Assembly: GCA_034440575.1 (NCBI GenBank)
Contig: JAOTOL010001547.1
Coordinates: 1,042,001 to 1,106,000, forward strand
Direction of reading: 5' to 3'
Length of the DNA: 64,000 bases
DNA from: Imbricaverruca yamaguchii
Lineage: Eukaryota > Arthropoda > Thecostraca > Neoverrucidae
Shown: positions 1 to 64,000 of the stretch, in pieces
Layout of the letters: every line of letters begins with the position of its first letter
Numbering within the stretch: the first letter of the stretch is position 1
Notes under the pieces: generated by a model
What the model was told of the DNA's origin: nothing
Database searches by the model: none
What the model saw: the letters and a program-made list of their open reading frames with translations, nothing else
Position numbers and translations under genes: made by a program

Positions 1-130
1 CTCTCCGCCGCTGTACACTGCGGCTCATCTCCTCTCCTTTCCCCCCTCTGCCGCTGCACACTGCGGCTCCTCTCCTCTCTGCCGCTGTACACTGTGACTC
101 CTCTCCTCTCTGCCGCTGCGCCCAGCGCCT
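1..130. repeat. Short tandem repeat, about 40 bp unit
   Basis: About three imperfect copies of a pyrimidine-rich unit built on TGCCGCTG(T/C)ACACTG followed by CTCCTCTCCTCTC. The array may continue left of the window. No coding potential is seen. Confidence 0.7.
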
Positions 131-2170
131 CCGGTCTTGGTGAGAGGGCCATTTGTTGCGTATATCAGCAGCGCGGCGGGGCGCTGTGGAGGTGTCAAAA
201 TGTTGATTACGCTCGGCGGGCGGCCGGCGAGTAAAACGCATAAAATTAGGCAAAACGCCGTAAATCCCAGATGCAGTGCAACAATTCGTCAACACCTTTA
301 TTAAAGCAGCGCCGGAGCGGCGGCGATAGCGGCGGCCGGTCGTGGCGCGGCGGCCGGCCGCGATAGCCGCCGCTCCGGCCAGAATTGAGCCGCGCCGGCC
401 CGTGGCGCGACGGTCGGCGCCGGCTGTACCGACAGGGTCGTAACTCGGCCGCGTGCCGACCGGATACGGCACACTACACCGGGGAACAGCACGCGCAGCG
501 GTCGTTAATGCACCTGCCTCAGCTGGATTGGCGCTCGCCCGCTGGTGCGGCCACAAACCTCGATAAACTTGGGTAACAATTTATCCTCACTAACTACTGT
601 CTAGTCATCACGAGCGAGGGCGACGCCGTGCTAGTCCTCCGCCGTATATTAGGACAAGACGTGCATAAGAGTGGTGCCGACGCCCGAGCTAGTCCTCCGC
701 CGTGCATTAGGGGACAGGCACTGCGTAAGAGTGGTGCGATTCCAGCTCACCACACCAAGTATAAAATACAAATCGTAATAACATGCTGTGTACAGGGTGT
801 CATACCAGGTTTTCGTCATGAAGACCCGGGATTTAATTGCTTTTCTGCTTCATAGGATCATTTTTCCTGAAGCACTCGCAATCTCTGTTCATGAACAAGA
901 TTGTGTTGCGACGCGTCCCTGCTGTATGGACCCTTCTGCCGTCATCTAGTGATCCACCAATTGTTTCGCTGTCCCACGGGTTATCAAGAGGGGACGGCTG
1001 TGGTCACCTTGCATCTCTTGTATATATCTAACTTGAAAATAGAACACCAGTGAATTGATATGCTGACGTAAATAAAACGTGAAATATGTCAATTAATCAT
1101 TTCTAGATATACAAATTATCTTCTCGCTGATCGCATCCAATTTCAAGTTCTCATACCTTGCACGTGCCGTCTGCATTTACCATACTGTGTATGCATCTCT
1201 CTGACTGTTGGGTGCATTTTTACGTTATGGGAGTGTGATTTAAAAAAATGCATTGATGTCAGGGCTTAATAAAGGGACCACCAGTATCTATATGTAGCAG
1301 CTCTTCCACCTATACAAGGACGGACACTGATCATCGAACTAGATTTCCCTCGCTATGGGGGGGGGGGGGGCAATACAATCCACCGCCCTCTATCGACCAA
1401 CCGAGGATGAGACAGAAAAGCACTAGACGTTCTCGGCCACGGTTTTTTCAATTGCTATCTCAATCACTGAGGAAAATCACTGAGGACCGTCAGCGTCTGC
1501 GGTCTGCTGACAATTCTCCCGGCGCACCTTTATCTGAGGCTGAATGCGATTCAGACAGGTAAGTCACAACAGGTAAGTCCTCACAGAAAGGGGCAAAAAT
1601 CAGCCCATTCATCACCCAGGGTATGTGACAGAGTTAAAAGCCTAAAATAGGTTATACGTCGGGACAGCAGGCTGCGTATAGCGAATTCATGTTCCACATG
1701 TCTCTCACGACACTTCTGCCACGCTACCAGATCGATGGTCGCCCACTTTACACCAGTGCGATCTGCTACCAGGGTCGCCAGCTATGTAACATCTCTGTTC
1801 TAATCGTCCGCAGGAGTTGGAAGAGCTGCCAGGTGGTTGATGAGAGACGTGTGACAATGGTCTTTGTATGCATAGCCCGAGATATGCGACGTGGCAGGCA
1901 TGGATGAACTGTTGCATGGCTCGTGACAGTCTGATAATTTTCCACACCACTGAGCAGGTCGGGATCCTGTTGGGCTTGGAGCACATTAAGTATCCACATC
2001 CACGTATACAGTGCCACTAGTCTCGAGGGCGCCTAACGGGAAATTGAGCAATCTAGAGGCAGGTGGTGACGAAATGGCGGGCACGACCATGCTCTCTTGT
2101 GTTGTCTGCCTCGACTGTGACTGCGGGAGCGAGCGCTTCATGAGCCGTTAACGTCGCTCGCTGCCATCGA
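131..2170. other. Intergenic, no gene seen
   Basis: Only short ORFs without recognisable domains occur here. A unit of about 58 bp, containing CTAGTCCTCCGCCG and AAGAGTGGTGC, is present twice between about 620 and 750. A run of G lies at about 1358-1370. The 301-580 ORFs are GC-rich but overlap on both strands and show no motif, so they are not called. Confidence 0.5.
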
Positions 2171-2174
2171 TCAG

Positions 2175-2935
2175 CCCTCGTGAGGACTCGCTGCCACCGG
2201 TGAGTCCTCAGGAGGACTCGCTGCCACCCGTGAGTCCTCACGAGGGCTCGGTGTCACTGGTGAGTCATCACGAGGACTCGCTACCACCGGTGAATTCCCA
2301 CGAGGACTCGTTGCCACCGGTGAGTCCTCAGGAGGACTCGCTACCACCGGTGAGTTCCCACGAGGACTCGCTACCACCGGTGAGTTCCCACGAGGACTCG
2401 TTGCCACCGGTGAGTCCTCAGGAGGACTCGCTACCACCGGTGAGTTCCCACGAGGACTCGCTACTACCAGTGAGTTCCCACGAGGACTCGCTACCACCGG
2501 TGAGTTCCCACGAGGACTCGGTGTCACTTGCGAGTCCTCACGAGGACTCGCTACCACCGGTGAGTTCCCACGAGGACTCGTTGCCACCGGTGAGTCCTCA
2601 GGAGGACTCGCTACCACCGGTGAGTTCCCACGAGGACTCGCTACCACCAGTGAGTTCCCACGAGGACTCGCTACCACCGGTGAGTTCCCACGAGGACTCG
2701 GTGTCACTTGCGAGTCCTCACGAGGACTCGCTACCACCGGTGAGTTCCCACGAGGACTCGTTGCCACCGGTGAGTCCTCAGGAGGACTCGCTACCACCGG
2801 TGAGTTCCCACGAGGACTCGCTACCACCAGTGAGTTCCCACGAGGACTCGCTACCACCGGTGAGTTCCCACGAGGACTCGGTGTCACTTGTGAGTCCTCA
2901 CGAGGACTCGCTACCACTAGTGAGTTCCCACGAGA
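2175..2935. repeat. 30-bp minisatellite with 180-bp higher-order period
   Basis: About 25 copies of a 30-bp unit of the form GAGGACTCGCTACCACCGG followed by TGAGTTCCCAC. Variant units beginning GTGTCACTTG recur at 2521, 2701 and 2881, giving a 180-bp (six-unit) higher-order repeat. Because 30 is a multiple of three, it is open on both strands: about 250 codons on + (SSHEDSLPPV repeats) and 248 on - (SPRGNSPVVA repeats). I regard both ORFs as by-products of the repeat. Each unit carries CCGGTGAGT, close to a 5' splice-site consensus. Confidence 0.95.
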
Positions 2936-2939
2936 TTGT

Positions 2940-3830
2940 TGGCCACCAATAACCAGTTCTTAAGCCCCGCTCGTGCGCAGCATTTTGCTACCAGTGCAAC
3001 AGAGGGGTGGCAGTTTATTGTTGCGACCCCTCGTTTCCAAGCGGAGATACTATCGTCATGAAGCAAAAACTAGGGTGTAGCACGTGACCATGCGTCGAGT
3101 TTGATACCTGATTTTATACTTGGAGCTCCAGGATGACCCCTCTAGGCAACTTGAAGGCTAATTTCCACCAACATCGGAAATATTCGCGTGCAATGGCTGC
3201 CTGCATAAAACGACTCGGAAATACGAGTGTAGAATATTCAGGATAAATTAAGATAAACACTTGGGCATTGAGGATTTGGGGATGCACACGGTTCGATTTG
3301 CAACACATCGGTCCATATGCTAAGGGTCAGATGATGTGGAAGTGCCGATCCTGTTCTGGAAAATTGGAAATATTTTCCGATAGCACTATTATCTGGTACC
3401 CAGGAATACAATGTGCCCGATGTCAATTCCGTCGTCAAAGATAACCCAGAGTGAATCACAGGTCGAAATGGCCGCCTGAAGTCAAGTTCACCCTTTAATC
3501 TCGAATAGGCTTGAAAAAGTCGATGTGCATTGTAAACAGGTTTGCTGAGTCGCAGATGACGGCCTGCCATATTCTTGACCACCACACTGGTGGCTGTACG
3601 TGACGTGAATTACTGATAATTCGCGATCTCGGCGAAAACTGTCCGGCATACTCCCACCCATGACGTCGTATGTGTCTACATGACGTTCTCAAATTATGTA
3701 AAGCCATAAGATTGATGCAGGATGTTCAACAGCTACGTCAAGTAGCGGCGTGCTATAGAGCTACGTTTGTCTCTACTCGCAAAAAGACGAAGATTCAGAG
3801 ACCTGTTCGTTATCGACCCGTCCTCTCAAG
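2940..3830. other. Intergenic, no gene seen
   Basis: Unique-looking sequence with only short, overlapping ORFs on both strands. No domain, RNA gene or mobile-element end was recognised. Confidence 0.5.
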
Positions 3831-3835
3831 AGGTC

Positions 3836-4310
3836 AATGTCATCGGCAAATCCTCTCAGGGGCTCGGTGTCCTCGATCAGTCCTCCCATGGGCTCATTGT
3901 CTGCGTGCATTTCTCACGAGGAATCGCTGTCATCGGTCTCTTCTCATGCTGACCCGCGGCCGCTAGTCTGTAGAAGACCAGCTGACGTTTTTCAGTCCTC
4001 ACAACAACTTGATGGTACCACTCCGTCCTCATCAGAACCCGTCAGCTCTCGTCAGTCCTCATCAGAACCCACCAATGTCTGTCAGCGATCCTCGACATAC
4101 GCAGTCGGCATCTGTCAGTATTCACCGGAACCTGCCAGTATCTGCAATTACCCGTCAGTCCTCACCAGAACCCACCGGTACCCGTCAGTCCTCACCAAAG
4201 CCTGCCGGTGTCTATTAGTTCTCACCAGAGCCCGACAGTGTCCGTCAGTCCTCACCAGAGCCTCTAGTGTCCGTCAGTCCTCACTAGACACTATAGTCAG
4301 TCCTAGGCAT
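3836..4310. repeat. Degenerate tandem repeat, about 30 bp
   Basis: Diverged units of the type GTCAGTCCTCACCAGAACC and TCCTCTCAGGGGCTCGGTGT. The theme (TCCTCA, GTCAG/GTGAG) resembles the cleaner 30-bp array at 2.2 kb, so this may be an older relative. The + ORF from 3837 to 4349 follows the repeat and is not considered a gene. Confidence 0.7.
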
Positions 4311-4329
4311 AGCAAATCTGAACCGGCCA

Positions 4330-5476
4330 CCAGTCCATTACGGCGCTGATATTGACGCCCACCATTTATCCTGTTTACGACGCGACAAGCCATAAACGAG
4401 CCGGCTCCCAGCGATCAAATGCATCGGTGTAATAAAAAGGTTAATAGTTAGAAGTGCAGATTGAGGCGGATCCACAATTTGATCGAGGCAGGGGTGGAGA
4501 GCTCGGGTAGGTCAACACCGTAAGCCTCTTACTCTCAGCCTCTCACCCAGCTTCGACCGGGGCTGCCACCAGTCGAAGCTGACCGGAAACAAGACGAGCA
4601 TTTATTGGGCTGCTTTGTAGGAAGACGGCTGGTGTATATCTGCAATTTCAGAGGATAGTGTACGCCAACGTTGCCCGTTAAGCTCACACTTGTAGTACTG
4701 TGACGAAACCACCAGAACGAGATTATAGCCCCCACCCCCTCATCGCCGTAAGTGAAGAATTAGACCACTTAGCCACTTAGCATTTGATGCTGTTGTCATA
4801 TGACAGTTTTCAGCATTTTCTGAAACGCTACCGATGCGTTCAATTTCCACCATATTCCTGGACGCCGTACCAATGCATACTGTACACGCCACAGGCGCAA
4901 TATTGTCGCTTCGACGCGATACAGACGTCTGTGCAGACACATTATGCAGTCCATCAAGATCATGCATCATGCTAATGCTCGTTGCATGGAAGGAATGGGC
5001 TCAGACACCATGCTGTCCCCGTAATTTATGGGGTGCCCTCATCAAAATGTTAACACAATGGTGCTCGCGTTGGCCTCTATAGGTAAGGCGGGTGCATACC
5101 TACTCGTGAGCATTTCACTCTGGACACGTTCAAAACGCCTACCATCTTTTCAACGTGTATGCGAATGCTTGTACGAAATAGCCATGGTTTTACCTGAATT
5201 ATCTAGGTATCTAGGACAACAGGTATGTCGACAGTCTCCTACCTAAGGAAAGCTCACCTTATGGCTACCCTCGTCGTCTTGCACCAGCATCAATGCTGGC
5301 GTTCCTCAAAACAATTTGCATGCTTGTATACATGGTGGCCATGTACCTATTGAGCTTCTTCGAGATTCCGTTAAAACCACACACCGGGTATTCGCAGCAA
5401 ACCCACACCAGATGGAACAACAATCAGTGCGCTGTTTGACCACTGCAGCCGATGCGCCCACGAACCCCAATAAAGA
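4330..5476. other. Intergenic, no gene seen
   Basis: Short ORFs only, none with a recognisable motif. No repeat array apart from the LINE tail that starts at about 5477. Confidence 0.5.
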
Positions 5477-5866
5477 AGACAAGACATAAAGACATAAAGA
5501 CATAAAGACATAAAAGATTAGTGCAACTATGAGCCACAAGGGCCCTTCTTGGTTTGACTCTGTACACTGAACCAGTTGCCCACCAGATATGTCAATCAGC
5601 CCTCACTGTAATAGTGAAAAGCAAGCCCTCTATTCTTATAATGATCGTCTATGCTGTTTTTAAAGATGTTCAACGTGCTACTACTGACAATGTTTTCTGG
5701 CAGCTGGTTCCAGTGTTCTACTACCCTGTTGGTGAAGAAAGTCTGCCTTAACCTTGTTCTGCTGTGGTTAACTTTAATTTTGAATTTATGACCTCTAATT
5801 GCATCATTTCTGTTAATTTCAAAGACTTCCCCAAGATATCCCCTCTCCAGACCATGGACAAAGTTA
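5477..5866 (-). mobile_element. CR1-like LINE 3' end, truncated
   Basis: On the - strand this is closely similar to the LINE end at 38.5-38.9 kb. Both share the stretch encoding RVVEHWNQLPENIVSS, the untranslated segment that follows, and a terminal (GTCTTTAT)n tail, here seen on + as ATAAAGAC repeats at about 5488-5516. Octamer tails and 5' truncation are typical of CR1-clade elements. Similarity to the other copy stops near 5866, so only the last RT-proximal segment and 3' UTR remain. Confidence 0.88.
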
Positions 5867-6730
5867 CCATAAGGAATGAAAAGAAGCCATATTCGACTTC
5901 TCGCGTGCTCTTGACTGTATTGCTATTAGGCTACAAGCTGGCAGGTACATACGTTTTGCTTAATGGAGGCAGCACCAACGGTGGGTTGTTGAGGTCTCCA
6001 ACAAGAATCCCCAGGGCAGCAACCAATGAAAAATGGAAACCGTTAAGTGATCGGACATCTGCGCATTGGTTATTTCACTGGCCCAAATATGCCTACAGGC
6101 GCAGCTACAGCCTGGAGGACATCGTGAGTAGTGAGGGAAGGCTTGAGCGGCACTGGAAAATTAGATTATATGGCCCTCGGCAGTGTGATCACATACCAGA
6201 TCAAAGAGTTCGAAAATTACCCAAGCTTTTCATATGCGACTCTTGGTTGCTAAATTTAGCAAACTAATAAGCTGCTCCCTGGGGACTAAGGAACGAAGTG
6301 CGAAATTAATGGCCTCGCCAACGAATGGTAGTGCTGAACAAAAGCTCCGATGAAATTATGATAATTTAAGATAAAATATAATGTACGCGTTTTATGTTAG
6401 TCATTACATACATTCAGGTGTCTCCTGACCTGCCTCATTATTTAGCTTTGCACCCCTAGACAGGTGAGCAGGTAAGCACTTTTTCGCCTCTAGTGCAGCG
6501 CAACGAATAGCATAGTTTATCATTCAGCGCTGATTTCACCTGTGCACAAATTAGCACCATGAGATGAACGGCTGACTGAATTGTGGCCTCATGAATTTAT
6601 GACATGTAACTATGAGCACTGCACAATACCTTTCCGAATCCAATATCGAGGAGTAAGGGTACGCGTTTGAAAATGACCTCAACCGATTTCAGCAATTCAC
6701 CATTGCGGAGGCACAAAGACGCCGTGTTGA
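5867..6730. other. Intergenic, no gene seen
   Basis: Sequence upstream (in LINE orientation) of the truncated element. It does not match the second LINE copy. Short ORFs only. Confidence 0.45.
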
Positions 6731-7020
6731 CAGCACCACAGCAGTGCCCGGTGGTCAGCAGTGCCACAGCGCCGTGGGTGGGGATCACTGCCCAACAGCG
6801 CACAGCACCACAGCAGTGCCAGGTGGTCAGCAGTGCCGCAGCGCCGTGGGTGGGGATCACTGCCCAACAGCGCACAGCATCACAGCAGTGCCAGGTGGTC
6901 AGCAGTGCCGCAGCGCCGTGGGTGGGGATCACTGCCCAACAGCGCACAGCACCACAGCAGTGCCCGGTGGTCAGCAGTGCCACAGCGCCGTGGGTGGGGA
7001 TCACTGCCCAACAGCGCACA
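6731..7020. repeat. 72-bp minisatellite, four copies
   Basis: Units start at 6731, 6803, 6875 and 6947, each beginning CAGCA(C/T)CACAGCAGTGCC and containing GCCGTGGGTGGGGATCAC. Copies are nearly identical, implying recent amplification. The period is divisible by three, so open frames of 100-140 codons occur in several frames on both strands. None looks like a protein. Confidence 0.95.
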
Positions 7021-7075
7021 GACACCGGGAGCCTCGCTTGCTGTGGACCGTTTGCACAATTTCTGAGCTACAGTG

Positions 7076-7672
7076 GACAGTAGACATCTCCGACAGTAGA
7101 CACCCCCGACAGTAGACACCTCCGACAGTCGACACCTCCGACAGTCGACACCTCCGACAGTCGACACCTCCGACAGTCGACACCTCCGACAGTCGACACC
7201 TCCGACAGTAGACACCCCCGACAGTAGACACCCCCGACAGTAGACACCCCCGACAGTAGACACCCCGACAGTCGACACCTCCGACAGTCGACACCTCCGA
7301 CAGTAGACACCTCCGACAGTCGACACCTCCGACAGTCGACACCTCCGACAGTCGACACCTGCGACAGTCGACACCTCCGACAATCGACACCCCCGACAGT
7401 AGACACCCCCGACAGTAGACACCCCCGACAGTAGACACCCCCGACAGTAGACACCCCGACAGTCGACACCTGCAACAGTCGACACCTCCGACAGTAGACA
7501 CCTCCGACATTCGACACCTCCGACAGTCGACACCTACGACAGTCGACACCTGCGACAGTCGACACCTCCGACAATCGACACCCCCGACAGTAGACACCCC
7601 CGACAGTAGACACCCCCGACAGTAGACACCCCCGACAGTAGACATCCCGACAGTCGACACCTCCGACTGCCG
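7076..7672. repeat. 16-bp minisatellite, about 37 copies
   Basis: Unit GACAGT(C/A)GACACC(T/C)CC repeated with runs of TCGACACCTCC variants alternating with TAGACACCCCC variants. This gives a coarser pattern that repeats over a few hundred bp. It lies 55 bp from the 72-bp array. Long - strand ORFs (VSTVGGVYCRR repeats) arise because a 16-bp period visits all three frames. Confidence 0.97.
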
Positions 7673-7924
7673 GGTCGTCGCCGGGCCACTTCTGTGCAGG
7701 CCGGCGATGCAATGCATCTCCTGGCCTACATGTTTATGGTAATTGCGTATGAATATTGCAGCGCATTGCAGCCCACGCCCGCCTACAACGGTCGACGCCG
7801 GCTGTCGACTGGAAGCCAGCAGGGCCCATGCTTCAGACAGTACAGTATATTGGATGGTGTGATCATGGCCCATGCTGATGGTTGCCGCACCTCAACTGCA
7901 CCGAAACTGCCGCCAGGTTGCTAC

Positions 7925-8595
7925 TGCGACTGCACTGGCGCTGAACTAGCGCTGAACTGGCGCTGAACAGGCGCTGAACTGGCGCTGAACTGCCGCTGAA
8001 CTGCCACAGGAATGGCACCACTAAGTACCAGTTGAGCTACACTCAACCTCAGCTGAATTGTCGCTCAGCTGACGCCTGAATGCCGTCCAACTGACGGCGG
8101 AGTGTCGGACTTGGGCCGCAGTTCGGGGAAACTCCAAGTGTCCTCCAATGACATTTCGGGACCAGTTAAATGGCAGTCCGGCGACCGAACTGCCATTCAA
8201 CTAGCATCACCTGGTTCTGAAGTGTCGTTACGGTGATACTGAACTGTCGTTACGGTGATACTGAACTGTCGTTAGGGTGGTTCTGAACTGTCGTTAGAGA
8301 TGTTCTGAAGTGTCATTAGAGTGGTTCTGAAGTGTCATTATAGTGGTTCTGAAGTGTCGTTAAAGTGGTACTGGAGCGTCGTTAGAGTGGCACTAAAGTG
8401 CTACTCAACTGGCCCCGGAGTGCGGTTGAACATCTGCCGGAGTGTTCCTCAACTGGCGCCGGAGTGCTCCTCAACTGACGCCGGAGTGCTCCTCAACTGA
8501 CGCCGGAGTGCTCCTCAACTGACGCCGGATTGCCGCTGTAGTACCGCTGTAGTACCGCTGTAGTACCGCTGTAGTACCGCTATAATACTCCGAGT
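7925..8595. repeat. Patchwork of short degenerate tandem repeats
   Basis: Successive local arrays: GGCGCTGAACT (about 11 bp) near 7930-8000; TTCTGAAGTGTCGTTAGAGTGG (about 22 bp) near 8215-8400; CCTCAACTGACGCCGGAGTGCT (about 22 bp) near 8440-8530; and CGCTGTAGTAC (11 bp) near 8530-8590. Units share CTGAAGTG/CTGAACTG words, which suggests one family drifting along its length. Confidence 0.85.
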
Positions 8596-8904
8596 AATAC
8601 CGGTGAACTTTGTGATTACGAACCGAGCCGTTTTGGCTTTCACCGGTCTCGCTGTTGCTGCCCTATTTCGTTTAAAAACCCGGCGTTACCGTATGGTTCG
8701 CTACCGTTTAGTACCAGCTCTTCGTCGGTTTGTTCTCGACGGTGGAAAGCTTCCGGTCAGTTGTGGGTTAGGTTAGGTTTGTGCGGATATGTGAGCCAGG
8801 CTTTAGGCGATTGAGGAATTATAACCTACGATTGAACATATAGCTATCGTTGAATGACAAACCTTTAGACCATTTGCTCCGCTGGTGAGGTGGAAGGATG
8901 AGGC

Positions 8905-10395
8905 AGCCGGTGTTCGGTGTTCGGTGATTGGTGGTGTCGGTGGTCGGTGGTCGGTGGTCGGTGGTGTCGGTGGTCGGTGGTGCCGGTGTTCGGTGTTCGG
9001 TGATTGGTGGTATCGGTGGTGTCGGTGGTGTCGATGGTCGGTGGTGTCGGTGGTGTCGGTGGTCGGTGGTGTCGATGGTGTCGGTGGTGTCGGTGGTCGG
9101 TGGTGTCGGTGGTGTCGGTGGTCGGTGGTGTCGGTGGTCGGTGGTGTCGGTGGTTGGTAGTGTCGGTGGTCGGTGGTGCCGGTGGTTGATATTCGGTAGT
9201 GTCGGTAGTGTCGGTGGTGTCGGTGGTCGGTGGTTTCGGTGGTGTCGGTGGTGTCGGTGGTCGGTGGTTGATATTCGGTGGTCGGCGGTCGGTGGTCGGT
9301 GATGTCGGTAGTCGGTGATCGGTATTTGGTGGTGTCGGTGGTTGGTGGTGTTAGTGGTCGGTGGTCAGTATTTGGCAGTGGTCGGTGGTCGGTGGTCAGT
9401 GGTTGATATTCGGTGGTCGGTGGTCGGTGGTCAGTATTTGGCGATGTCGGTGATCAGTATTTGGCGGTGGTCGGTGGTCGGTGGTCAGTGGTTGATATTC
9501 GGTGGTCGGTGGTCGGTGGTCAGTATTTGGCGGTGTCGGTGGTCGGTGGTCGGTGGTTGATATTCGGTGGTCGGCGGTCGGTGGTCAGTATTTGGCGGTG
9601 TCGGTGGTCGGTGGTCGGTGGTTGATATTCGGTGGTCGGCGGTCGGTGGTCAGTATTTGGTGGTGTCGGTGGTCGGTGGTCGGTGGTTGATATTCGGTGG
9701 TCGGTAGTCGGTGGTCGGTGGTCGGTGGTCGGTGGTCGGTGGTCGGTGGTCGGTGGTCGGTGGTCGGCGGTCGGTGGTCAGTATTTGGCGGTGTCGGTGG
9801 TCGGTGGTCGGTGGTCGGTGGTCGGTGGTCGGTGTTCGGTGGTCAGTGGTCGGTGGTCGGTGGTCGGTGGTCGGTGGTTGGTGGTCGGTGGTCGGTGGTT
9901 GGTGGTCGGTATTTGGCGGAGTCGGTGGTCGGTGGTCGGTGGTTGATATTCGGTGGTCGGTGGTCGGTGGTCGGTGGTCGGTGGTCGGTAGTCGGTGGTC
10001 GGTGGTCGGTGGTCGGTGGTCGGTGGTTGGTGGTCGGTGGTCGGTGGTTGATAATCGGTGGTCGGCGGTCGGTTGTCGGTGGTCGGTGGTCGGTGGTCGG
10101 TGGTCGGCGGTCGGTGGTCGGTGGTCGGTGGTCGGTGGTCGGTGGTCGGTGGTCAGTATTTGGCGGTGTCGGTGGTCGGTGGTCGGTGGTCGGTGGTCGC
10201 TGGTCGGTGGTCGGTAGTCGGTGGTCGGTGGTCGGTGGTCGGTGGTCGGTGGTTGGTGGTCGGTGGTCGGTGGTTGGTGGTCGGTATTTGGCGGAGTCGG
10301 TGGTCGGTGGTCGGTGGTTGATATTCGGTGGTCGGTGGTCGGTGGTCGGTGGTCGGTGGTCGGTGGTCGGTGGTTGATACTCGGTGGTCGGCGGT
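8905..10395. repeat. Heptameric G/T-rich minisatellite, about 1.5 kb
   Basis: Dominated by the 7-bp unit TCGGTGG with scattered variant blocks such as TCAGTATTTGGCGG and TTGATATTCGG. The 5' part (to about 9290) uses a 9-bp GTCGGTGGT variant. In 9400-9690 the variant blocks recur every 60-90 bp as a higher-order unit. G is almost confined to the + strand. The heptamer encodes the same heptapeptide (GRWSVVG) in every + frame and HRPPTTD on -, which explains the long overlapping ORFs. Confidence 0.97.
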
Positions 10396-10674
10396 CAGCC
10401 TCAGCAGACCGCCACGTATGACAGCCGCCCGCACCAGGTGACGGCCGGCCGGCGACTGACATTTGGCCGGGCTCTGACAGTGTGTGCGCAGAACTGGCTG
10501 GCTGTACCGACCTGCCGCACAGGCGTGTAGTGTGTTGGATATCGGCGCCGGTGGAAACCTCAGGCTTCAGGGGGAAGGACGCAATTTTCGTTCAACACTG
10601 CCTTACCGTGGATCTTTCACTCATGACTACAGCAGAACTGCAGGCATTACTGCTGGTATCTGGAGCAAATCCAC
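10396..10674. other. Spacer between arrays, no gene seen
   Basis: About 280 bp of non-repetitive sequence between the heptameric array and the next minisatellite. Short ORFs only. Confidence 0.5.
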
Positions 10675-11490
10675 TGGGAGACAGACCCACTCGGAGTAGA
10701 TCCTCTGGGAGGATGATCCACTGGGAGGAAGATACACTGGGATCCAGAACCACCGGGAGGCAGACCTGCCAGGACCAGACCCACTGGAAAGCAAATCCAC
10801 CGGAAGCAGACCCACTGGAGGAAGATCAACCGGTTGGTAGACCCACCTGAAGGCAGATCCATTGGAAGGCTGGAGGATAAACCCACTACGAGACCTGTAG
10901 TGGAGCAAACTCCACCGGAAGCAGATCAACTTGGAGTTAGACCCACTGGACGACAGACCCATCGTCAGGAAACCCACTGGGAGGCAGACCCACTGAGAGG
11001 CAGACAAAGTGGGATGTAAAACCACTGGAAGGTAGACATACTGGAGGACATACCCACTGGAAGATAAACCCACTGAGGGATAGACCCACTGGAAGGCAAA
11101 CTCACTGAATTACAGGCCTACTGGAATGAAGATCCACTAAGAGCAAAATCCACCCGAAGCAGATCCACTTGGAGGTAGACCCATTGGGAAACAGACCCAG
11201 TGAAGAACAGGCCCAATGGAGGACAGACCCATCGTGAGGAAACCCACTGGGAGGCAAATCCACTGTAAGGCAGACCCACCGGGAGGAAGACCCACTGCAA
11301 GGCAGGCCAATTTGGAGGCAGACCCACTGGAGGACAGATCACTGGGAGGAAAAACCACTTGGGAAAGACTCACTGGAGGACAGACCCATTGATAGCAGAC
11401 TCACCGGGAGGAAGACCCACTGGAAAGCAGCCCATTGGGGACACCCACTGGGAGGCCGACTCACTAAAGGGCAGAACCACTGGGCAGAAG
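10675..11490. repeat. Degenerate minisatellite, about 16-18 bp unit
   Basis: Diverged copies of ACCCACTGGGAGGCAG with many small indels, about 45-50 units. A longer stretch near 10910-10990 (GGAGTTAGACCCACTGG to GAAACCCACTGGGAGG) resembles 11170-11260, indicating a duplication of about 260 bp inside the array. ORFs are broken by indels and judged non-coding. Confidence 0.92.
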
Positions 11491-12339
11491 TCCACTGTGT
11501 TTGGGGAACTGGATATTGGTGGGTTTACCCAAGGGGCGTTCAGTCCTCCCATCGTTATTTTTCACTGGCAGTTCTCAGTCGCAGTTCAGTCAGTCTTTCG
11601 GTAGTGCAAGTGACCGTTTAATTTTTACACCATCCTTGTCTTGCGCATACAATTTGGATTACTCTGATGTGCTCTATCTGTATCATACATATAATCGACA
11701 GAATCCGTTACTCAAACGGCAGTCGAAAGCTCAACGACTTCTACGGAGGGTAGACTATTTTGCTGACCCACAGGTCACCGATAACATTAAAAGAGTGCAC
11801 ACATTGAAGTACCTGGTCTTCGGGGTCGAGATACTTCCATGGCCATCCCAAACTGGAACATTATGGAGGATAAAAGCGCCAGTAATATATTAATCCTCAC
11901 AAATAATAATGATTGATCCTCACAAAGGTCCGCTTGAGCCGCTGTAGAGGCGCCCGGTTCTGAGCAAGGACGATCGAGCTCGAGCAAACGAGTAAATCGT
12001 GATTATTGTTCAGTGCAGAATACGATGGGTGTCTACAGTCTAAATAACGTCGTCTGGGCTACAGAATGAAGAAAATATATCCGTACATCTGATGCAGAGC
12101 ATAGTATCTTGGCAGGGCTTTGCGTTACTTTTGCACATACAAAAAAAAATTAGCTAAGGATGGAAAATGACAGATAATGAACTTCTTCGTTTGGACCATC
12201 CAGGCGCGATTCCATTGGTTCACGGTAAAATGCAAATCTAATTAAACAAGCGGAAAGCTTCACGACTAACGCCAAGCGCCAACCAGAACTAAATCTTTAT
12301 TTCCTTCGAAAGGCATGCTTCTCAGCAGAGCATGACGCT
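11491..12339. other. Intergenic, no gene seen
   Basis: Includes a 130-codon + ORF (11501-11893) that begins in repeat sequence. It shows no recognisable domain, so it is not called as a gene. Confidence 0.45.
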
Positions 12340-13540
12340 AGATATGACGCTGTGGCGCAGCCAAGGGGGAGGCGAAGGGACCAACCGCCACCTGAAGGAT
12401 CGGAGGGGTCCTCAAGGCGTCGGTGCAGGGAGCCCGCAATGGCCCACTGGGCCGACGTGAGGGGCCCCTGTACCGACGAAAGGGATCTGGGCTGACGGAA
12501 AGCGTTCCATGCCGACGGAAAGGACCCTGCGTCAACAGAGAGTGCCGTCGGGAAGATATTGAGGGTCCTTGGCTGGGCTGATGTAAAGGGCTTCTAGATC
12601 AACGGAGGGCCCCGTAAAGTTGGAAGGGTGAAAGGCCTGACGGACAGGGCCCCGAACCAATATGAATGGCCGCTGAGTGGACGGCGGAGCCGGAGCCGAA
12701 GCCGAAGACTGACCTGACAGAGGGCCCAAACGTCTGAAAAGGGGCCTCAGACTTGTCGGAAGAGGCCCTGGTCCGTGAACGAGGGCTCCTGAAACTACGA
12801 CAGGTGGTTCCATTCGCCAGAGAGGATCACGGACCACCAGAAAGGACCCTTTGGTTGAAGAATGGGACATCAGCCGTGCAAGGGCCCCTGGCCTGATGGA
12901 GGGGTCCAAACTGTTGAAAGAGGGCTTTCGGCCCGGCAGAGGAGGTCATAAATTGCAAAGGAGGGCTGCGCCGACGTCAAGGACCCGCGGCCGGCGAAAG
13001 ACCCCGAGCTGTAGGAAGGGCTCAGACTCAGAGACGACATGAAGGACCCTGGACCGACGGAAGGAGCCGAAATCGCACAGGGGCCCATCGCGTGATAGAG
13101 GAGGTCGAAGCCTTTTATTGAGAAGACTCCGGTCGGACGGAGAGCGGCCTGAGCCGTGGAGGTTCGTCCCTGAACCGACTGGAGGGGCCCGGGCCGGACG
13201 GAGAGTGGCCTGAGCCGTGGAGGTTCGTCCCTGATTGGTTATTGGTTTTACGACACATCGACCGTTGAGTCATGTAGCGTCGCCAATCTCTCACGCCGAT
13301 TGGTCGCGGGCAAAGAGTAGCGACCGGTGAGACTCGAACCCACAACCTCTCGATTGTGAGACGAGCAACTTGCCCCTAAGCTGCTCATCCCCAGGTTCGT
13401 CCCTGAGCCGACGGGAGGGCCCCGGGCCGGATGTGCATGGCGATTGGGTCGGCTTTGGCTCACGCTGGTGGAGAAGGGCTCAGAGCTGACAGCGGGCCTC
13501 AAGCCAATACAGAGGGCACTGATGCACGCAAGCGATCCGG
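12340..13540. repeat. Degenerate GC-rich minisatellite, about 28-30 bp
   Basis: Diverged units containing GACGGAAAGG/GACGGAGAG, AGGGCCC and CTGAGCCG words, such as GGGCCCCTGTACCGACG and GCCGACGGAAAGGACCC. Near 13130-13230 a 60-bp segment ending AGGTTCGTCCCTGA is duplicated, and a SINE is inserted into that segment. Overlapping ORFs on both strands are artefacts of base composition. Confidence 0.82.
13235..13392 (-). mobile_element. tRNA-derived SINE, family 1, copy 1
   Basis: A 158-bp element flanked by a perfect 14-bp duplication AGGTTCGTCCCTGA (13221-13234 and 13393-13406). On the - strand it begins with a tRNA-like head that includes a B-box-like GGTTCGAGTCT, and it ends with CAATAACCAA. 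A second copy lies at 28825-28988. The flanking duplication coincides with a minisatellite word, so part of it could pre-exist insertion. Confidence 0.88.
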
Positions 13541-15289
13541 ACCAAGGCGGAGGGGGTTTCGGTGCTGCGTAAAAGGCGTCTAAGCCCATGGAGGAGCCAG
13601 TTAAACAGCAATGGAGATAAACAGCGTTAAACAGCGGAGTGGAAATAAACAGCAGTGGAGTTAGCAGGCAGTTAAACAGCAGTGGAGTGTCCAAGGAGGG
13701 AACGGACACCAGGCCCCTTTGTGAGTCCGATGGACCAGGCGACCGCCCTGAGGGACAGATATAAAACCGAGGAAGAATTGAATCTCATATACACAGGTTA
13801 TGTGGAAAGGGACCCTGAGATCAAAGACGTCTACCCTGAGGGCTGACAATGGCTGTGAAGACAAGAGATGGCCCACTCGAGGGACGGCATATCCACAAGG
13901 GAGACCGGATCAAACTGATAATTTTCGGAGAAACTAAAAATAACTCATCACTTTGGGAGGGCTGCGAGGAGATAACTACACTCACACCGAGCATAAATCT
14001 TCAAGTATCATTCCCAATAATTCTTATTGTTGCTGGCATCATCTGGGCTTTCCACCAGAGAGCAAAACATCACGCAACTACCGGTTGATCAACCTACCGC
14101 GCTATATCGGTAAGTTCTTACTGACAGCGGGGTAAGTCGACAAAATGTAGGCTAAATACAATACATTATCTATGAGTATCATTAGGTTACGCCATTTGAA
14201 AGGTCCATATTTTACACTTACAGTAATAATACCGATTGGAGTCCTGGCTGACCAAGGCTCACGGTTTATAACATTCATGGAATGCGCAAATGTTGATTCC
14301 GGAGCTACGCCTTTTCCTTCGCTCAGTCTTCTTCGCCGGGTGAGAAACGCTGTTAAAAATACTGAAGAACATTTTCTTGAAACAATTTTAGGAAACACCG
14401 TACTAAAATTAGGCGATTTTGACGTTATTATATTTCATCAACAGTCAACAAAGCGTTGACGCAGGCTGTATCAATATACCCCGCAGGTTTTCTGGCGCAT
14501 ACAGTAACATGTTTTGAACATTGCGGGTGCAATGTAGCGGCAAGCGATAAAAAAACATTTCACCGTTGCAAAGCTGATAAAACATGGTACCTAATGATAA
14601 AAGAGAACTAAAAGTTTGCAAACGGGCGATACATGATACATTCATGAGGAAGCAGACATTGAAATCATAATTTCACTCCAAAAATGTGCTACATCGTCAC
14701 CATTACGCAGGCGCGGCTCGAAAGGACTTGCGATTGTTTTTGCTGCGAGAACCATTCCGTGCATCAAATATACGTGGTCTTCCCTACCAGCTATAAAGAT
14801 TGACTTATTTTCTTTTGATTTTGATCAGACACCTATTCTTCCCCACTATCATTGAAGTCTCATTTTCAAGTGGTATGAAGTATTGAAAAGGCGCAACAAT
14901 TTGAGCCTCGCCCCTATGGATACCATACATATTAAACCACGCCACAACGTAGCAGATAGCAAAAAGAAGCAATTGTGTCCATGGAGATGAGCAATCGTAT
15001 TTTGAAATAAATATGTTAATAGTATTCATGCTTTCATTAAAAGTGTGTTAATCGTCTTTTACCTTCCATAATACATGTTGCGTTGTTGGTTGTTGTCGCA
15101 GGCTAACCCATTTCATTTTCTGGTCTTCACCAGATTGTTCGAGTTTGATTTAAGGTCTCGTGCTGGCGACGTCAGCGCGGAGTGCTTTACTTTCCCACGT
15201 ATTTGGCCATCATTGCACTTATTGATATATACACGTATGTACAATATTATATAAATATATATATAAGATATATATATGAAGATATATAT
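13541..15289. other. Intergenic, no confident gene
   Basis: Near 13590-13690 there is a small repeat of GGAGTTAGCAGGCAG/AAACAGCAGTGGAG type. A 95-codon + ORF (14172-14459) shows no recognisable domain and no splice context I could support. The rest is AT-richer unique sequence. Confidence 0.45.
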
Positions 15290-15469
<180 letters not shown>

Positions 15470-16076
15470 ATATCTATACCTATATACACGGGCGGATCCA
15501 AGGGGAGGGGGGGCATTCCGGCCATGACCACCCGAAACGCCTTAAAGGGGGCCGTCATGTCTTCTGTCCCCCCAAAAATAAACAGAAGCAAACTAAATTA
15601 AAATACGGTAACCTTGAAAATAGCGCTCCGGGTGAAAGAATCTCCAATTTGAAAGGTACTTTCATTATTGTTTGGAAGCCCAATATGGTAGCATAGTAGA
15701 TTCTGACGCACATTAAGGGTTCTATGCTGCTTTAGTTCTGCTTATAGCAATAGTTGACAAAATCAGCAGTAGCAATAGTTGACATTCCTTAGTCAGATAG
15801 CTTCATGAGTTTAGTTTAGCCAGTAACGGGCAAGCAAACCCAGTGAGCCAGACTCCGAAAACGAAATCTGAACAGAATGTTTTGTGCGTGTGTCCAATTA
15901 AGCCCAGTTGAACAGCATGCCTCGTATGTTGATGTTGTGGGTTGCTAAGATGAAGAGACAGACTACGTTGGCCGATTTTCTTCTAAAAAAGAATAGCAAG
16001 AGGAGGTATGCAAGTATTTAGATCCTGAATAAGAGATAACTGGTGGGTTCGCAGGTAAGGGAGATTCGGGTGGTAG
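15470..16076. other. Non-coding, possible mobile-element remnant
   Basis: The GGGCGGATCCA plus poly-G stretch just right of the (AT)n tract looks like an end of a dispersed repeat. Similar (AT)n or poly-G junctions occur near 17090, 26080-26165 and 32850. The remainder shows nothing recognisable. Confidence 0.35.
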
Positions 16077-16090
16077 GCATGGGCGCTCCG

Positions 16091-16280
16091 GGGCGGGGAT
16101 GGCCGAGTGGTTAAGTTGTCGAGCTATGGGTACCAAAGGTCCCGGGTTCGACTCTAGCGCCACTCAGGACATTTCCCAATCCCGCGGCCCACCGGCGAAA
16201 CAGTGTGGGCAGCGCCATTAGCCGTGAATGTGCATAAAGTGTGTCGTGAACCAACCAATAAACAATAAACAACAAACAAA
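16091..16280 (+). mobile_element. tRNA-derived SINE, family 2, copy 1
   Basis: The head contains an A-box-like TGGCCGAGTGG and a B-box-like GGTTCGACTCT about 40 bp apart. The body contains CACTCAGGACATTTCCC and CAGTGTGGGCAGCGCC, and the tail is (AATAAACA)n. The flanking duplication GCATGGGCG(C/G)TCCG lies at 16077-16090 and 16281-16294. The second copy is at about 62665-62849. Confidence 0.92.
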
Positions 16281-16602
16281 GCATGGGCGGTCCGTGGCAT
16301 CCAAGTGGGGTGAGGCAGAAAACAAATCGCCGGATTTCGACCAGTATTTTTCGTAAGTACCCATTATTATTTCATTTTCAGATGAGTATGAATAACTTAA
16401 CTTGGCGCTGCAAGGTGCCAAACCTATCACCATCCTTCCGAAGCCAATGGAGTTCAGCCCTGTTCATCGTGTTCAAATGCTTCCCAAATTGCCGGAAAGT
16501 TTTCATATATAAAATATCATTGAGGCTTTCGTATATTTCCACTTCATATCCCGAAATGGCTGACATACACACACACATTCTGTCATATATATTATATAAT
16601 AT

Positions 16603-16607
16603 ATATG

Positions 16608-16695
<88 letters not shown>

Positions 16696-16712
16696 AATAT
16701 ACATATAGTAAT
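16603..16712. repeat. (AT)n microsatellite
   Basis: Alternating TA from about 16611 to 16690 with flanking ATATAT/TATAAATATA words. It is a simple repeat with no gene. Confidence 0.98.
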
Positions 16713-18354
16713 ATATATGTATCACTATTATTGTTGTTATTCTTATTATCGATTATTCAAGTGCAAAATACATGAAGTGAATAGGAAGCCTCACTTCGAC
16801 TGAGTGCATGCTCCATAGTACCCCATGTGAAAAGTCTAGATTATTAGTGCCAACATTGAGGGGGCACTTTCCCTTAAAAATATACAAAAAGAACACGCCT
16901 GGTCTAGACGAATATGAATGAAGAATGGAAAAGAATCCTGAAAACCAGCTGTAGGTTCCGTATCTGCACATGTGTGATAACGGCGTGCTATTCCAACCAG
17001 TATAGGTGCCTCCGCCGGTAGCCTAAATATAATGTTGAGGCCTTTTCCTGGCCGGATGGGTACCACCTTCCCATGAGGGCACATGCCCTCAGTACCCCCC
17101 CCTTGTTTACGCCCGTGCACCAAGTGGGGAGGAAGTATGTTGCAACAGCTATCTCTTAGTTGCTCCTACCCCTCCTACCCGGCCGTGATCTTCAGTTGGC
17201 CTGTCTCGTCATACTGCTACTACTCGTGGCACCACGCGATTCCTGCGGCGCTTGACATGAATGCAGTCAGTGTGGGTTTCGAAGCGAAAAATCATTGTGT
17301 TAGGGAAAATACGGCTCATATTCGTGGACAAGATTCTTCAAGATTCCAAATGAACCTCATTTTGTCCCATTTTAATGGTATTTAAGATCGGAAATATCGG
17401 AAGTTTCGCTTGAGCGCCTACGGGACCGAGCAATTGTCCAGCCCATGTGACGTCACCGATTGCAAAACAATATTGGAGGGCCCCGGCCTACCTTGCGCTT
17501 GTTATGAAACGAAAACTTACTATGTGGCGATATGTGCAAGAGGCTAGTCTCTGCCGAGCGGTGACAGAGCTGTTTGGCAGCTAAGATGTAAATGGTGGAA
17601 ATGTAGATGAACTTCAATTTTCACCATAATTATGAGACATCAATGCATATTTGTTTCCAGTTTTTCAAGTTTGCTATTATCCAGTGGATGAAAGCATCAT
17701 GTTATGAAAATAACATATAAAAATACTTCCAAGCTCTGCTTAGGTGAGGCACTGCCTTAGTGCCGTACATGGGCCGACCGCCCATGGTGGTAGGACCGGG
17801 ATATCAAACATTAAAGGTTTTATTGCAGTTTAAAGCAGTGATAAATTATTCGTGAAATAGGGTGGAATGTACCACCTATTGAACAATGCGAAGACATCCT
17901 TCCCAAACAACTATCGACATCTTGCTTCTTGATTTGTTTGTGAAGTATTCGTGTGCCGTTTCTAACCGTCGTTTGTGTGTAAGCATCATGCTTATGCTTA
18001 CCATTATAGATTGTCATGTATCTTGCACCGAACGCGATTTCAAGTAGATATTACTCATGATATGGTCTACTGTTCAAGATAATTTGTTCATAGTATGCCA
18101 CTTTCATCATTGCCATGAACATAAGTATCCCTGTAATAGGTGTCTCCCAAAATATGGGAAACGGATACACATATACAGGCTATTGGCTCAAAATTGAAGC
18201 ACTTAAACAATATTGTAAACGAAATTGCTTCCATGGGCAACATCGACATCTTCGTGGACTCCTTTCGACATCTCACACCTAACGAAGAAAAAACAATATT
18301 TTAGGACTGGCTTAATTAATGGAGGCATCTATGAGACAAGTTTTGCACATACAC
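16713..18354. other. Intergenic, no gene seen
   Basis: Unique AT-rich sequence. A degenerate segment with poly-C near 17090-17120 resembles dispersed-repeat junctions seen elsewhere. No ORF with a recognisable motif on either strand. Confidence 0.45.
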
Positions 18355-18656
18355 CCTCATGAAACAAAGAAATAGGTTAGGTTTGGTTAGGGTGGGTTAG
18401 GCTAGGTTTCTATTTTAAGTTATACAATTTAAAAAAAAAAACAATTTTATGGCATATTTTCCAATAAATTGATCCTAAAAAATGGGTCAGACTAGGTGAG
18501 GTTTGATTAAGTTTTGTACGTTCAATATTTTTATGCAAAAAGTTGTTTGGAAATTTTCCATTTTTAAAACAATTTGTGTTCTTGCATGGAAGGTTAGGCA
18601 AGGTTAGGTTAAGTTAGGCTGCATTTTTGTTACTTTGAACATCACCTTTAATGGTA
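18355..18656. repeat. TTAGG-rich dispersed repeat, copy 1
   Basis: AT-rich sequence with GGTTAGGTTTGGTTAGGG, GGTTAGGCTAGGTT and AAGGTTAGGTTAAGTTAGGC words. About 22625-22870 has the same order (CATGAA, then a GGTTAGGTTTGGTT cluster, then an A/T-rich stretch, then GGAAGGTTAGG). The pogo element is inserted at its right end, at TA 18655-18656. The words resemble arthropod TTAGG telomere units, but this is interspersed, not an array. Confidence 0.6.
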
Positions 18657-18682
18657 GGGGAGACTGGGGTCAAATGTAACAC
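18657..18682 (+). repeat. pogo left terminal inverted repeat
   Basis: Left TIR, reading GGGGAGACTGGGGTCAAATG and continuing TAACA. A related TIR-like word GGGGCAATTGTAACA follows at 18683. Confidence 0.95.
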
Positions 18683-19044
18683 GGGGCAATTGTAACAGTA
18701 GCCATGGTTCCGAAACCCGCTGATGGATGGCGCTGGCGGCAGTACTGGATATGCACAGTCAGCTGTTTCCTTTCCTCACGGGGTTTCACGCCGTTGCGAC
18801 AAGTGAGTCGAGTGCTGTTCACAATTATGTGTTTTTGAGGGTGTGTTGTAAATTTGATGATTTTGTTTAATTATTAGCTCATTCACGTATCTCACTAGAT
18901 ATGGATCTAAGAGTTTGATTGAGCGGAGTGGGGCTAATTAGCCAAAAATGTAGCGCCGTAGCTGCCGCCCACGCTGCCGTGTTTTGCATCAGTTTCGTCT
19001 CTAAGATGGCGCGGCTTGGCGGGGTCAATTGTAACATTTTTGCT

Positions 19045-19077
19045 GGGGTCAATTGTAACAGTGTTACAATTGACCCC
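19045..19077. repeat. Perfect 33-bp palindrome in the pogo 5' region
   Basis: GGGGTCAATTGTAACA, a single central G, then the exact reverse complement. An extra direct copy of the same 16-mer lies at 19021. The word is a variant of the TIR core and sits about 80 bp upstream of the transposase ATG. It could be a subterminal transposase-binding site or autoregulatory operator; that role is inferred. Confidence 0.9.
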
Positions 19078-19156
19078 TATGGCCATACTATTAAGTATGC
19101 ATTTACTACAGAATGTCGTTGGGCGCTGGTCAATGAATGTTTCCGATTTTCAGACG

Positions 19157-21108
19157 ATGCCTCGCTCTCGAGAACGAACTTCTGACCGCGGGACCCGCCT
19201 GGAGACAGCCCAGGAAGCTGTTGCCGCGGTTATGGAAGGCGGGTTGACGGTGAGAAAAGCCTCAGCCCAGTATGGAATGTGTCATGTGACGTTGTCTCGT
19301 TACGTGAAACAGAAGAAAGAAGGAATGGATATCACAGTCGGCTACAACCCGCACAACAAGGTCTTTTCACCAGGCGATGAGAAGATACTCACGGACTATC
19401 TACTCAAATCATCGGAGGCGTTTTTGGTCTGACGCCGATGGAGGTCAGGGTTCTCGCCTACCAGTGCGCGATGTCCCGAGATATGAAAGTTCCCAGTTCC
19501 TGGACGGATCAGAGACGAGCAGGAGTCGACTGGTTCAACTCCTTTCTGAAGCGGAACCCGCAGCTCGCCATTAGGTCACCGCAGGCCACCAGTTTGGCAC
19601 GTGCAACCAGCTTCAATCGTGAAAACGTGAAGAACTTCTTCGATAAGCTGGGGATCGTCCTCGCAAGACACGAACTTGATCCGTCAAAGATATGGGACCT
19701 TGATGAAACTGGCTGTACGACAGTGCAGAAGCCGACGGCAGTGGTGGCTGGGAAAGGCGTGGAACAGGTGGGAGGACTCACCTCGGGAGAGCGGGGACAT
19801 CTCGTTACCATGTGTGCTGCTACTAGCGCAATGGGCAACACTGTGCCACCGATGTTCGTGTTTCCAAGAGTCCGATACCACGAATGGTTTGTTCGTGGTG
19901 GACCGGTGGGTTGTATTGGCACTGCAAACAAGTCTGGTTGGATGACTTCGGAGCACTTCGTGACCTTCATGAAGCACTTCATCCTACATGTGAAGTCGAC
20001 GCCCGAGTCACCGGTGTTGCTGCTGCTCGACAACCACGTGTCCCATCTTAGTGTGGAAGTCCTAGACCTGGCCAAGGACAGCGGAGTAATTATGCTCTCC
20101 TTTCCTCCTCACTGCTCCCACCGCCTCCAGCCCCTGGACAGAAGCGTGTGCGGCCCGTTTAAGAGAAGCATATCTACTCACATGGATGCGTGGATGAGAA
20201 GCAATCCAGGAAAAACTGCCAGCATCTACGACATCCCACAGATCGCTGCGGAGGCCTGGGTATCGGCGTTTACCCCAAAGAACATCCAGAGTGGCTTCCG
20301 GACAACAGGCATCAGTCCGTACAATCCAGACATATTCACCAACGAAGACTTTGCACCAAGCAACGTTACAGACCGACCCAGAACGGAACTGACTGCACTC
20401 TCCGCCAGCCATACATCCGAAGGCGAGACCACAGATGACATAGCACATCCTGCAGATTATGAGCCATCGGGTATCGGACAGGCTGATCCACCGGTGATCG
20501 GACATCCTGGTCCATCGGGAATCGAACACCCTGGTCCGTCGGCGATGGAACAGCCTGGTGCATCGGAGATCGAACAGCCTGGTCCATCGGGAATCCAACA
20601 GCCTGGTCCATCGGAGAGCCAACAGCCTGGTCCATCAGCGATCGAACAGCCTGGTCTATCAGGGATCGCTTCGACACCGCTCACCCCTGAAGACATTCTG
20701 CCTCTGCCCAAGGCAGGCCCAAGGAAAAGCATCAGTACGGGACGGAGGAAGCGAAAGGCTGCAATTCTGACAGATACGCCAGAGAAGAGAGTGATCGAGC
20801 TAGAACAGAGTCGAAAGAAACGCAAACAAGCACCGAAAAAGTTCAACCTCAGCATGGACAAGCACGAAGAGAAGAAGACGAAGAAGGCCGGTGGCAAGAG
20901 GGCTCGGAAGTCCACCCGCAGGACAAGCAGTAGTGATGACGCTGAAGAAGTTTTCTGCCTTGTGTCCGTCGAGAGTTTTAATACCAGTCGATCTAAAGAA
21001 AGGTGGATCCGGTGCGAGATGTGCGCGATGTGGGCCCACGAGGCGTGTACCGCTGTCGAAAAGTATGAGGCGTACATATGTGAAAACTGTGAATCGGACA
21101 CCGAGTAG
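19157..21108 (+). CDS. pogo/Tigger-like DDD transposase with PHD-like C-terminus, one frameshift
   Basis: Cut-and-paste transposase of the element at 18657-21700. It begins MPRSRERTSDRG at 19157 (frame 2) with a Psq-type helix-turn-helix (VRKASAQYGMCHVTLSRYV), then shifts frame at the T-run near 19421 and continues in frame 1 to a stop at 21106-21108. In the second frame (residue 1 = 19438) come a CENP-B-like DNA-binding region (about 1-65) and the DDE_1 catalytic core: WDLDETG (D89), LLLLDNHVSH (D198) and LQPLDRSV (D234), giving DD35D spacing. A proline-rich stretch of PGPSxIEQ octapeptides follows, then a lysine/arginine-rich segment. A PHD-like finger ends the protein (WIRCEMCAMWAHEAC, YICENC), but its first zinc pair reads CLVS instead of CxxC. 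Function is lost unless ribosomes slip at TTTTTG. Confidence 0.92.
20488..20675 (+). repeat. 24-bp in-frame repeat inside the transposase
   Basis: About eight copies of a 24-bp unit such as CCTGGTCCATCGGCGATC, encoding the octapeptide theme PGPSxIEQ in the linker between the catalytic core and the basic C-terminal region. The reading frame is kept throughout. Confidence 0.9.
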
Positions 21109-21454
21109 GCGACCACAGACCGAGCGTCACAGATATTGGAAATGTTTCGAGTTGTGATGTTTGATGTTTTGCCCTACTTCAGTACAAATAGTCGAGAAGT
21201 GTTTTAGGTCTCAGAGCCCTGCTAGTTAGTTTGTTTAGCCTGAGAAGCTGTGCTTTTGAATCCAGAAAGACCTACGGGTGCAAGAGCTTTGATCCGTTAC
21301 GTAATCGCGTTTTTATGATGTGGTGTTGGTTTTTGTCCTGAGAAACGTGGAGCTGTGATTTGTATTCCAGGAAGAGCTCAGAGAGTAAGATGCGATTGTT
21401 TTTCAATACAAGTTGTTTTCGATAAAAGTGGCTTTCACCGCAGCATTCGTTAAC

Positions 21455-21520
21455 ATGGTACAATTGACCCCGGGTGCTGTTACAATTGCCCCGTACATGG
21501 GGTCAATTGTAACACCTGAA
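21455..21520. repeat. TIR-like subterminal repeats at the pogo 3' end
   Basis: Three copies of the TIR-derived word in both orientations: ACAATTGACCCC, TGTTACAATTGCCCC and GGGGTCAATTGTAACA. They mirror the cluster at 18683-19077 and are probably recognised by the transposase. Confidence 0.8.
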
Positions 21521-21674
21521 GTGACTTTTTTAAACCAAAAGTTCGACACCTTAGGGTATGTATTTAGAAATATTTTCACATACGCAGCAAGGGCAAAACA
21601 TCAAGGTTTGTGAAAATCCAACAAAATGTTCTCCAGCGCAAAACGTTTTCGCTCCTGACTCGAAAATGTAAAAA

Positions 21675-21700
21675 CTGTTACATTTGACCCCGGTCTCCCC
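21675..21700 (-). repeat. pogo right terminal inverted repeat
   Basis: Ends TTTGACCCCGGTCTCCCC at 21700, the reverse complement of the left TIR with one difference. TA follows at 21701-21702. Confidence 0.95.
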
Positions 21701-21895
21701 TATCTTACCCAAGTCCAAGCCCATTTTTTGGTGTTACTTTGCGTCCCAACTGAAAAAGTGTGCATTTCCAGAATAAATGAGTGGTTGCATTATATTAACA
21801 ATATTTATAAGCATTGCATCAGAAAACGAAATTCCACAAACCCAAAAACTACCTTCCACCGCAAGTTTAGCACTATGATGATAGTTTAGCACTAT

Positions 21896-22623
21896 GGTGG
21901 TGAAGTGTTCCTGGCAATACTGACGACTTACTTTATGTATATGGTTATGCTATATAGTTTCAAAGTCATGTTAGGTAACCGAGGTGAAGTCAGTCAAGTT
22001 CATGACAGGTTAATGGAACCAAACTTGGTCAACTGGAATGTTGTCATAGGTGCAAATGACTGTCATGCGATTGATGTCACTTTGCATGTTACTCCCTACA
22101 CATCCTGAAAACTATTGTTTGTCATTGTATACCGATTCCATACTTCAACCACATACGCCACTCATTTTTTTGCGAAGCCGATTGCGCGGAGCCGCCCAAC
22201 GGAGCAGTGGGGCGGGCGGCCTGGTTCCGGTAACTTCAGCAGGTAATGGCCTAATAAAGTGCTGCTTTTTAGGTGACCTGAGGTCAAATGCTGAGTTTAG
22301 CATCTGTATTGCATGATTAGTAATGTCCAAAACATCATTGATGCCGATTTCTTGGCATTTAAACACAATCACAGCGATCCAGAACAGTGACAAGCCAAAC
22401 CACGCAAAACCCCAAAATGTGAAATGTTGACCTCATTTGACCTTGAATATATTAATCTAAGGTCATACAATGTGTACGTAATAGAGAGCATTGCTGCACC
22501 CATCCACTCTGGGAATTTCGTTGCTCCAGCTTCAATAAGAGCCGAGATCTTTGGGGAACAGAGGCGAAATCCACCACCGTATAGTGCGCGTAATCTTTAG
22601 AGGTCCTCCAGAGCGCGTGTTAA
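21896..22623 (-). mobile_element. TTAA MITE, copy 1 (truncated, inverted)
   Basis: In reverse orientation this matches the family at 23.1, 24.6 and 46.9 kb. The preserved terminus reads CCTCCAGAGCGCGTGTTAA at its right end (TTAA at 22620-22623). The other terminus is missing. No transposase is encoded. Confidence 0.85.
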
Positions 22624-22624
22624 G

Positions 22625-22875
22625 GTATCCACAAAACAAGTTTTACACATTTACCTCCATGAAGCAAGCATATAGGGTTAGGTTTGGTTCAGCTGGGTTA
22701 GATTATGTTTGGTTAGGTTTTTCTTTTCATTTAAAAGAAAATATCAAAAACTTTTTAAAATACTTTTTCCAAATAAATTTATTTTCTGCAAGAACATATG
22801 AGGGTTGGCTAGGCTTTGGTCAAAAAGAAATCCTTTCAACAAATTCTGACATGGAAGGTTAGGTAATAAATTCAT
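22625..22875. repeat. TTAGG-rich dispersed repeat, copy 2
   Basis: Shows the same order of words as 18355-18656: CCATGAAGCAAGC, GGGTTAGGTTTGGTT, an A/T-rich middle, then GGAAGGTTAGG. Together with copy 1 it shows that this is a dispersed family. Confidence 0.6.
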
Positions 22876-23073
22876 GGTTCAAGGCGTTTTATGAATCCTT
22901 GGAATATACCTTTCCAATGCAATGTTTGCAAATGTGACTGACACTAATTAGGACCACTCATTTTCTGTGCAATTATTTACTTTTCAGTTTGTGAGCAAAG
23001 TAACACCAAAAGAAGGCTTTAAGTTTGATAAAAAGCAATGTTTATAAAACATAAAATACAAATGCAACAGAAC

Positions 23074-24053
23074 CTAACACGCGGCCTGAAGGGCCTCTGA
23101 AAATTACGTGCACTGAAGGTGGCGGATTCCGCCCCTAAGATCTCGGCTCCTATTAAAGTTGGAGCAACGAAATTCGCAAAAGGATGGATACGGTAGGGAA
23201 CTCTATTGTATACAAATTTCATGACTTTAGGCCAATATCTTCAAGGTCAAATGAGGTCAAAATGTCGAAATGTTCTAGTTTTGTGTGGATTGGCTTGTCA
23301 TTGTTATGGCTCACGGTGATTGTGTTTAAATGCTCCAAAATGGGCATCATTAATGTTTTGGACATTACTAATGATGCAATACAGATGTGAGACCATTGCA
23401 TGTCAGAGGTATTTAACCTCAAGTCACCTATACAGCAGCACTTTATCGGTCATTCCTTGCTCCAGTTACCGGAACCGGGCAACCCGTCCGACTGCTCCGT
23501 TGGGCGGCTCGGCGCAATCGGCTTCCCAAATAAAGAAGTGAAGTACCTACATTAATACAGCATTGAAACGCTTAGGTACACAATGACAAGCAGTAGTTTT
23601 GAAGATGTGTAGGGAGTAACATGCAAAGTGACATCAATCGCATGACGGTCATCTTCACTGATGACAACATTCCAGCTCACCAAGTTTGGTTCCATTAACC
23701 AGTCATGGAATTGACCTGACTTGACCTCGGTGACCAAACATGACTTTGAAACTATGTAGCATAACAATACACATCAAATAAAGCACCAGTGTCGCCAAGA
23801 ACACTTCCCTTTGCCAATATTTGGGAAGCGCATCAGCGCCAATTTTAGTTGCCTCGTGCTGCGAATTTTTTAACTTAACGGCCCCCAACTCGAATAATGT
23901 ATGGTCAATTTCCGTTTTCTGGCTTTAAACAACGCGCCCGTCATTTCTAAGCAGGTACGCAAGGAATGTCGTAAATCTGCTGGTAAAGTCTTGAGTTATG
24001 TGCGAAAAGCCGGAGGGGTGGGCGGAATTCACCCCCTCCAGGGCGCGTGCTAA
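23074..24053 (+). mobile_element. TTAA MITE, copy 2 (full length, CTAA-flanked)
   Basis: About 980 bp. It starts CTAACACGCGGCCTGAAGGG and ends CCCTCCAGGGCGCGTGCTAA. Both ends have CTAA instead of TTAA, consistent with insertion at a variant target. It shares the interior with the other copies (AAGTCATGTTTGGTC/GACCTTAGG segments). It is non-autonomous; no long ORF. Confidence 0.9.
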
Positions 24054-24648
24054 GCTAGTTTAACCTCCCATTGGAGATATAATCATGGATTGATAATCAA
24101 ATGGGGTATTTTGATATATGAAACACTGCTGTTCTTGTTGCGGCAAGATAATTGTCTAAACTAAGATGTCTAGGAATAAAATGTTGTGAACTCAAAGGTG
24201 CATATTGAAGTATATGTCTATCCTTATTTTCAGTCTGTATTCTCCATCTCAACCTTCCCGTGAGAGGGTAGTTTCTGCCTCCGTCCTCTCTTGTCTTGAT
24301 CTTCCGCCTGCACCAGAAGTCGGCCCCAGCCCAGCCTGTGCCTGCTGAGATCCAGAGTTGCACCACCCGAATGAGACTGAGATCAACTTGCTTGCTGTTA
24401 CTCCAAGGGAAAAGTTCACATTAACAATTTTCTAAATAATGAGTATCTTGGAGACAGCTGCTAATGTGGTCATGTAAACAGCAGGTCAGGGTTTTTGCAC
24501 TGCGGATACAACAAATATGCAACCGATTTAATGGTTCTAGCTTACCATGCAAAAGATTGACAACTTTTAGATGCTTTCCAATTTTTTCCTTCAACAACGG
24601 TAAGCCTGTTGTTGATGCAAAAAAATTGGTTTAATGCCAGCATTGCCA

Positions 24649-25630
24649 TTAACACGCGCCCTGGAGGGCCTCTGAAAATAACGCGCCCTGGAGAGGGGGG
24701 GCGGATTCCGCCCCCCTAAGATCTCAGCTCCTATGAAGGCTAGAGCAACGAAATTCACAGGGTGGATGAGCACGATAGTGAACTCGATTGTGTGCAAAGT
24801 GCATGACCTTAGGTCAATATCTTCAAGGTGAAATGAGGTCAAAATAGCAAATTTTTCTGGTTTTGCGTGGCTTGGCTTGTCATTGTTATGGACCACTGTG
24901 GTTGTGTTTAAATGCTCCAAAATTGGCATTAATGATGTTTTGGACATTACTAATGATGCAATAGAGATGTCAGATCCCCCATTTGACCTCAGGTCACCTA
25001 TATAGGAGCACTGTATTAGGTCATTACCTGCTCCAGTTACCGGAACCGGGCTCCCATCCCGACTGCTCCGTTGGGCGGCTCGGCACAATCGGCTTCGCAA
25101 ATAAAGGAGTGAAATACATGAATAAAGGATGGAAATGCTTAGGCACACAATGACAAACAGTAGATTTCTGGATGTATAGGGAGTAACATGTAAAGTGACA
25201 TCAATCGCATGACAGTCATTTGCATTTATGACACATTCCAGTTGACCAAGTTTGCCTCCATTAGCCTGTCATGAACTTGACCTGACTTGACCTCGGCGAC
25301 CTAACATGACTTTTAAATTATATAGCATAACAATATGCATCAAACAAGTCGCTAGTGTTGTCAAGAACACTTCCCTATTGCCAATATACGGGAAGCGCAT
25401 CAGCGCCGTTTTTTGTGGTCTAGCGCTGTGAATTGTTTTTACTTTAACGGCCCCTAACTTGAAAACTTCTCGGCCGATTTCCACCTTTCTTGCTTTAAAC
25501 AATGCGCCGGTCATTCCTAAGCTGGTACGCGATAAATTTGGCGTATATCGGTCGGTATAATATGGAGTTATGTACGAAAAATCGGAAGGATTGGCGGATT
25601 TCGCCATACCCCCTCTAGAGCGTGTGTTAA
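24649..25630 (+). mobile_element. TTAA MITE, copy 3 (full length)
   Basis: 982 bp from TTAACACGCGCCCTGGAGGG to GAGCGTGTGTTAA. TTAA occurs at both outer boundaries, as in piggyBac-type insertion. The terminal G-run and C-run can pair. The 24591-25148 ORF on the other strand is a by-product. The interior contains a series of TGACCT half-sites near 25270-25315. Confidence 0.92.
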
Positions 25631-25996
25631 CCTGTTATGAACTTGACCTGACTTGACCTCGGTGACTTGACATGACTCTGGAACAATGTAGCATGACAAT
25701 GTACATCAAACAAGTCGCTAGTTTTGCCAAGAACACTTCCTTTTTGCTAGTGTACCGGAAGCGCATCAGCGTCGATATCTGTGATCTGGCGCTAGAAATT
25801 GTTTTTTAATTTAGCGACCCTTAACTCAAAAAATTTTCGGTCGATTTTATGTTTTCTTACTTCAAACAACGCGCCGGTCATTTATTGGCAGGTACACAAA
25901 AAATGGCGTATATCGGCCGGTAAAATCTGGAGTTATCTACGAAAAACCGGAGGGGTGGGCGGATTTCGCCCCCCCCCCCTCCAGGGCGCGTGTTAA
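25627..25996 (+). mobile_element. TTAA MITE, copy 4 (internally deleted)
   Basis: Directly abuts copy 3 and shares its TTAA. It starts at an internal position of the family (CCTGTTATGAACTTGACC, matching CCTGTCATGAACTTGACC in copy 3) and ends with the normal terminus CCAGGGCGCGTGTTAA. The left two-thirds is missing. Confidence 0.88.
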
Positions 25997-26429
25997 ACCA
26001 AAAATAATGACAGGATGGGCACCCTCCAAATCCATCCCAACCTTCATGCAAATCATAGGCACACCATTGGGGGGGGGGGGACGAGGAGGGGCGGAGGCTG
26101 ACGACAAAATCCGAAAGTTGGCCCCCCAAACCTGTGGGCTAGATCCGCCAGTGTCTATATATATATATCCCCATTTATTTGTCCAAATATGGGGCCCACG
26201 AAAATGAATTGGCCGAAATCGGAAGATTCAGGAAAATATGGGGAGAGGCCCATTGGTAGTTATGGGACCCTCTTCAGATATTCGCCAGCCCCCTGGAACA
26301 AATCCAAGTTACGTTACTGCCTGCAGGGAAGGGAAACTGCACTCATTTTCCCTCCCTTGTTTGTGCTAGCAACCAAGCCATATATGTTTTCTTCGGGGAC
26401 GCCCTTCCCCGGGCCTGTGACGCGCCAGT
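25997..26429. other. Non-coding spacer upstream of the T-box gene
   Basis: Contains a G-run of about 12 near 26070, a short TA tract near 26157-26166 and a segment ending in dispersed-repeat-like sequence. No gene seen. Confidence 0.45.
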
Positions 26430-26739
26430 GAGAGGAAGGTGCCTCGTGCCGGCTGTCACCGTCTCCCTGCCGTCGAACACCTGCCCCAGCGTGCTGGTCA
26501 AAGGCTGGAGGGGCAGGCCAACCGTGAGAAACGCCTCGCCCAGGAGCCGTCGGCCCCGCCCCGTCGCGGCCCTCGACCAATGAGCAGGCGCGAGAGGCGT
26601 CCGAGTGGCTGACTGGCTACTGAGGTGGCTGAGATTGTCGCGCTGAGGATCCCCGGCCTAGTTCGCCGGCGAGGCCCACAGACATAGCGTGGCCGGGCCC
26701 GCTCGGCGGCTCCATGTCTCTGAGTCGCGTCTCTGAGTC
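26430..26739 (+). promoter_or_regulatory. CpG-rich region upstream of the T-box start codon
   Basis: A sharp rise in GC and CpG begins near 26395 and continues into exon 1. It is preceded by AT-rich mobile-element sequence. This is the likely promoter and 5' UTR, but no TATA box or initiator could be assigned. Confidence 0.4.
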
Positions 26740-26749
26740 ATGTCTCTGA
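26714..26749 (+). promoter_or_regulatory. Overlapping upstream ORF, 11 codons
   Basis: ATG at 26714 opens a short frame ending TGA at 26747-26749, out of frame with and overlapping the T-box ATG at 26740. Both ATGs lie in three tandem copies of a 13-bp unit (GTCTCTGAGTCGC, GTCTCTGAGTCAT, GTCTCTGAGTCGC) starting at 26716, 26729 and 26742. Such uORFs usually reduce main-ORF translation. Whether it is in the mRNA depends on the transcription start. Confidence 0.6.
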
Positions 26750-26854
26750 GTCGCAGGGCGCGCGCGTTCTCTGTGGCGGCGCTGCTACAGCTGGCTGATG
26801 AGCACCACCAGCAGCGGCACACCGACAGATGTGCCGCGCATGCGGACTCTCCAG
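26740..26854 (+). CDS. TBX15/18/22-like: T-box factor TBX15/18/22-like, exon 1
   Basis: First coding exon of a T-box transcription factor. It starts MSLSRRARAFSVAALL, matching the N-terminal signature of vertebrate TBX22/TBX18/TBX15 (of the form SxRARAFSVEAL). The F-S-V-A-A-L-L core resembles an eh1 Groucho-recruiting motif, and the basic RRAR may help nuclear entry. The exon gives 38 codons plus one base and ends CTCCAG|GTGAGC, a good donor. Phase 1 fits the acceptor TTCATCAG at 27891 exactly, joining as SPG-EEVRP. The start at 26740 is chosen because it begins the conserved motif; the ATG at 26714 is out of frame. Confidence 0.85.
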
Positions 26855-27891
26855 GTGAGCGGTTTGTTTTGTTCCTGCAACGGAGTCCAACATATAATCC
26901 GAGCGATTTCAAGTTAAGTCATGTTGTGATCCAATCAGTGGGTGGTGCCCTCGAAGAAGCTCACTGGACCCACTTCGGCATATGTTTCCTTTGATAATAG
27001 AGCATATCAGGAGCGGGTCAAAGAATAGTCATTGGTTGGGGGTGGGGAACTTGTTTGGATGATCACCATATATTCAGAGGGTCATCCATCACTGCGGAAG
27101 TATCCGGATCCGCCACCAAATTTTCCTCGGCATTTTTTAAGCATCAGGGTGCGGGAAAATGGCGGGGTGCACTCAAGCTTTCCCGGGGAGGGGCCATTCC
27201 CACCTACCTACTTTCGGGGCTCGAATATATTTTACGGGCTGTGCCAATTTTTTATCCGTCCCGGGTCAGTTTGTTCGGGCCATGGCACCAGTTTTCAGGC
27301 ACCCGCTGTCTATTTTTCCCAAATGCACACTCCGGTGCACACCCGAATACATACCATATGCACTGACGGGAATTGTACAGTCCCAGCGATATTTTGGGCC
27401 ACTGCGATTTTCTGGCGTTGGCGCCAATTTTCTGGGCCTCGCTGTGTATATTCAGACCCCTGTCGCGAAGTTTGGAAGGCAGAAATTTGTGGGCCTCAAC
27501 TAGGGACGTGTGGGCCTCAACATCCCCAATGTGTGGGCCTCAACTGTGTGGCCGATGTTGGATGGGCGGGGCCGGTCGCTCCCAGGTTCCTACGAACCTC
27601 TGGCATGGCCGGTGCCGCGCCAGGACCGTACGTAACCATGGACAGGATCACCATGGCGGACATTGACATACAAACATAAGCTTTTAATGGTTTTTGTCTC
27701 AGTTATGGGCGCAAAATGACCCTAGATGTCGACGCGCCCTTAAACTCCAATCCACCACCAATGGTTTTTGTCGGGCCCCAGGAAGCGTGGCTTCATCGGC
27801 GCCCTGAGCGCTGACCGCCTGCTCACATTAGTCAGGTGACACTGCTCACACATTATGGTAACACACTGTGACATCATGCTCACTTCATCAG
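26855..27891 (+). other. Intron 1 of the T-box gene
   Basis: GTGAGC...TTCATCAG intron of 1,037 bp. It contains low-complexity sequence with TTTTGGGC/GGGCCTC phrases (about 27120-27560) and, at about 27703-27760, a segment related to the SINE-tail-like sequence at 45673 (ATGGGCGC(A/T)AAATGACC, then GCGCCCT(T/A)AAACTC). The 215-codon ORF across it is not supported. Confidence 0.7.
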
Positions 27892-28732
27892 GTGAAGAGG
27901 TCCGGCCGCGAACGACTGGGTCGGCGTGCGTTCAGACCAGTGACGTCTCCGCCGCCGGCATATCCGCATCTGACCGAGTCGGCCCCGCCACGCGGCGGGT
28001 GGGTCCGCTCCGGGATGCCGCCGCCTGTAGGTGCCGGCCGGCGGGGTCGGGTCAGGTCAGCGCGCTGCTAGCCGACGGCGGCTGCGTGGCGCGCTGCGCC
28101 GACGCAGCCGCCAGCCGGCCGGCCGACGGCGCAGCGACCGCCCGTCGAGACGAGCTCGCGACCGACGACTGCCCACAGTCGTGGTCACCGCAGCACGGCC
28201 GCGGCGGGTCACGTGCCGGACCGCAGCACGGCCGCGGCGGGTCACGTGACGTGCCGCAGCACGGCCGCGGCGGGTCACGTGCCGGACCGCAGCACGGCCG
28301 CGGCGGGTCACGTGACCGCTGTGACGGCGACACCAGTCGTGGGTCGGACGACCGTGCTGAAGGCGTGCCGGCGGCCGAGACCGCCGCGCGGCCCGGCTCG
28401 CTCCCGGCCGCGTGCGCGTCGCCTGTGTCGTCGCCCGACCGCGGGAGCCGCCTCTTGCTCCCCGCCGAGCCCGACTCGCCCCCGGCTGGACAACGCTCCC
28501 CGCTCCCTGTGGCTGTTGACGGCCACTCGCCGCTCGCCGCCGCGAATGGTCACCAGTCCCCGCCCCCGGGCGGGGGCGGGCGAGAGCCGAGCCCAGGACC
28601 GGGGCTGGCCGCCGCGCAGCGGAAGCACCTCCGTCCAGAAGAGCTGGGCATCACGGCCGAGCTGTGTTCACGCGACCTGTGGCTCGAGTTCTACGAGCAC
28701 GGCACCGAGATGATCATCACCAAGATGGGCAG
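27892..28732 (+). CDS. TBX15/18/22-like: T-box factor TBX15/18/22-like, exon 2
   Basis: An 841-bp GC-rich exon joining exon 1 in phase 1 and ending GGCAG|GTGAGG in phase 2. It encodes a long disordered linker rich in Ala, Arg, Gly, Pro and Ser, including four in-frame 11-residue repeats (QHGRGGSRAGP theme). It then starts the T-box: ELCSRDLWLEFYEHGTEMII to TKMG, about residues 295-318 of the predicted protein. LW.xF..xGTEMIITKxGR is diagnostic of T-box DNA-binding domains. The linker is longer than in typical vertebrate paralogues. A SINE is inserted 90 bp past the donor. Confidence 0.9.
28190..28321 (+). repeat. 33-bp in-frame exonic repeat, four copies
   Basis: Units start at 28190, 28223, 28256 and 28289, each containing GCAGCACGGCCGCGGCGGG followed by TCACGTG. 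They encode QHGRGGSRAGP, QHGRGGSRDVP, QHGRGGSRAGP and QHGRGGSRDRC. The 33-bp length preserves the reading frame. Every unit carries a CACGTG palindrome (E-box core). Confidence 0.95.
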
Positions 28733-28824
28733 GTGAGGCGAGCGCCGGCTGGTCGACAGCCACCGTCTGGGCTGTCTGTCAACGACACAGCCGTCGACAG
28801 ACAGACAGATAGTAGAGCTCCCGT

Positions 28825-28988
28825 TGGTTGGTTATTGGTTTTACGACGCATCGACCGTTGAGTCATGTAGCGTCGTCAATTTCGAACGCCGATTGGTCGC
28901 GGGAGAAGAATAGCGACAGGTCAGACTCAAACTCACAACCTTTCGCTTATGAGACGAGCAACCTGCCCCTAGACTACTCGTCCCCTGC
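28825..28988 (-). mobile_element. tRNA-derived SINE, family 1, copy 2
   Basis: Same family as 13235-13392 (shared TTGGTTATTGGTTTTACGAC, then GAGTCATGTAGCGTCG). It is flanked by a perfect 11-bp duplication AGAGCTCCCGT (28814-28824 and 28989-28999). The head, on -, has a degraded B-box. It lies in intron 2 close to the exon 2 donor. Confidence 0.92.
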
Positions 28989-29924
28989 AGAGCTCCCGTG
29001 ATTTCTTCACTGGTCATACACTACAGCGGTGCATGTCGTGGGACAATGCTGTACCGGTGACGTCACGACCCTGACGGTCACTGACGACACCCCAAATCGA
29101 ACAGCCGCCCTGAGAATCGGACGAGACTCACGCTTCGACAGCCAACACGTTACGCGGCCCGACACCACCCGCTACGCCACGTGCTGCTGAATCGAATGGA
29201 ATATTGTTCATTGTTGTCAAGTGTCCGACATTGTTTTATGAACATAAATGATTTGCACTGTTATTTGTGAGGAAAATATCCGCTTCTGGCTGGTTTCGTG
29301 GGTGTGGGCGTCCCCACGGCGTGAAAGCCAGCCCACTGAAATTGGCTAAATTTAACACTAAACCTGTGGCGATAATAAAGTGGCTGCAGCCATTTTATTT
29401 TCAACGTTTGTTTTTCATATTCGTCATTGTTAAAAATCATTTTTGGGACGAAAAGTTCGACCAAAATGAGCTAGTTTCACTCCTTGTCACTGCCTTTGAA
29501 CATCCAGCTATATGCCGTATTGTCGAATGTTTCAGACAGAAGCGTCCTTCCAGGTGTTTTCGTAGTGGCGCCGCTCCCAAGAAATCGCGCCCCTCATGAC
29601 AATTGCCCCATGACAATTTCTGGATCCACCCCTGATTACAACATTGATCTCTCGTGGTTATGAACTCCGGCTGGTTATAAAATCGTGTGAGTTCACGTGT
29701 TGAATCTCTTGCAAATTTGACAACTTCCGTTGAACCATTTAGAGGAAAGCGGACATGTATATTGTAAAATATGTATACTGTATATGTCCAGAACAGCAGT
29801 GTGGCAGTGTAAATTAAAAACCATCGATGAAAGCGCCGTCCGAGCAGATTATGACGGATTTTAGCTTTTAATGTAGAGCTTCTAGCCACTGAATCATTGT
29901 ACACACACCGGACTTTCGGTACCT

Positions 29925-31190
29925 TCCAAATCATCTTGATAAATTGACATTCGGATACCTTACGGCAAGCCACGTCAAATGCAAAATGAAGCCATAGCGA
30001 CAAAACGTGAGGACTTCGAGGAATATTTTTTTTTTTAATTAAAAGAAGAATTAAGAATACAAGAAATACAACTAACCATTGACATTCAGACTGGACCCGA
30101 CATGTCTCGGGTTGAAATGTTACTCGAGGGTTACCCACGGGCTATTTCTTGACACCAACCATGGGCGGCCGATGAAATGAGTTCGACCTTTGACTTTGCA
30201 AATTAATGTGATTTCTGAACGGTTTGCCAGAGTACCTCACAGTGCGTTGAACGACATCCACGTGCTGAAAATTGAAGACATAGCGACGAGGCGCGATAAC
30301 TTCGAGCAATTTCAGCTAAACTTCGATATTGTGGTTTGACATTGACATGTCCCGGTTACACGAGATTCACCACGGGCTATTGCTTGATACCAGATGTGGG
30401 TAGATCAGGGCGAAGAACAAAATGCGAGGCGACCGAAGAAATCGATTTGACCTACGACCTTTGAAATTAGTACGATTTCGTAGCATTATAATACGGCACA
30501 AGCCACGTCGAATGACATTCACTTGGCGCAAATTGAACCATGGAGACGAGTCGCTTCGAGGACTTCAAAAAAATAAACCTTGCCTTGAACCTTGAGGTTT
30601 GACCTCGACATATCCCGGCTTCAAAATGTTACTCGAATGGTAACCATGGGCGATCGCTTGATGGTGGATCTGGGTAGACTTTGGCGACCCACCGACAAAA
30701 AAAATGCGAGGCTACCGAAGAAATCAACTTGAATTTTAACCCGTTGAGATTATTACGAAATATCAACTTTCTGGCACGATACAACAAGTGACGTCGAATA
30801 ACATCCATTTTCTGCAAATTGAAGCCGTAGCGATGAAACGCGAGGTAATCGAAAAACTCAGCCAAACAGTTGACCTTGACATGTTGCGGTTCGAAAAATT
30901 ACTCAGGTGTTCAGCACTGGGTATTGCTTGATACCAGATTTGGATGGGTTTGGGCGAAAACGAAGTAAAATTGAACATACCGGATGATCAGCTTGGCCTT
31001 TGTCCTGGAAAAAATAATTCGATTGCTTAACGTTCTGAACAAGCCACGTTTGTCCTTGAGATGTAACGGTTTAAAGGGTTACACAATGGTTCATCACGGG
31101 TTATCACCTGTATTCATATTCGGGTAGGTTTTGGTGAAAACAAAAAATTGGAGGCGACCGAAGAGACCGGTTTGCTTTGGACCTTGACCA
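29925..31190. repeat. Ancient tandem repeat, about 275 bp period
   Basis: Four to five strongly diverged copies. Anchors such as AAATTGAAGCC(G/A)TAGCGA(T/C) occur near 29980, 30270, 30535 and 30815; (A/T)CCACGGGCTATTGCTTGATACCAG-type sequence recurs near 30370, 30640 and 30920; and GAGGC(G/T)ACCGAAGA recurs near 30425, 30710 and 31150. Spacing is 265-285 bp. Confidence 0.8.
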
Positions 31191-32702
31191 TTAGCATGCG
31201 CACGTCCGGGTGGGGGTCAGATATCTTCCCCCTTCGGTTTTTCCTAATTTGCCGCCATACTAATCGAGTTAGCAAGGCCAAACATCGCATGGCTGCTCAT
31301 TTCTCTTTTCCGCATATCCTCATACATTTTAAACCCTGGGTCATCTTAGGTCAGATCACCAGGTCAGGCGAAGTGACCCAACTGCACTCTGAGTTCTATG
31401 TGGCATAACTTCCACAATAATTGGGCGGTTGATTTCAAACTTATAACACGCCATGATCTCATCAGGGACCATGATATATATTTTTTTTTTATCGTAGCAT
31501 TGACCTGAGGTCACGTCGCGGTCATGGCTTCCCCATTATAGGGCTATGGTAAAATATACAAATGTTTCCTGGTTACATATTTGCTCTCGGAATTATCTCA
31601 CAACGGTTGTGGCGTGTAGTTGGAAACTATACTCAATCTTACCCCTCACAATTTTGCTCAGTGACCTCACCAAGGTTATCTGTGGCCACCTGAAATCACT
31701 AGCACATTTCTGCGCATTGTATCGCACTGCATTGAGCTAGAAGCCTGAAATTATCGTCATTGTGCTTGTATCGCCAAGACGTGACGATTGATACATTACA
31801 TGCCCTCCCTAGGCTACTTCATTACATTGACAGGAGGTCATAGTTTCGGTTGACCTGATCTTAAATCACACCGGCTATCGTCGATAGCACATGTCAATGA
31901 CTGTCGAATAGCGTTCGCCGTTTGTTTCTATCTGTTACAGGTCCTGATATATGTGTCAATATCTGAGAGTCCCACCCGATCTGGTCGAATTTGACCTATG
32001 ATGACCCAATGACCTGAATATTGACCTGAGCGAAAACATGACCGAACCACTTTCAATAGAGCCTGTCACCAGCCATCCGGCGCCGTTTTCCGTTTGTCGC
32101 TACCTAGCATAGTTCTAGAGATCTTAGGGGGGCAGATATCTGCCCCCCGGACATGCGAAGTTGGCGCGGACCGCCGGACGTGCGAATGTTAACGTGGTAA
32201 TGCGAGACCTATGCAGTTGTTTCCAGCGTCATCAGTGCAAGCAGAAGCATTTGTGGTAATTGATTCCAACGATCATAAACCCGTCGCTGAATACCAATGT
32301 CAATGCAAATACGCCTCTGGCGAACTCGTCGCTGAATACGAATGCGAATACGACGTTAACTTGACATACGTGCTAAGGACTGCCCATGACTCCCCTCAAT
32401 GGTACTGAAGATACCCAAGGACACCCAGTGACGTTTCCTCAACATATATCAATATATGCGAAGGATGATGCAGCCTAAGACGAATAAAGCCTTGCGATAA
32501 TGAAAATGTGTTGCCTCGCAAAGACAATTTTTGCTACCCAAGCGAGAACGCCAGATGACCAAGTCATGTTATTCAAGAATGGCCCGGAAGCGAACATTTC
32601 TAACGTTTGCTGATATACCATTCAGAAATTTTGTGACGACAGATAGCCCGTGAAGTTCGTTGATTGGCTAGATAGGCTTCTAGCATTTACGGTGATTCTC
32701 TT
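31191..32702. other. Intronic sequence dense in TGACCT/AGGTCA words
   Basis: Recurring half-sites include TTGACCTGAGGTCACG near 31500, GTGACCTCACC near 31667, GAGGTCATAG near 31837 and CAATGACCTGAATATTGACC near 32004. No gene was found. The 32211-32408 ORF shows no domain. Confidence 0.45.
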
Positions 32703-32736
32703 GCATATATATATATATATATGCAAGATATATATA

Positions 32737-32798
<62 letters not shown>
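32703..32798. repeat. (AT)n microsatellite
   Basis: Alternating TA interrupted once by a GCAAGA word. Simple repeat. Confidence 0.98.
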
Positions 32799-32801
<3 letters not shown>

Positions 32802-34892
32802 CTTTTTTCTTTCTTACTTCATAAATGATGACGTATAATTTTGCGGGGATCATAATCAGGCAGCTGAGGCCTGGGGGAGACGAAAGAAATTGAAGAGGAC
32901 AAATCGCTACGTTTCAGAAATTGGGGAGATATGTCCCCCATCATCCCCCAGCGGTAACACCCATGATCTGGAAAACGACACGTTCAGGAACTTGTTTCTA
33001 CTGGTGGATAGGGCTTTGACTCCTTGAATTGGCTTCCATCACAGCATACAACCGTAGTGGCTTACTTTTTCCGCATTTTTAAATTCCTGGCATGATGTGC
33101 CATCATAATATTGACAACAGATGCTGTGTCTATCTGCCAGTGTCAACGTTTGCTTGTACTTTTATTATCATATTACCAAATTATTTCGACCTCATCAGGG
33201 TTTTCACACCTTCGCCTGCTACCCTCCACTCCATGAAACATAAATTCCAGGACACTGCCCTAGACTTACACGCAGCAGCCCAAAGGTGGCTGAGTCAATG
33301 ATGCCAACTGCAACAATTTTTGCCTATCCGCTAAATACGTAATAAAAATAGCGTGAAAGTTGTAGCCTGACCCGACCCCAAGCCATTTAACCTCGGAACA
33401 TCTATACGTTGCAGCGAAACAAAGAGATGTGAAAGTCAGGATTGACCCGTTTGCATACTGGGAACATTTCTGAAACGTACCAGAACTGAGAGAAAATTGA
33501 TTAAATTGATCGCAAATTATTCTTGTTGGCAGCTTCAAAGTTTCCGATAATCTGACACAAGAAGGTTCCCCATTCGGGTTAGCATGATTCTCACGCTTTT
33601 GTGTACTATTTATTCATGTATGTCTTATGAGCAAGTGGTAGGCGTATCGCACTCATTGCATCTCAGTGTGCACGTAACATGTGCGAATTCATACGGTTTT
33701 GGATTCTAACCTACCGGAAGCCGGAGCTGTCCGCCAGAATGAGGCACCAGAGGTTTGACGCTCTATCGCCTGAAAATTATCGAATGACTATGACTAATCG
33801 TTGTTTACGTGCCTCTCAACCCCTTAGGGTTATAACTCACAATAACAATTAAATTGCAGCAGGTTGTATGCCGTTGCGCATCACATTGTGCGATTTTCTG
33901 CCGATTAACGCTGCTCTTGTTCTCTTTGGTACAAAAATATGTCATGGGCCCAGTTGATCGTCATTTCAGCCCATGTGATGCATTACGTGACATTGAGCAC
34001 AGTTGATCGTCATGAAATATACCTCCTACGTTGGACAAATATGACCCAACTGGAAAGTCAAGCTGGCTTAACAATGACCACTTGAAAGCCAAACTGGCTT
34101 ACCAGTGACTGTGAGTGATACAGAGCCATGTTCCCTGGTGATGGCCAGCACAGTTTCTGAAGCAAATCGTGCTTTTTGATCACCCCAAATATTCTCAACG
34201 ATTCTCACATCTTGAATTCTAGAAATATTATTGTGAGTCCTGAGGTAAATTAGTTCAAGAAAGCGAGGAAGCTTGCCCAGAGGTGGAGCTTTGAACACTG
34301 GGGTGCGAGGTGCCCCTTCAAAACTAGCGTGCGTCCCCGAATAATTTAAGCTGTTACCATGAGGCCCTATGGAGTACCCCCAACCAATTTGGATCATCCG
34401 ACTTCCTCCATGCATTCCGCTCCTATGATTTTGGTGAAGTACTACCCCTGAGCCCGCCTACACAGCATAGTTGTCAAACCAGAGACAATTACCAGTTCCC
34501 TCAAAGGGAAGATAGTTGTAATTGAGTCTCATGACGTTGCATGAGAAGGAATGACTAAAAGCCGCAGTCTTGCCAATCATGCCTTTAGCATGCGGACGTC
34601 CCTGTCAAGACTCACCTTCCTCCTCCTCCCCGACTTGAAAATCGTTCACACGCACTGCGAAGAATGTCCTAATGTGCATCACGAAGCTGCCAAAACACGC
34701 ACATGTCGCACACGCCAACAAAGAGCACCGCAAGTGGTTAAAAAACCTACACGGTAAGTTCGAACTTTCTGCGTCATGCCCCAGCTACTGAATGATGCAT
34801 TAAATGTAATGAATCGGCTTTGAGATAGACCTTTGCTGTGATTGTTTTGAATTTACGACACACCCAGCAGCTGAAACAACATGGCGTCGCCT

Positions 34893-34992
34893 GCCCCCAT
34901 TCCTCGCAGGAAGGGCGGGCACCGCGGGAATTGAACCCCGCAACTCAGGCTTGCCGGACGCCCAGCTTAACCACTGAGCTACCGACGCCCCA
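34893..34992 (-). mobile_element. tRNA-like SINE head or tRNA pseudogene
   Basis: On the - strand it reads GGGGCGTCGGTAGCTCAGTG, with A-box TAGCTCAGTGG and B-box-like GGGTTCAATTCCC, i.e. a tRNA-like promoter region. No intact cloverleaf was traced, so a tRNA-derived SINE or pseudogene is more likely than a working tRNA. Confidence 0.65.
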
Positions 34993-35194
34993 GGCGTTTG
35001 CTGGAGCTGAAAATGTTAATTATATATGAATGACGTATATGTGCATGCATATTTGTAGGCGTAGATACGTTTCGTTAACATGAATATCGTACATACCTAT
35101 GAGGATTAATGTCATTCGACAAACTTGGAAATTGTTGGAGCAAACAGCGCATTCTGGAAGCTGATGGGTTATGTGGTCCCCAGTTTCCAGCCTT

Positions 35195-35410
35195 CCGTGA
35201 ATACCTTCATGGCTGTACCGGCATTCTGTGTTTACGCTCATGGCTGTCCATACAGGCTCTCTGTGATAACCTTCAGGGCTGTACAGACCCTCTGTGGTTA
35301 CGTTCATGGCTGTACTGGTCCTCTGTGATTGTGCTTATGGCTGTAACGTCCCTCTGTGATTACGCGTACAGCGGTACAGGCCCTCAGTGATTACCTCCAT
35401 GGCTGTGCCG
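35195..35410. repeat. Tandem repeat, about 28-31 bp, seven copies
   Basis: Imperfect units of (C/T)ATGGCTGTACTGG(T/C)CCTCTGTGATTAC type. It lies about 500 bp before exon 3 of the T-box gene. Confidence 0.85.
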
Positions 35411-35624
35411 ACCCTCCTTCACTGTTGCGGCAGCATCCGAGTCGCCACACTGACCCTCTCCCCACCAACCGCCGGCACCCCATCAATGGGCGGCCCGTTA
35501 TTCACACCTGGGCCGACTCAGGCGGCCAATCCGTCGACCTCATCGGCGTCCGTCACGTATCGACCGGGTCGGGCGGCCGGCGCGCGTTTTTGCCGACCCG
35601 CCGCGTGCCGCGCGCCAGTCCGGG

Positions 35625-35905
35625 GCTGACCAGGGCTGCGCTGACCTGGGCTGCGCTGACCTGCCGCCGACCCTCATCGGCGCCCGTCCGAGGCTGACCA
35701 GGGCCGCGCTGACCTGCCGCCCCGGGGCTGATCAGGGCCGCGCTGACCTGGGCTGCGCTGACCTGCCGCCCGGGATTGACCAAGGCCGTGCTGACCTGCC
35801 GCTTGGCCCTCATCGGCGTCCATCCGGGGCTGACCAGGCCCGCCCGTCCCGCGCTGACCTGCCCGCCCGCCCGGGGCTGACCGGGGCCGCGTTGACCTGC
35901 CCGCC
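35625..35905 (+). repeat. GC-rich minisatellite abutting the exon 3 acceptor
   Basis: Units built from GGGGCTGACCAGGGC and GCGCTGACCTG(C/G)CCGCC with variable lengths (about 16-48 bp). The last unit (GCGTTGACCTGCCCGCC) ends some 10 bp before the acceptor CCCTCAG. Each unit contains CTGAC, the metazoan branchpoint-like word, followed by a C-rich tract. Confidence 0.9.
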
Positions 35906-35915
35906 CTGCCCTCAG

Positions 35916-36032
35916 ACGCATGTTCCCCACGGTGAAGGTGCGGCTGCACGGACTGCTTCCCACCGACTCGTACATCGTCTACCTGGACATGGTGCCCGTG
36001 GACGACAAGCGCTACCGCTACGTCTACCACAG
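35916..36032 (+). CDS. TBX15/18/22-like: T-box factor TBX15/18/22-like, exon 3
   Basis: A 117-bp exon between CCCTCAG and AG|GTGAGC. It completes the split Arg codon and encodes RRMFPTVKVRLHGL, SYIVYLDMVPVDDKRY and RYVYH, ending with two bases of the next Ser codon. RRMFP is the T-box dimer/DNA-contact strand. VDxKRYRYVYHSS is characteristic of TBX15/18/22, whereas TBX20 proteins read AYHRSS. The junction positions agree with what I recall of the introns in vertebrate TBX15/18/22 genes. Confidence 0.96.
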
Positions 36033-36179
36033 GTGAGCGCGCGTGTCCGCCTACACTCGACTGTTGCCATTGACGATGTTGTGATGGAGCAATCATTGTG
36101 CCAACTGGAAGGCTGCCTGATGGCAGCAGCTGCAGCTTGCGCGCATGCTCGCACCAGTACCACAATAATATAGCACCGT

Positions 36180-36825
36180 TACCGCACTAGTACCACACCG
36201 GTACTGCACCGGTACCGCACCGGTACCACACCGGCACCGCACCGGTACCACACCAGTACCGCACCAGTACCGCACCGGTACCGCACCGGTACCGCACCGG
36301 TACCGCACCGGTACCACACCGGCACCGCACCGGTACCACACCAGTACCGCACCAGTACCGCACCGGTACCGCACCAGTACCGCATCAGTACCGCACCAGT
36401 ACCGCACCGGTACCGCACCGGTACCGCTCCAGTACCACACCGGTACCGCACCGGTACCGCACCGGTACCGCACAGATACCGCACAGATGCCGCACCGGTA
36501 CCGCACCAGTACCGCACCGGTACCGCACAGGTACCGCACCGGTACCGCATCAGTACCGCACCAGTACCGCACCGGTACCGCACCGGTACCGCACCAGTAC
36601 CGCACCGGTACCGCACCGGTACCGCACCGGTACCGCACCGGTACCGCACCGGTACCGCACCGGTACCGCACCGGTACTGCACAGATACCGCACAGATACC
36701 GCACCGGTACCGCACCAGTACCGCACCGGTACCGCACCGGTACCGCACCGGTACCGCACCAGTACCGCACAGGTACCGCACCGGTACCGCACCAGTACCG
36801 CACCGGTGCCGCACCGGTACCGCTG
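36180..36825. repeat. 11-bp minisatellite, about 58 copies
   Basis: Unit CCGCACCGGTA with CCGCACCAGTA, CCGCACAGATA and CCACACCGGTA variants, beginning 148 bp after the exon 3 donor. Because 11 is not a multiple of three, the same peptide (VPVRYRCGTGA on -) appears in all frames, producing overlapping ORFs of up to 260 codons. These are not genes. A variant block (ACAGATACCGCACAGAT) recurs near 36475 and 36675. Confidence 0.97.
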
Positions 36826-37749
36826 ATGCTGATCAGTTCGGGTGTCGACCGCATCCTTAAACCCATCTGACGCATTCGGTCAGACTCGTGCCTGGCATTC
36901 GGGGTTTTACATCGGTGGGACTACGGCCAGGGACGCATTGTTGCCGCACAGCTGCGAGGAATTCCAGTCACCATGAGCCCGTCCCTCTCCATACAACCCG
37001 ATAGGGTTAATGGTAAACCTGATGAGAAGTTCAGGAGGGCAGTGAAACAGCTGCCCTTCCATCACCCTGTTCCTGCGCCATCGCGCTCAGGACTTGGCGG
37101 CGCTCACGGTGTCCACGGGACGCTATCTAAGCTGTGGTGTCACGAGCTGTCAGCCCAAAGCCAAGGTGTAGTGAGCATCCAGTCCAAGCCGTGACGTCAT
37201 GAGCACACCACCCAAACCATGGTTTCATGAGTATAGCACCTAAACGATGGCGTCATGCTCATCCCATCCATGCCATCATCTGGTTTCATGAGCGCCCTAT
37301 CCAAACCGTGGTGCCATAAGCTGCTCATATAAGCATGACGGCATTAAATGCCACCCAAAACTACGGTATGGGCGCCAAACAATGATTGTCGTTCCCCCGC
37401 TCAAGAGTCCCAATAAACAACCAACCAAGCGAATGCATCGTGAGTCACTGCCACGTGCATGTCATCACCACGTCAACTCGTGAGGCTTCGTCGACACGAC
37501 CTATGAACGTGACGACAGGTCAGCCAGAAGACGGACACACCGCCAGCCAGCCACGGCCGGTACCTGGCACACAGCCGAGCTCAACACCACACCCACGGAC
37601 TGGGACAGTCACTAGCCAGCTGCCACCACCAGTCGGCGGAGCTGTTCCACACACTGTGTCCCAGAGCAATAGCGCTGATACAGCCACACACAGAGATTCC
37701 CCCAGGATCCATCCCTGACTCGAAGCTATCCAGGCGAGACTACTTCTGC

Positions 37750-38234
37750 CCTCAGCTAGGACTGGCCTGTGCGAAGCTGAGTGTGCCCCCGCTCGAATTG
37801 TACATACACCATGAGACTGGTCTGCCCTCAGCTCGGAGTTGGCGTCGCCGGACCTTTTGTGGCCCCTGGTCAGAGTGTACACCATGAGGCTGGTCCGCCC
37901 TCAGCTCGGAGTGGGCCGTCGCCGGACCGTTTGTGCCTCCTGGTCAGAGTGTGCACCATGCCCTCAGATCGGAGTGTGCGTCACCGGACAGTTTGTGCCC
38001 CTGCTCAGAGTGTACACCATGAGACTAGTTTGCCCTCAGCTCGGTGGGCGTCGCCGGAGCGTTTGTGCCCCCTGCCCTCAGCTCGGAGTGGGCCGTCACC
38101 GGACCGTTTGTGCCCCTGGTCAGGTGTGCCCATGCCCTCAGATCGGAGTGTGTCCGGAATTTGAAAGTGTACACCATGAGACTAGTTTGCCCTCAGCTCG
38201 GAGTGGGGCGTCGCCAGACAGTTTGTGTCTCAGA
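37750..38234 (+). repeat. Minisatellite carrying exon 4 splice acceptor copies, left block
   Basis: About eight units of roughly 40-75 bp with the order CCCTCAGCTCGGAGTGGG, CGTCGCCGGACCG, TTTGTGCCCCTGGTCAG, AGTGTACACCATG. The first part equals the exon 4 3' splice site and its first codons (CCCTCAG|C TCG GAT TGG GCC). Some units are shortened. The block is interrupted at 38235 by a LINE and resumes at 38937. Confidence 0.95.
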
Positions 38235-38936
38235 ACAGACCAAGGAAGCCAGGAAGAAGGCACTGAGAATGTTTGGGGCAATAAATAGGAATGTATCATA
38301 CAGAAGTGAGGAAGTCAACTGAAAGCTTTACTGTGCATATGACATGCCATATTTGGAATACTGCATCCAAGCTTGGTCTCCTAGCTATGAAAAAGATTGT
38401 TGGCTTTTAGAGAGAGTACAAAAGAGGGCTACAAAAATGGTTAATGGCATAAGCAACCTGGCATATGAGGAAAGATTGAATAAATTGAATATGTTTTCAC
38501 TTAGATATAGAATGCTGAGAGGAGATCTCATCGAGGTCTTTAAATTTGTCCATGGTCTGGAGAGGGGATACCTTAGGGAAATGTTTGAATTTAACAGAAA
38601 TGATGCAATTAGAGGTCATAAATTCAAAATTAAAGTTAACCACAGCAGAACAAGGTTAAGGCAGGCTTTCTTCACCAACAGGGTAGTAGAACACTGGAAC
38701 CAGCTGCCAGAAAACATTGTCAGTAGCAGCACGTTGAACATCTTTTAAAACAGCAAAGACGATCATTATAAGAATAGAGGGCTTGCTTTTCCCTATTACA
38801 GTGAGGGCTGATTGACATATTTGGTGGGCAACTGGTTCAGTGTACAGAGTGCAACCAAGAAGGGCGCTTGTGGCTCATAGTTGCACTAATCTTTTATGTC
38901 TTTATGTCTGTATGTCTTTATGTCTCCTGGTCAGAG
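38235..38936 (+). mobile_element. CR1-like LINE 3' end inserted in the minisatellite
   Basis: The C-terminal part of a non-LTR reverse transcriptase polyprotein: KALRMFGAINRNVSYRSEEV, an in-frame TGA (38320-38322), then PYLEYCIQAWSP, LLERVQKRATKMV, RVVEHWNQLPENIV, with a stop at about 38746. A 3' UTR and a TTTATGTC-type octamer tail (about 38895-38926) follow. It is 5' truncated and defective. Minisatellite sequence flanks it on both sides, so it inserted after that array had formed. Confidence 0.93.
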
Positions 38937-39165
38937 TGTACACCATGAGGCTGGTCTGCCCTCAGCTCGGAGTGGGCCGTTGCCGGACCGTTTGTGCCCC
39001 CTGGTCAGAGTGTACACCATGCCCTCAGCTCGGAGTGGGCCGTCGCAGGACCGTTTGTGCCCCCTGGTCAGAGTGTACACCATGAGACTGGTCCGCCCTC
39101 AGCTCGGAGTGGGCCGTTGCCGGACCGTTTGTGCCCCCTGGTCAGAGTGTACACCATGCCCTCAG
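38937..39165 (+). repeat. Minisatellite carrying exon 4 splice acceptor copies, right block
   Basis: Acceptor words CCCTCAG end at 38965, 39028, 39102 and 39165 (the last is the inferred true site), giving spacings of 63, 74 and 63 bp. The 74-bp unit carries an extra AGACTGGTCCG. The stretch from 39103 to 39165 is open and in frame with exon 4. Confidence 0.96.
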
Positions 39166-39328
39166 CTCGGATTGGGCCGTCGCAGGACCTGGCGACACGT
39201 TCAGCTGCCACAACCGGTACGTCCACCCAGACTCCCCAGCTCCGGGGCGGCTCTGGACCTCCCAGGGAATCGTCGCCTTCGACAAGCTCAAGCTGACCAA
39301 CCGGCGGCACTCCTGCACGGCATCTCAG
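39166..39328 (+). CDS. TBX15/18/22-like: T-box factor TBX15/18/22-like, exon 4
   Basis: A 163-bp exon after CCCTCAG. It completes the Ser codon and reads SSDWAVAGPGDTFSCHNR, YVHPDSPAPGRLW, TSQGIVAFDKLKLTN, RRHSCTASQ. It aligns without gaps to the TBX15/18 segment SSKWMVAGNAD...YIHPDSP...SFDKLKLTN. The conserved NELDxxGHI stretch after KLTN is replaced by RRHSCTASQIA. The donor CAG|GTCAGG departs from consensus. Phase 0 at the 3' end fits exon 5. Use of the acceptor at 39102 would add 21 residues (SSEWAVAGPFVPP...) in frame. Confidence 0.95.
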
Positions 39329-39545
39329 GTCAGGGCACAGCTCAGGTCAGGCCATAGCTCAGCTCAGGTCAAGTCACAGCCCTGGTTTGGTTATAGCTCT
39401 GGTCAGGTCACATCACTTGTTAGGTTACAGCTCTGGTCAGGTCATAGTCCTGGTCAGGTCGCACGCCGCCTCCGCTCAGGTCATGTGACAGCCGGGTCAG
39501 GTCGTGCCCCGGCCCAAATCAGGTATCATGCCAACCGGCCAGGTC
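39316..39545 (+). repeat. Tandem CAGGTCAGG-type repeat across the exon 4 donor
   Basis: From the end of exon 4 onward, CTCAGGTCAGG recurs at about 39324 and 39341, then CAGGTCA at irregular spacing of 17-35 bp to about 39545 (at least eight copies, with GCTCTGGT and CACAGC words between). The true donor CAG|GTCAGG is the first member. The last bases of exon 4 (GGCATCTCAG) look like part of the repeat. Confidence 0.85.
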
Positions 39546-40699
39546 AGAGTCAACACAGATAAGACCACTTGAGAATCCAGATCAGGCTACGCGAAGCAAT
39601 AGGTCAAATTCGGCCCAGTCGGGTACGCGACAGCCAGATAAACGCACACGACAGCTCGGCTGGTGCGTCCGACCCCCGCAGGTCAGCCAGGATGGCAAGA
39701 GCGCTAGCTGACCACGTGACTCAGATCACGTGACAGCTACGGCCAGGTCGGTACAATCCAGAGTCCAGGTCACAAGCAGCCTATGCCAGGCCACATTGCA
39801 TCCCAGGTCATGCGACATGGAAAAGAAGATAGATCATAAGTCGGCTCAAATCAGCCTTGTCTGGTTTCGGTTCGCGCGACGCGCTAGTCGACGTACGCTT
39901 GAGGATTGAAAGTAAGCTATGCTAGTATGCTAAACCGACTATGCTAGTAAGCTATGTCGGTTTAGGTCATTCGCCAATCGCAAGGTGATCACCTGATTGA
40001 TTTGTTGTGTGCGAGTGTACCAGTTGTGTACCAGAGTGTACCATTTACGTATCAGAGTGTACCAGTTATGCACCGGAGTGTACTATTTCATAGGCATGCG
40101 AGCGTGACTGACATTGTTTGAACACAACTTGCAGCGCGTACATCTGTCTGCCCCCAATAACTTGATCTTGGAAGTGAACCATCAAAGTGGATATGTTGAT
40201 TATTCTACACCTCTACACCACGCTAAGCTAATTACAACCACCGAAACTTTATTTATTGTGAATGACCGCAGATCACCGCGCGCGATTGGATCGATTTCAA
40301 AGATGGTCCGCAATCGATTTTGGTGGCCACCGCCTGGTGAAGTTCATTGGCGCCCAAACTGAGATACGATGTGCGATCAGCACCAAAAGCAATCGAGACA
40401 AATCCATGTATGATGGAGCGTCGGAGAAATGTTTCACCAGGCCGCAGCTAACCAGATCTAATCCATTGCTTATTTGAGATTAAGGGCGCATCGACTGCGT
40501 CGGTCATGCAGCAATCCATTGCTTAGCTCTACCACATCGCAATTTGTAAATCGTCCCACACATTTTGATGGTTATTGTCTGTGGTTATATGGTTCCCTGA
40601 GTCGTGAATTATCACGACGTCGACGTATGGACTCTCAGCGGGCTTTGCGCCACGCCCTACTGTTGACACGATCGACCTCAACATTACGTACGTTTTCAG
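39546..40699 (+). other. Rest of intron 4
   Basis: Contains more CAGGTCA words to about 39800, and a short array at about 40010-40085 of AGAGTGTACCA(G/T)TTA(C/T)G type (three to four copies of about 27 bp). It ends CGTTTTCAG. No gene seen. Confidence 0.7.
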
Positions 40700-40861
40700 A
40701 TTGCACTGCACTCCATGCACAAGTACCGCCCCCGTGTGCACGTGCAATGGACAGATGACCTTCTGACTCCGGTTGAACAACAGATTGACCTGAAAAGGTC
40801 ACTCACCTTCAGTTTCCCGGAGACGGAGTTCATCACCGTCACTGCCTACCAAAACCAGGAG
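40700..40861 (+). CDS. TBX15/18/22-like: T-box factor TBX15/18/22-like, exon 5
   Basis: A 162-bp, phase-0 exon between CGTTTTCAG and GAG|GTGAGC. It encodes IALHSMHKYRPRVHVQW, a variable loop (TDDLLTPVEQQIDLKRS), then LTFSFPETEFITVTAYQNQE. LHSMHKYxPRVHV and FPETxFxxVTAYQNQ are core T-box strands. LHSMHKYQPRVHV in particular is the TBX15/18 form. This is the clearest exon of the gene. Confidence 0.97.
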
Positions 40862-41050
40862 GTGAGCATGTCGGAGGTGATGCACGCAAAGTCCAACGCA
40901 TCGGAGGGGGGGATGTCGCAATTGCAGGGAAACTGATTGAAACAGACCATGGAAAACTAAGATAATTGCAGAGAGAACACGAAAGGAACCAATCGCGCTG
41001 TTGACGTGCTGAGCACCACCGAAGCTGGTTCCACCACTGGTGAGATGAGA

Positions 41051-41094
41051 GACATGTATGGGCATTAGCCCATACATGTCCGGATGATATCCGG
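41051..41094. repeat. Two adjacent hairpins
   Basis: GACATGTATGGGC (41051-41063), loop ATTA, then the exact complement to 41080. This is followed by CCGGAT-GAT-ATCCGG (41080-41094). Both stems are perfect. Confidence 0.85.
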
Positions 41095-41187
41095 TCATCT
41101 GTTCAGTGCGCCCGAGCATCTGTGCTTATTTTGTCGCGACATATCAGCGACAGTCGAACACAGGAGCCACCAATGTATTGCCACGAT

Positions 41188-41253
41188 GAGAACTAGCGGT
41201 AGAAGTTACAGTCCCATGGGACTGTTGGACTGTTGCTACTACCGCTAGTTCTC
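41188..41253. repeat. Nested hairpin and 18-bp palindrome
   Basis: A perfect 15-bp stem GAGAACTAGCGGTAG (41188-41202) pairs with 41239-41253. Inside it, ACAGTCCCATGGGACTGT (41208-41225) is a perfect 18-bp palindrome. Foldback structure in an intron; function unknown. Confidence 0.85.
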
Positions 41254-41623
41254 ACTTGACTGCAGTCAAGCAAGACGGCATTTGAAGATGACGGAGATGG
41301 TGAAATCGGTTTTGAGGGATCATTCCATCCGGTGGTAACCTCGTCGGCATACACATCGAGAAATCCGTCGTTCTTCAGCGATGTTCGAACCGGCGAACTT
41401 GAATGTTGGCTGTTAGCGAAGAGTGAAGCCCACAATTGAAAATGAAGCTGAGCAGGACATTAGGGATTTCTAAAAGCTTGATCGTAGCTTTATGGCCAGC
41501 CTAGGAACAGATATTGAACACTTGCGTGCAATTCCACCCACAGCACCATGTCATCTTGTGGACATTTCTTGATGTTGTATTTATGTTTGATCTCATTCGC
41601 TGGCCTTTGCAGATATACAAAGT

Positions 41624-41977
41624 TTGTGTAAGTTCTCACCAGCTGACAGCGGAAAAAGAACAATAATATCTGTCAGGAGGATGTCAGTGGACACCATCCC
41701 AACACACGAAAATGTGGAAGTACACGCAGCAATGCTGTATAACGTGCGTTTACGCACGTGTCAGGGTACCATTACGAGATGTAATTCGTATGAGAATTAC
41801 TATGCCTATGTCATTGAAATGAGATTAGACGATGCAATTATGGACGGTGTAATTATGAGACTGGAAGTATTACGATCAAATGGCCAACTAGCCTTTTTGG
41901 AAGGTAAGGACAAGCTGGCGAGAAAGGAGAGAGTGAGCTTTCATGCAGGAAAACGATTAATGGAAGAACTATCTTAA
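41624..41977 (+). other. Unrecognised 117-codon ORF in intron 5
   Basis: Reads MCKFSPADSGKRTIIS, then VEVHAAMLYNVRLRTC, and ends RVSFHAGKRLMEELS. Codon use is mixed and not repeat-driven. It could be a remnant of a mobile-element gene or chance. No domain is recognised and there are no clear splice sites, so it is not called as a gene. Confidence 0.2.
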
Positions 41978-42339
41978 ATACAAAATAACGTCTGCATCGA
42001 ACAGTTGGCGCTCTATTGGCACTTTACCGGTTACCGTAAATTATCAACGTAATGGGTAATGCCGTTCTTCACATTTCCCGTCACACTATCTATCGCTGGT
42101 CTTTGTGTTTGCCGTTGGTGAAACGGAGGCCTATTACCTAAGATAGTTCAATATGAGTGTGTGCAAACAGCAATCGGAGTTACTCACTGGAATCTCATCT
42201 ATAGGCCAGCTAGCTGTGTGTGCGTGTGTGGTGAATTTTGTCAGCAATCCACCGTGTTGGCTGTTAGCCATCTGTGCCTGCGTCGATGTATATGCACATG
42301 GTAGTGAAAGACGTGGCTGTACCTTCTTCACGTTTCCAG

Positions 42340-42407
42340 ATCACCCGGCTGAAAATTGCCAGCAACCCGTTCGCCAAGGGGTTCCGGGATCTGCCCGCGG
42401 CTAAAAG
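42340..42407 (+). CDS. TBX15/18/22-like: T-box factor TBX15/18/22-like, exon 6
   Basis: A 68-bp exon after CGTTTCCAG encoding ITRLKIASNPFAKGFRD and LPAAK plus two bases (donor AAAAG|GTAACC, phase 2). ITRLKI is the TBX15/18 form. NPFAKGFRD is the invariant C-terminal helix of the T-box that inserts into the DNA minor groove. It ends the DNA-binding domain at about residue 483, and the intron position matches vertebrate TBX22 (after FRDTGRNR). Confidence 0.95.
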
Positions 42408-43749
42408 GTAACCAGTGTTCCTCCGACTGCTCAGTGGCTAGAAAATGTCGATTTACCGGGTGTTTCAAGGACTGAAGCTCCGGAAACACGCAATAATCGT
42501 GTCTGAGGCTCCCCGTTTCCACCTGCTGCGAAGAGACGAGCCCCGCGATACTCGATCTCAGCTGAGCGAGCCATGCCTACCACCATACCATCAATCACAT
42601 TCTTTGTTGTAAGCGTTTGCAAACATGGTAACTTAGAACCATGCAGGGCCCGGTGGGCGGTAGCATTTCCGTTCGGATGTGTGAATGTGGGCCTGCTACT
42701 ACGTACGAGCTTCCAACAGTGGCGTACCTAGGATATGCGTCAAAATAGGGAGGGGAAGAATTTGCACATTGCCATCTATCCCCGTTTTAAAGAAGTTCAC
42801 AGATTTCGGCCACTATTTTGTTCAAGGGGGCCCAAGGCAGAAATTAATTCGTGACAAATTAATTTTCCTATGCGGGAATCCAATCTACCACTACTGTTTC
42901 TAAGTTCGTCGATATCGAACCCTTCCCTCGTTCTATTTATTTGAGGTTCCTGCCGCTAATATTTTGGGACTCTATGGGCAATTTGGGGGTCTAGCACGAT
43001 TTTGAGGCTCCGGCGTGACTCTCGGGCTCTGGCTCGAATTTTGGATCCCCGCTGAATTTATTTTGGGCAAAATGATTTGTAAGTGCCCCTAACTGAAATT
43101 CTGATACCCCAGCGTGATTTTGGGTCCGGCGCCATTTTTTTCGGACCTGATGTCAGTTTTCAGGACCTCCTCGATTTGTTTCGGGCCCTGACATGATTCT
43201 TGGGGGCCCTGGTGAGATTCTCAGGGACCCATCACCCGCCAGGGAAAGTATTTGCCACTTTGTCCCCTTTGCATACGTCACTTGCCCTATATTACAGCAA
43301 AGGCTAGGCTCTATCTATTCTGTGTTCAACGAGAAAGTCCATCTTGTTTTGTTTGACGCCCAATATAACGGGACAACGATCATTTTCACTTTTGACCGAT
43401 TATGCAGCCTCGTAGCATCAAAACACGCCTGTGAGGCGCATGATTCACTTCGTTCATATTGTATGCTGATGTGCAACATTGCAAAAGTTTATAGCCCAGT
43501 CAATGTTAATCAGCGGATCCATCCAAAACGCAGATATCTATGCAATAGTGTGAAGAACTCTGACAAAAACGCAACAATTAAACATAGCAGTAGCTACTGT
43601 GAACAGTGGCTGCTACGAGAACACCGACAGAGTTGTAAGCCGCCGGCTGGTGCAATAATAGTGCGGTGTTAGTGTGTGTGGTGATGGCACGGGCTGGGTT
43701 GTAAGCCACTAACTGGAGCTGGGATAATGCGGTGTTAACGGTGGACTCT

Positions 43750-43893
43750 GGCCGGCTGAGAGGAGGTGCGTACCTGCCACCCAGCTCGGGTCGGCTTACC
43801 CGGCAGAGGAGGTACGTACCTGCCACCCAGCATTGGTCGGCAGAGGAGGTACGTACCTGCTGCCCAGCTCGGGTCGGCTTACCCGGCAGAGGA
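43750..43893. repeat. Tandem repeat, about 34-46 bp, three copies
   Basis: Units GAGGTACGTACCTGCC, ACCCAGCTCGGGTCGG, CTTACCCGGCAGAG, with one shortened copy. Each contains AGGTACGT, a donor-like word, and TACGTA, a palindrome. Confidence 0.88.
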
Positions 43894-43904
43894 GCTAAAA
43901 ATGA

Positions 43905-44092
43905 GCCACGAGATAAGCTCCGAAATGAGCTCCAAGATGGGCTCCGAGATGAGCTCTAAGATGGGCTCTGAGATGAGCTCCAAGATGGGCTCTGAGATGA
44001 GCTCCAAGATGGTCTCTGAGATGAGCTCCAAGATGGTCTCTGAGATGAGCTCCAAGATGGTCTCTGAGATGAGCTCCGAGATGAGGCCTCGA
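43905..44092. repeat. 24-bp minisatellite, about eight copies
   Basis: Unit GAGATGAGCTCCAAGATGG followed by (T/G)CTCT. It reads (M)SSKMxSE on + and SSSQRPSW/GAHLRDHL on -. The ORFs are a consequence of the 24-bp period. Confidence 0.93.
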
Positions 44093-44799
44093 GACGCGGA
44101 ATGTGCACTGGTATAAGCCGATATGATTCGAGGACACTACGAGGAGACTTCGCCAATAAATGAGACCAAAAGCCATGCTATTTGTAAAAGTCGCGAACAC
44201 ATGTAGGCGCATAATCTCCGAGTAATATAGTCATTAGACACCAATAAAAGTTATTAAAAAAAAACAAACAAAAAAAACAATGCTTACCGTTTGTGAAGAA
44301 AAAAACGCTTTCCGTCACAAAATGAAACAAAAATTGTATTAACGCCCGTATAACGGGTAGCTGCAACGCATCCATGAAGGTTTTACGTAACCATGACAGA
44401 AAAAAAGGCGAGCGAGCCGCCCCATGACAGAGCTGGTCAACCATGTTTTGTTGACCTTATAGTCCCAATTTTGTATGACTTCAGGTCACGTATCGTCATA
44501 ACAGGGAAGACTTCTGGTAGTTTTTCGCCAATATCAGGACTTATCGGCAGGACTTATCGGCAATATTTTAGCCTGAGTATTTCTAATTCATTTTTTCCAA
44601 ACAAATATTACCTGAATATTCGCTGGAGCGGTTTTATGTAGCAGAATCCAGTGATGAATGAGACGTTCCGCATGGATCCCGTCCATGCGATGTGGGACGC
44701 CACCCGATGTGGGAGCTCCAGTCCAACGGCCGAATTCGGATCGGGATATTAGCTTACCGTAAATGGTCAGGTGTAACCGTACCGAAATTCCTGAGCCGG

Positions 44800-45435
44800 C
44801 ATAGACGCCCCGGAGCCGACATAGCCGCCCCGGAGCTGACATAGCCGCCCCGGAGCCGGCATAGCCGCCCCGGAGCCGGCATAGCCGCCCCGGAGCTGGC
44901 ATAGCCGCCCCGGAGCCGACATAGCCGCCCCGGAGCTGACATAGCCGCCCCGGAGCCGGCATAGCCGCCCCGGAGCCAGGATAGCCGCCCCGGAGCCGAC
45001 ATAGCCGCCCCGGAGCCGACATAGCCGACCCGGAGCTGACATAGCCGCCCCGGAGCCGACATAGCCGCCCCGGAGCCGACATAGCCGCCCCGGAGCTGAC
45101 ATAGACGCCCCGGAGCCGGCATAGCCGCCCCGGAGCGAGGATAGCCGCCCCGGAGCCGACATAGCCGCCCCGGAGCCGACATAGCCGACCCGGAGCCGAC
45201 ATAGCCGCCACGGAGCTGACACAGGCGCCCCGAAATGCAGGAACCAGCATAGCCGCCCCGGAGCTGACATAGCCGCCCCGGAGCCGGCATAGCCGCCCCG
45301 GAGCCAGGATAGCCGCCCCGGAGCCAGGATAGCCGCCCCGGAGCCGACATAGCCGACCCGGAGCTGACATAGCCGCCACGGAGCTGACACAGGCGCCCCG
45401 AAATGCAGGAACCAGCATAGCCGCCCAGGAGTCGG
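44800..45435. repeat. 20-bp minisatellite, about 31 copies, with a duplicated block
   Basis: Unit CATAGCCGCCCCGGAGCCGA with GCTGA, GCCGG and GCCAGG variants. A longer segment (ACGGAGCTGACACAGG then CGCCCCGAAATGCAGG) occurs near 45210 and again near 45391, a higher-order duplication of about 180 bp. Overlapping - strand ORFs (RLCRLRGGYVGSGAAM) are artefacts of a 20-bp period. Confidence 0.96.
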
Positions 45436-45671
45436 CATAACCATCCCAGAGCTGGCATGAACGTCCTGAAATGCACGAGCTGTCATAACCGCCCCCGAGG
45501 TGACATATCCGCTTCGAAACGCAGGAGCTGGCATAGCCGGACCGGAACCTACATAGCCTCCGCGAAATGGAGCACTACTGCGTCTCCGGCATTGCCGGGC
45601 CGGTTCCGAACTGTTTCTCCTAGCCGAGAGCTAAATGCGTATGCCGACTCGATCCGTCCTACTAATACCAG

Positions 45672-45815
45672 CATGGGCGCTAAATGACCAAACCTGGTCG
45701 ATGCGCCCTAAAACTCAAATAACCAACTAACCAACCAACTACTAATACCAGCAATACCAGCACGGACTGGCGCTGGTAATACCAGCAATACCAGCACGGA
45801 CTGGCGCTCCAGCTA
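45672..45815. repeat. SINE-tail-like segment and short repeats
   Basis: ATGGGCGCTAAATGACC, GCGCCCTAAAACTC and (AACCAACT)n resemble the segment at 27703, suggesting a SINE 3' end. It is followed by two copies of CTAATACCAGCAATACCAGC-type sequence with ACGGACTGGCGCT. Confidence 0.55.
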
Positions 45816-45959
45816 CCAGAGCTGTCGGGGTGGCAAATTACCCTCGGGGTATGGTGACTTCAGGAGGAATACCAGCACGGGAGCCGGAAGCTTGCGAAAG
45901 TGCATGCGTGCTGCGAACTATGCCATGTAAATGCCCCGGATAAGCTGGAGGAGCGCTGA

Positions 45960-46377
45960 GTAGGACGGCCGCATCGGAGGCCGAGTCGGCGTGACGTCAC
46001 GATCACGTGACGACGTCGGCGGCCAGTGCAGCCGGCCGCAGACGCGCCGCCGCGGGTGTTGAGCTGCCGCGCGCGCGCGAGCGGGAGTGGTGTGTTTTTG
46101 CCGCGCGTCGTATCAGATAGAATTGTCGGCCGTCCCGACCCCCGGCCGGTCGCCTTTGTTCTCGGCCGGCCGCCGCTCGCCAGTCCATATTGAAACGCTG
46201 ATTGCCTCGAGAGCTTAATTCATTTGTCGAGTCGGGCTGGAGTGTCGGCCGCGCTATCTCGCGCCGCCGCCGAACGTGCGAACGCAGGTGTGTCACGTGG
46301 CCGCGATAAGGCGGCCGCCCGTCAACACCGGACATGGCCGCCGCCGACGGTCGCCACCCACCAGATAGCGGCGCGGC

Positions 46378-46408
<31 letters not shown>

Positions 46409-46500
46409 GACGCGGGGGTGGGTGCCTGGCGATCCGTGCCGTGCCATTGGCTGTGCTCGGCGGTCACGAGAGCAACGCCCGCCCTCATGGTGCGAACCGC
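45960..46500. other. CpG-rich island in intron 6
   Basis: A GC- and CpG-dense stretch with (GCCGCCGAC)n low complexity near 46380-46415 and an ATG in good context at 46334 (GGACATGGCC). It could be an internal promoter or enhancer CpG island, or an exon of another transcript. ORFs on both strands overlap, so no coding call is made. Confidence 0.35.
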
Positions 46501-46853
46501 CTAAGGAGGCTGGGGAGATTTTATATGGGAAAATGTGGTGCGAGGAATGTGGTATTCCAACGCGTCCGTGCGTACGTACTTGAGTCGACGGAGTGCCTGC
46601 TATAACCTACTGCTCTTATTTCATCTGACTCCTCCCTCGGCAAGTTCCACCTCTCCCTCTATCGTCGAATTTGTCCCAATTACCTGTAAAAAAAAGTTTA
46701 AAACCGATTACTGGGTGTAGACATATAATGCAACAGCCACATTATATGCTACAGCCTTTTCTCAAGTGAGGAATAAGTTCTGTCTCTGTATACGGGTGGC
46801 ATGGGACATCACATTGACCACCCCTCCCCGTTCTCCCCTACATGTCATACGTC

Positions 46854-47814
46854 TTAACACGCGGCCTGGAGGGCCTCTGAAAATTACGCGCACTAGAGGG
46901 GAGGGAGTGGATTCCGCCCCCATAAGACATCGGCTTCTATTAACGCTGGAGTAACGAATTTCGCAGGATGGATGGCTGCGGTAGTGAAATATATTGTGTT
47001 CTAATTTCATGACCTTATGTGAATATTTTCGAGGACAAATTAGGTAACATATGTCAAAATGTTCTTGTTTTGCGTAGCTTGGCTTGTAATTGGTATGAAT
47101 CGCTGCGATTGTGTTTAAATTCCCCAAAATGGGCATCAATGCTCTTTTGGACATTACTAATGATGCAATACAGATGCTAGACCCAGGATTTGACCTCAGG
47201 TCGCCTATATAGCAGCACTTTATCAGGTTAGTTGCCTGTTCCAGCTACCGGAACCGGGCCGCCCGCCAGACTGCTGCGTCGGGCGGCTCGGCACAACCGG
47301 CTTCGCGAAGGAAAGAGTGAAGTACATGATTAAAGTATGGAAACGCTTAGATACACAATGACAAAAAATAGTTTTCAGGATGTGTAGGGTGTAAAGTGAC
47401 ATCAGTCGCATGGCAGTCATTTGCACTTATGACAACATTCCAGTTGACCAAGTTTGGTTCCATTAACTTGCCATGAACTTGACCTGACGTGACCTCGGTG
47501 ACCTAACATAAGCTTGAAACTATATAGCATAACAATATACATCAGACAGGGCACTAGTGTTTCCAAGAATACTTTCATTTTGCCAATATACGGGAAGCGC
47601 ATCAACGCCGATTTTTGTGGTCTGGCGCTGCAAAACGACTTTAATGGCCCCTACTTCGAAAAGTTTTGGCCGATTTCCGTTTTCCTTGCTTTAAACGGCG
47701 CGCCGGTCGATATACGAAAAATGGCGTACATTGACCGGTAAAACCTGGAGTTGTGTTCGAAAAAACCGGAAGGGTGGGCGGGTTTCGCCCCTCCTCTTCA
47801 GTGCGCGTACTAAT
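46854..47814 (+). mobile_element. TTAA MITE, copy 5
   Basis: About 961 bp. It starts TTAACACGCGGCCTGGAGGG and ends CAGTGCGCGTACTAA. It shares the family interior, including the AGGTCA-type cluster near 47475-47505 and TTTGACCTCAGGTCGCC near 47188. It lies about 21 kb from the other copies. Confidence 0.9.
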
Positions 47815-48525
47815 GTAGTAAGTCAGATACCGAAAGAGTCTAGGTATATGACACCTGAAAAATGATTAATGCACGATTCAGAAAGAAACTAACATAAAGA
47901 GTCGTAGCAAAAAGTTTGAGGGTGAAGTTGTGCTCATCTGCATTCAATGACATTGCCACCTTCAGTTTCCGGTTGGGTCCAACCACAGGGGTGTAGGAAC
48001 GATTTTCGAGACAGAGTAAGACTGTGACTGTCCTTCTGTTCCAGTCCACGTGCCACCCTATCCCCTGCACTATACTTTACGTGCAAAATCGGATTTCGTA
48101 AAGTTCGGTTCTAAAGCCCAACAGTTTTTTTTTTTTTACGTTCACAATTTCCAGTTCATCTATTCAAAAGCCCAGCCCAGCTCTTCCCATGCTCATTGGA
48201 AGGGCAGAGGCTGGGCCTTCTCATGTTCCAGGGAGCAATCAAAGCGTACCTCCCTGTGTTACTCCTGATGGAAATGTACTAGCAAAAGATCGGGACAAGG
48301 GAACATTTGGCAACACATATTTTACTTCGCAGTCACAAACCGATGAAATAAACGTGTCAATCATACTACTTGGCCGGCGATAATCACCTTCACAGACACC
48401 GAATGCAATCTGAATTTCTTGTTCATACTGCGTTTACTAAGTTCTTTAATTTTGAAGGTATTTAAGCCAAAAAATTATTCTGGAGTTCGACAAGCTTCAT
48501 ACGTGGTTTCCAAAAAACGACAGCT

Positions 48526-48720
48526 GTCATAATTGCAGGAGCCCTTTCTAAGTCGTTAAAAAAATCAGTCCAGGTTGGGATCTGCCACAGCTTTTCGAAA
48601 ACAGCTAACATCAAACCAATCTATAAGGGCGGAAGATTGGCTTCGGACATTATAAATCAGTGGCCAATCAGCTTACTGTCCTGTCTGCTCAAACATCAAG
48701 AAGTCAAGGTCGTGAGAGTG
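48526..48720 (+). pseudogene. LINE reverse transcriptase fragment
   Basis: An open stretch reading GALSKSLKKSVQVGI, KTANIKPIYKGGRL, NQWPISLLSCLLKH. It matches the fingers region of CR1/Jockey-type RT, where K.ANI.PI.KGG...NYRPISLLS..SK is the conserved theme (here NYRP has become NQWP). Both ends are lost, so it is a dead fragment. Confidence 0.85.
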
Positions 48721-49944
48721 GCTCCAGAAGCTTCGATTAGCCATGGGACGTGAGCAGATTGGCCTATTTGTGGGAGGATATAACTTCGGCGTTTGATTTT
48801 GGTGATGTTAGCGAAACGAACGAACGAAGCGAATCTTATGTTAGTTATGGAACTGATATTTTCGGAGTGTGATTGCGAGCATCTCTGTTCAATGGAAGTA
48901 TCTGTAATCAATTTGTGCCTGGATAGCATGTGGTTTGGAGAAGAGTTATCCAAAACACCTCTACGCAGGGGATGACGTAGCTTAGAGACCGGTTGGTCTT
49001 GACACGCCTGAACCGCCCAACTGATGTGTGGGGCGCGTCGGCTGACATGGTGCGTTGACCGACATGTTGACTTGATACTCTGGGCTTTGTGGCATACATT
49101 TAATTCGCATTATTCATTTACTTGTTTACATTTACATTTACTACAAGTTGTTGGCGTTAGGCATATTGGATTAGGCTGTAAACTGTATCTTGAATAGTGG
49201 AGTGTGATATGGTGTCAGTAAGTAGAATTGCTTCTGTTCCGTTCGATACATGTTCTAATTTCGCCACTGGTTTCGAGACGCGGCTTTGTGGGCTTTATGG
49301 GTTTTGTGGGCTTTGCTGGCTTTGTAGATTGAGTTCCATTGGTACATCGGTCGTGGTTATTTTTAATTGAACGAGACTCATTGAACAAGACTTCGGATTT
49401 TAATAGATAACGATACGATGACAGCCAAACAGTATTTAAGAGGAATGGAAGGGGGATGGAGAAGATGGTGGAGCAGACTGAGACAGCAAACGCAGTGACG
49501 TGAGAAACGAGAGGGCAGGACAGTGGTTTGGATGACATCAACCTACATTCGTTGGTACGCTACTTACATTTAGTGGTGGGGTCCATTACGGGTAACGCCA
49601 GTCAAGCAGACCAGGTGCAGGATTCTAGGAATGCTAGTGATAGTGAGGCCCAGGATAGTAGAGTGAACAGCGACTAAACGTAGGAGCACTGGGATAGCTT
49701 TAAGGAAAATGGGCCCTGGCCCCGAAATGCTTAATAAGTTTACGGCATTGCAAGAGAGGTGGAGACGGGAGTGAAAAGGTAGGTTTAAAAAAAGTGACAG
49801 AGAGAAGCTTTAGTTGTAGGTGACTAAAGAATTAGGTGTACTGATTGTTCATTTTGTAGTAGGAACTCAACTAGAAAGACTCGAGTCTGCTTGCCATGGG
49901 CCATAACAAGAGATGTTGAGGATTTGATAATTTAGAGCATCATA

Positions 49945-50115
49945 ACACATAGTGGTCATCAATTCATGTTGGACACGTCAAGGTGTAGGATAGCTAAACG
50001 ACAATAGATTGTCCGTCAAATGGTGGTTGATTAATGGAATAGCTTGACTGCTGATGTGGAAAGATCCTAATTGAATGTGTTTAAAATTAGGGTGCGCACG
50101 TTTTCGGTGGGATAA
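49945..50115 (+). pseudogene. Degenerate LINE 3' coding remnant
   Basis: In one frame: HSGHQFMLDTSRCRIAKRQ, stop, IVRQMVVD, stop, WNSLTADVERS, stop, LNVFKIRV. This recalls the C-terminal segment of CR1-like polyproteins (F.NRVV..WN.LP..VV...LN.FK). Three stops show it is old. The nearby RLWNQLPGEG word at about 50287 may be another remnant. Confidence 0.65.
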
Positions 50116-51277
50116 TCTTGTTTTTCACATATAATTAGAGAGTGCCATTCAGGGCCATGTTAAAGACGCTCTCCTTGGCGTGCACAGCAACGATAGTATC
50201 TACGCTCAGGAACGCAACAGGTATGTCTGGGCCGAGAAATGGGACATTTGGTATAAAAATAAACTTCTTCCTGGCACAACCAGGTTATGGAACCAGTTAC
50301 CGGGTGAGGGAAGGGAGCACAGCTGGACAAGAAAATAGTACCTAATATTGTTTGGGGTACTAACCGCACCAAATCTTTATTTCACGGGCACAAAGACCGC
50401 TAACACTTTCCTAAGAAAGCTACGATTAGGCGTGTCGCAGCCAAATACTCACGCATGTGTAAGTACAACAACGAAATATGCCTTACTGTCACTGCGACTA
50501 CCGTAACGAAAGCACAGCTCACTACGCCTGACAATGCTCATCATCAGAGCAACCCGGTCACATGCTTTGGACTGCGTATTTCAAATTATTTCTAACGGCT
50601 TATTCGAACTCGCTATTTTCATCCGTGGCAATGGAATAGCTGGATATATCTACGCGACAGCGGCGGCTATCAAGCACTGTAGTATTGTAACGACAATATT
50701 CCCAACAAGTACTAAAAATGAAACGTTCTTCCTTGATGGAGTTGGGAGTGTTGGCCGTGGCTGCGTCGTATTCTTCGACTGATCCCACTTCCACAGCGGC
50801 CGCAGCCGACCCCATATGGTTAGCTTTGAACTGCATGTTGGTAAACGTTTCAGAGACATAACTGTGTGTGCGCTAATGCACACACTTCTGGAAATGTTTT
50901 GCTTTTGAGTGATATGTAGTTGAAATTGTATTCGCAATATGTTGATGATGGTGATGACCTCTATCTCCATTTTTGTGACACTTCTGCCAGAAAATACCCC
51001 GCTGCACTTGATCATACTTTTGATCTTGTTCCGAGCAAAATTCACTCCATTGTTGAAACGAGCTACACATGAGCTAAGAGACAATGGGAGTAAGTATGAG
51101 GGAGCTCAGGGGACATGCCTCCACTCTCGGAACCTTCACCAATAATCCAATGGCGTCGCATGAGGAAAATGGACTTGGGAGGGAATTTCTTAAATACAAA
51201 TTGCATAAAATTAAACTTTAAAATATAATCTACCTTCACAACCACCCGTAACACGTACTGTGCTTTCAATTCGCCAG

Positions 51278-51420
51278 ATTGCATTCGCCGTGTTCGGACG
51301 ATACGAGCGAGAGCAGCGGTGCACGGCATCTCTCCAAACACGGACGACCAGTGTCGCTACCAGGTGGCAATATCTGGAACTACAGCCTGCCCGTCGCACC
51401 GCATCCATTCTTGTGCATTG
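51278..51420 (+). CDS. TBX15/18/22-like: Probable T-box gene exon 7 (post-T-box region)
   Basis: A 143-bp open segment between a pyrimidine-rich acceptor (CTTTCAATTCGCCAG) and donor GCATTG|GTGAGA. It completes the split codon from exon 6 (AG+A, Arg) and reads LHSPCSDDTSESSGARHL, SKHGRPVSLPGGN, IWNYSLPVAPHPFLCIG. This is a Ser-rich, then aromatic composition plausible for a T-box C-terminal region. Support is phase compatibility, splice sites and composition; no strong homology is recognised. An additional exon before it is possible. Confidence 0.5.
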
Positions 51421-54339
51421 GTGAGAAGGCATGGGATCCCGGGCGGACTCCGATGGATATGCGGCGCCTCTTTGGGTGGGAAAGGCGTTATTCGGGACGC
51501 TGAGGTGTAACCCCTTCAGTGGCTGATCCAGAGGCACGGTGTCATGCCCCCTGAGTTATCCCCTGATACATAGTTTTAAAATATCCCTGTTAGAAAAATA
51601 TGTTCAACGGCAGTGACGGGCATAACAAAACGTATCAAAATGAACCCTCGCCACCCAAAAATATCACACCATAATTACTGAAGAGTAAGAGCTAATTGAA
51701 GGCGAAGCAACACGCCATAATTAAAAATAATAATCAGCTCTTTTACAGTAAGAAGTTCGCAATCCCCATTTTATCACCTGTGTCAGGAGATTCTTTGTTA
51801 TAAAGTAATACACCTGCAGTTGTACCCAGGTGTGCCATACGAAATCTGATGGGAAAAAATAGTCTCATCTATTATATTTTTTTTTTTTTGAGAGGAGACA
51901 TCTGTATTGGTGTTAAGCGGCCAAGATCAGAAGTACGTGAAACTGGATCCCGAGTGAAGATACTCAATGTTTCACGTATGCAAACTGGTTTGTATTGAAG
52001 AAAAGAGTTGCTGTTCCAAGAAACATTATTAGCGCGTGCTAAATTGATGGGATCGAACTTCATTAAATAATCGAAAAGCGACCAATAAAACGAGGTACGT
52101 AGAGTTCGAAATTCCCAAAGTCCAATCAATACAATAGTGACAGATTGGTTGCTTACAGGATTATAAGAGGAATTGTTGCTGGCATTGGACATTGGTGAGT
52201 AATCTTGTTCTCCAATCCCTATAATTATGATGCAATCCTCTCATTTCCTATCAGTGTTAACCATATTCCGGTAGGGGGAGGGCGATTCCGCCTTCTTGTA
52301 GCTTTTCGCCTGCCGTTCCCTAACCCCATATTATAGAAGCGAGAAACCCGATGCATTTTCCTAACTTCCTCTTAACCCTCCCCGTCTTTCCGGCCATATT
52401 CTCACACCCCGGCTCGAGGGAGAGGGTTGATAGGGACCCCTTCTAATCTCCATATTAAGCGTCACACGAAAACGATAGAGGTGTGATTGGAAAGCTCTCA
52501 ACGAGTAGGGCCAGACACCATCCACAATTTTTTTCTCTGTAAACAGTGACGTCATTTGGGGCCTAGGTTTTCACGACTTACACTATGTTTTTGACTCTTG
52601 GGAGTTCAATTTGGGGAAGATTTGAAGACAACAAATATTTGTAATCAGAAAAGGCAAACGAAACCGACCAGGGCGATACAATTTCTAGCAACCAAAAGAA
52701 TCTTTTTTAGTTTCAAAATTTTGATTTTTCAAGTTGTCTTTAATTTTTTTTTTATAATGGGCAGAGCGGACCGAAAAACGTTGTTCGAAGTCACCTTGCT
52801 CCAATAACAAATGCTTACTTTGGCCAGAATCTTCGATTTAACTATGATGGACAAATGTGAAAATCTACTATGTAACCAAAAGCGGGAAAATCCCCAACTG
52901 CGTCTTGTTGCGTCCCTAAAGATAAGCAGACACGAAAGGTTGCATTGCAATATCTTTATCCGTTAAAGCGTGACGACTGGGTGAACTAATTTTTGTTTAG
53001 GTGACCTCACTTAACCTTGACTAACTCGTTCACTCTAGATGACCTGACGTCAAAATTTTGACACAACATGCCAAATGGATGTGAGAAAAGGCATGCGAAA
53101 TTTCGGGGCACAGCCGTGCGCCGTTCTTTTACAATCCGTGGAAAACCTTAGGGGGGGGGGGGGGGGATGAAGATCTCCCACGAAACGGCGCGAGTTAATA
53201 TATGGTCCAAAAATTTCAATCTCGTGGTTTTTAGCAGAGGTGACTCCAGGATGATATATTGGGAGGCACCTCTGACGGGTTTTTGCGAAAACTTGGAACA
53301 GGACATGCATCGCAATATTTTACTGTTTTGCTGTTTAGGTGATTACAATGTGTGGTTCAACTGCCCATACTACCTTGCTTACCAATGGAAATGACTATTT
53401 TGACCCAAATCATATCAGAAACGGACCATGGAAAGTAAAAATGCAACAAGTAACTGTTTTTTTTTTAAATTAATAAGTTGCGTGTACCATTTACCATGTT
53501 GCCGTGCGAAAGTTTGGAGGATGCAGCATGGCGGACGGTAATAACGCATCACATGCAGTGGCCTAACCAGTCATTTTCCCAATGGCGGATCCAAGAGATG
53601 ACGAGAAGTGTTCCAGACATATACGATCAACGCATTTTTCAGCCAAATACGCCCCCTTTCAGGTAAAAAAGGTTTGAGACGAAAAGGTGCCCTTCAGTAT
53701 GCTTAATTGCACTCCTCCCCCACCGGTCCGGTCAATGAGTATTTCCTTTTAAAAAAATAGAACTGGCTCCTCCGGGCTGAATGAAATATGCCCCAAAATA
53801 ACAACTCCTGAATCCTTCCCTGGTCAGGGCTCTTTCTAGCATGATTTTATGGTGACGCCTCTGATGAAAAACCTCTGCAAGCATTGATATAATTAATGCA
53901 GGAATGGCAAAACAATACGTATTTGTGCCACTGGCCTCGGAGAGGCGCTACCAATGAACGACAAATGTATAAAATGTTTTTGTTTTTTTTAAATCAAACA
54001 ACAAATGTATAACAAATGTGACGTTGGCTGTTCTATATGTACGTGAATAGACCCCGAATGGTGTTTTGGACCATTAAGAGCGAAGTACACCAGCCATGCA
54101 TAGTTTTAGCAACGCAGAACACAAATACAGTCCCGAATGTCTGATTCCGTTCCCCATTTTTTTCGTCTCCTGACTTCGCCTTTGGAAAAAATGGGACATT
54201 TCGACATGCTAAAATATAGATTAAGCCAATAGAATTCGTTCGAGTTATTCAAATAGATTCTGAGATCTTGCCGGGGTGGGGGTGGTATCAGTCTCTACAG
54301 ATTCAGGTCGAACAGAGCCCTGCCGTAATTGGGCTAAGG

Positions 54340-54445
54340 TGGCCATTTCATATTTGGAATTTAGATTTCAGATTTGCACTTCAGATTTCAGGTTTGGACA
54401 TTTCAGATTTGAGATTTCAGATTTGGACATTTCAGATTTTGTGCT
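54340..54445. repeat. Short AT-rich tandem repeat
   Basis: Repeated CAGATTTCAGATTTGGACATTT-like units of about 18-26 bp, four to five copies. Confidence 0.8.
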
Positions 54446-54967
54446 TTAGTCGCGTACTGCTCAACACTCGTCGACAGGAATGAGCAGCTCGAAACTTTCA
54501 AATGTCAAAAGAAATTCACGTAAATGGTATTAACCCAGCGTTCATAGTATTATCAAGAACTGATCAGCAAAGAAATAGACAGCGTGCGCCTGGTAATAGT
54601 TGCCATTATTCCTTGGAATGTACGATAATCAAAAGGTCGGCTGAGTTAAAAAATCTGAATGAAATAGCCATGTTAAGTTTGATAAATCATTAACTCTGAC
54701 TTGTCAGACATATTACCAACAACAACTGCACACGCAAAAAACATCGACTGACGAAGGCTGCGTGCAAATTGGTTGACTGGCCTGGAACATACACGTGCGC
54801 AGCTGGTTTCAAGTGTGCGCGTACGCAGCTTTCGCAAACGAAACAGACCCACTCGCCTCTGACAGAAGGCTCCGGTTCCAGATTCCTTCACATTACTTCA
54901 GTCGTACCAGATGCACCTGCAGGCTGACCAGCGGTGCAACAGAAGGTGACACACCCGACCGGCCGAC

Positions 54968-55375
54968 ATTCTGCGGCAGAACGACCAACAGTCAGCTGCA
55001 GAACGACCGGCAGTCGGCTGCAGAACGACCGACAGTCAGCTGCAGAACGACCGGCAGTCAGCTGCAGAACGACCGACCGACAGTTGGCTGCAAAACGACC
55101 GGCAGTCGGCTGCAGAACGACCGACAGTCGGCTGCAGAACGACCGGCAGTCAGCTGCAGAACGACCGGCCGACATTCTGCGGCGGAGCGACCGACAGTCC
55201 GCTGCAGAACGACCGACAGTCAGCTGCAGAACGACCGACAGTCGGCTGCAGAACGACCGACCGACAATCCGTGGCAGAACAGCTGAACATTCTGCGGTGG
55301 AGCGGCCGACAGTGCACAGCAGAACAGCCGACAATCCGCGGCGGAGAGACCGACAGGCAGCGGAAGGGCATCCCG
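54968..55375. repeat. 22-bp minisatellite, about 18 copies
   Basis: Unit CTGCAGAACGACCGACAG plus TC(A/G)G, with CGGC and CGACCGAC variants. It degenerates to the right (GCGGCGGAGCGACCGACAGTC). The period visits all frames, giving QNDRQSAAERPT and its equivalents on + and LSVVLQLTVGRSAAD on -. Not coding. Confidence 0.95.
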
Positions 55376-56035
55376 GTGTTCCGCGGCCCAACTACTGAGT
55401 GTTTGCGGCTGAACTGCCGGCCAGACAACCGAACAATGCAGCAGCCGGCTGTCCAGCACTGCAACCGCGCGTTTCTTCACGGGCGATCCAAGATATAGAA
55501 GATGTATTGCATTTATGTGCAAGATATAGTATTTAGAACATTGTCAAACATGTTCGTACTTCATGTTTGAAGAGGACCATGCGTGATGTTTCGTGCACTC
55601 GTGTATATGTGTGCGCGGAGAATGCGTGCATTAGCTATGAATATCATATCCTGTGATATTCCTGTCATTGTGGGAGGAGATACATGAGATCCCAAGCTAA
55701 ATTCAGAAGATACGGTGACAATCAACCACTGATAGGGAAATGGCCACTGTCCCGAGATATATAGAGCCGTGCCTCTGGAATAAACCCAAAACACCCTCGC
55801 ATTCTCAGCAGACATCTTCCGTGGAGTGGAAGCTCATTGTTGGAACAGCCGATCGTGTGACAACGAAACACGTGACAGTTCAGCAGCGCAGAATCTCCTC
55901 GGCGGAGCGGAGAGCGGCCGCTTGTGACCACCCTCACAGTCTGATGCTCACATTGTGGCAACAACTGGGTGCGTCCGGTACGCCTCTCAACAGGGCCACT
56001 CAGGTAGCACCGACTGCAGCGCAGTGACCGGTGGC

Positions 56036-57290
56036 CGGTGGTCACCGTTCGCCTTGCCTGGCTGACACTGGAGCGAGACACACAGCGGCTCTCAGCTGAC
56101 ACTGGAGCGAGACACACGGCGGCTCTTAGCTGACACTGGAGCGAGACACACGGCGGCTCTTAGCTGACACTGGCGCGAGACGCACGGCGGCTCTTAGCTG
56201 ACACTGGAGCGAGACACACGGTGGCTCTTAGCTGACACTGGAGCGAGACACACGGCGGCTCTTAGCTGACACTGGAGCGAGACACACGGCGGCTCTTAGC
56301 TGACACTGGAGCGAGACACACGGCGGCTCTTAGCTGACACTGGAGCGAGACACACGGCGGCTCTTAGCTGACACTGGAGCGACACGATAGCTGACACAGT
56401 GGATCTTAGCTGACACTGGAGCGAGACACAAGACGGCTCTTAGCTGACACTGGAGCGAGACACACGGCGGCTCTTAGCTGACACTGGAGCGAGACACACG
56501 GCGGCTCTTAGCTGACACTGGAGCGAGACACACGGCGGCTCTTAGCTGACACTGGAGTGAGACACACGGTGGCTCTTAGCTGACACTGGAGCGAGACACA
56601 CGGCGGCTCTTAGCTGACACGGGAGCGAGACACACAGTGGCTCTTAGCTGACACTGGAGCGACACGATAGCTGACACGGTGGATCTTAGCTGACACTGGA
56701 GCGAGACACAAGACGGCTCTTAGCTGACACTGGAGGGAGACACACGGCGGCTCTTAGCTGACACTGGAGCGAGATACACGGTGGCTTTTAGCTGACACTG
56801 GAACGAGACACACGGCGGCTCTTAGCTTACACGGGAGTGAGACACACGGCGGCTCTTAGCTGACACTGAAGCGAGACACACGGCGGCTCTTAGCTGACAC
56901 GGGAGTGAGACACACGGCGGCTCTTAGCTGACACTGGAGCGAGACACACGGTGGCTCTTAGCTGACACTGGAGCGAGACACACGGCGGCTCTTAGCTGAC
57001 ACTGGAGCGAGACACACGGCGGCTCTTAGCTGACACACGGTGGCTCTTAGCTGACACTGGAGCGAGACACACGGCGGCTCTTAGCTGACACTGGAGCGAG
57101 ACACACGGCGGCTCTTAGCTGACACTGGAGCGAGACACACGGCGGCTCTTAGCTGACACGGGAGCGAGACACACGGCGGCTCTTAGCTGACACTGGAGCG
57201 AGACACACGGCGGCTCTTAGCTGACACGGGAGTGAGACACACGGCGGCTTAGTTGACACGGGAGCGAGACACACGGCGGCTCTGCGGCTG
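56036..57290. repeat. 34-bp minisatellite, about 36 copies
   Basis: Unit TTAGCTGACACTGGAGCG followed by AGACACACGGCGGCTC. A variant block (AGCGACACGATAGCTGACAC then (A/G)GTGGATC) recurs near 56372 and 56660, a higher-order duplication of about 290 bp. The TTAGCTGA word puts stops in every frame, so unlike the other arrays it has no ORF. Confidence 0.98.
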
Positions 57291-58149
57291 ACAAATGATT
57301 TGGCTGCAGCGTGTGCCGCCTACGGTCGGTGCTGATGCTCATCTGACTGACCAGCCCACGGCTGAACCAGGCACCAAAGCTGATAACCAGCCTCTTGTAC
57401 TGTGTCAGGAGCTTCGTCTTGTTTCCTGGACCTTCCTGTTAGTCTTTGGGTCTTTCCTCGGGCTCGTGAACTTCTTGTTTCACTTTAGGGGCCTCTTGTG
57501 TTGTCTTTGGGCCTTGTTAGATTTCCTGGTGGTTTCGGTGGCCTCTCCATTCCTCATGGTGGCATCCTATGTCATGTTGAGGGTCTTCTGTGTCATATTG
57601 GATGACCGATCTCATTTTGTGGTGACCTTTACCGATTTTGAGAGCCTTCTCTTTCATATTATGATTATCTTGTATCGCCTTAGTCTTGTTTCTTAGGGCC
57701 TTCTTGTCTATTTCCGGGCTTACTCTTTCATCATGGGGCCTCCTCTGACAAGTTAGGAGCCTCCTGCACTGACGTCCGGGCCTCGTTTTTTTGTTTCCTT
57801 GCGAGGGGAAGGGGATTCCTCAGGCGAGGTTAGCCGTTTTGAAAGGGCCTCCCCAGATTTCAGGAGGTTAAAGCCTATGTTTGTCGCCCAGAATTGAGCG
57901 CATTCAGAAGCTTTGCTGCATTTCTCGTGTGGTTGTGTGTCCGATGTCAGATAATAGGTGGGTATATATCAATGGGTATATGCACCCCAGTTACCTCCTA
58001 GATCCGGACGTAATTAGTGGGAAGCTTAATGGGATTTGGCATGATGATCCTTGGATTACATTTACAACAAATGCTACAACAGAGACCAAGGCTTGCGCTG
58101 TATCACTGGCGACACTAAGCGCGTCTGCCTCAGGTCCGTACCCGCCCTT

Positions 58150-58390
58150 GAGCGTGAGTCCAGCACCACTCTCAGCTCCGTCCAGCACCACTCTCAGCTC
58201 CGTCCAGCACCACTCTCAGATCCGTCCAGCACCACTCTCAGCTCCGTCCAGCACCACTCTCAGCTCCGTCCAGCACCACTCTCAGCTCCGTCCAGCACCA
58301 CTCTCTCAGCTCCGTCCAGCACCACTCTCAGCTCCGTCCAGCACCACTCTCAGCTCCGCCCAGCACCACTCTGAGCACCGTCCAGTTGCG
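58150..58390. repeat. 22-bp minisatellite, about ten copies
   Basis: Unit CAGCACCACTCTCAGCTCCG followed by TC, with little divergence and one CTCTCTCAG variant. The overlapping + ORFs are a by-product. Confidence 0.95.
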
Positions 58391-59034
58391 TGCTAGCCAG
58401 CCCGACCAGACAGGGCCAAACAATTCCTGAATCGTGCTTGCGTATCAGTGAGTCGATCTTGGATGGGTAGCTCAAGGCAAAGCTACCGCTCATGGGGGTG
58501 GGGCTTCCTATGCCTTTGGTGGAGCCTGGGCCCCACCAACTTCTTGCCCTCTTAAGATGGGACCCTATAAGGTTAATCGAACCAACATAATTTGCAGCAT
58601 GCCTACCGGAGGGGGATTTTTTTAAGCGTGCTGGACCATAAAGGTCATTTGCGCCGCCTTTAAAGGAACACATTACATATATATCTATGAAAGCGAGTGT
58701 TACGATCAACGTACATGCAAGTGGACATCTACGTTAAGGGAATTTTACGTTGTACTTTGTGCGAAGTATTTGGGTGCTGAAGGTGGGGACTGGGTTGGGG
58801 ACGTCTCCCTGATGTCTAACTGGTTTTAATTTTACTTTACTCCTCCACAAAATAATTTGTGGTTTGAGTGGGGTTGGGGTGTTTTGATAGTGTCGAGTTC
58901 ATTTTGCCAGGGTGCCGGATTTAATCTTTGTCCACACCGCCTCTCACGCCGGCTGCCGCGTGTTAGTGGTTAGTAGCGAGTTAGTCTAAGCGTGCCGTGC
59001 AGGGTTGTCAGTTGGGTTAGTACGGTGTTTGACA

Positions 59035-59300
59035 ATTCGGCTCTTCTACGTCCGCTGTTCCTCTGGGTAGCCATTTACGTTAGGAGTCGGAAGGCAAATC
59101 GGCTCATCTACGTCCGACGGCTCCTCTGGGTAGTCGTTTTACATTATGCTACTTTTTGTGTTTTTGTTTTAGTTTCTATGTTTTCCTAAAGTAAGTCGGT
59201 TCATCTACCTCCGACGGTACCGCTAGGTAGCCAATTATTCCTAACTGTGAAGCAAATCGGCTCATGTACGTCCGACGGCATGCGGGGATGGCTATTTACG
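59035..59300. repeat. Irregular repeat, four copies
   Basis: AATCGGCTCATCTACGTCCG, ACGGCTCCTCTGGGTAG, CCATTTACGTTA-type units at about 59036, 59096, 59184 and 59257, spaced 60-90 bp. Confidence 0.8.
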
Positions 59301-59918
59301 TGCTTCCTACGAGTGATTCGCGGTCATATGTTGCAAGTTGATGTGAACATTGGTGGCGTGTTGCCTAGAGAGCTCCTGCTAGTTTTGTGGCATACAGATA
59401 CTAAAATAGCAGTTGAATGAGTTCTGCGTGTTTGTCACCGAGAAGAGATGGAAGCGATAGGGTGATGCCCTCTCTCTGGCAGAATGTCTAAAGTGGTTGT
59501 CTATGAGAGCTAAAGCTACTGCAATCTAGCAGGATGTAGCCTGTGCCTAAAGTGTTGTTGCATGTGTTACAGTGAGGTGTTGTGTGTTGGTCATCGTCTA
59601 ATTGAGGCTGTGTTGGTTTTGTTCAACCGGTTCTAAGTCTAGTGAGGATGACCTCTTCTTGTCGGTGAGACTGATTTGATGTGTTCCATGTGCCTATGGT
59701 TGGTTTTATTACGTGGGCGTGGCTGGATTTGTGTTGTGTTGAACTATGTTGTGTCCTCGTGTTCTGTTGGTGTTGGCGAATGCAGTGTTGTAGGAGTGCA
59801 TTGCAATCGTCTACCGAATATTCCACGCATGCCTACCATGGTTCCATGCCTTTTAATAAGGATCTGAAATTATACTATTCAAACTGTTCTGCACGAAAGC
59901 CAACGCTCCGCTTCGTAG

Positions 59919-60100
59919 CCACACTGTGGCCACCTCAGACACAGCCCACCGACGGACCCTTCGCCCGACACGGTCACTACGCCTCAGGCTACAGTCCGAC
60001 AATGATGCGGCTTATGTCGGGCACAGTGGTGAGGTGCAATGAGGTTCAGGCGGCAGCGCCACCTAGCGAGAAACCCGCCGCCGGGTGGCCAGATAGTTGA
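59919..60100 (+). CDS. TBX15/18/22-like: Possible terminal exon 8 of the T-box gene
   Basis: An open segment following CGCTCCGCTTCGTAG. Its two leading bases complete exon 7's phase-1 codon. It reads TLWPPQTQPTDGPFARHG, HYASGYSPTMMRLMSG, then TVVRCNEVQAAAPPSEKP to a TAG/TGA stop at 60098-60100. The Pro/Tyr/Met composition suits a T-box C-terminus, and the total CDS would be about 596 codons. An alternative is a donor at CAGTG|GTGAGG (60029), leading to further exons. No polyadenylation signal is obvious just downstream. Confidence 0.3.
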
Positions 60101-62289
60101 GCACGAAATCCAGGTGGCGACACAGGTGCCACAAAATAGAAACTACGGTACAATTAATTGCATGCAGGTAAAGATTATTGAATTTAAACAGGCATCTTTC
60201 GCTCATTGCTGAAAAAGCCTCGTATAACATTTTTAATGGAGAAGGTATATTCGGTTTGTCCTTTCGCCAGACCAAACATGAATCACAACGAGACAGGATG
60301 ATTGAATATATGTTTGGACTCATTGATGATACTATATATTTCACGGTGTTTATATTCACGTACACAGAAATGTTCATTTCAGCCATTCTTTCAATTCGTA
60401 AAACGAATCACGATGAATTGTGTCATTATTAACACACATTCACACATATGATCAGCTTCCACTTGGCTGGTGATGGTGGATTGGTGATTGATGGCACTAT
60501 CTTAAAGTAATGACCTGGATTGTATATCCATATGTTTGTCGCAAAGGCAATGCACGTCGAAGAAGAAGAAGAACGGGGGACAGTCATAGTCATAATGACG
60601 TTTGTCACCAGGAAAGCAACTAGTTCAGAATAGGATATCTCTTCTCACTTCCAGCTGATGAGGAGTCCCGCTCAAAACTGCAATCTATGAGGACCCAATG
60701 ATGCGCCGTATGCTTGACATGCAGCATACTACCTACAGCATGTAAATGCTCCCTCGAGTAACACCAAACGAGGCTTGGCCGGGAAATGGGACTGGAGTTT
60801 CGCAATCGTCACTCTCAACCCCACCGCCACGCAACTTCAATCATCCCCCCACTAGATACTCAGTCACCCCGCTCCGACGACTGGAGAGAGAGACTGGTGA
60901 GATAGTGATCTGTGGGAAGTGCTCCTCATAACGATAAATAAAATGATAGTCTTGCAAACTGATAATGCCAGTCCACAACAAAGTAAGAATCCATTTGTTG
61001 GTTTGAACCGTGCCACGTATCGCAAACAATTAGTACACAAGTTGCTGCAGACTAATCGCGATCCGAATCCAGTTGGTCGAAGCAGATCAGCATTTTCTCA
61101 GGGTCAGGAATGCTGTACGGCTGCGTGCTGCAGTTGGCCATCATAGGAGTATCGACCGGCATCGCGTATCTCCTTACCCAATCAGCAGCCCTAGCATTGG
61201 CTTGGTGTTTACTTACCGAGTAACTACCGAAGATCGGCATCTTCACACATTTACTGAGGGATACATATTCATTGTTGAACTGAAATTCACCTCTACAAAC
61301 CCATTCACCAACCTCTCACCAACCTACAAATTCACCAACCTCTCACCTCACAACATTTTAGGCATCGATGTGTCCTAGTCCAGCCGTACTCCCCATGTCT
61401 TTCTGGTTCACAAGATCCGAGACCAAGCAACACCAGTTGACTTAGCTGACCTCGAAAAAAAAACATCACTGAGAGGCATGGGCGATGCAAAGGGGGAGGG
61501 GGGTGACGAGGGCGACGTGCACCTACCAACGTCGTGAAACTCATGTCCGTAATGTCAACAACGTATTCGTATTCACATCAAAATACTCATTCGCGTACCT
61601 TCTGAATTCGACCAAACTTTGACAGCAGCATTCCCGATAGAGAAACAGGCATCTGCTAAACGCGTTTGCTTGTCACGCGCTTAGCAGATGTCACGTGTCA
61701 CGATGCTGTCACGTGACTGTCACGTGTCATGCCAACCACTCGCCAGAGGTGAAAATTGATCAGAGGCACATCACACTGTAACTTGTGCACTCAACAGAAC
61801 AACCATGAAACCTACGCTGGTGCACCATGCCATTTCTGGAATATTCGCCTGACACCCTGGAATTTTACACCAATAGCCACTTTGACAATGCTACCGGTAT
61901 TAAGACGTTATTGGCTTCAAATAGCGACTCGAATCACATCGTAAGCCACAGGCCCAGAGAGCAGCAAATCATACACCTTAACTTGGCATAACCTGCTCTT
62001 TTAGAAATGTTCACTTGACATCCATACATTTTACCCAGAGAGCCACCCACCGCATGCGGCTGACGCCATCTTTGACAATGCCGCCGATGTTAAGGTATCA
62101 TTAACTTCCTACAGCTACTTCAATCCCATCGCACGCCACAAGCCTACAGAGCAGAGAATAAGAGTGCAGAACGTGAAATTTGTGTGCCTCAGGTGAATGT
62201 TGTAGAAACTGCAGGGTAGGCCAGGATAGGGTGCATGTTGCACCGGAGTAGACAGGTGGTGTGTACAGACGGGAATAAACTTGTCCGAG
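60101..62289. other. Intergenic or 3' flank, no gene seen
   Basis: AT-richer sequence with short ORFs only. A small repeat of TTCACCAACCTCTCACC occurs near 61300-61345. Two related segments (CCATTTTACACC...GCCACTTTGACAATGC and GCCATCTTTGACAATGCC...) lie near 61850-61940 and 62025-62130, a diverged duplication of about 190 bp. Confidence 0.5.
61650..61726. promoter_or_regulatory. Hairpin followed by three CACGTG boxes
   Basis: CATCTGCTAA(A/G)CGCG inverted repeat, 15 bp with one mismatch (61650-61664 with 61676-61690). CACGTG follows at 61692, 61710 and 61721. CACGTG is the core site of bHLH-Zip factors; a regulatory role is inferred only. Confidence 0.5.
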
Positions 62290-62600
62290 CTTCGCAGCCG
62301 CCGGTAAAATCGTTACCTGTGCCCATTGCCAAACAAAGGCAGCCGCCCAGCCGTCTCAGCCTGTGTCGCCACTTCCAAGAGTGTCAGCCAGGGGGCATCC
62401 CAAACACAGGTCGCCATGGCGACGAGGACAAAGGCGTCTGCGGCTGTGGCTTTGGCTGGGCGCGGAGCGGAGACGGAGCCGCCGACGGCCGTGGCGGGCT
62501 CGGCTCAGCTGAGCTGGTGTGACATTCCGCAGACTGACACGAGCCGCGACACCTGGCCACGCCCACGCCCGCCCGCGCCGTGCCGCTGACATTTAGTGCC
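62290..62600 (+). other. GC-rich segment with possible small exon
   Basis: An ATG in strong context (GTCGCCATGGCG at 62416) opens a 57-codon frame: MATRTKASAAVALAG, AGSAQLSWCDIPQTD, ending PAPCR. GC at third positions is high, but other frames are also open. It might be a 5' exon of the gene at 63.9 kb or chance. No homology recognised. Confidence 0.2.
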
Positions 62601-62990
62601 GCTGCCCCTTCACACTCACACATTGGTCAGCTCCTACAACCGGGACTGACTCACCACTGGTCGGCGGGGCGGGGATGGCCGAGTGGTTGGGCGTTCAGCT
62701 CCGCGTACCAAAGGTCCCGGGTTCAACACTCTCACCACTCGGGACATTTCCCAATCCCGCGGCCCACCGGCGTAACAGTGTGGGCGGCGCCATCAGCCGT
62801 GATCGTGCAAAAAGTGCGTCGAGAACCACTCAATAAACGAACAAAAAACATTGGTCACGCTCACGGTAATCGGGCGCTACAACCAGGGCCGATTCACAAT
62901 TGGCTGGGAGCTGCAACTGCGCTGCTTCACACTCACACATCGACCAGGAGCTACAACCGGTCCCGTTTCAGCGCCACAACCGGTCCTGGT
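62598..62990. repeat. Degenerate tandem repeat split by a SINE
   Basis: Units around TTCACACTCACACATTGGTC, AGCTCCTACAACCGG and GATTCAC occur on both sides of the SINE at 62665. Period is about 60-75 bp. The 62580-63005 ORF follows the repeat and is not considered a gene. Confidence 0.65.
62665..62849 (+). mobile_element. tRNA-derived SINE, family 2, copy 2
   Basis: Same family as 16091-16280: GGGGCGGGGATGGCCGAGTG head, ACCAAAGGTCCCGGGTTC, CACTCGGGACATTTCCC, CAGTGTGGGCGGCGCC, and an A-rich AATAAACGAACAAAAAA tail. The B-box is mutated (GGTTCAACACT). No clear target duplication was found. Confidence 0.9.
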
Positions 62991-63093
62991 CTTCGAGGGA
63001 CTTAAGACGTGCGAACTGTTCCGACATCGGCACCAAACACCACGGTTGGCCTGTTTACGCCACACCCGCTGTACGAGCGTTGGGTCCGACTCG

Positions 63094-63410
63094 AGCCCCG
63101 ATAGCCCAGTTGGCTAGAGCGCTGGCCTGCATTGGTCTCCCCTGTATTGGCAACGCAGGGTTCGAGTCGCTTCACGCGCTCGCCTCGCATTTAGCCCCCG
63201 GCTGGGAGGGTGAGTTGGCAACTGGCCCGATAAGTCCAGCTGCCTTCAGTGCATCGGTCTTTAGTGCAGTCCTGATGCGCACACTTATCCCATATATGCA
63301 TGGTGCGGGCGAGCGGTTCGTTTGATCGTTTATCGACCGATTGACTGATCGACGGTTCGCTGCTATGTACCTGTCGGCAACGTGATCCAATAAACGATAC
63401 GTGCGTTTGG
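63094..63410 (+). mobile_element. tRNA-derived SINE, family 3
   Basis: The head GCCCCGATAGCCCAGTTGG contains an A-box, and GGTTCGAGTCG a B-box, about 50 bp apart. A body of about 230 bp ends near CCAATAAACGATACGTG. An intact tRNA is unlikely because the 3' acceptor strand does not pair. Confidence 0.75.
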
Positions 63411-63479
63411 TGCGGGCAAAATTTATCCATGCCCCCACTGACGCAGTGGGAGATAAATGCTAGCGGCGCGGTGCGCCTG

Positions 63480-63884
63480 TGGTGTTCTAGCTTAAACTCC
63501 GGCTGGTGCAGATGGTGCCGGCGATGTGCACCCGGTGACGTGTGGTGACGTCACTGACCTTTGGGCGGGGCGGCGCGGTCTGTCAAAGGTGGCCGGGCTG
63601 CGGTGACGAGTGTGCCACGCGGCAGACCGTGGCCGCCGGCAGCAACGAGCCGTGCGTCGTGACCCGTCGCACCCCGCTCGGCGGTGGCGGCACGTCGGCC
63701 TGCCTCCGGCGCAGTGCTACCGTCGTGACGGTGGTGACGGCCGTGCCGCCTGGTCCGGCGGCGGCGGCGGCGGCGGCGGCGGCCGTCACGACGCCCTGCC
63801 GCAACGGCCACCTCCTGCTGGATGGTGAGCGGGCGGCGCGGCAGCGGCCGTCACCGCTGACATTCGACGTCGAGTCGAACCACC
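63480..63884 (+). promoter_or_regulatory. GC-rich 5' region of the gene at 63885
   Basis: CpG-dense sequence with a (GGC)n run at about 63756-63783. One + frame is open and Cys-containing (QRWPGCGDECATRQTVAAG, NEPCVVTRRTPLGGGG) up to a donor-like GATG|GTGAGC at 63824, but it lacks an ATG. It may be an upstream exon, 5' UTR or promoter. Confidence 0.35.
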
Positions 63885-64000
63885 ATGCGGCGGGCCAGTG
63901 CACTGCTGCTGCTGCCGCTGCTGGCACTGGGCGGCCGCCCGGCGCCGACGTCGCAGCAGGAGCCGCCGTCGCCGCCGCCGCCGCCCACGCCGCCGCCCAC
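63885..64000 (+). CDS. Start of a secreted or membrane protein (partial, runs off window)
   Basis: ATG in good context (AACCACCATGC). The 38 complete codons read MRRASALLLLPLLALGG, then RPAPTSQQEPPSPPPPP and TPPP. Two arginines followed by a 12-residue hydrophobic core form a typical signal peptide, probably cut near Gly17-Arg18. A proline-rich segment follows, as in many extracellular or type I membrane proteins. The frame is open to the window edge, so identity cannot be judged. It is independent of the T-box gene and on the same strand. Confidence 0.7.
   Translation, partial: MRRASALLLLPLLALGGRPAPTSQQEPPSPPPPPTPPP

Follow-up and report, generated by a model that had tools for sequence, protein, structure and literature searches.

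We found that the 3' splice site and first codons of exon 4 of a T-box gene in the barnacle Imbricaverruca yamaguchii are repeated in tandem in the intron ahead of that exon. The window (the whole stretch of 64,000 nucleotides that was analysed) holds twelve CCCTCAG acceptors between positions 37749 and 39165, eleven decoys and the true site, each followed by a copy of the exon start in a varying state of decay. The array is very probably a minisatellite of the type called mirages in amphioxus, in which the edge of exon 4 was duplicated in tandem, the acceptor at 39166 is still used for the most part, and the acceptor at 39103 offers the sole productive leak. The coordinates of all features are collected in Table 1, in which acceptors are named, as in the text, by the first base on their exon side.

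Table 1. Features of the exon 4 region, in positions of the window
Feature	Position	Strand	Remarks
Exon 3	35916..36032	+	Ends DDKRYRYVYH + AG
Marginal first unit, acceptor 37756	37735..37779	+	Approximate limits
Distal block	37795..38226	+	Decoys 37832, 37905, 37968, 38040, 38082, 38142 (weak), 38197
Retrotransposon-like 3' fragment	38226..38925	+	About 700 bp, inside the array; (TTTATGTC)n tail; class assigned by eye
Exon-proximal block	38926..39189	+	Two 137-bp dimers, the second ending within exon 4; 38966, 39029, 39103 and the true site
Exon-side first bases	37756, 37832, 37905, 37968, 38040, 38082, 38142, 38197, 38966, 39029, 39103, 39166		
Candidate productive decoy	39103..39165	+	Potential alternative exon 4 start, +21 codons
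True 3' splice site CCCTCAG	39159..39165	+	Last 20 intron bases identical to those of decoy 39029
Exon 4	39166..39328	+	SSDWAVAGPGDTFSCHNRYVHPDSPAPGRLWTSQGIVAFDKLKLTNRRHSCTASQ, first S split with exon 3; from tblastn of Pollicipes P0001 and Pfam T-box
Donor-side array	39324..39828	+	13 CAGGTC in about 500 bp including the real donor; intron from 39329
Exon 5	40700..40861	+	

The host gene was characterized from its exons. When joined, they matched the Pfam T-box family (PF00907, E=1.6e-66) over residues 7-194 of 200, and the best protein match of this joined query was the TBX22-like protein P0001 from the goose barnacle Pollicipes pollicipes (88%). In tblastn, P0001 aligns with exons 3 to 6, with the end of exon 2 and with a segment at 51276-51419. 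Within the T-box core, identity was 171/192 to Pollicipes and 166/192 to Amphibalanus amphitrite, whose two protein models, P0121 and P0122, have identical cores (192/192). The leading named protein matches are annotated as TBX22, TBX15 and TBX18, and one Amphibalanus model is named TBX1-like; by these annotations, not by a tree, the gene would belong to the TBX15/18/22 class. Since an ancient whole-genome duplication is reported for barnacles, as described in the available part of PMC11331182, orthology to P0001 is likely, not proven; the gene in the window and that of Pollicipes could instead be related through duplication. The gene holds further repeats. A 13-bp tandem repeat at 26714-26754 lies over the likely T-box start codon (26740, MSLSRRARAFSVAALLQL) and also yields a decoy ATG at 26714, whose frame of 11 codons overlaps the real start. 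A 33-bp repeat of 3.9 copies (28187-28314) gives 11-residue units within the exon 2 open frame, upstream of the T-box, and an 11-bp minisatellite of 59 copies (36173-36823) starts about 140 bp past the exon 3 donor.

Each unit of the array comprises about 24 bp of exon 4 and about 40-50 bp of intron 3, and so spans the intron/exon boundary of the host gene. The exon-derived part ends at one point in most decoys, after GGACC or its variants. The initial annotation had counted about eleven decoy acceptors before the true one, with last spacings of 63, 74 and 63 bp; eleven were found, nine of them well supported and two weak (37756 and 38142), and recomputing the final acceptor spacings gave the same values. 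It had also placed CCCTCAG followed by CTCGGAGTGGGCCGTCGC in every unit. The first half of this statement stands, as the heptamer is present in 11/11 decoys (which were picked by the heptamer itself), but the exact CTCGGAGTGGGCCGTCGC 18-mer occurs in only two of the eleven, and nine carry the 20-mer CCCTCAGCTCGGAGTGGGCC with no more than three mismatches. At that threshold CCCTCAGCTCGGAGTGGGCC matched ten places in the 64 kb, the nine decoys and the true site, and nowhere else; the number expected from 100 shuffles was 0.00. When the 40 bases around the true acceptor were compared with the upstream DNA, the score was 75, whereas the highest of 200 shuffles reached 27. Over the first 24 exon bases, 19-23 were matched without gaps in 6/11 decoys, and the remaining five had 9-13 matches, partly through indels.

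A ten-unit profile with the heptamer masked necessarily matches the ten units from which it was built; support for the decoys was therefore taken from leave-one-out profiles instead. With the heptamer masked, these recovered 9/10 decoys (E 2e-21 to 5.5e-7), and the nine recovered in this way also carry CCCTCAG. For 38142, the returned row was the neighbouring unit 38197 and not 38142 itself. Unit 37756 was missed by the ten-unit profile and reached an E of only about 6.4 at the leave-one-out stage, which makes it marginal. The heptamer-masked leave-one-out profiles found no significant unit without the heptamer.

What had been annotated as one array at 37750..39190 is a real array, but one interrupted at 38226-38925 by the retrotransposon-like fragment. 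An ORF within this insert (38323-38748) resembles the end of a reverse transcriptase by eye, and a Pfam search of the same ORF gave no match at E<=0.001. A relative of the insert lies at 5482-5866 on the minus strand and is 95.8% identical. On the exon side of the insert, the last four units form a pair of 137-bp dimers (74 + 63) that agree at 130/137 positions. Tandem arrays are prone to misassembly, and one misassembled mirage is reported in the available text of PMC3087553; an assembly artefact that multiplied a single exon edge is nevertheless extremely unlikely here, given that the units differ pairwise by 1-56%, that the two dimers differ at 7 sites, and that the retrotransposon-like fragment stands between the blocks.

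Next, we considered the direction of copying. In the alignment, the SSxWxVAG motif of exon 4 is common to T-box proteins widely, so the array did not create it. P0001 of Pollicipes and both P0121 and P0122 of A. amphitrite have SSEWAVAGPGD. The window exon has the codon GAT (Asp) and reads SSDWAVAG, and Asp at this position was absent from the 141 motif-readable proteins of 232 listed relatives. Nine of the eleven decoys have GGAG (Glu) at the site; 37756 has C, 38040 has lost bases, and T is found in 0/11. Because 9/11 decoys keep the Glu of the barnacle relatives and none has Asp, the exon edge seeded the array before the exon's own codon changed from Glu to Asp, an argument that depends on a single base and on two barnacle species besides this one. 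The earlier proposal that a T-box exon edge was the seed of the array thus gains support from the conserved exon motif, the common break point and the residue of the barnacle relatives in these decoys.

The units also bear on the order of events. Among the units, only decoy 39029 and the true edge carry the GCAGG variant, and the two match at 23/24 exon bases and 20/20 intron bases. Since 39029 equals the true edge nearly throughout and the final units form the 137-bp dimers, the latest visible duplication took in the real exon edge. Several units beyond the insertion are more diverged, with differences from the true unit of 35% for 38142 and 28% for 38197, but 37905 differs by 8%. The array would have grown mainly from the exon end, as a tendency and not as a rule, because the distal unit 37905 is close to the true edge and support for the unit tree is weak. 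We propose that ~40-50 bp from the end of intron 3 and roughly 24 bp from the start of exon 4 were duplicated together in tandem, with the 137-bp dimer that includes the real exon edge as the latest visible event. Several distal units would then have decayed, and a retrotransposon would have come to split the array.

Both edges of exon 4 sit in arrays. The exon 4 donor (CTCAG/GTCAGG) begins the second one, and TRF arrays with periods of 17, 22 and 39 start from 39324-39325. The 13 copies of CAGGTC in 39324-39828 compare with a mean of 1.05 and a maximum of 6 in 1000 shuffles; the donor edge scored 29 against its downstream copies, and the largest of 200 shuffles scored 27. Three alternative donors, at +39, +78 and +129 nt, keep the frame and meet no stop. 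In the same self-similarity test, in which the exon 2, 5 and 7 edges were placed 1-2 nt off, no excess was found at the donors of exons 2, 3, 5 and 6 or at the acceptors of exons 5 and 7 (200 shuffles), and for the acceptors of exons 3 and 6 the upstream comparison was borderline (3/200 and 2/200 shuffles; 20 comparisons in all). An exact search with each edge's own splice word gave one additional copy for the exon 5 donor and none for the remaining edges outside exon 4. CCCTCAG itself recurs once, upstream of exon 3, and no CAGGTC-like donor series was found at the other donors of this gene.

Why these edges were hit could be explained by chance: in a minisatellite-rich genome some arrays would cover exon edges, and nothing about splice sites would promote amplification. 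We give this account about even odds of being right, and it is compatible with a mirage-type origin of the array. Arrays of period >=7 cover 17.2% of the window, and for this one gene in this window no enrichment at gene edges was seen, with 3/12 in arrays (the start codon and the acceptor and donor of exon 4; P=0.33), or 2/11 when splice edges alone are counted (P=0.57). Eleven edges are, however, too few for excluding enrichment, both splice-edge overlaps fall on one exon, and the units are copies of the exon edge under either view.

If the acceptor 39103 were used, 63 nt would be added to exon 4, that is, 21 codons in frame without a stop, with SSEWAVAGPFVPPGQSVHHAL ahead of SSDWAVAG. The initial annotation had attributed these 21 in-frame codons to the acceptor at 39102 and had noted that they duplicate a conserved T-box strand. 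The frame agrees with that description, and so does the predicted structure, in that residues 107-113 (EWAVAGP) of P0001, from Pollicipes, form a strand in the AlphaFold2 model of that protein (block mean pLDDT 87 and 85). Among all acceptors, 39103 and 39166 are the only ones with a stop-free frame to the end of exon 4; the other 10/11 decoys each meet at least one stop. The 21-residue insert is absent from the three barnacle protein models P0001, P0121 and P0122.

Acceptors were compared by their pyrimidine counts, as opposed to a splice-site scoring model. Both 39103 and 39166 have 10 pyrimidines in -20..-4, and 39029 has an equal count; a better polypyrimidine tract was rejected on these equal counts as the reason for choice of the true acceptor. 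Nothing in the last 20 intron bases distinguishes the true acceptor from decoy 39029, so that accurate use of 39166 is an assumption. Since pyrimidine content is equal, we infer that accuracy is most likely kept by the downstream donor and by distance. Most transcripts would most likely splice at 39166, as the exon 4 donor would define the exon and favour the closest acceptor. Leakage to 39103 would be the sole productive alternative, and the upstream decoys would give RNA with premature stops. Because the nearest decoy alone is in frame and stop-free, gain or loss of units further upstream, should the array vary in length between individuals, could alter only the amount of unproductive RNA. 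The copy-number-dependent splicing suggested by the initial annotation is possible and unproven.

Tandem repeats across exon-intron boundaries are known from amphioxus, where such mirages occur in Adh3, in the globins BflGb6 and BflGb9, in PGBD5 and in troponin C. In the available text of the two reports (PMC3087553, PMC3902484), mirages are length-variable and said to leave splicing undisturbed, and unit number changes somatically in Adh3 and differs between alleles in BflGb6. The same text describes boundary copies beside the real boundary, AG/GT signals in many units, and both 5' and 3' boundaries as open to such change, all of which resemble the barnacle locus; in BflGb6, the intron 3' end and the start of exon 2 are copied (PMC3087553, PMC3902484). 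The barnacle array is, by its anatomy, a mirage: its tandem units span a boundary and carry splice signals. It differs in that the host is a barnacle, whereas the cases named in those passages are cephalochordate; in that the core of a DNA-binding domain, the T-box, is where its 63/74-bp units lie; in that both edges of one exon are affected; and in the interruption by a retrotransposon-like fragment. It is the same kind of structure as the mirages in another lineage, that of the best protein match, Pollicipes pollicipes. Amphioxus as the host, suggested by the mirage reports, was rejected on this 88% match.

The original paper on the human IFI6 (6-16) minisatellite, which provides multiple splice donors, is reportedly that of Turri et al. 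1995. In the accessible part of PMC4526556, this minisatellite has several splice donors, two of its downstream units being reported as used. The likeness is that minisatellite units offer alternative splice sites; as described there, however, the IFI6 units are donors and are used, whereas the main array here consists of acceptors whose use is hypothetical. On the use of decoys, the precedents point both ways, with splicing reportedly undisturbed by the amphioxus mirages and units reportedly used in IFI6. The initial annotation had mentioned neither the interrupting retrotransposon, nor the donor-side array, nor these precedents. A further parallel is the 1989 idea of Rogers, as cited in the available text of PMC3087553, that introns are gained when proto-splice sites are tandemly duplicated. 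There too, DNA with splice signals is repeated in tandem, and decoys might in principle be turned into exons or introns; here, in contrast, no new intron is present, and all decoys lie within an existing one.

It is unlikely that the array is in use, with 39103 giving a regular T-box isoform longer by 21 residues, array length tuning the ratio, and perhaps donor-side extensions of at least 13 codons. Such use would fit the open frame at 39103, the three in-frame, stop-free donor extensions, the equal pyrimidine counts of 39103 and 39166, and the IFI6 repeat units used as donors (in the part of PMC4526556 available). It would also fit the conservation of GCCCTCAG, which does not vary among ten aligned decoys and makes up 8 consecutive invariant columns in an alignment of 58, with 15-18 columns invariant overall; column permutation gave P values of 0.0002, 0.00015 and 0.00095 under three alignments, although the permutation ignores the relatedness and common descent of the units and the anchoring of the alignment on the core. 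The units were first selected by exact CCCTCAG, but this selection does not explain away the invariance, because the heptamer-masked profiles, which are blind to the heptamer, recover 9/10 decoys; nor was any significant unit without the heptamer detected by them. As a hint that the array is used, the invariant GCCCTCAG is suggestive only. Against use, the insert would hit a strand of the conserved domain that is confidently modelled (the pLDDT values given above), the three barnacle protein models are without it, and the reported amphioxus mirages splice normally. A stronger form, in which selection keeps the decoy ladder and the donor row as a copy-number dial on the amount of T-box protein, together with an isoform with a duplicated barrel strand, is highly improbable. 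If it were true, changes in repeat length would make a developmental regulator vary, heritably or somatically.

A mirage-type minisatellite with 39166 mostly used is the preferred reading, and what is new in it is the host and the gene; the kind is known from lancelets and from one human gene. In the literature searched, which leaves most subscription journals outside, we found no splice-boundary minisatellite in an arthropod, and within the same open-literature scope no work on barnacle tandem repeats with splice acceptors or introns. The locus extends splice-boundary minisatellites beyond chordates to a crustacean, where a developmental gene carries one in its DNA-binding core. Its units serve as fossils of the exon edge, and spliceosomal choice among acceptors that share 20 intron bases and 23/24 exon bases can be tested there in a natural setting.

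Elsewhere in the window, long ORFs at 18962-21108 resemble by eye a Jerky/Tigger-type DDE transposase; a 24-bp repeat occupies 20464-20668. A 30-bp array of 25 copies lies at 2182-2934; its unit has the donor-like GGTGAGT and open frames on both strands.
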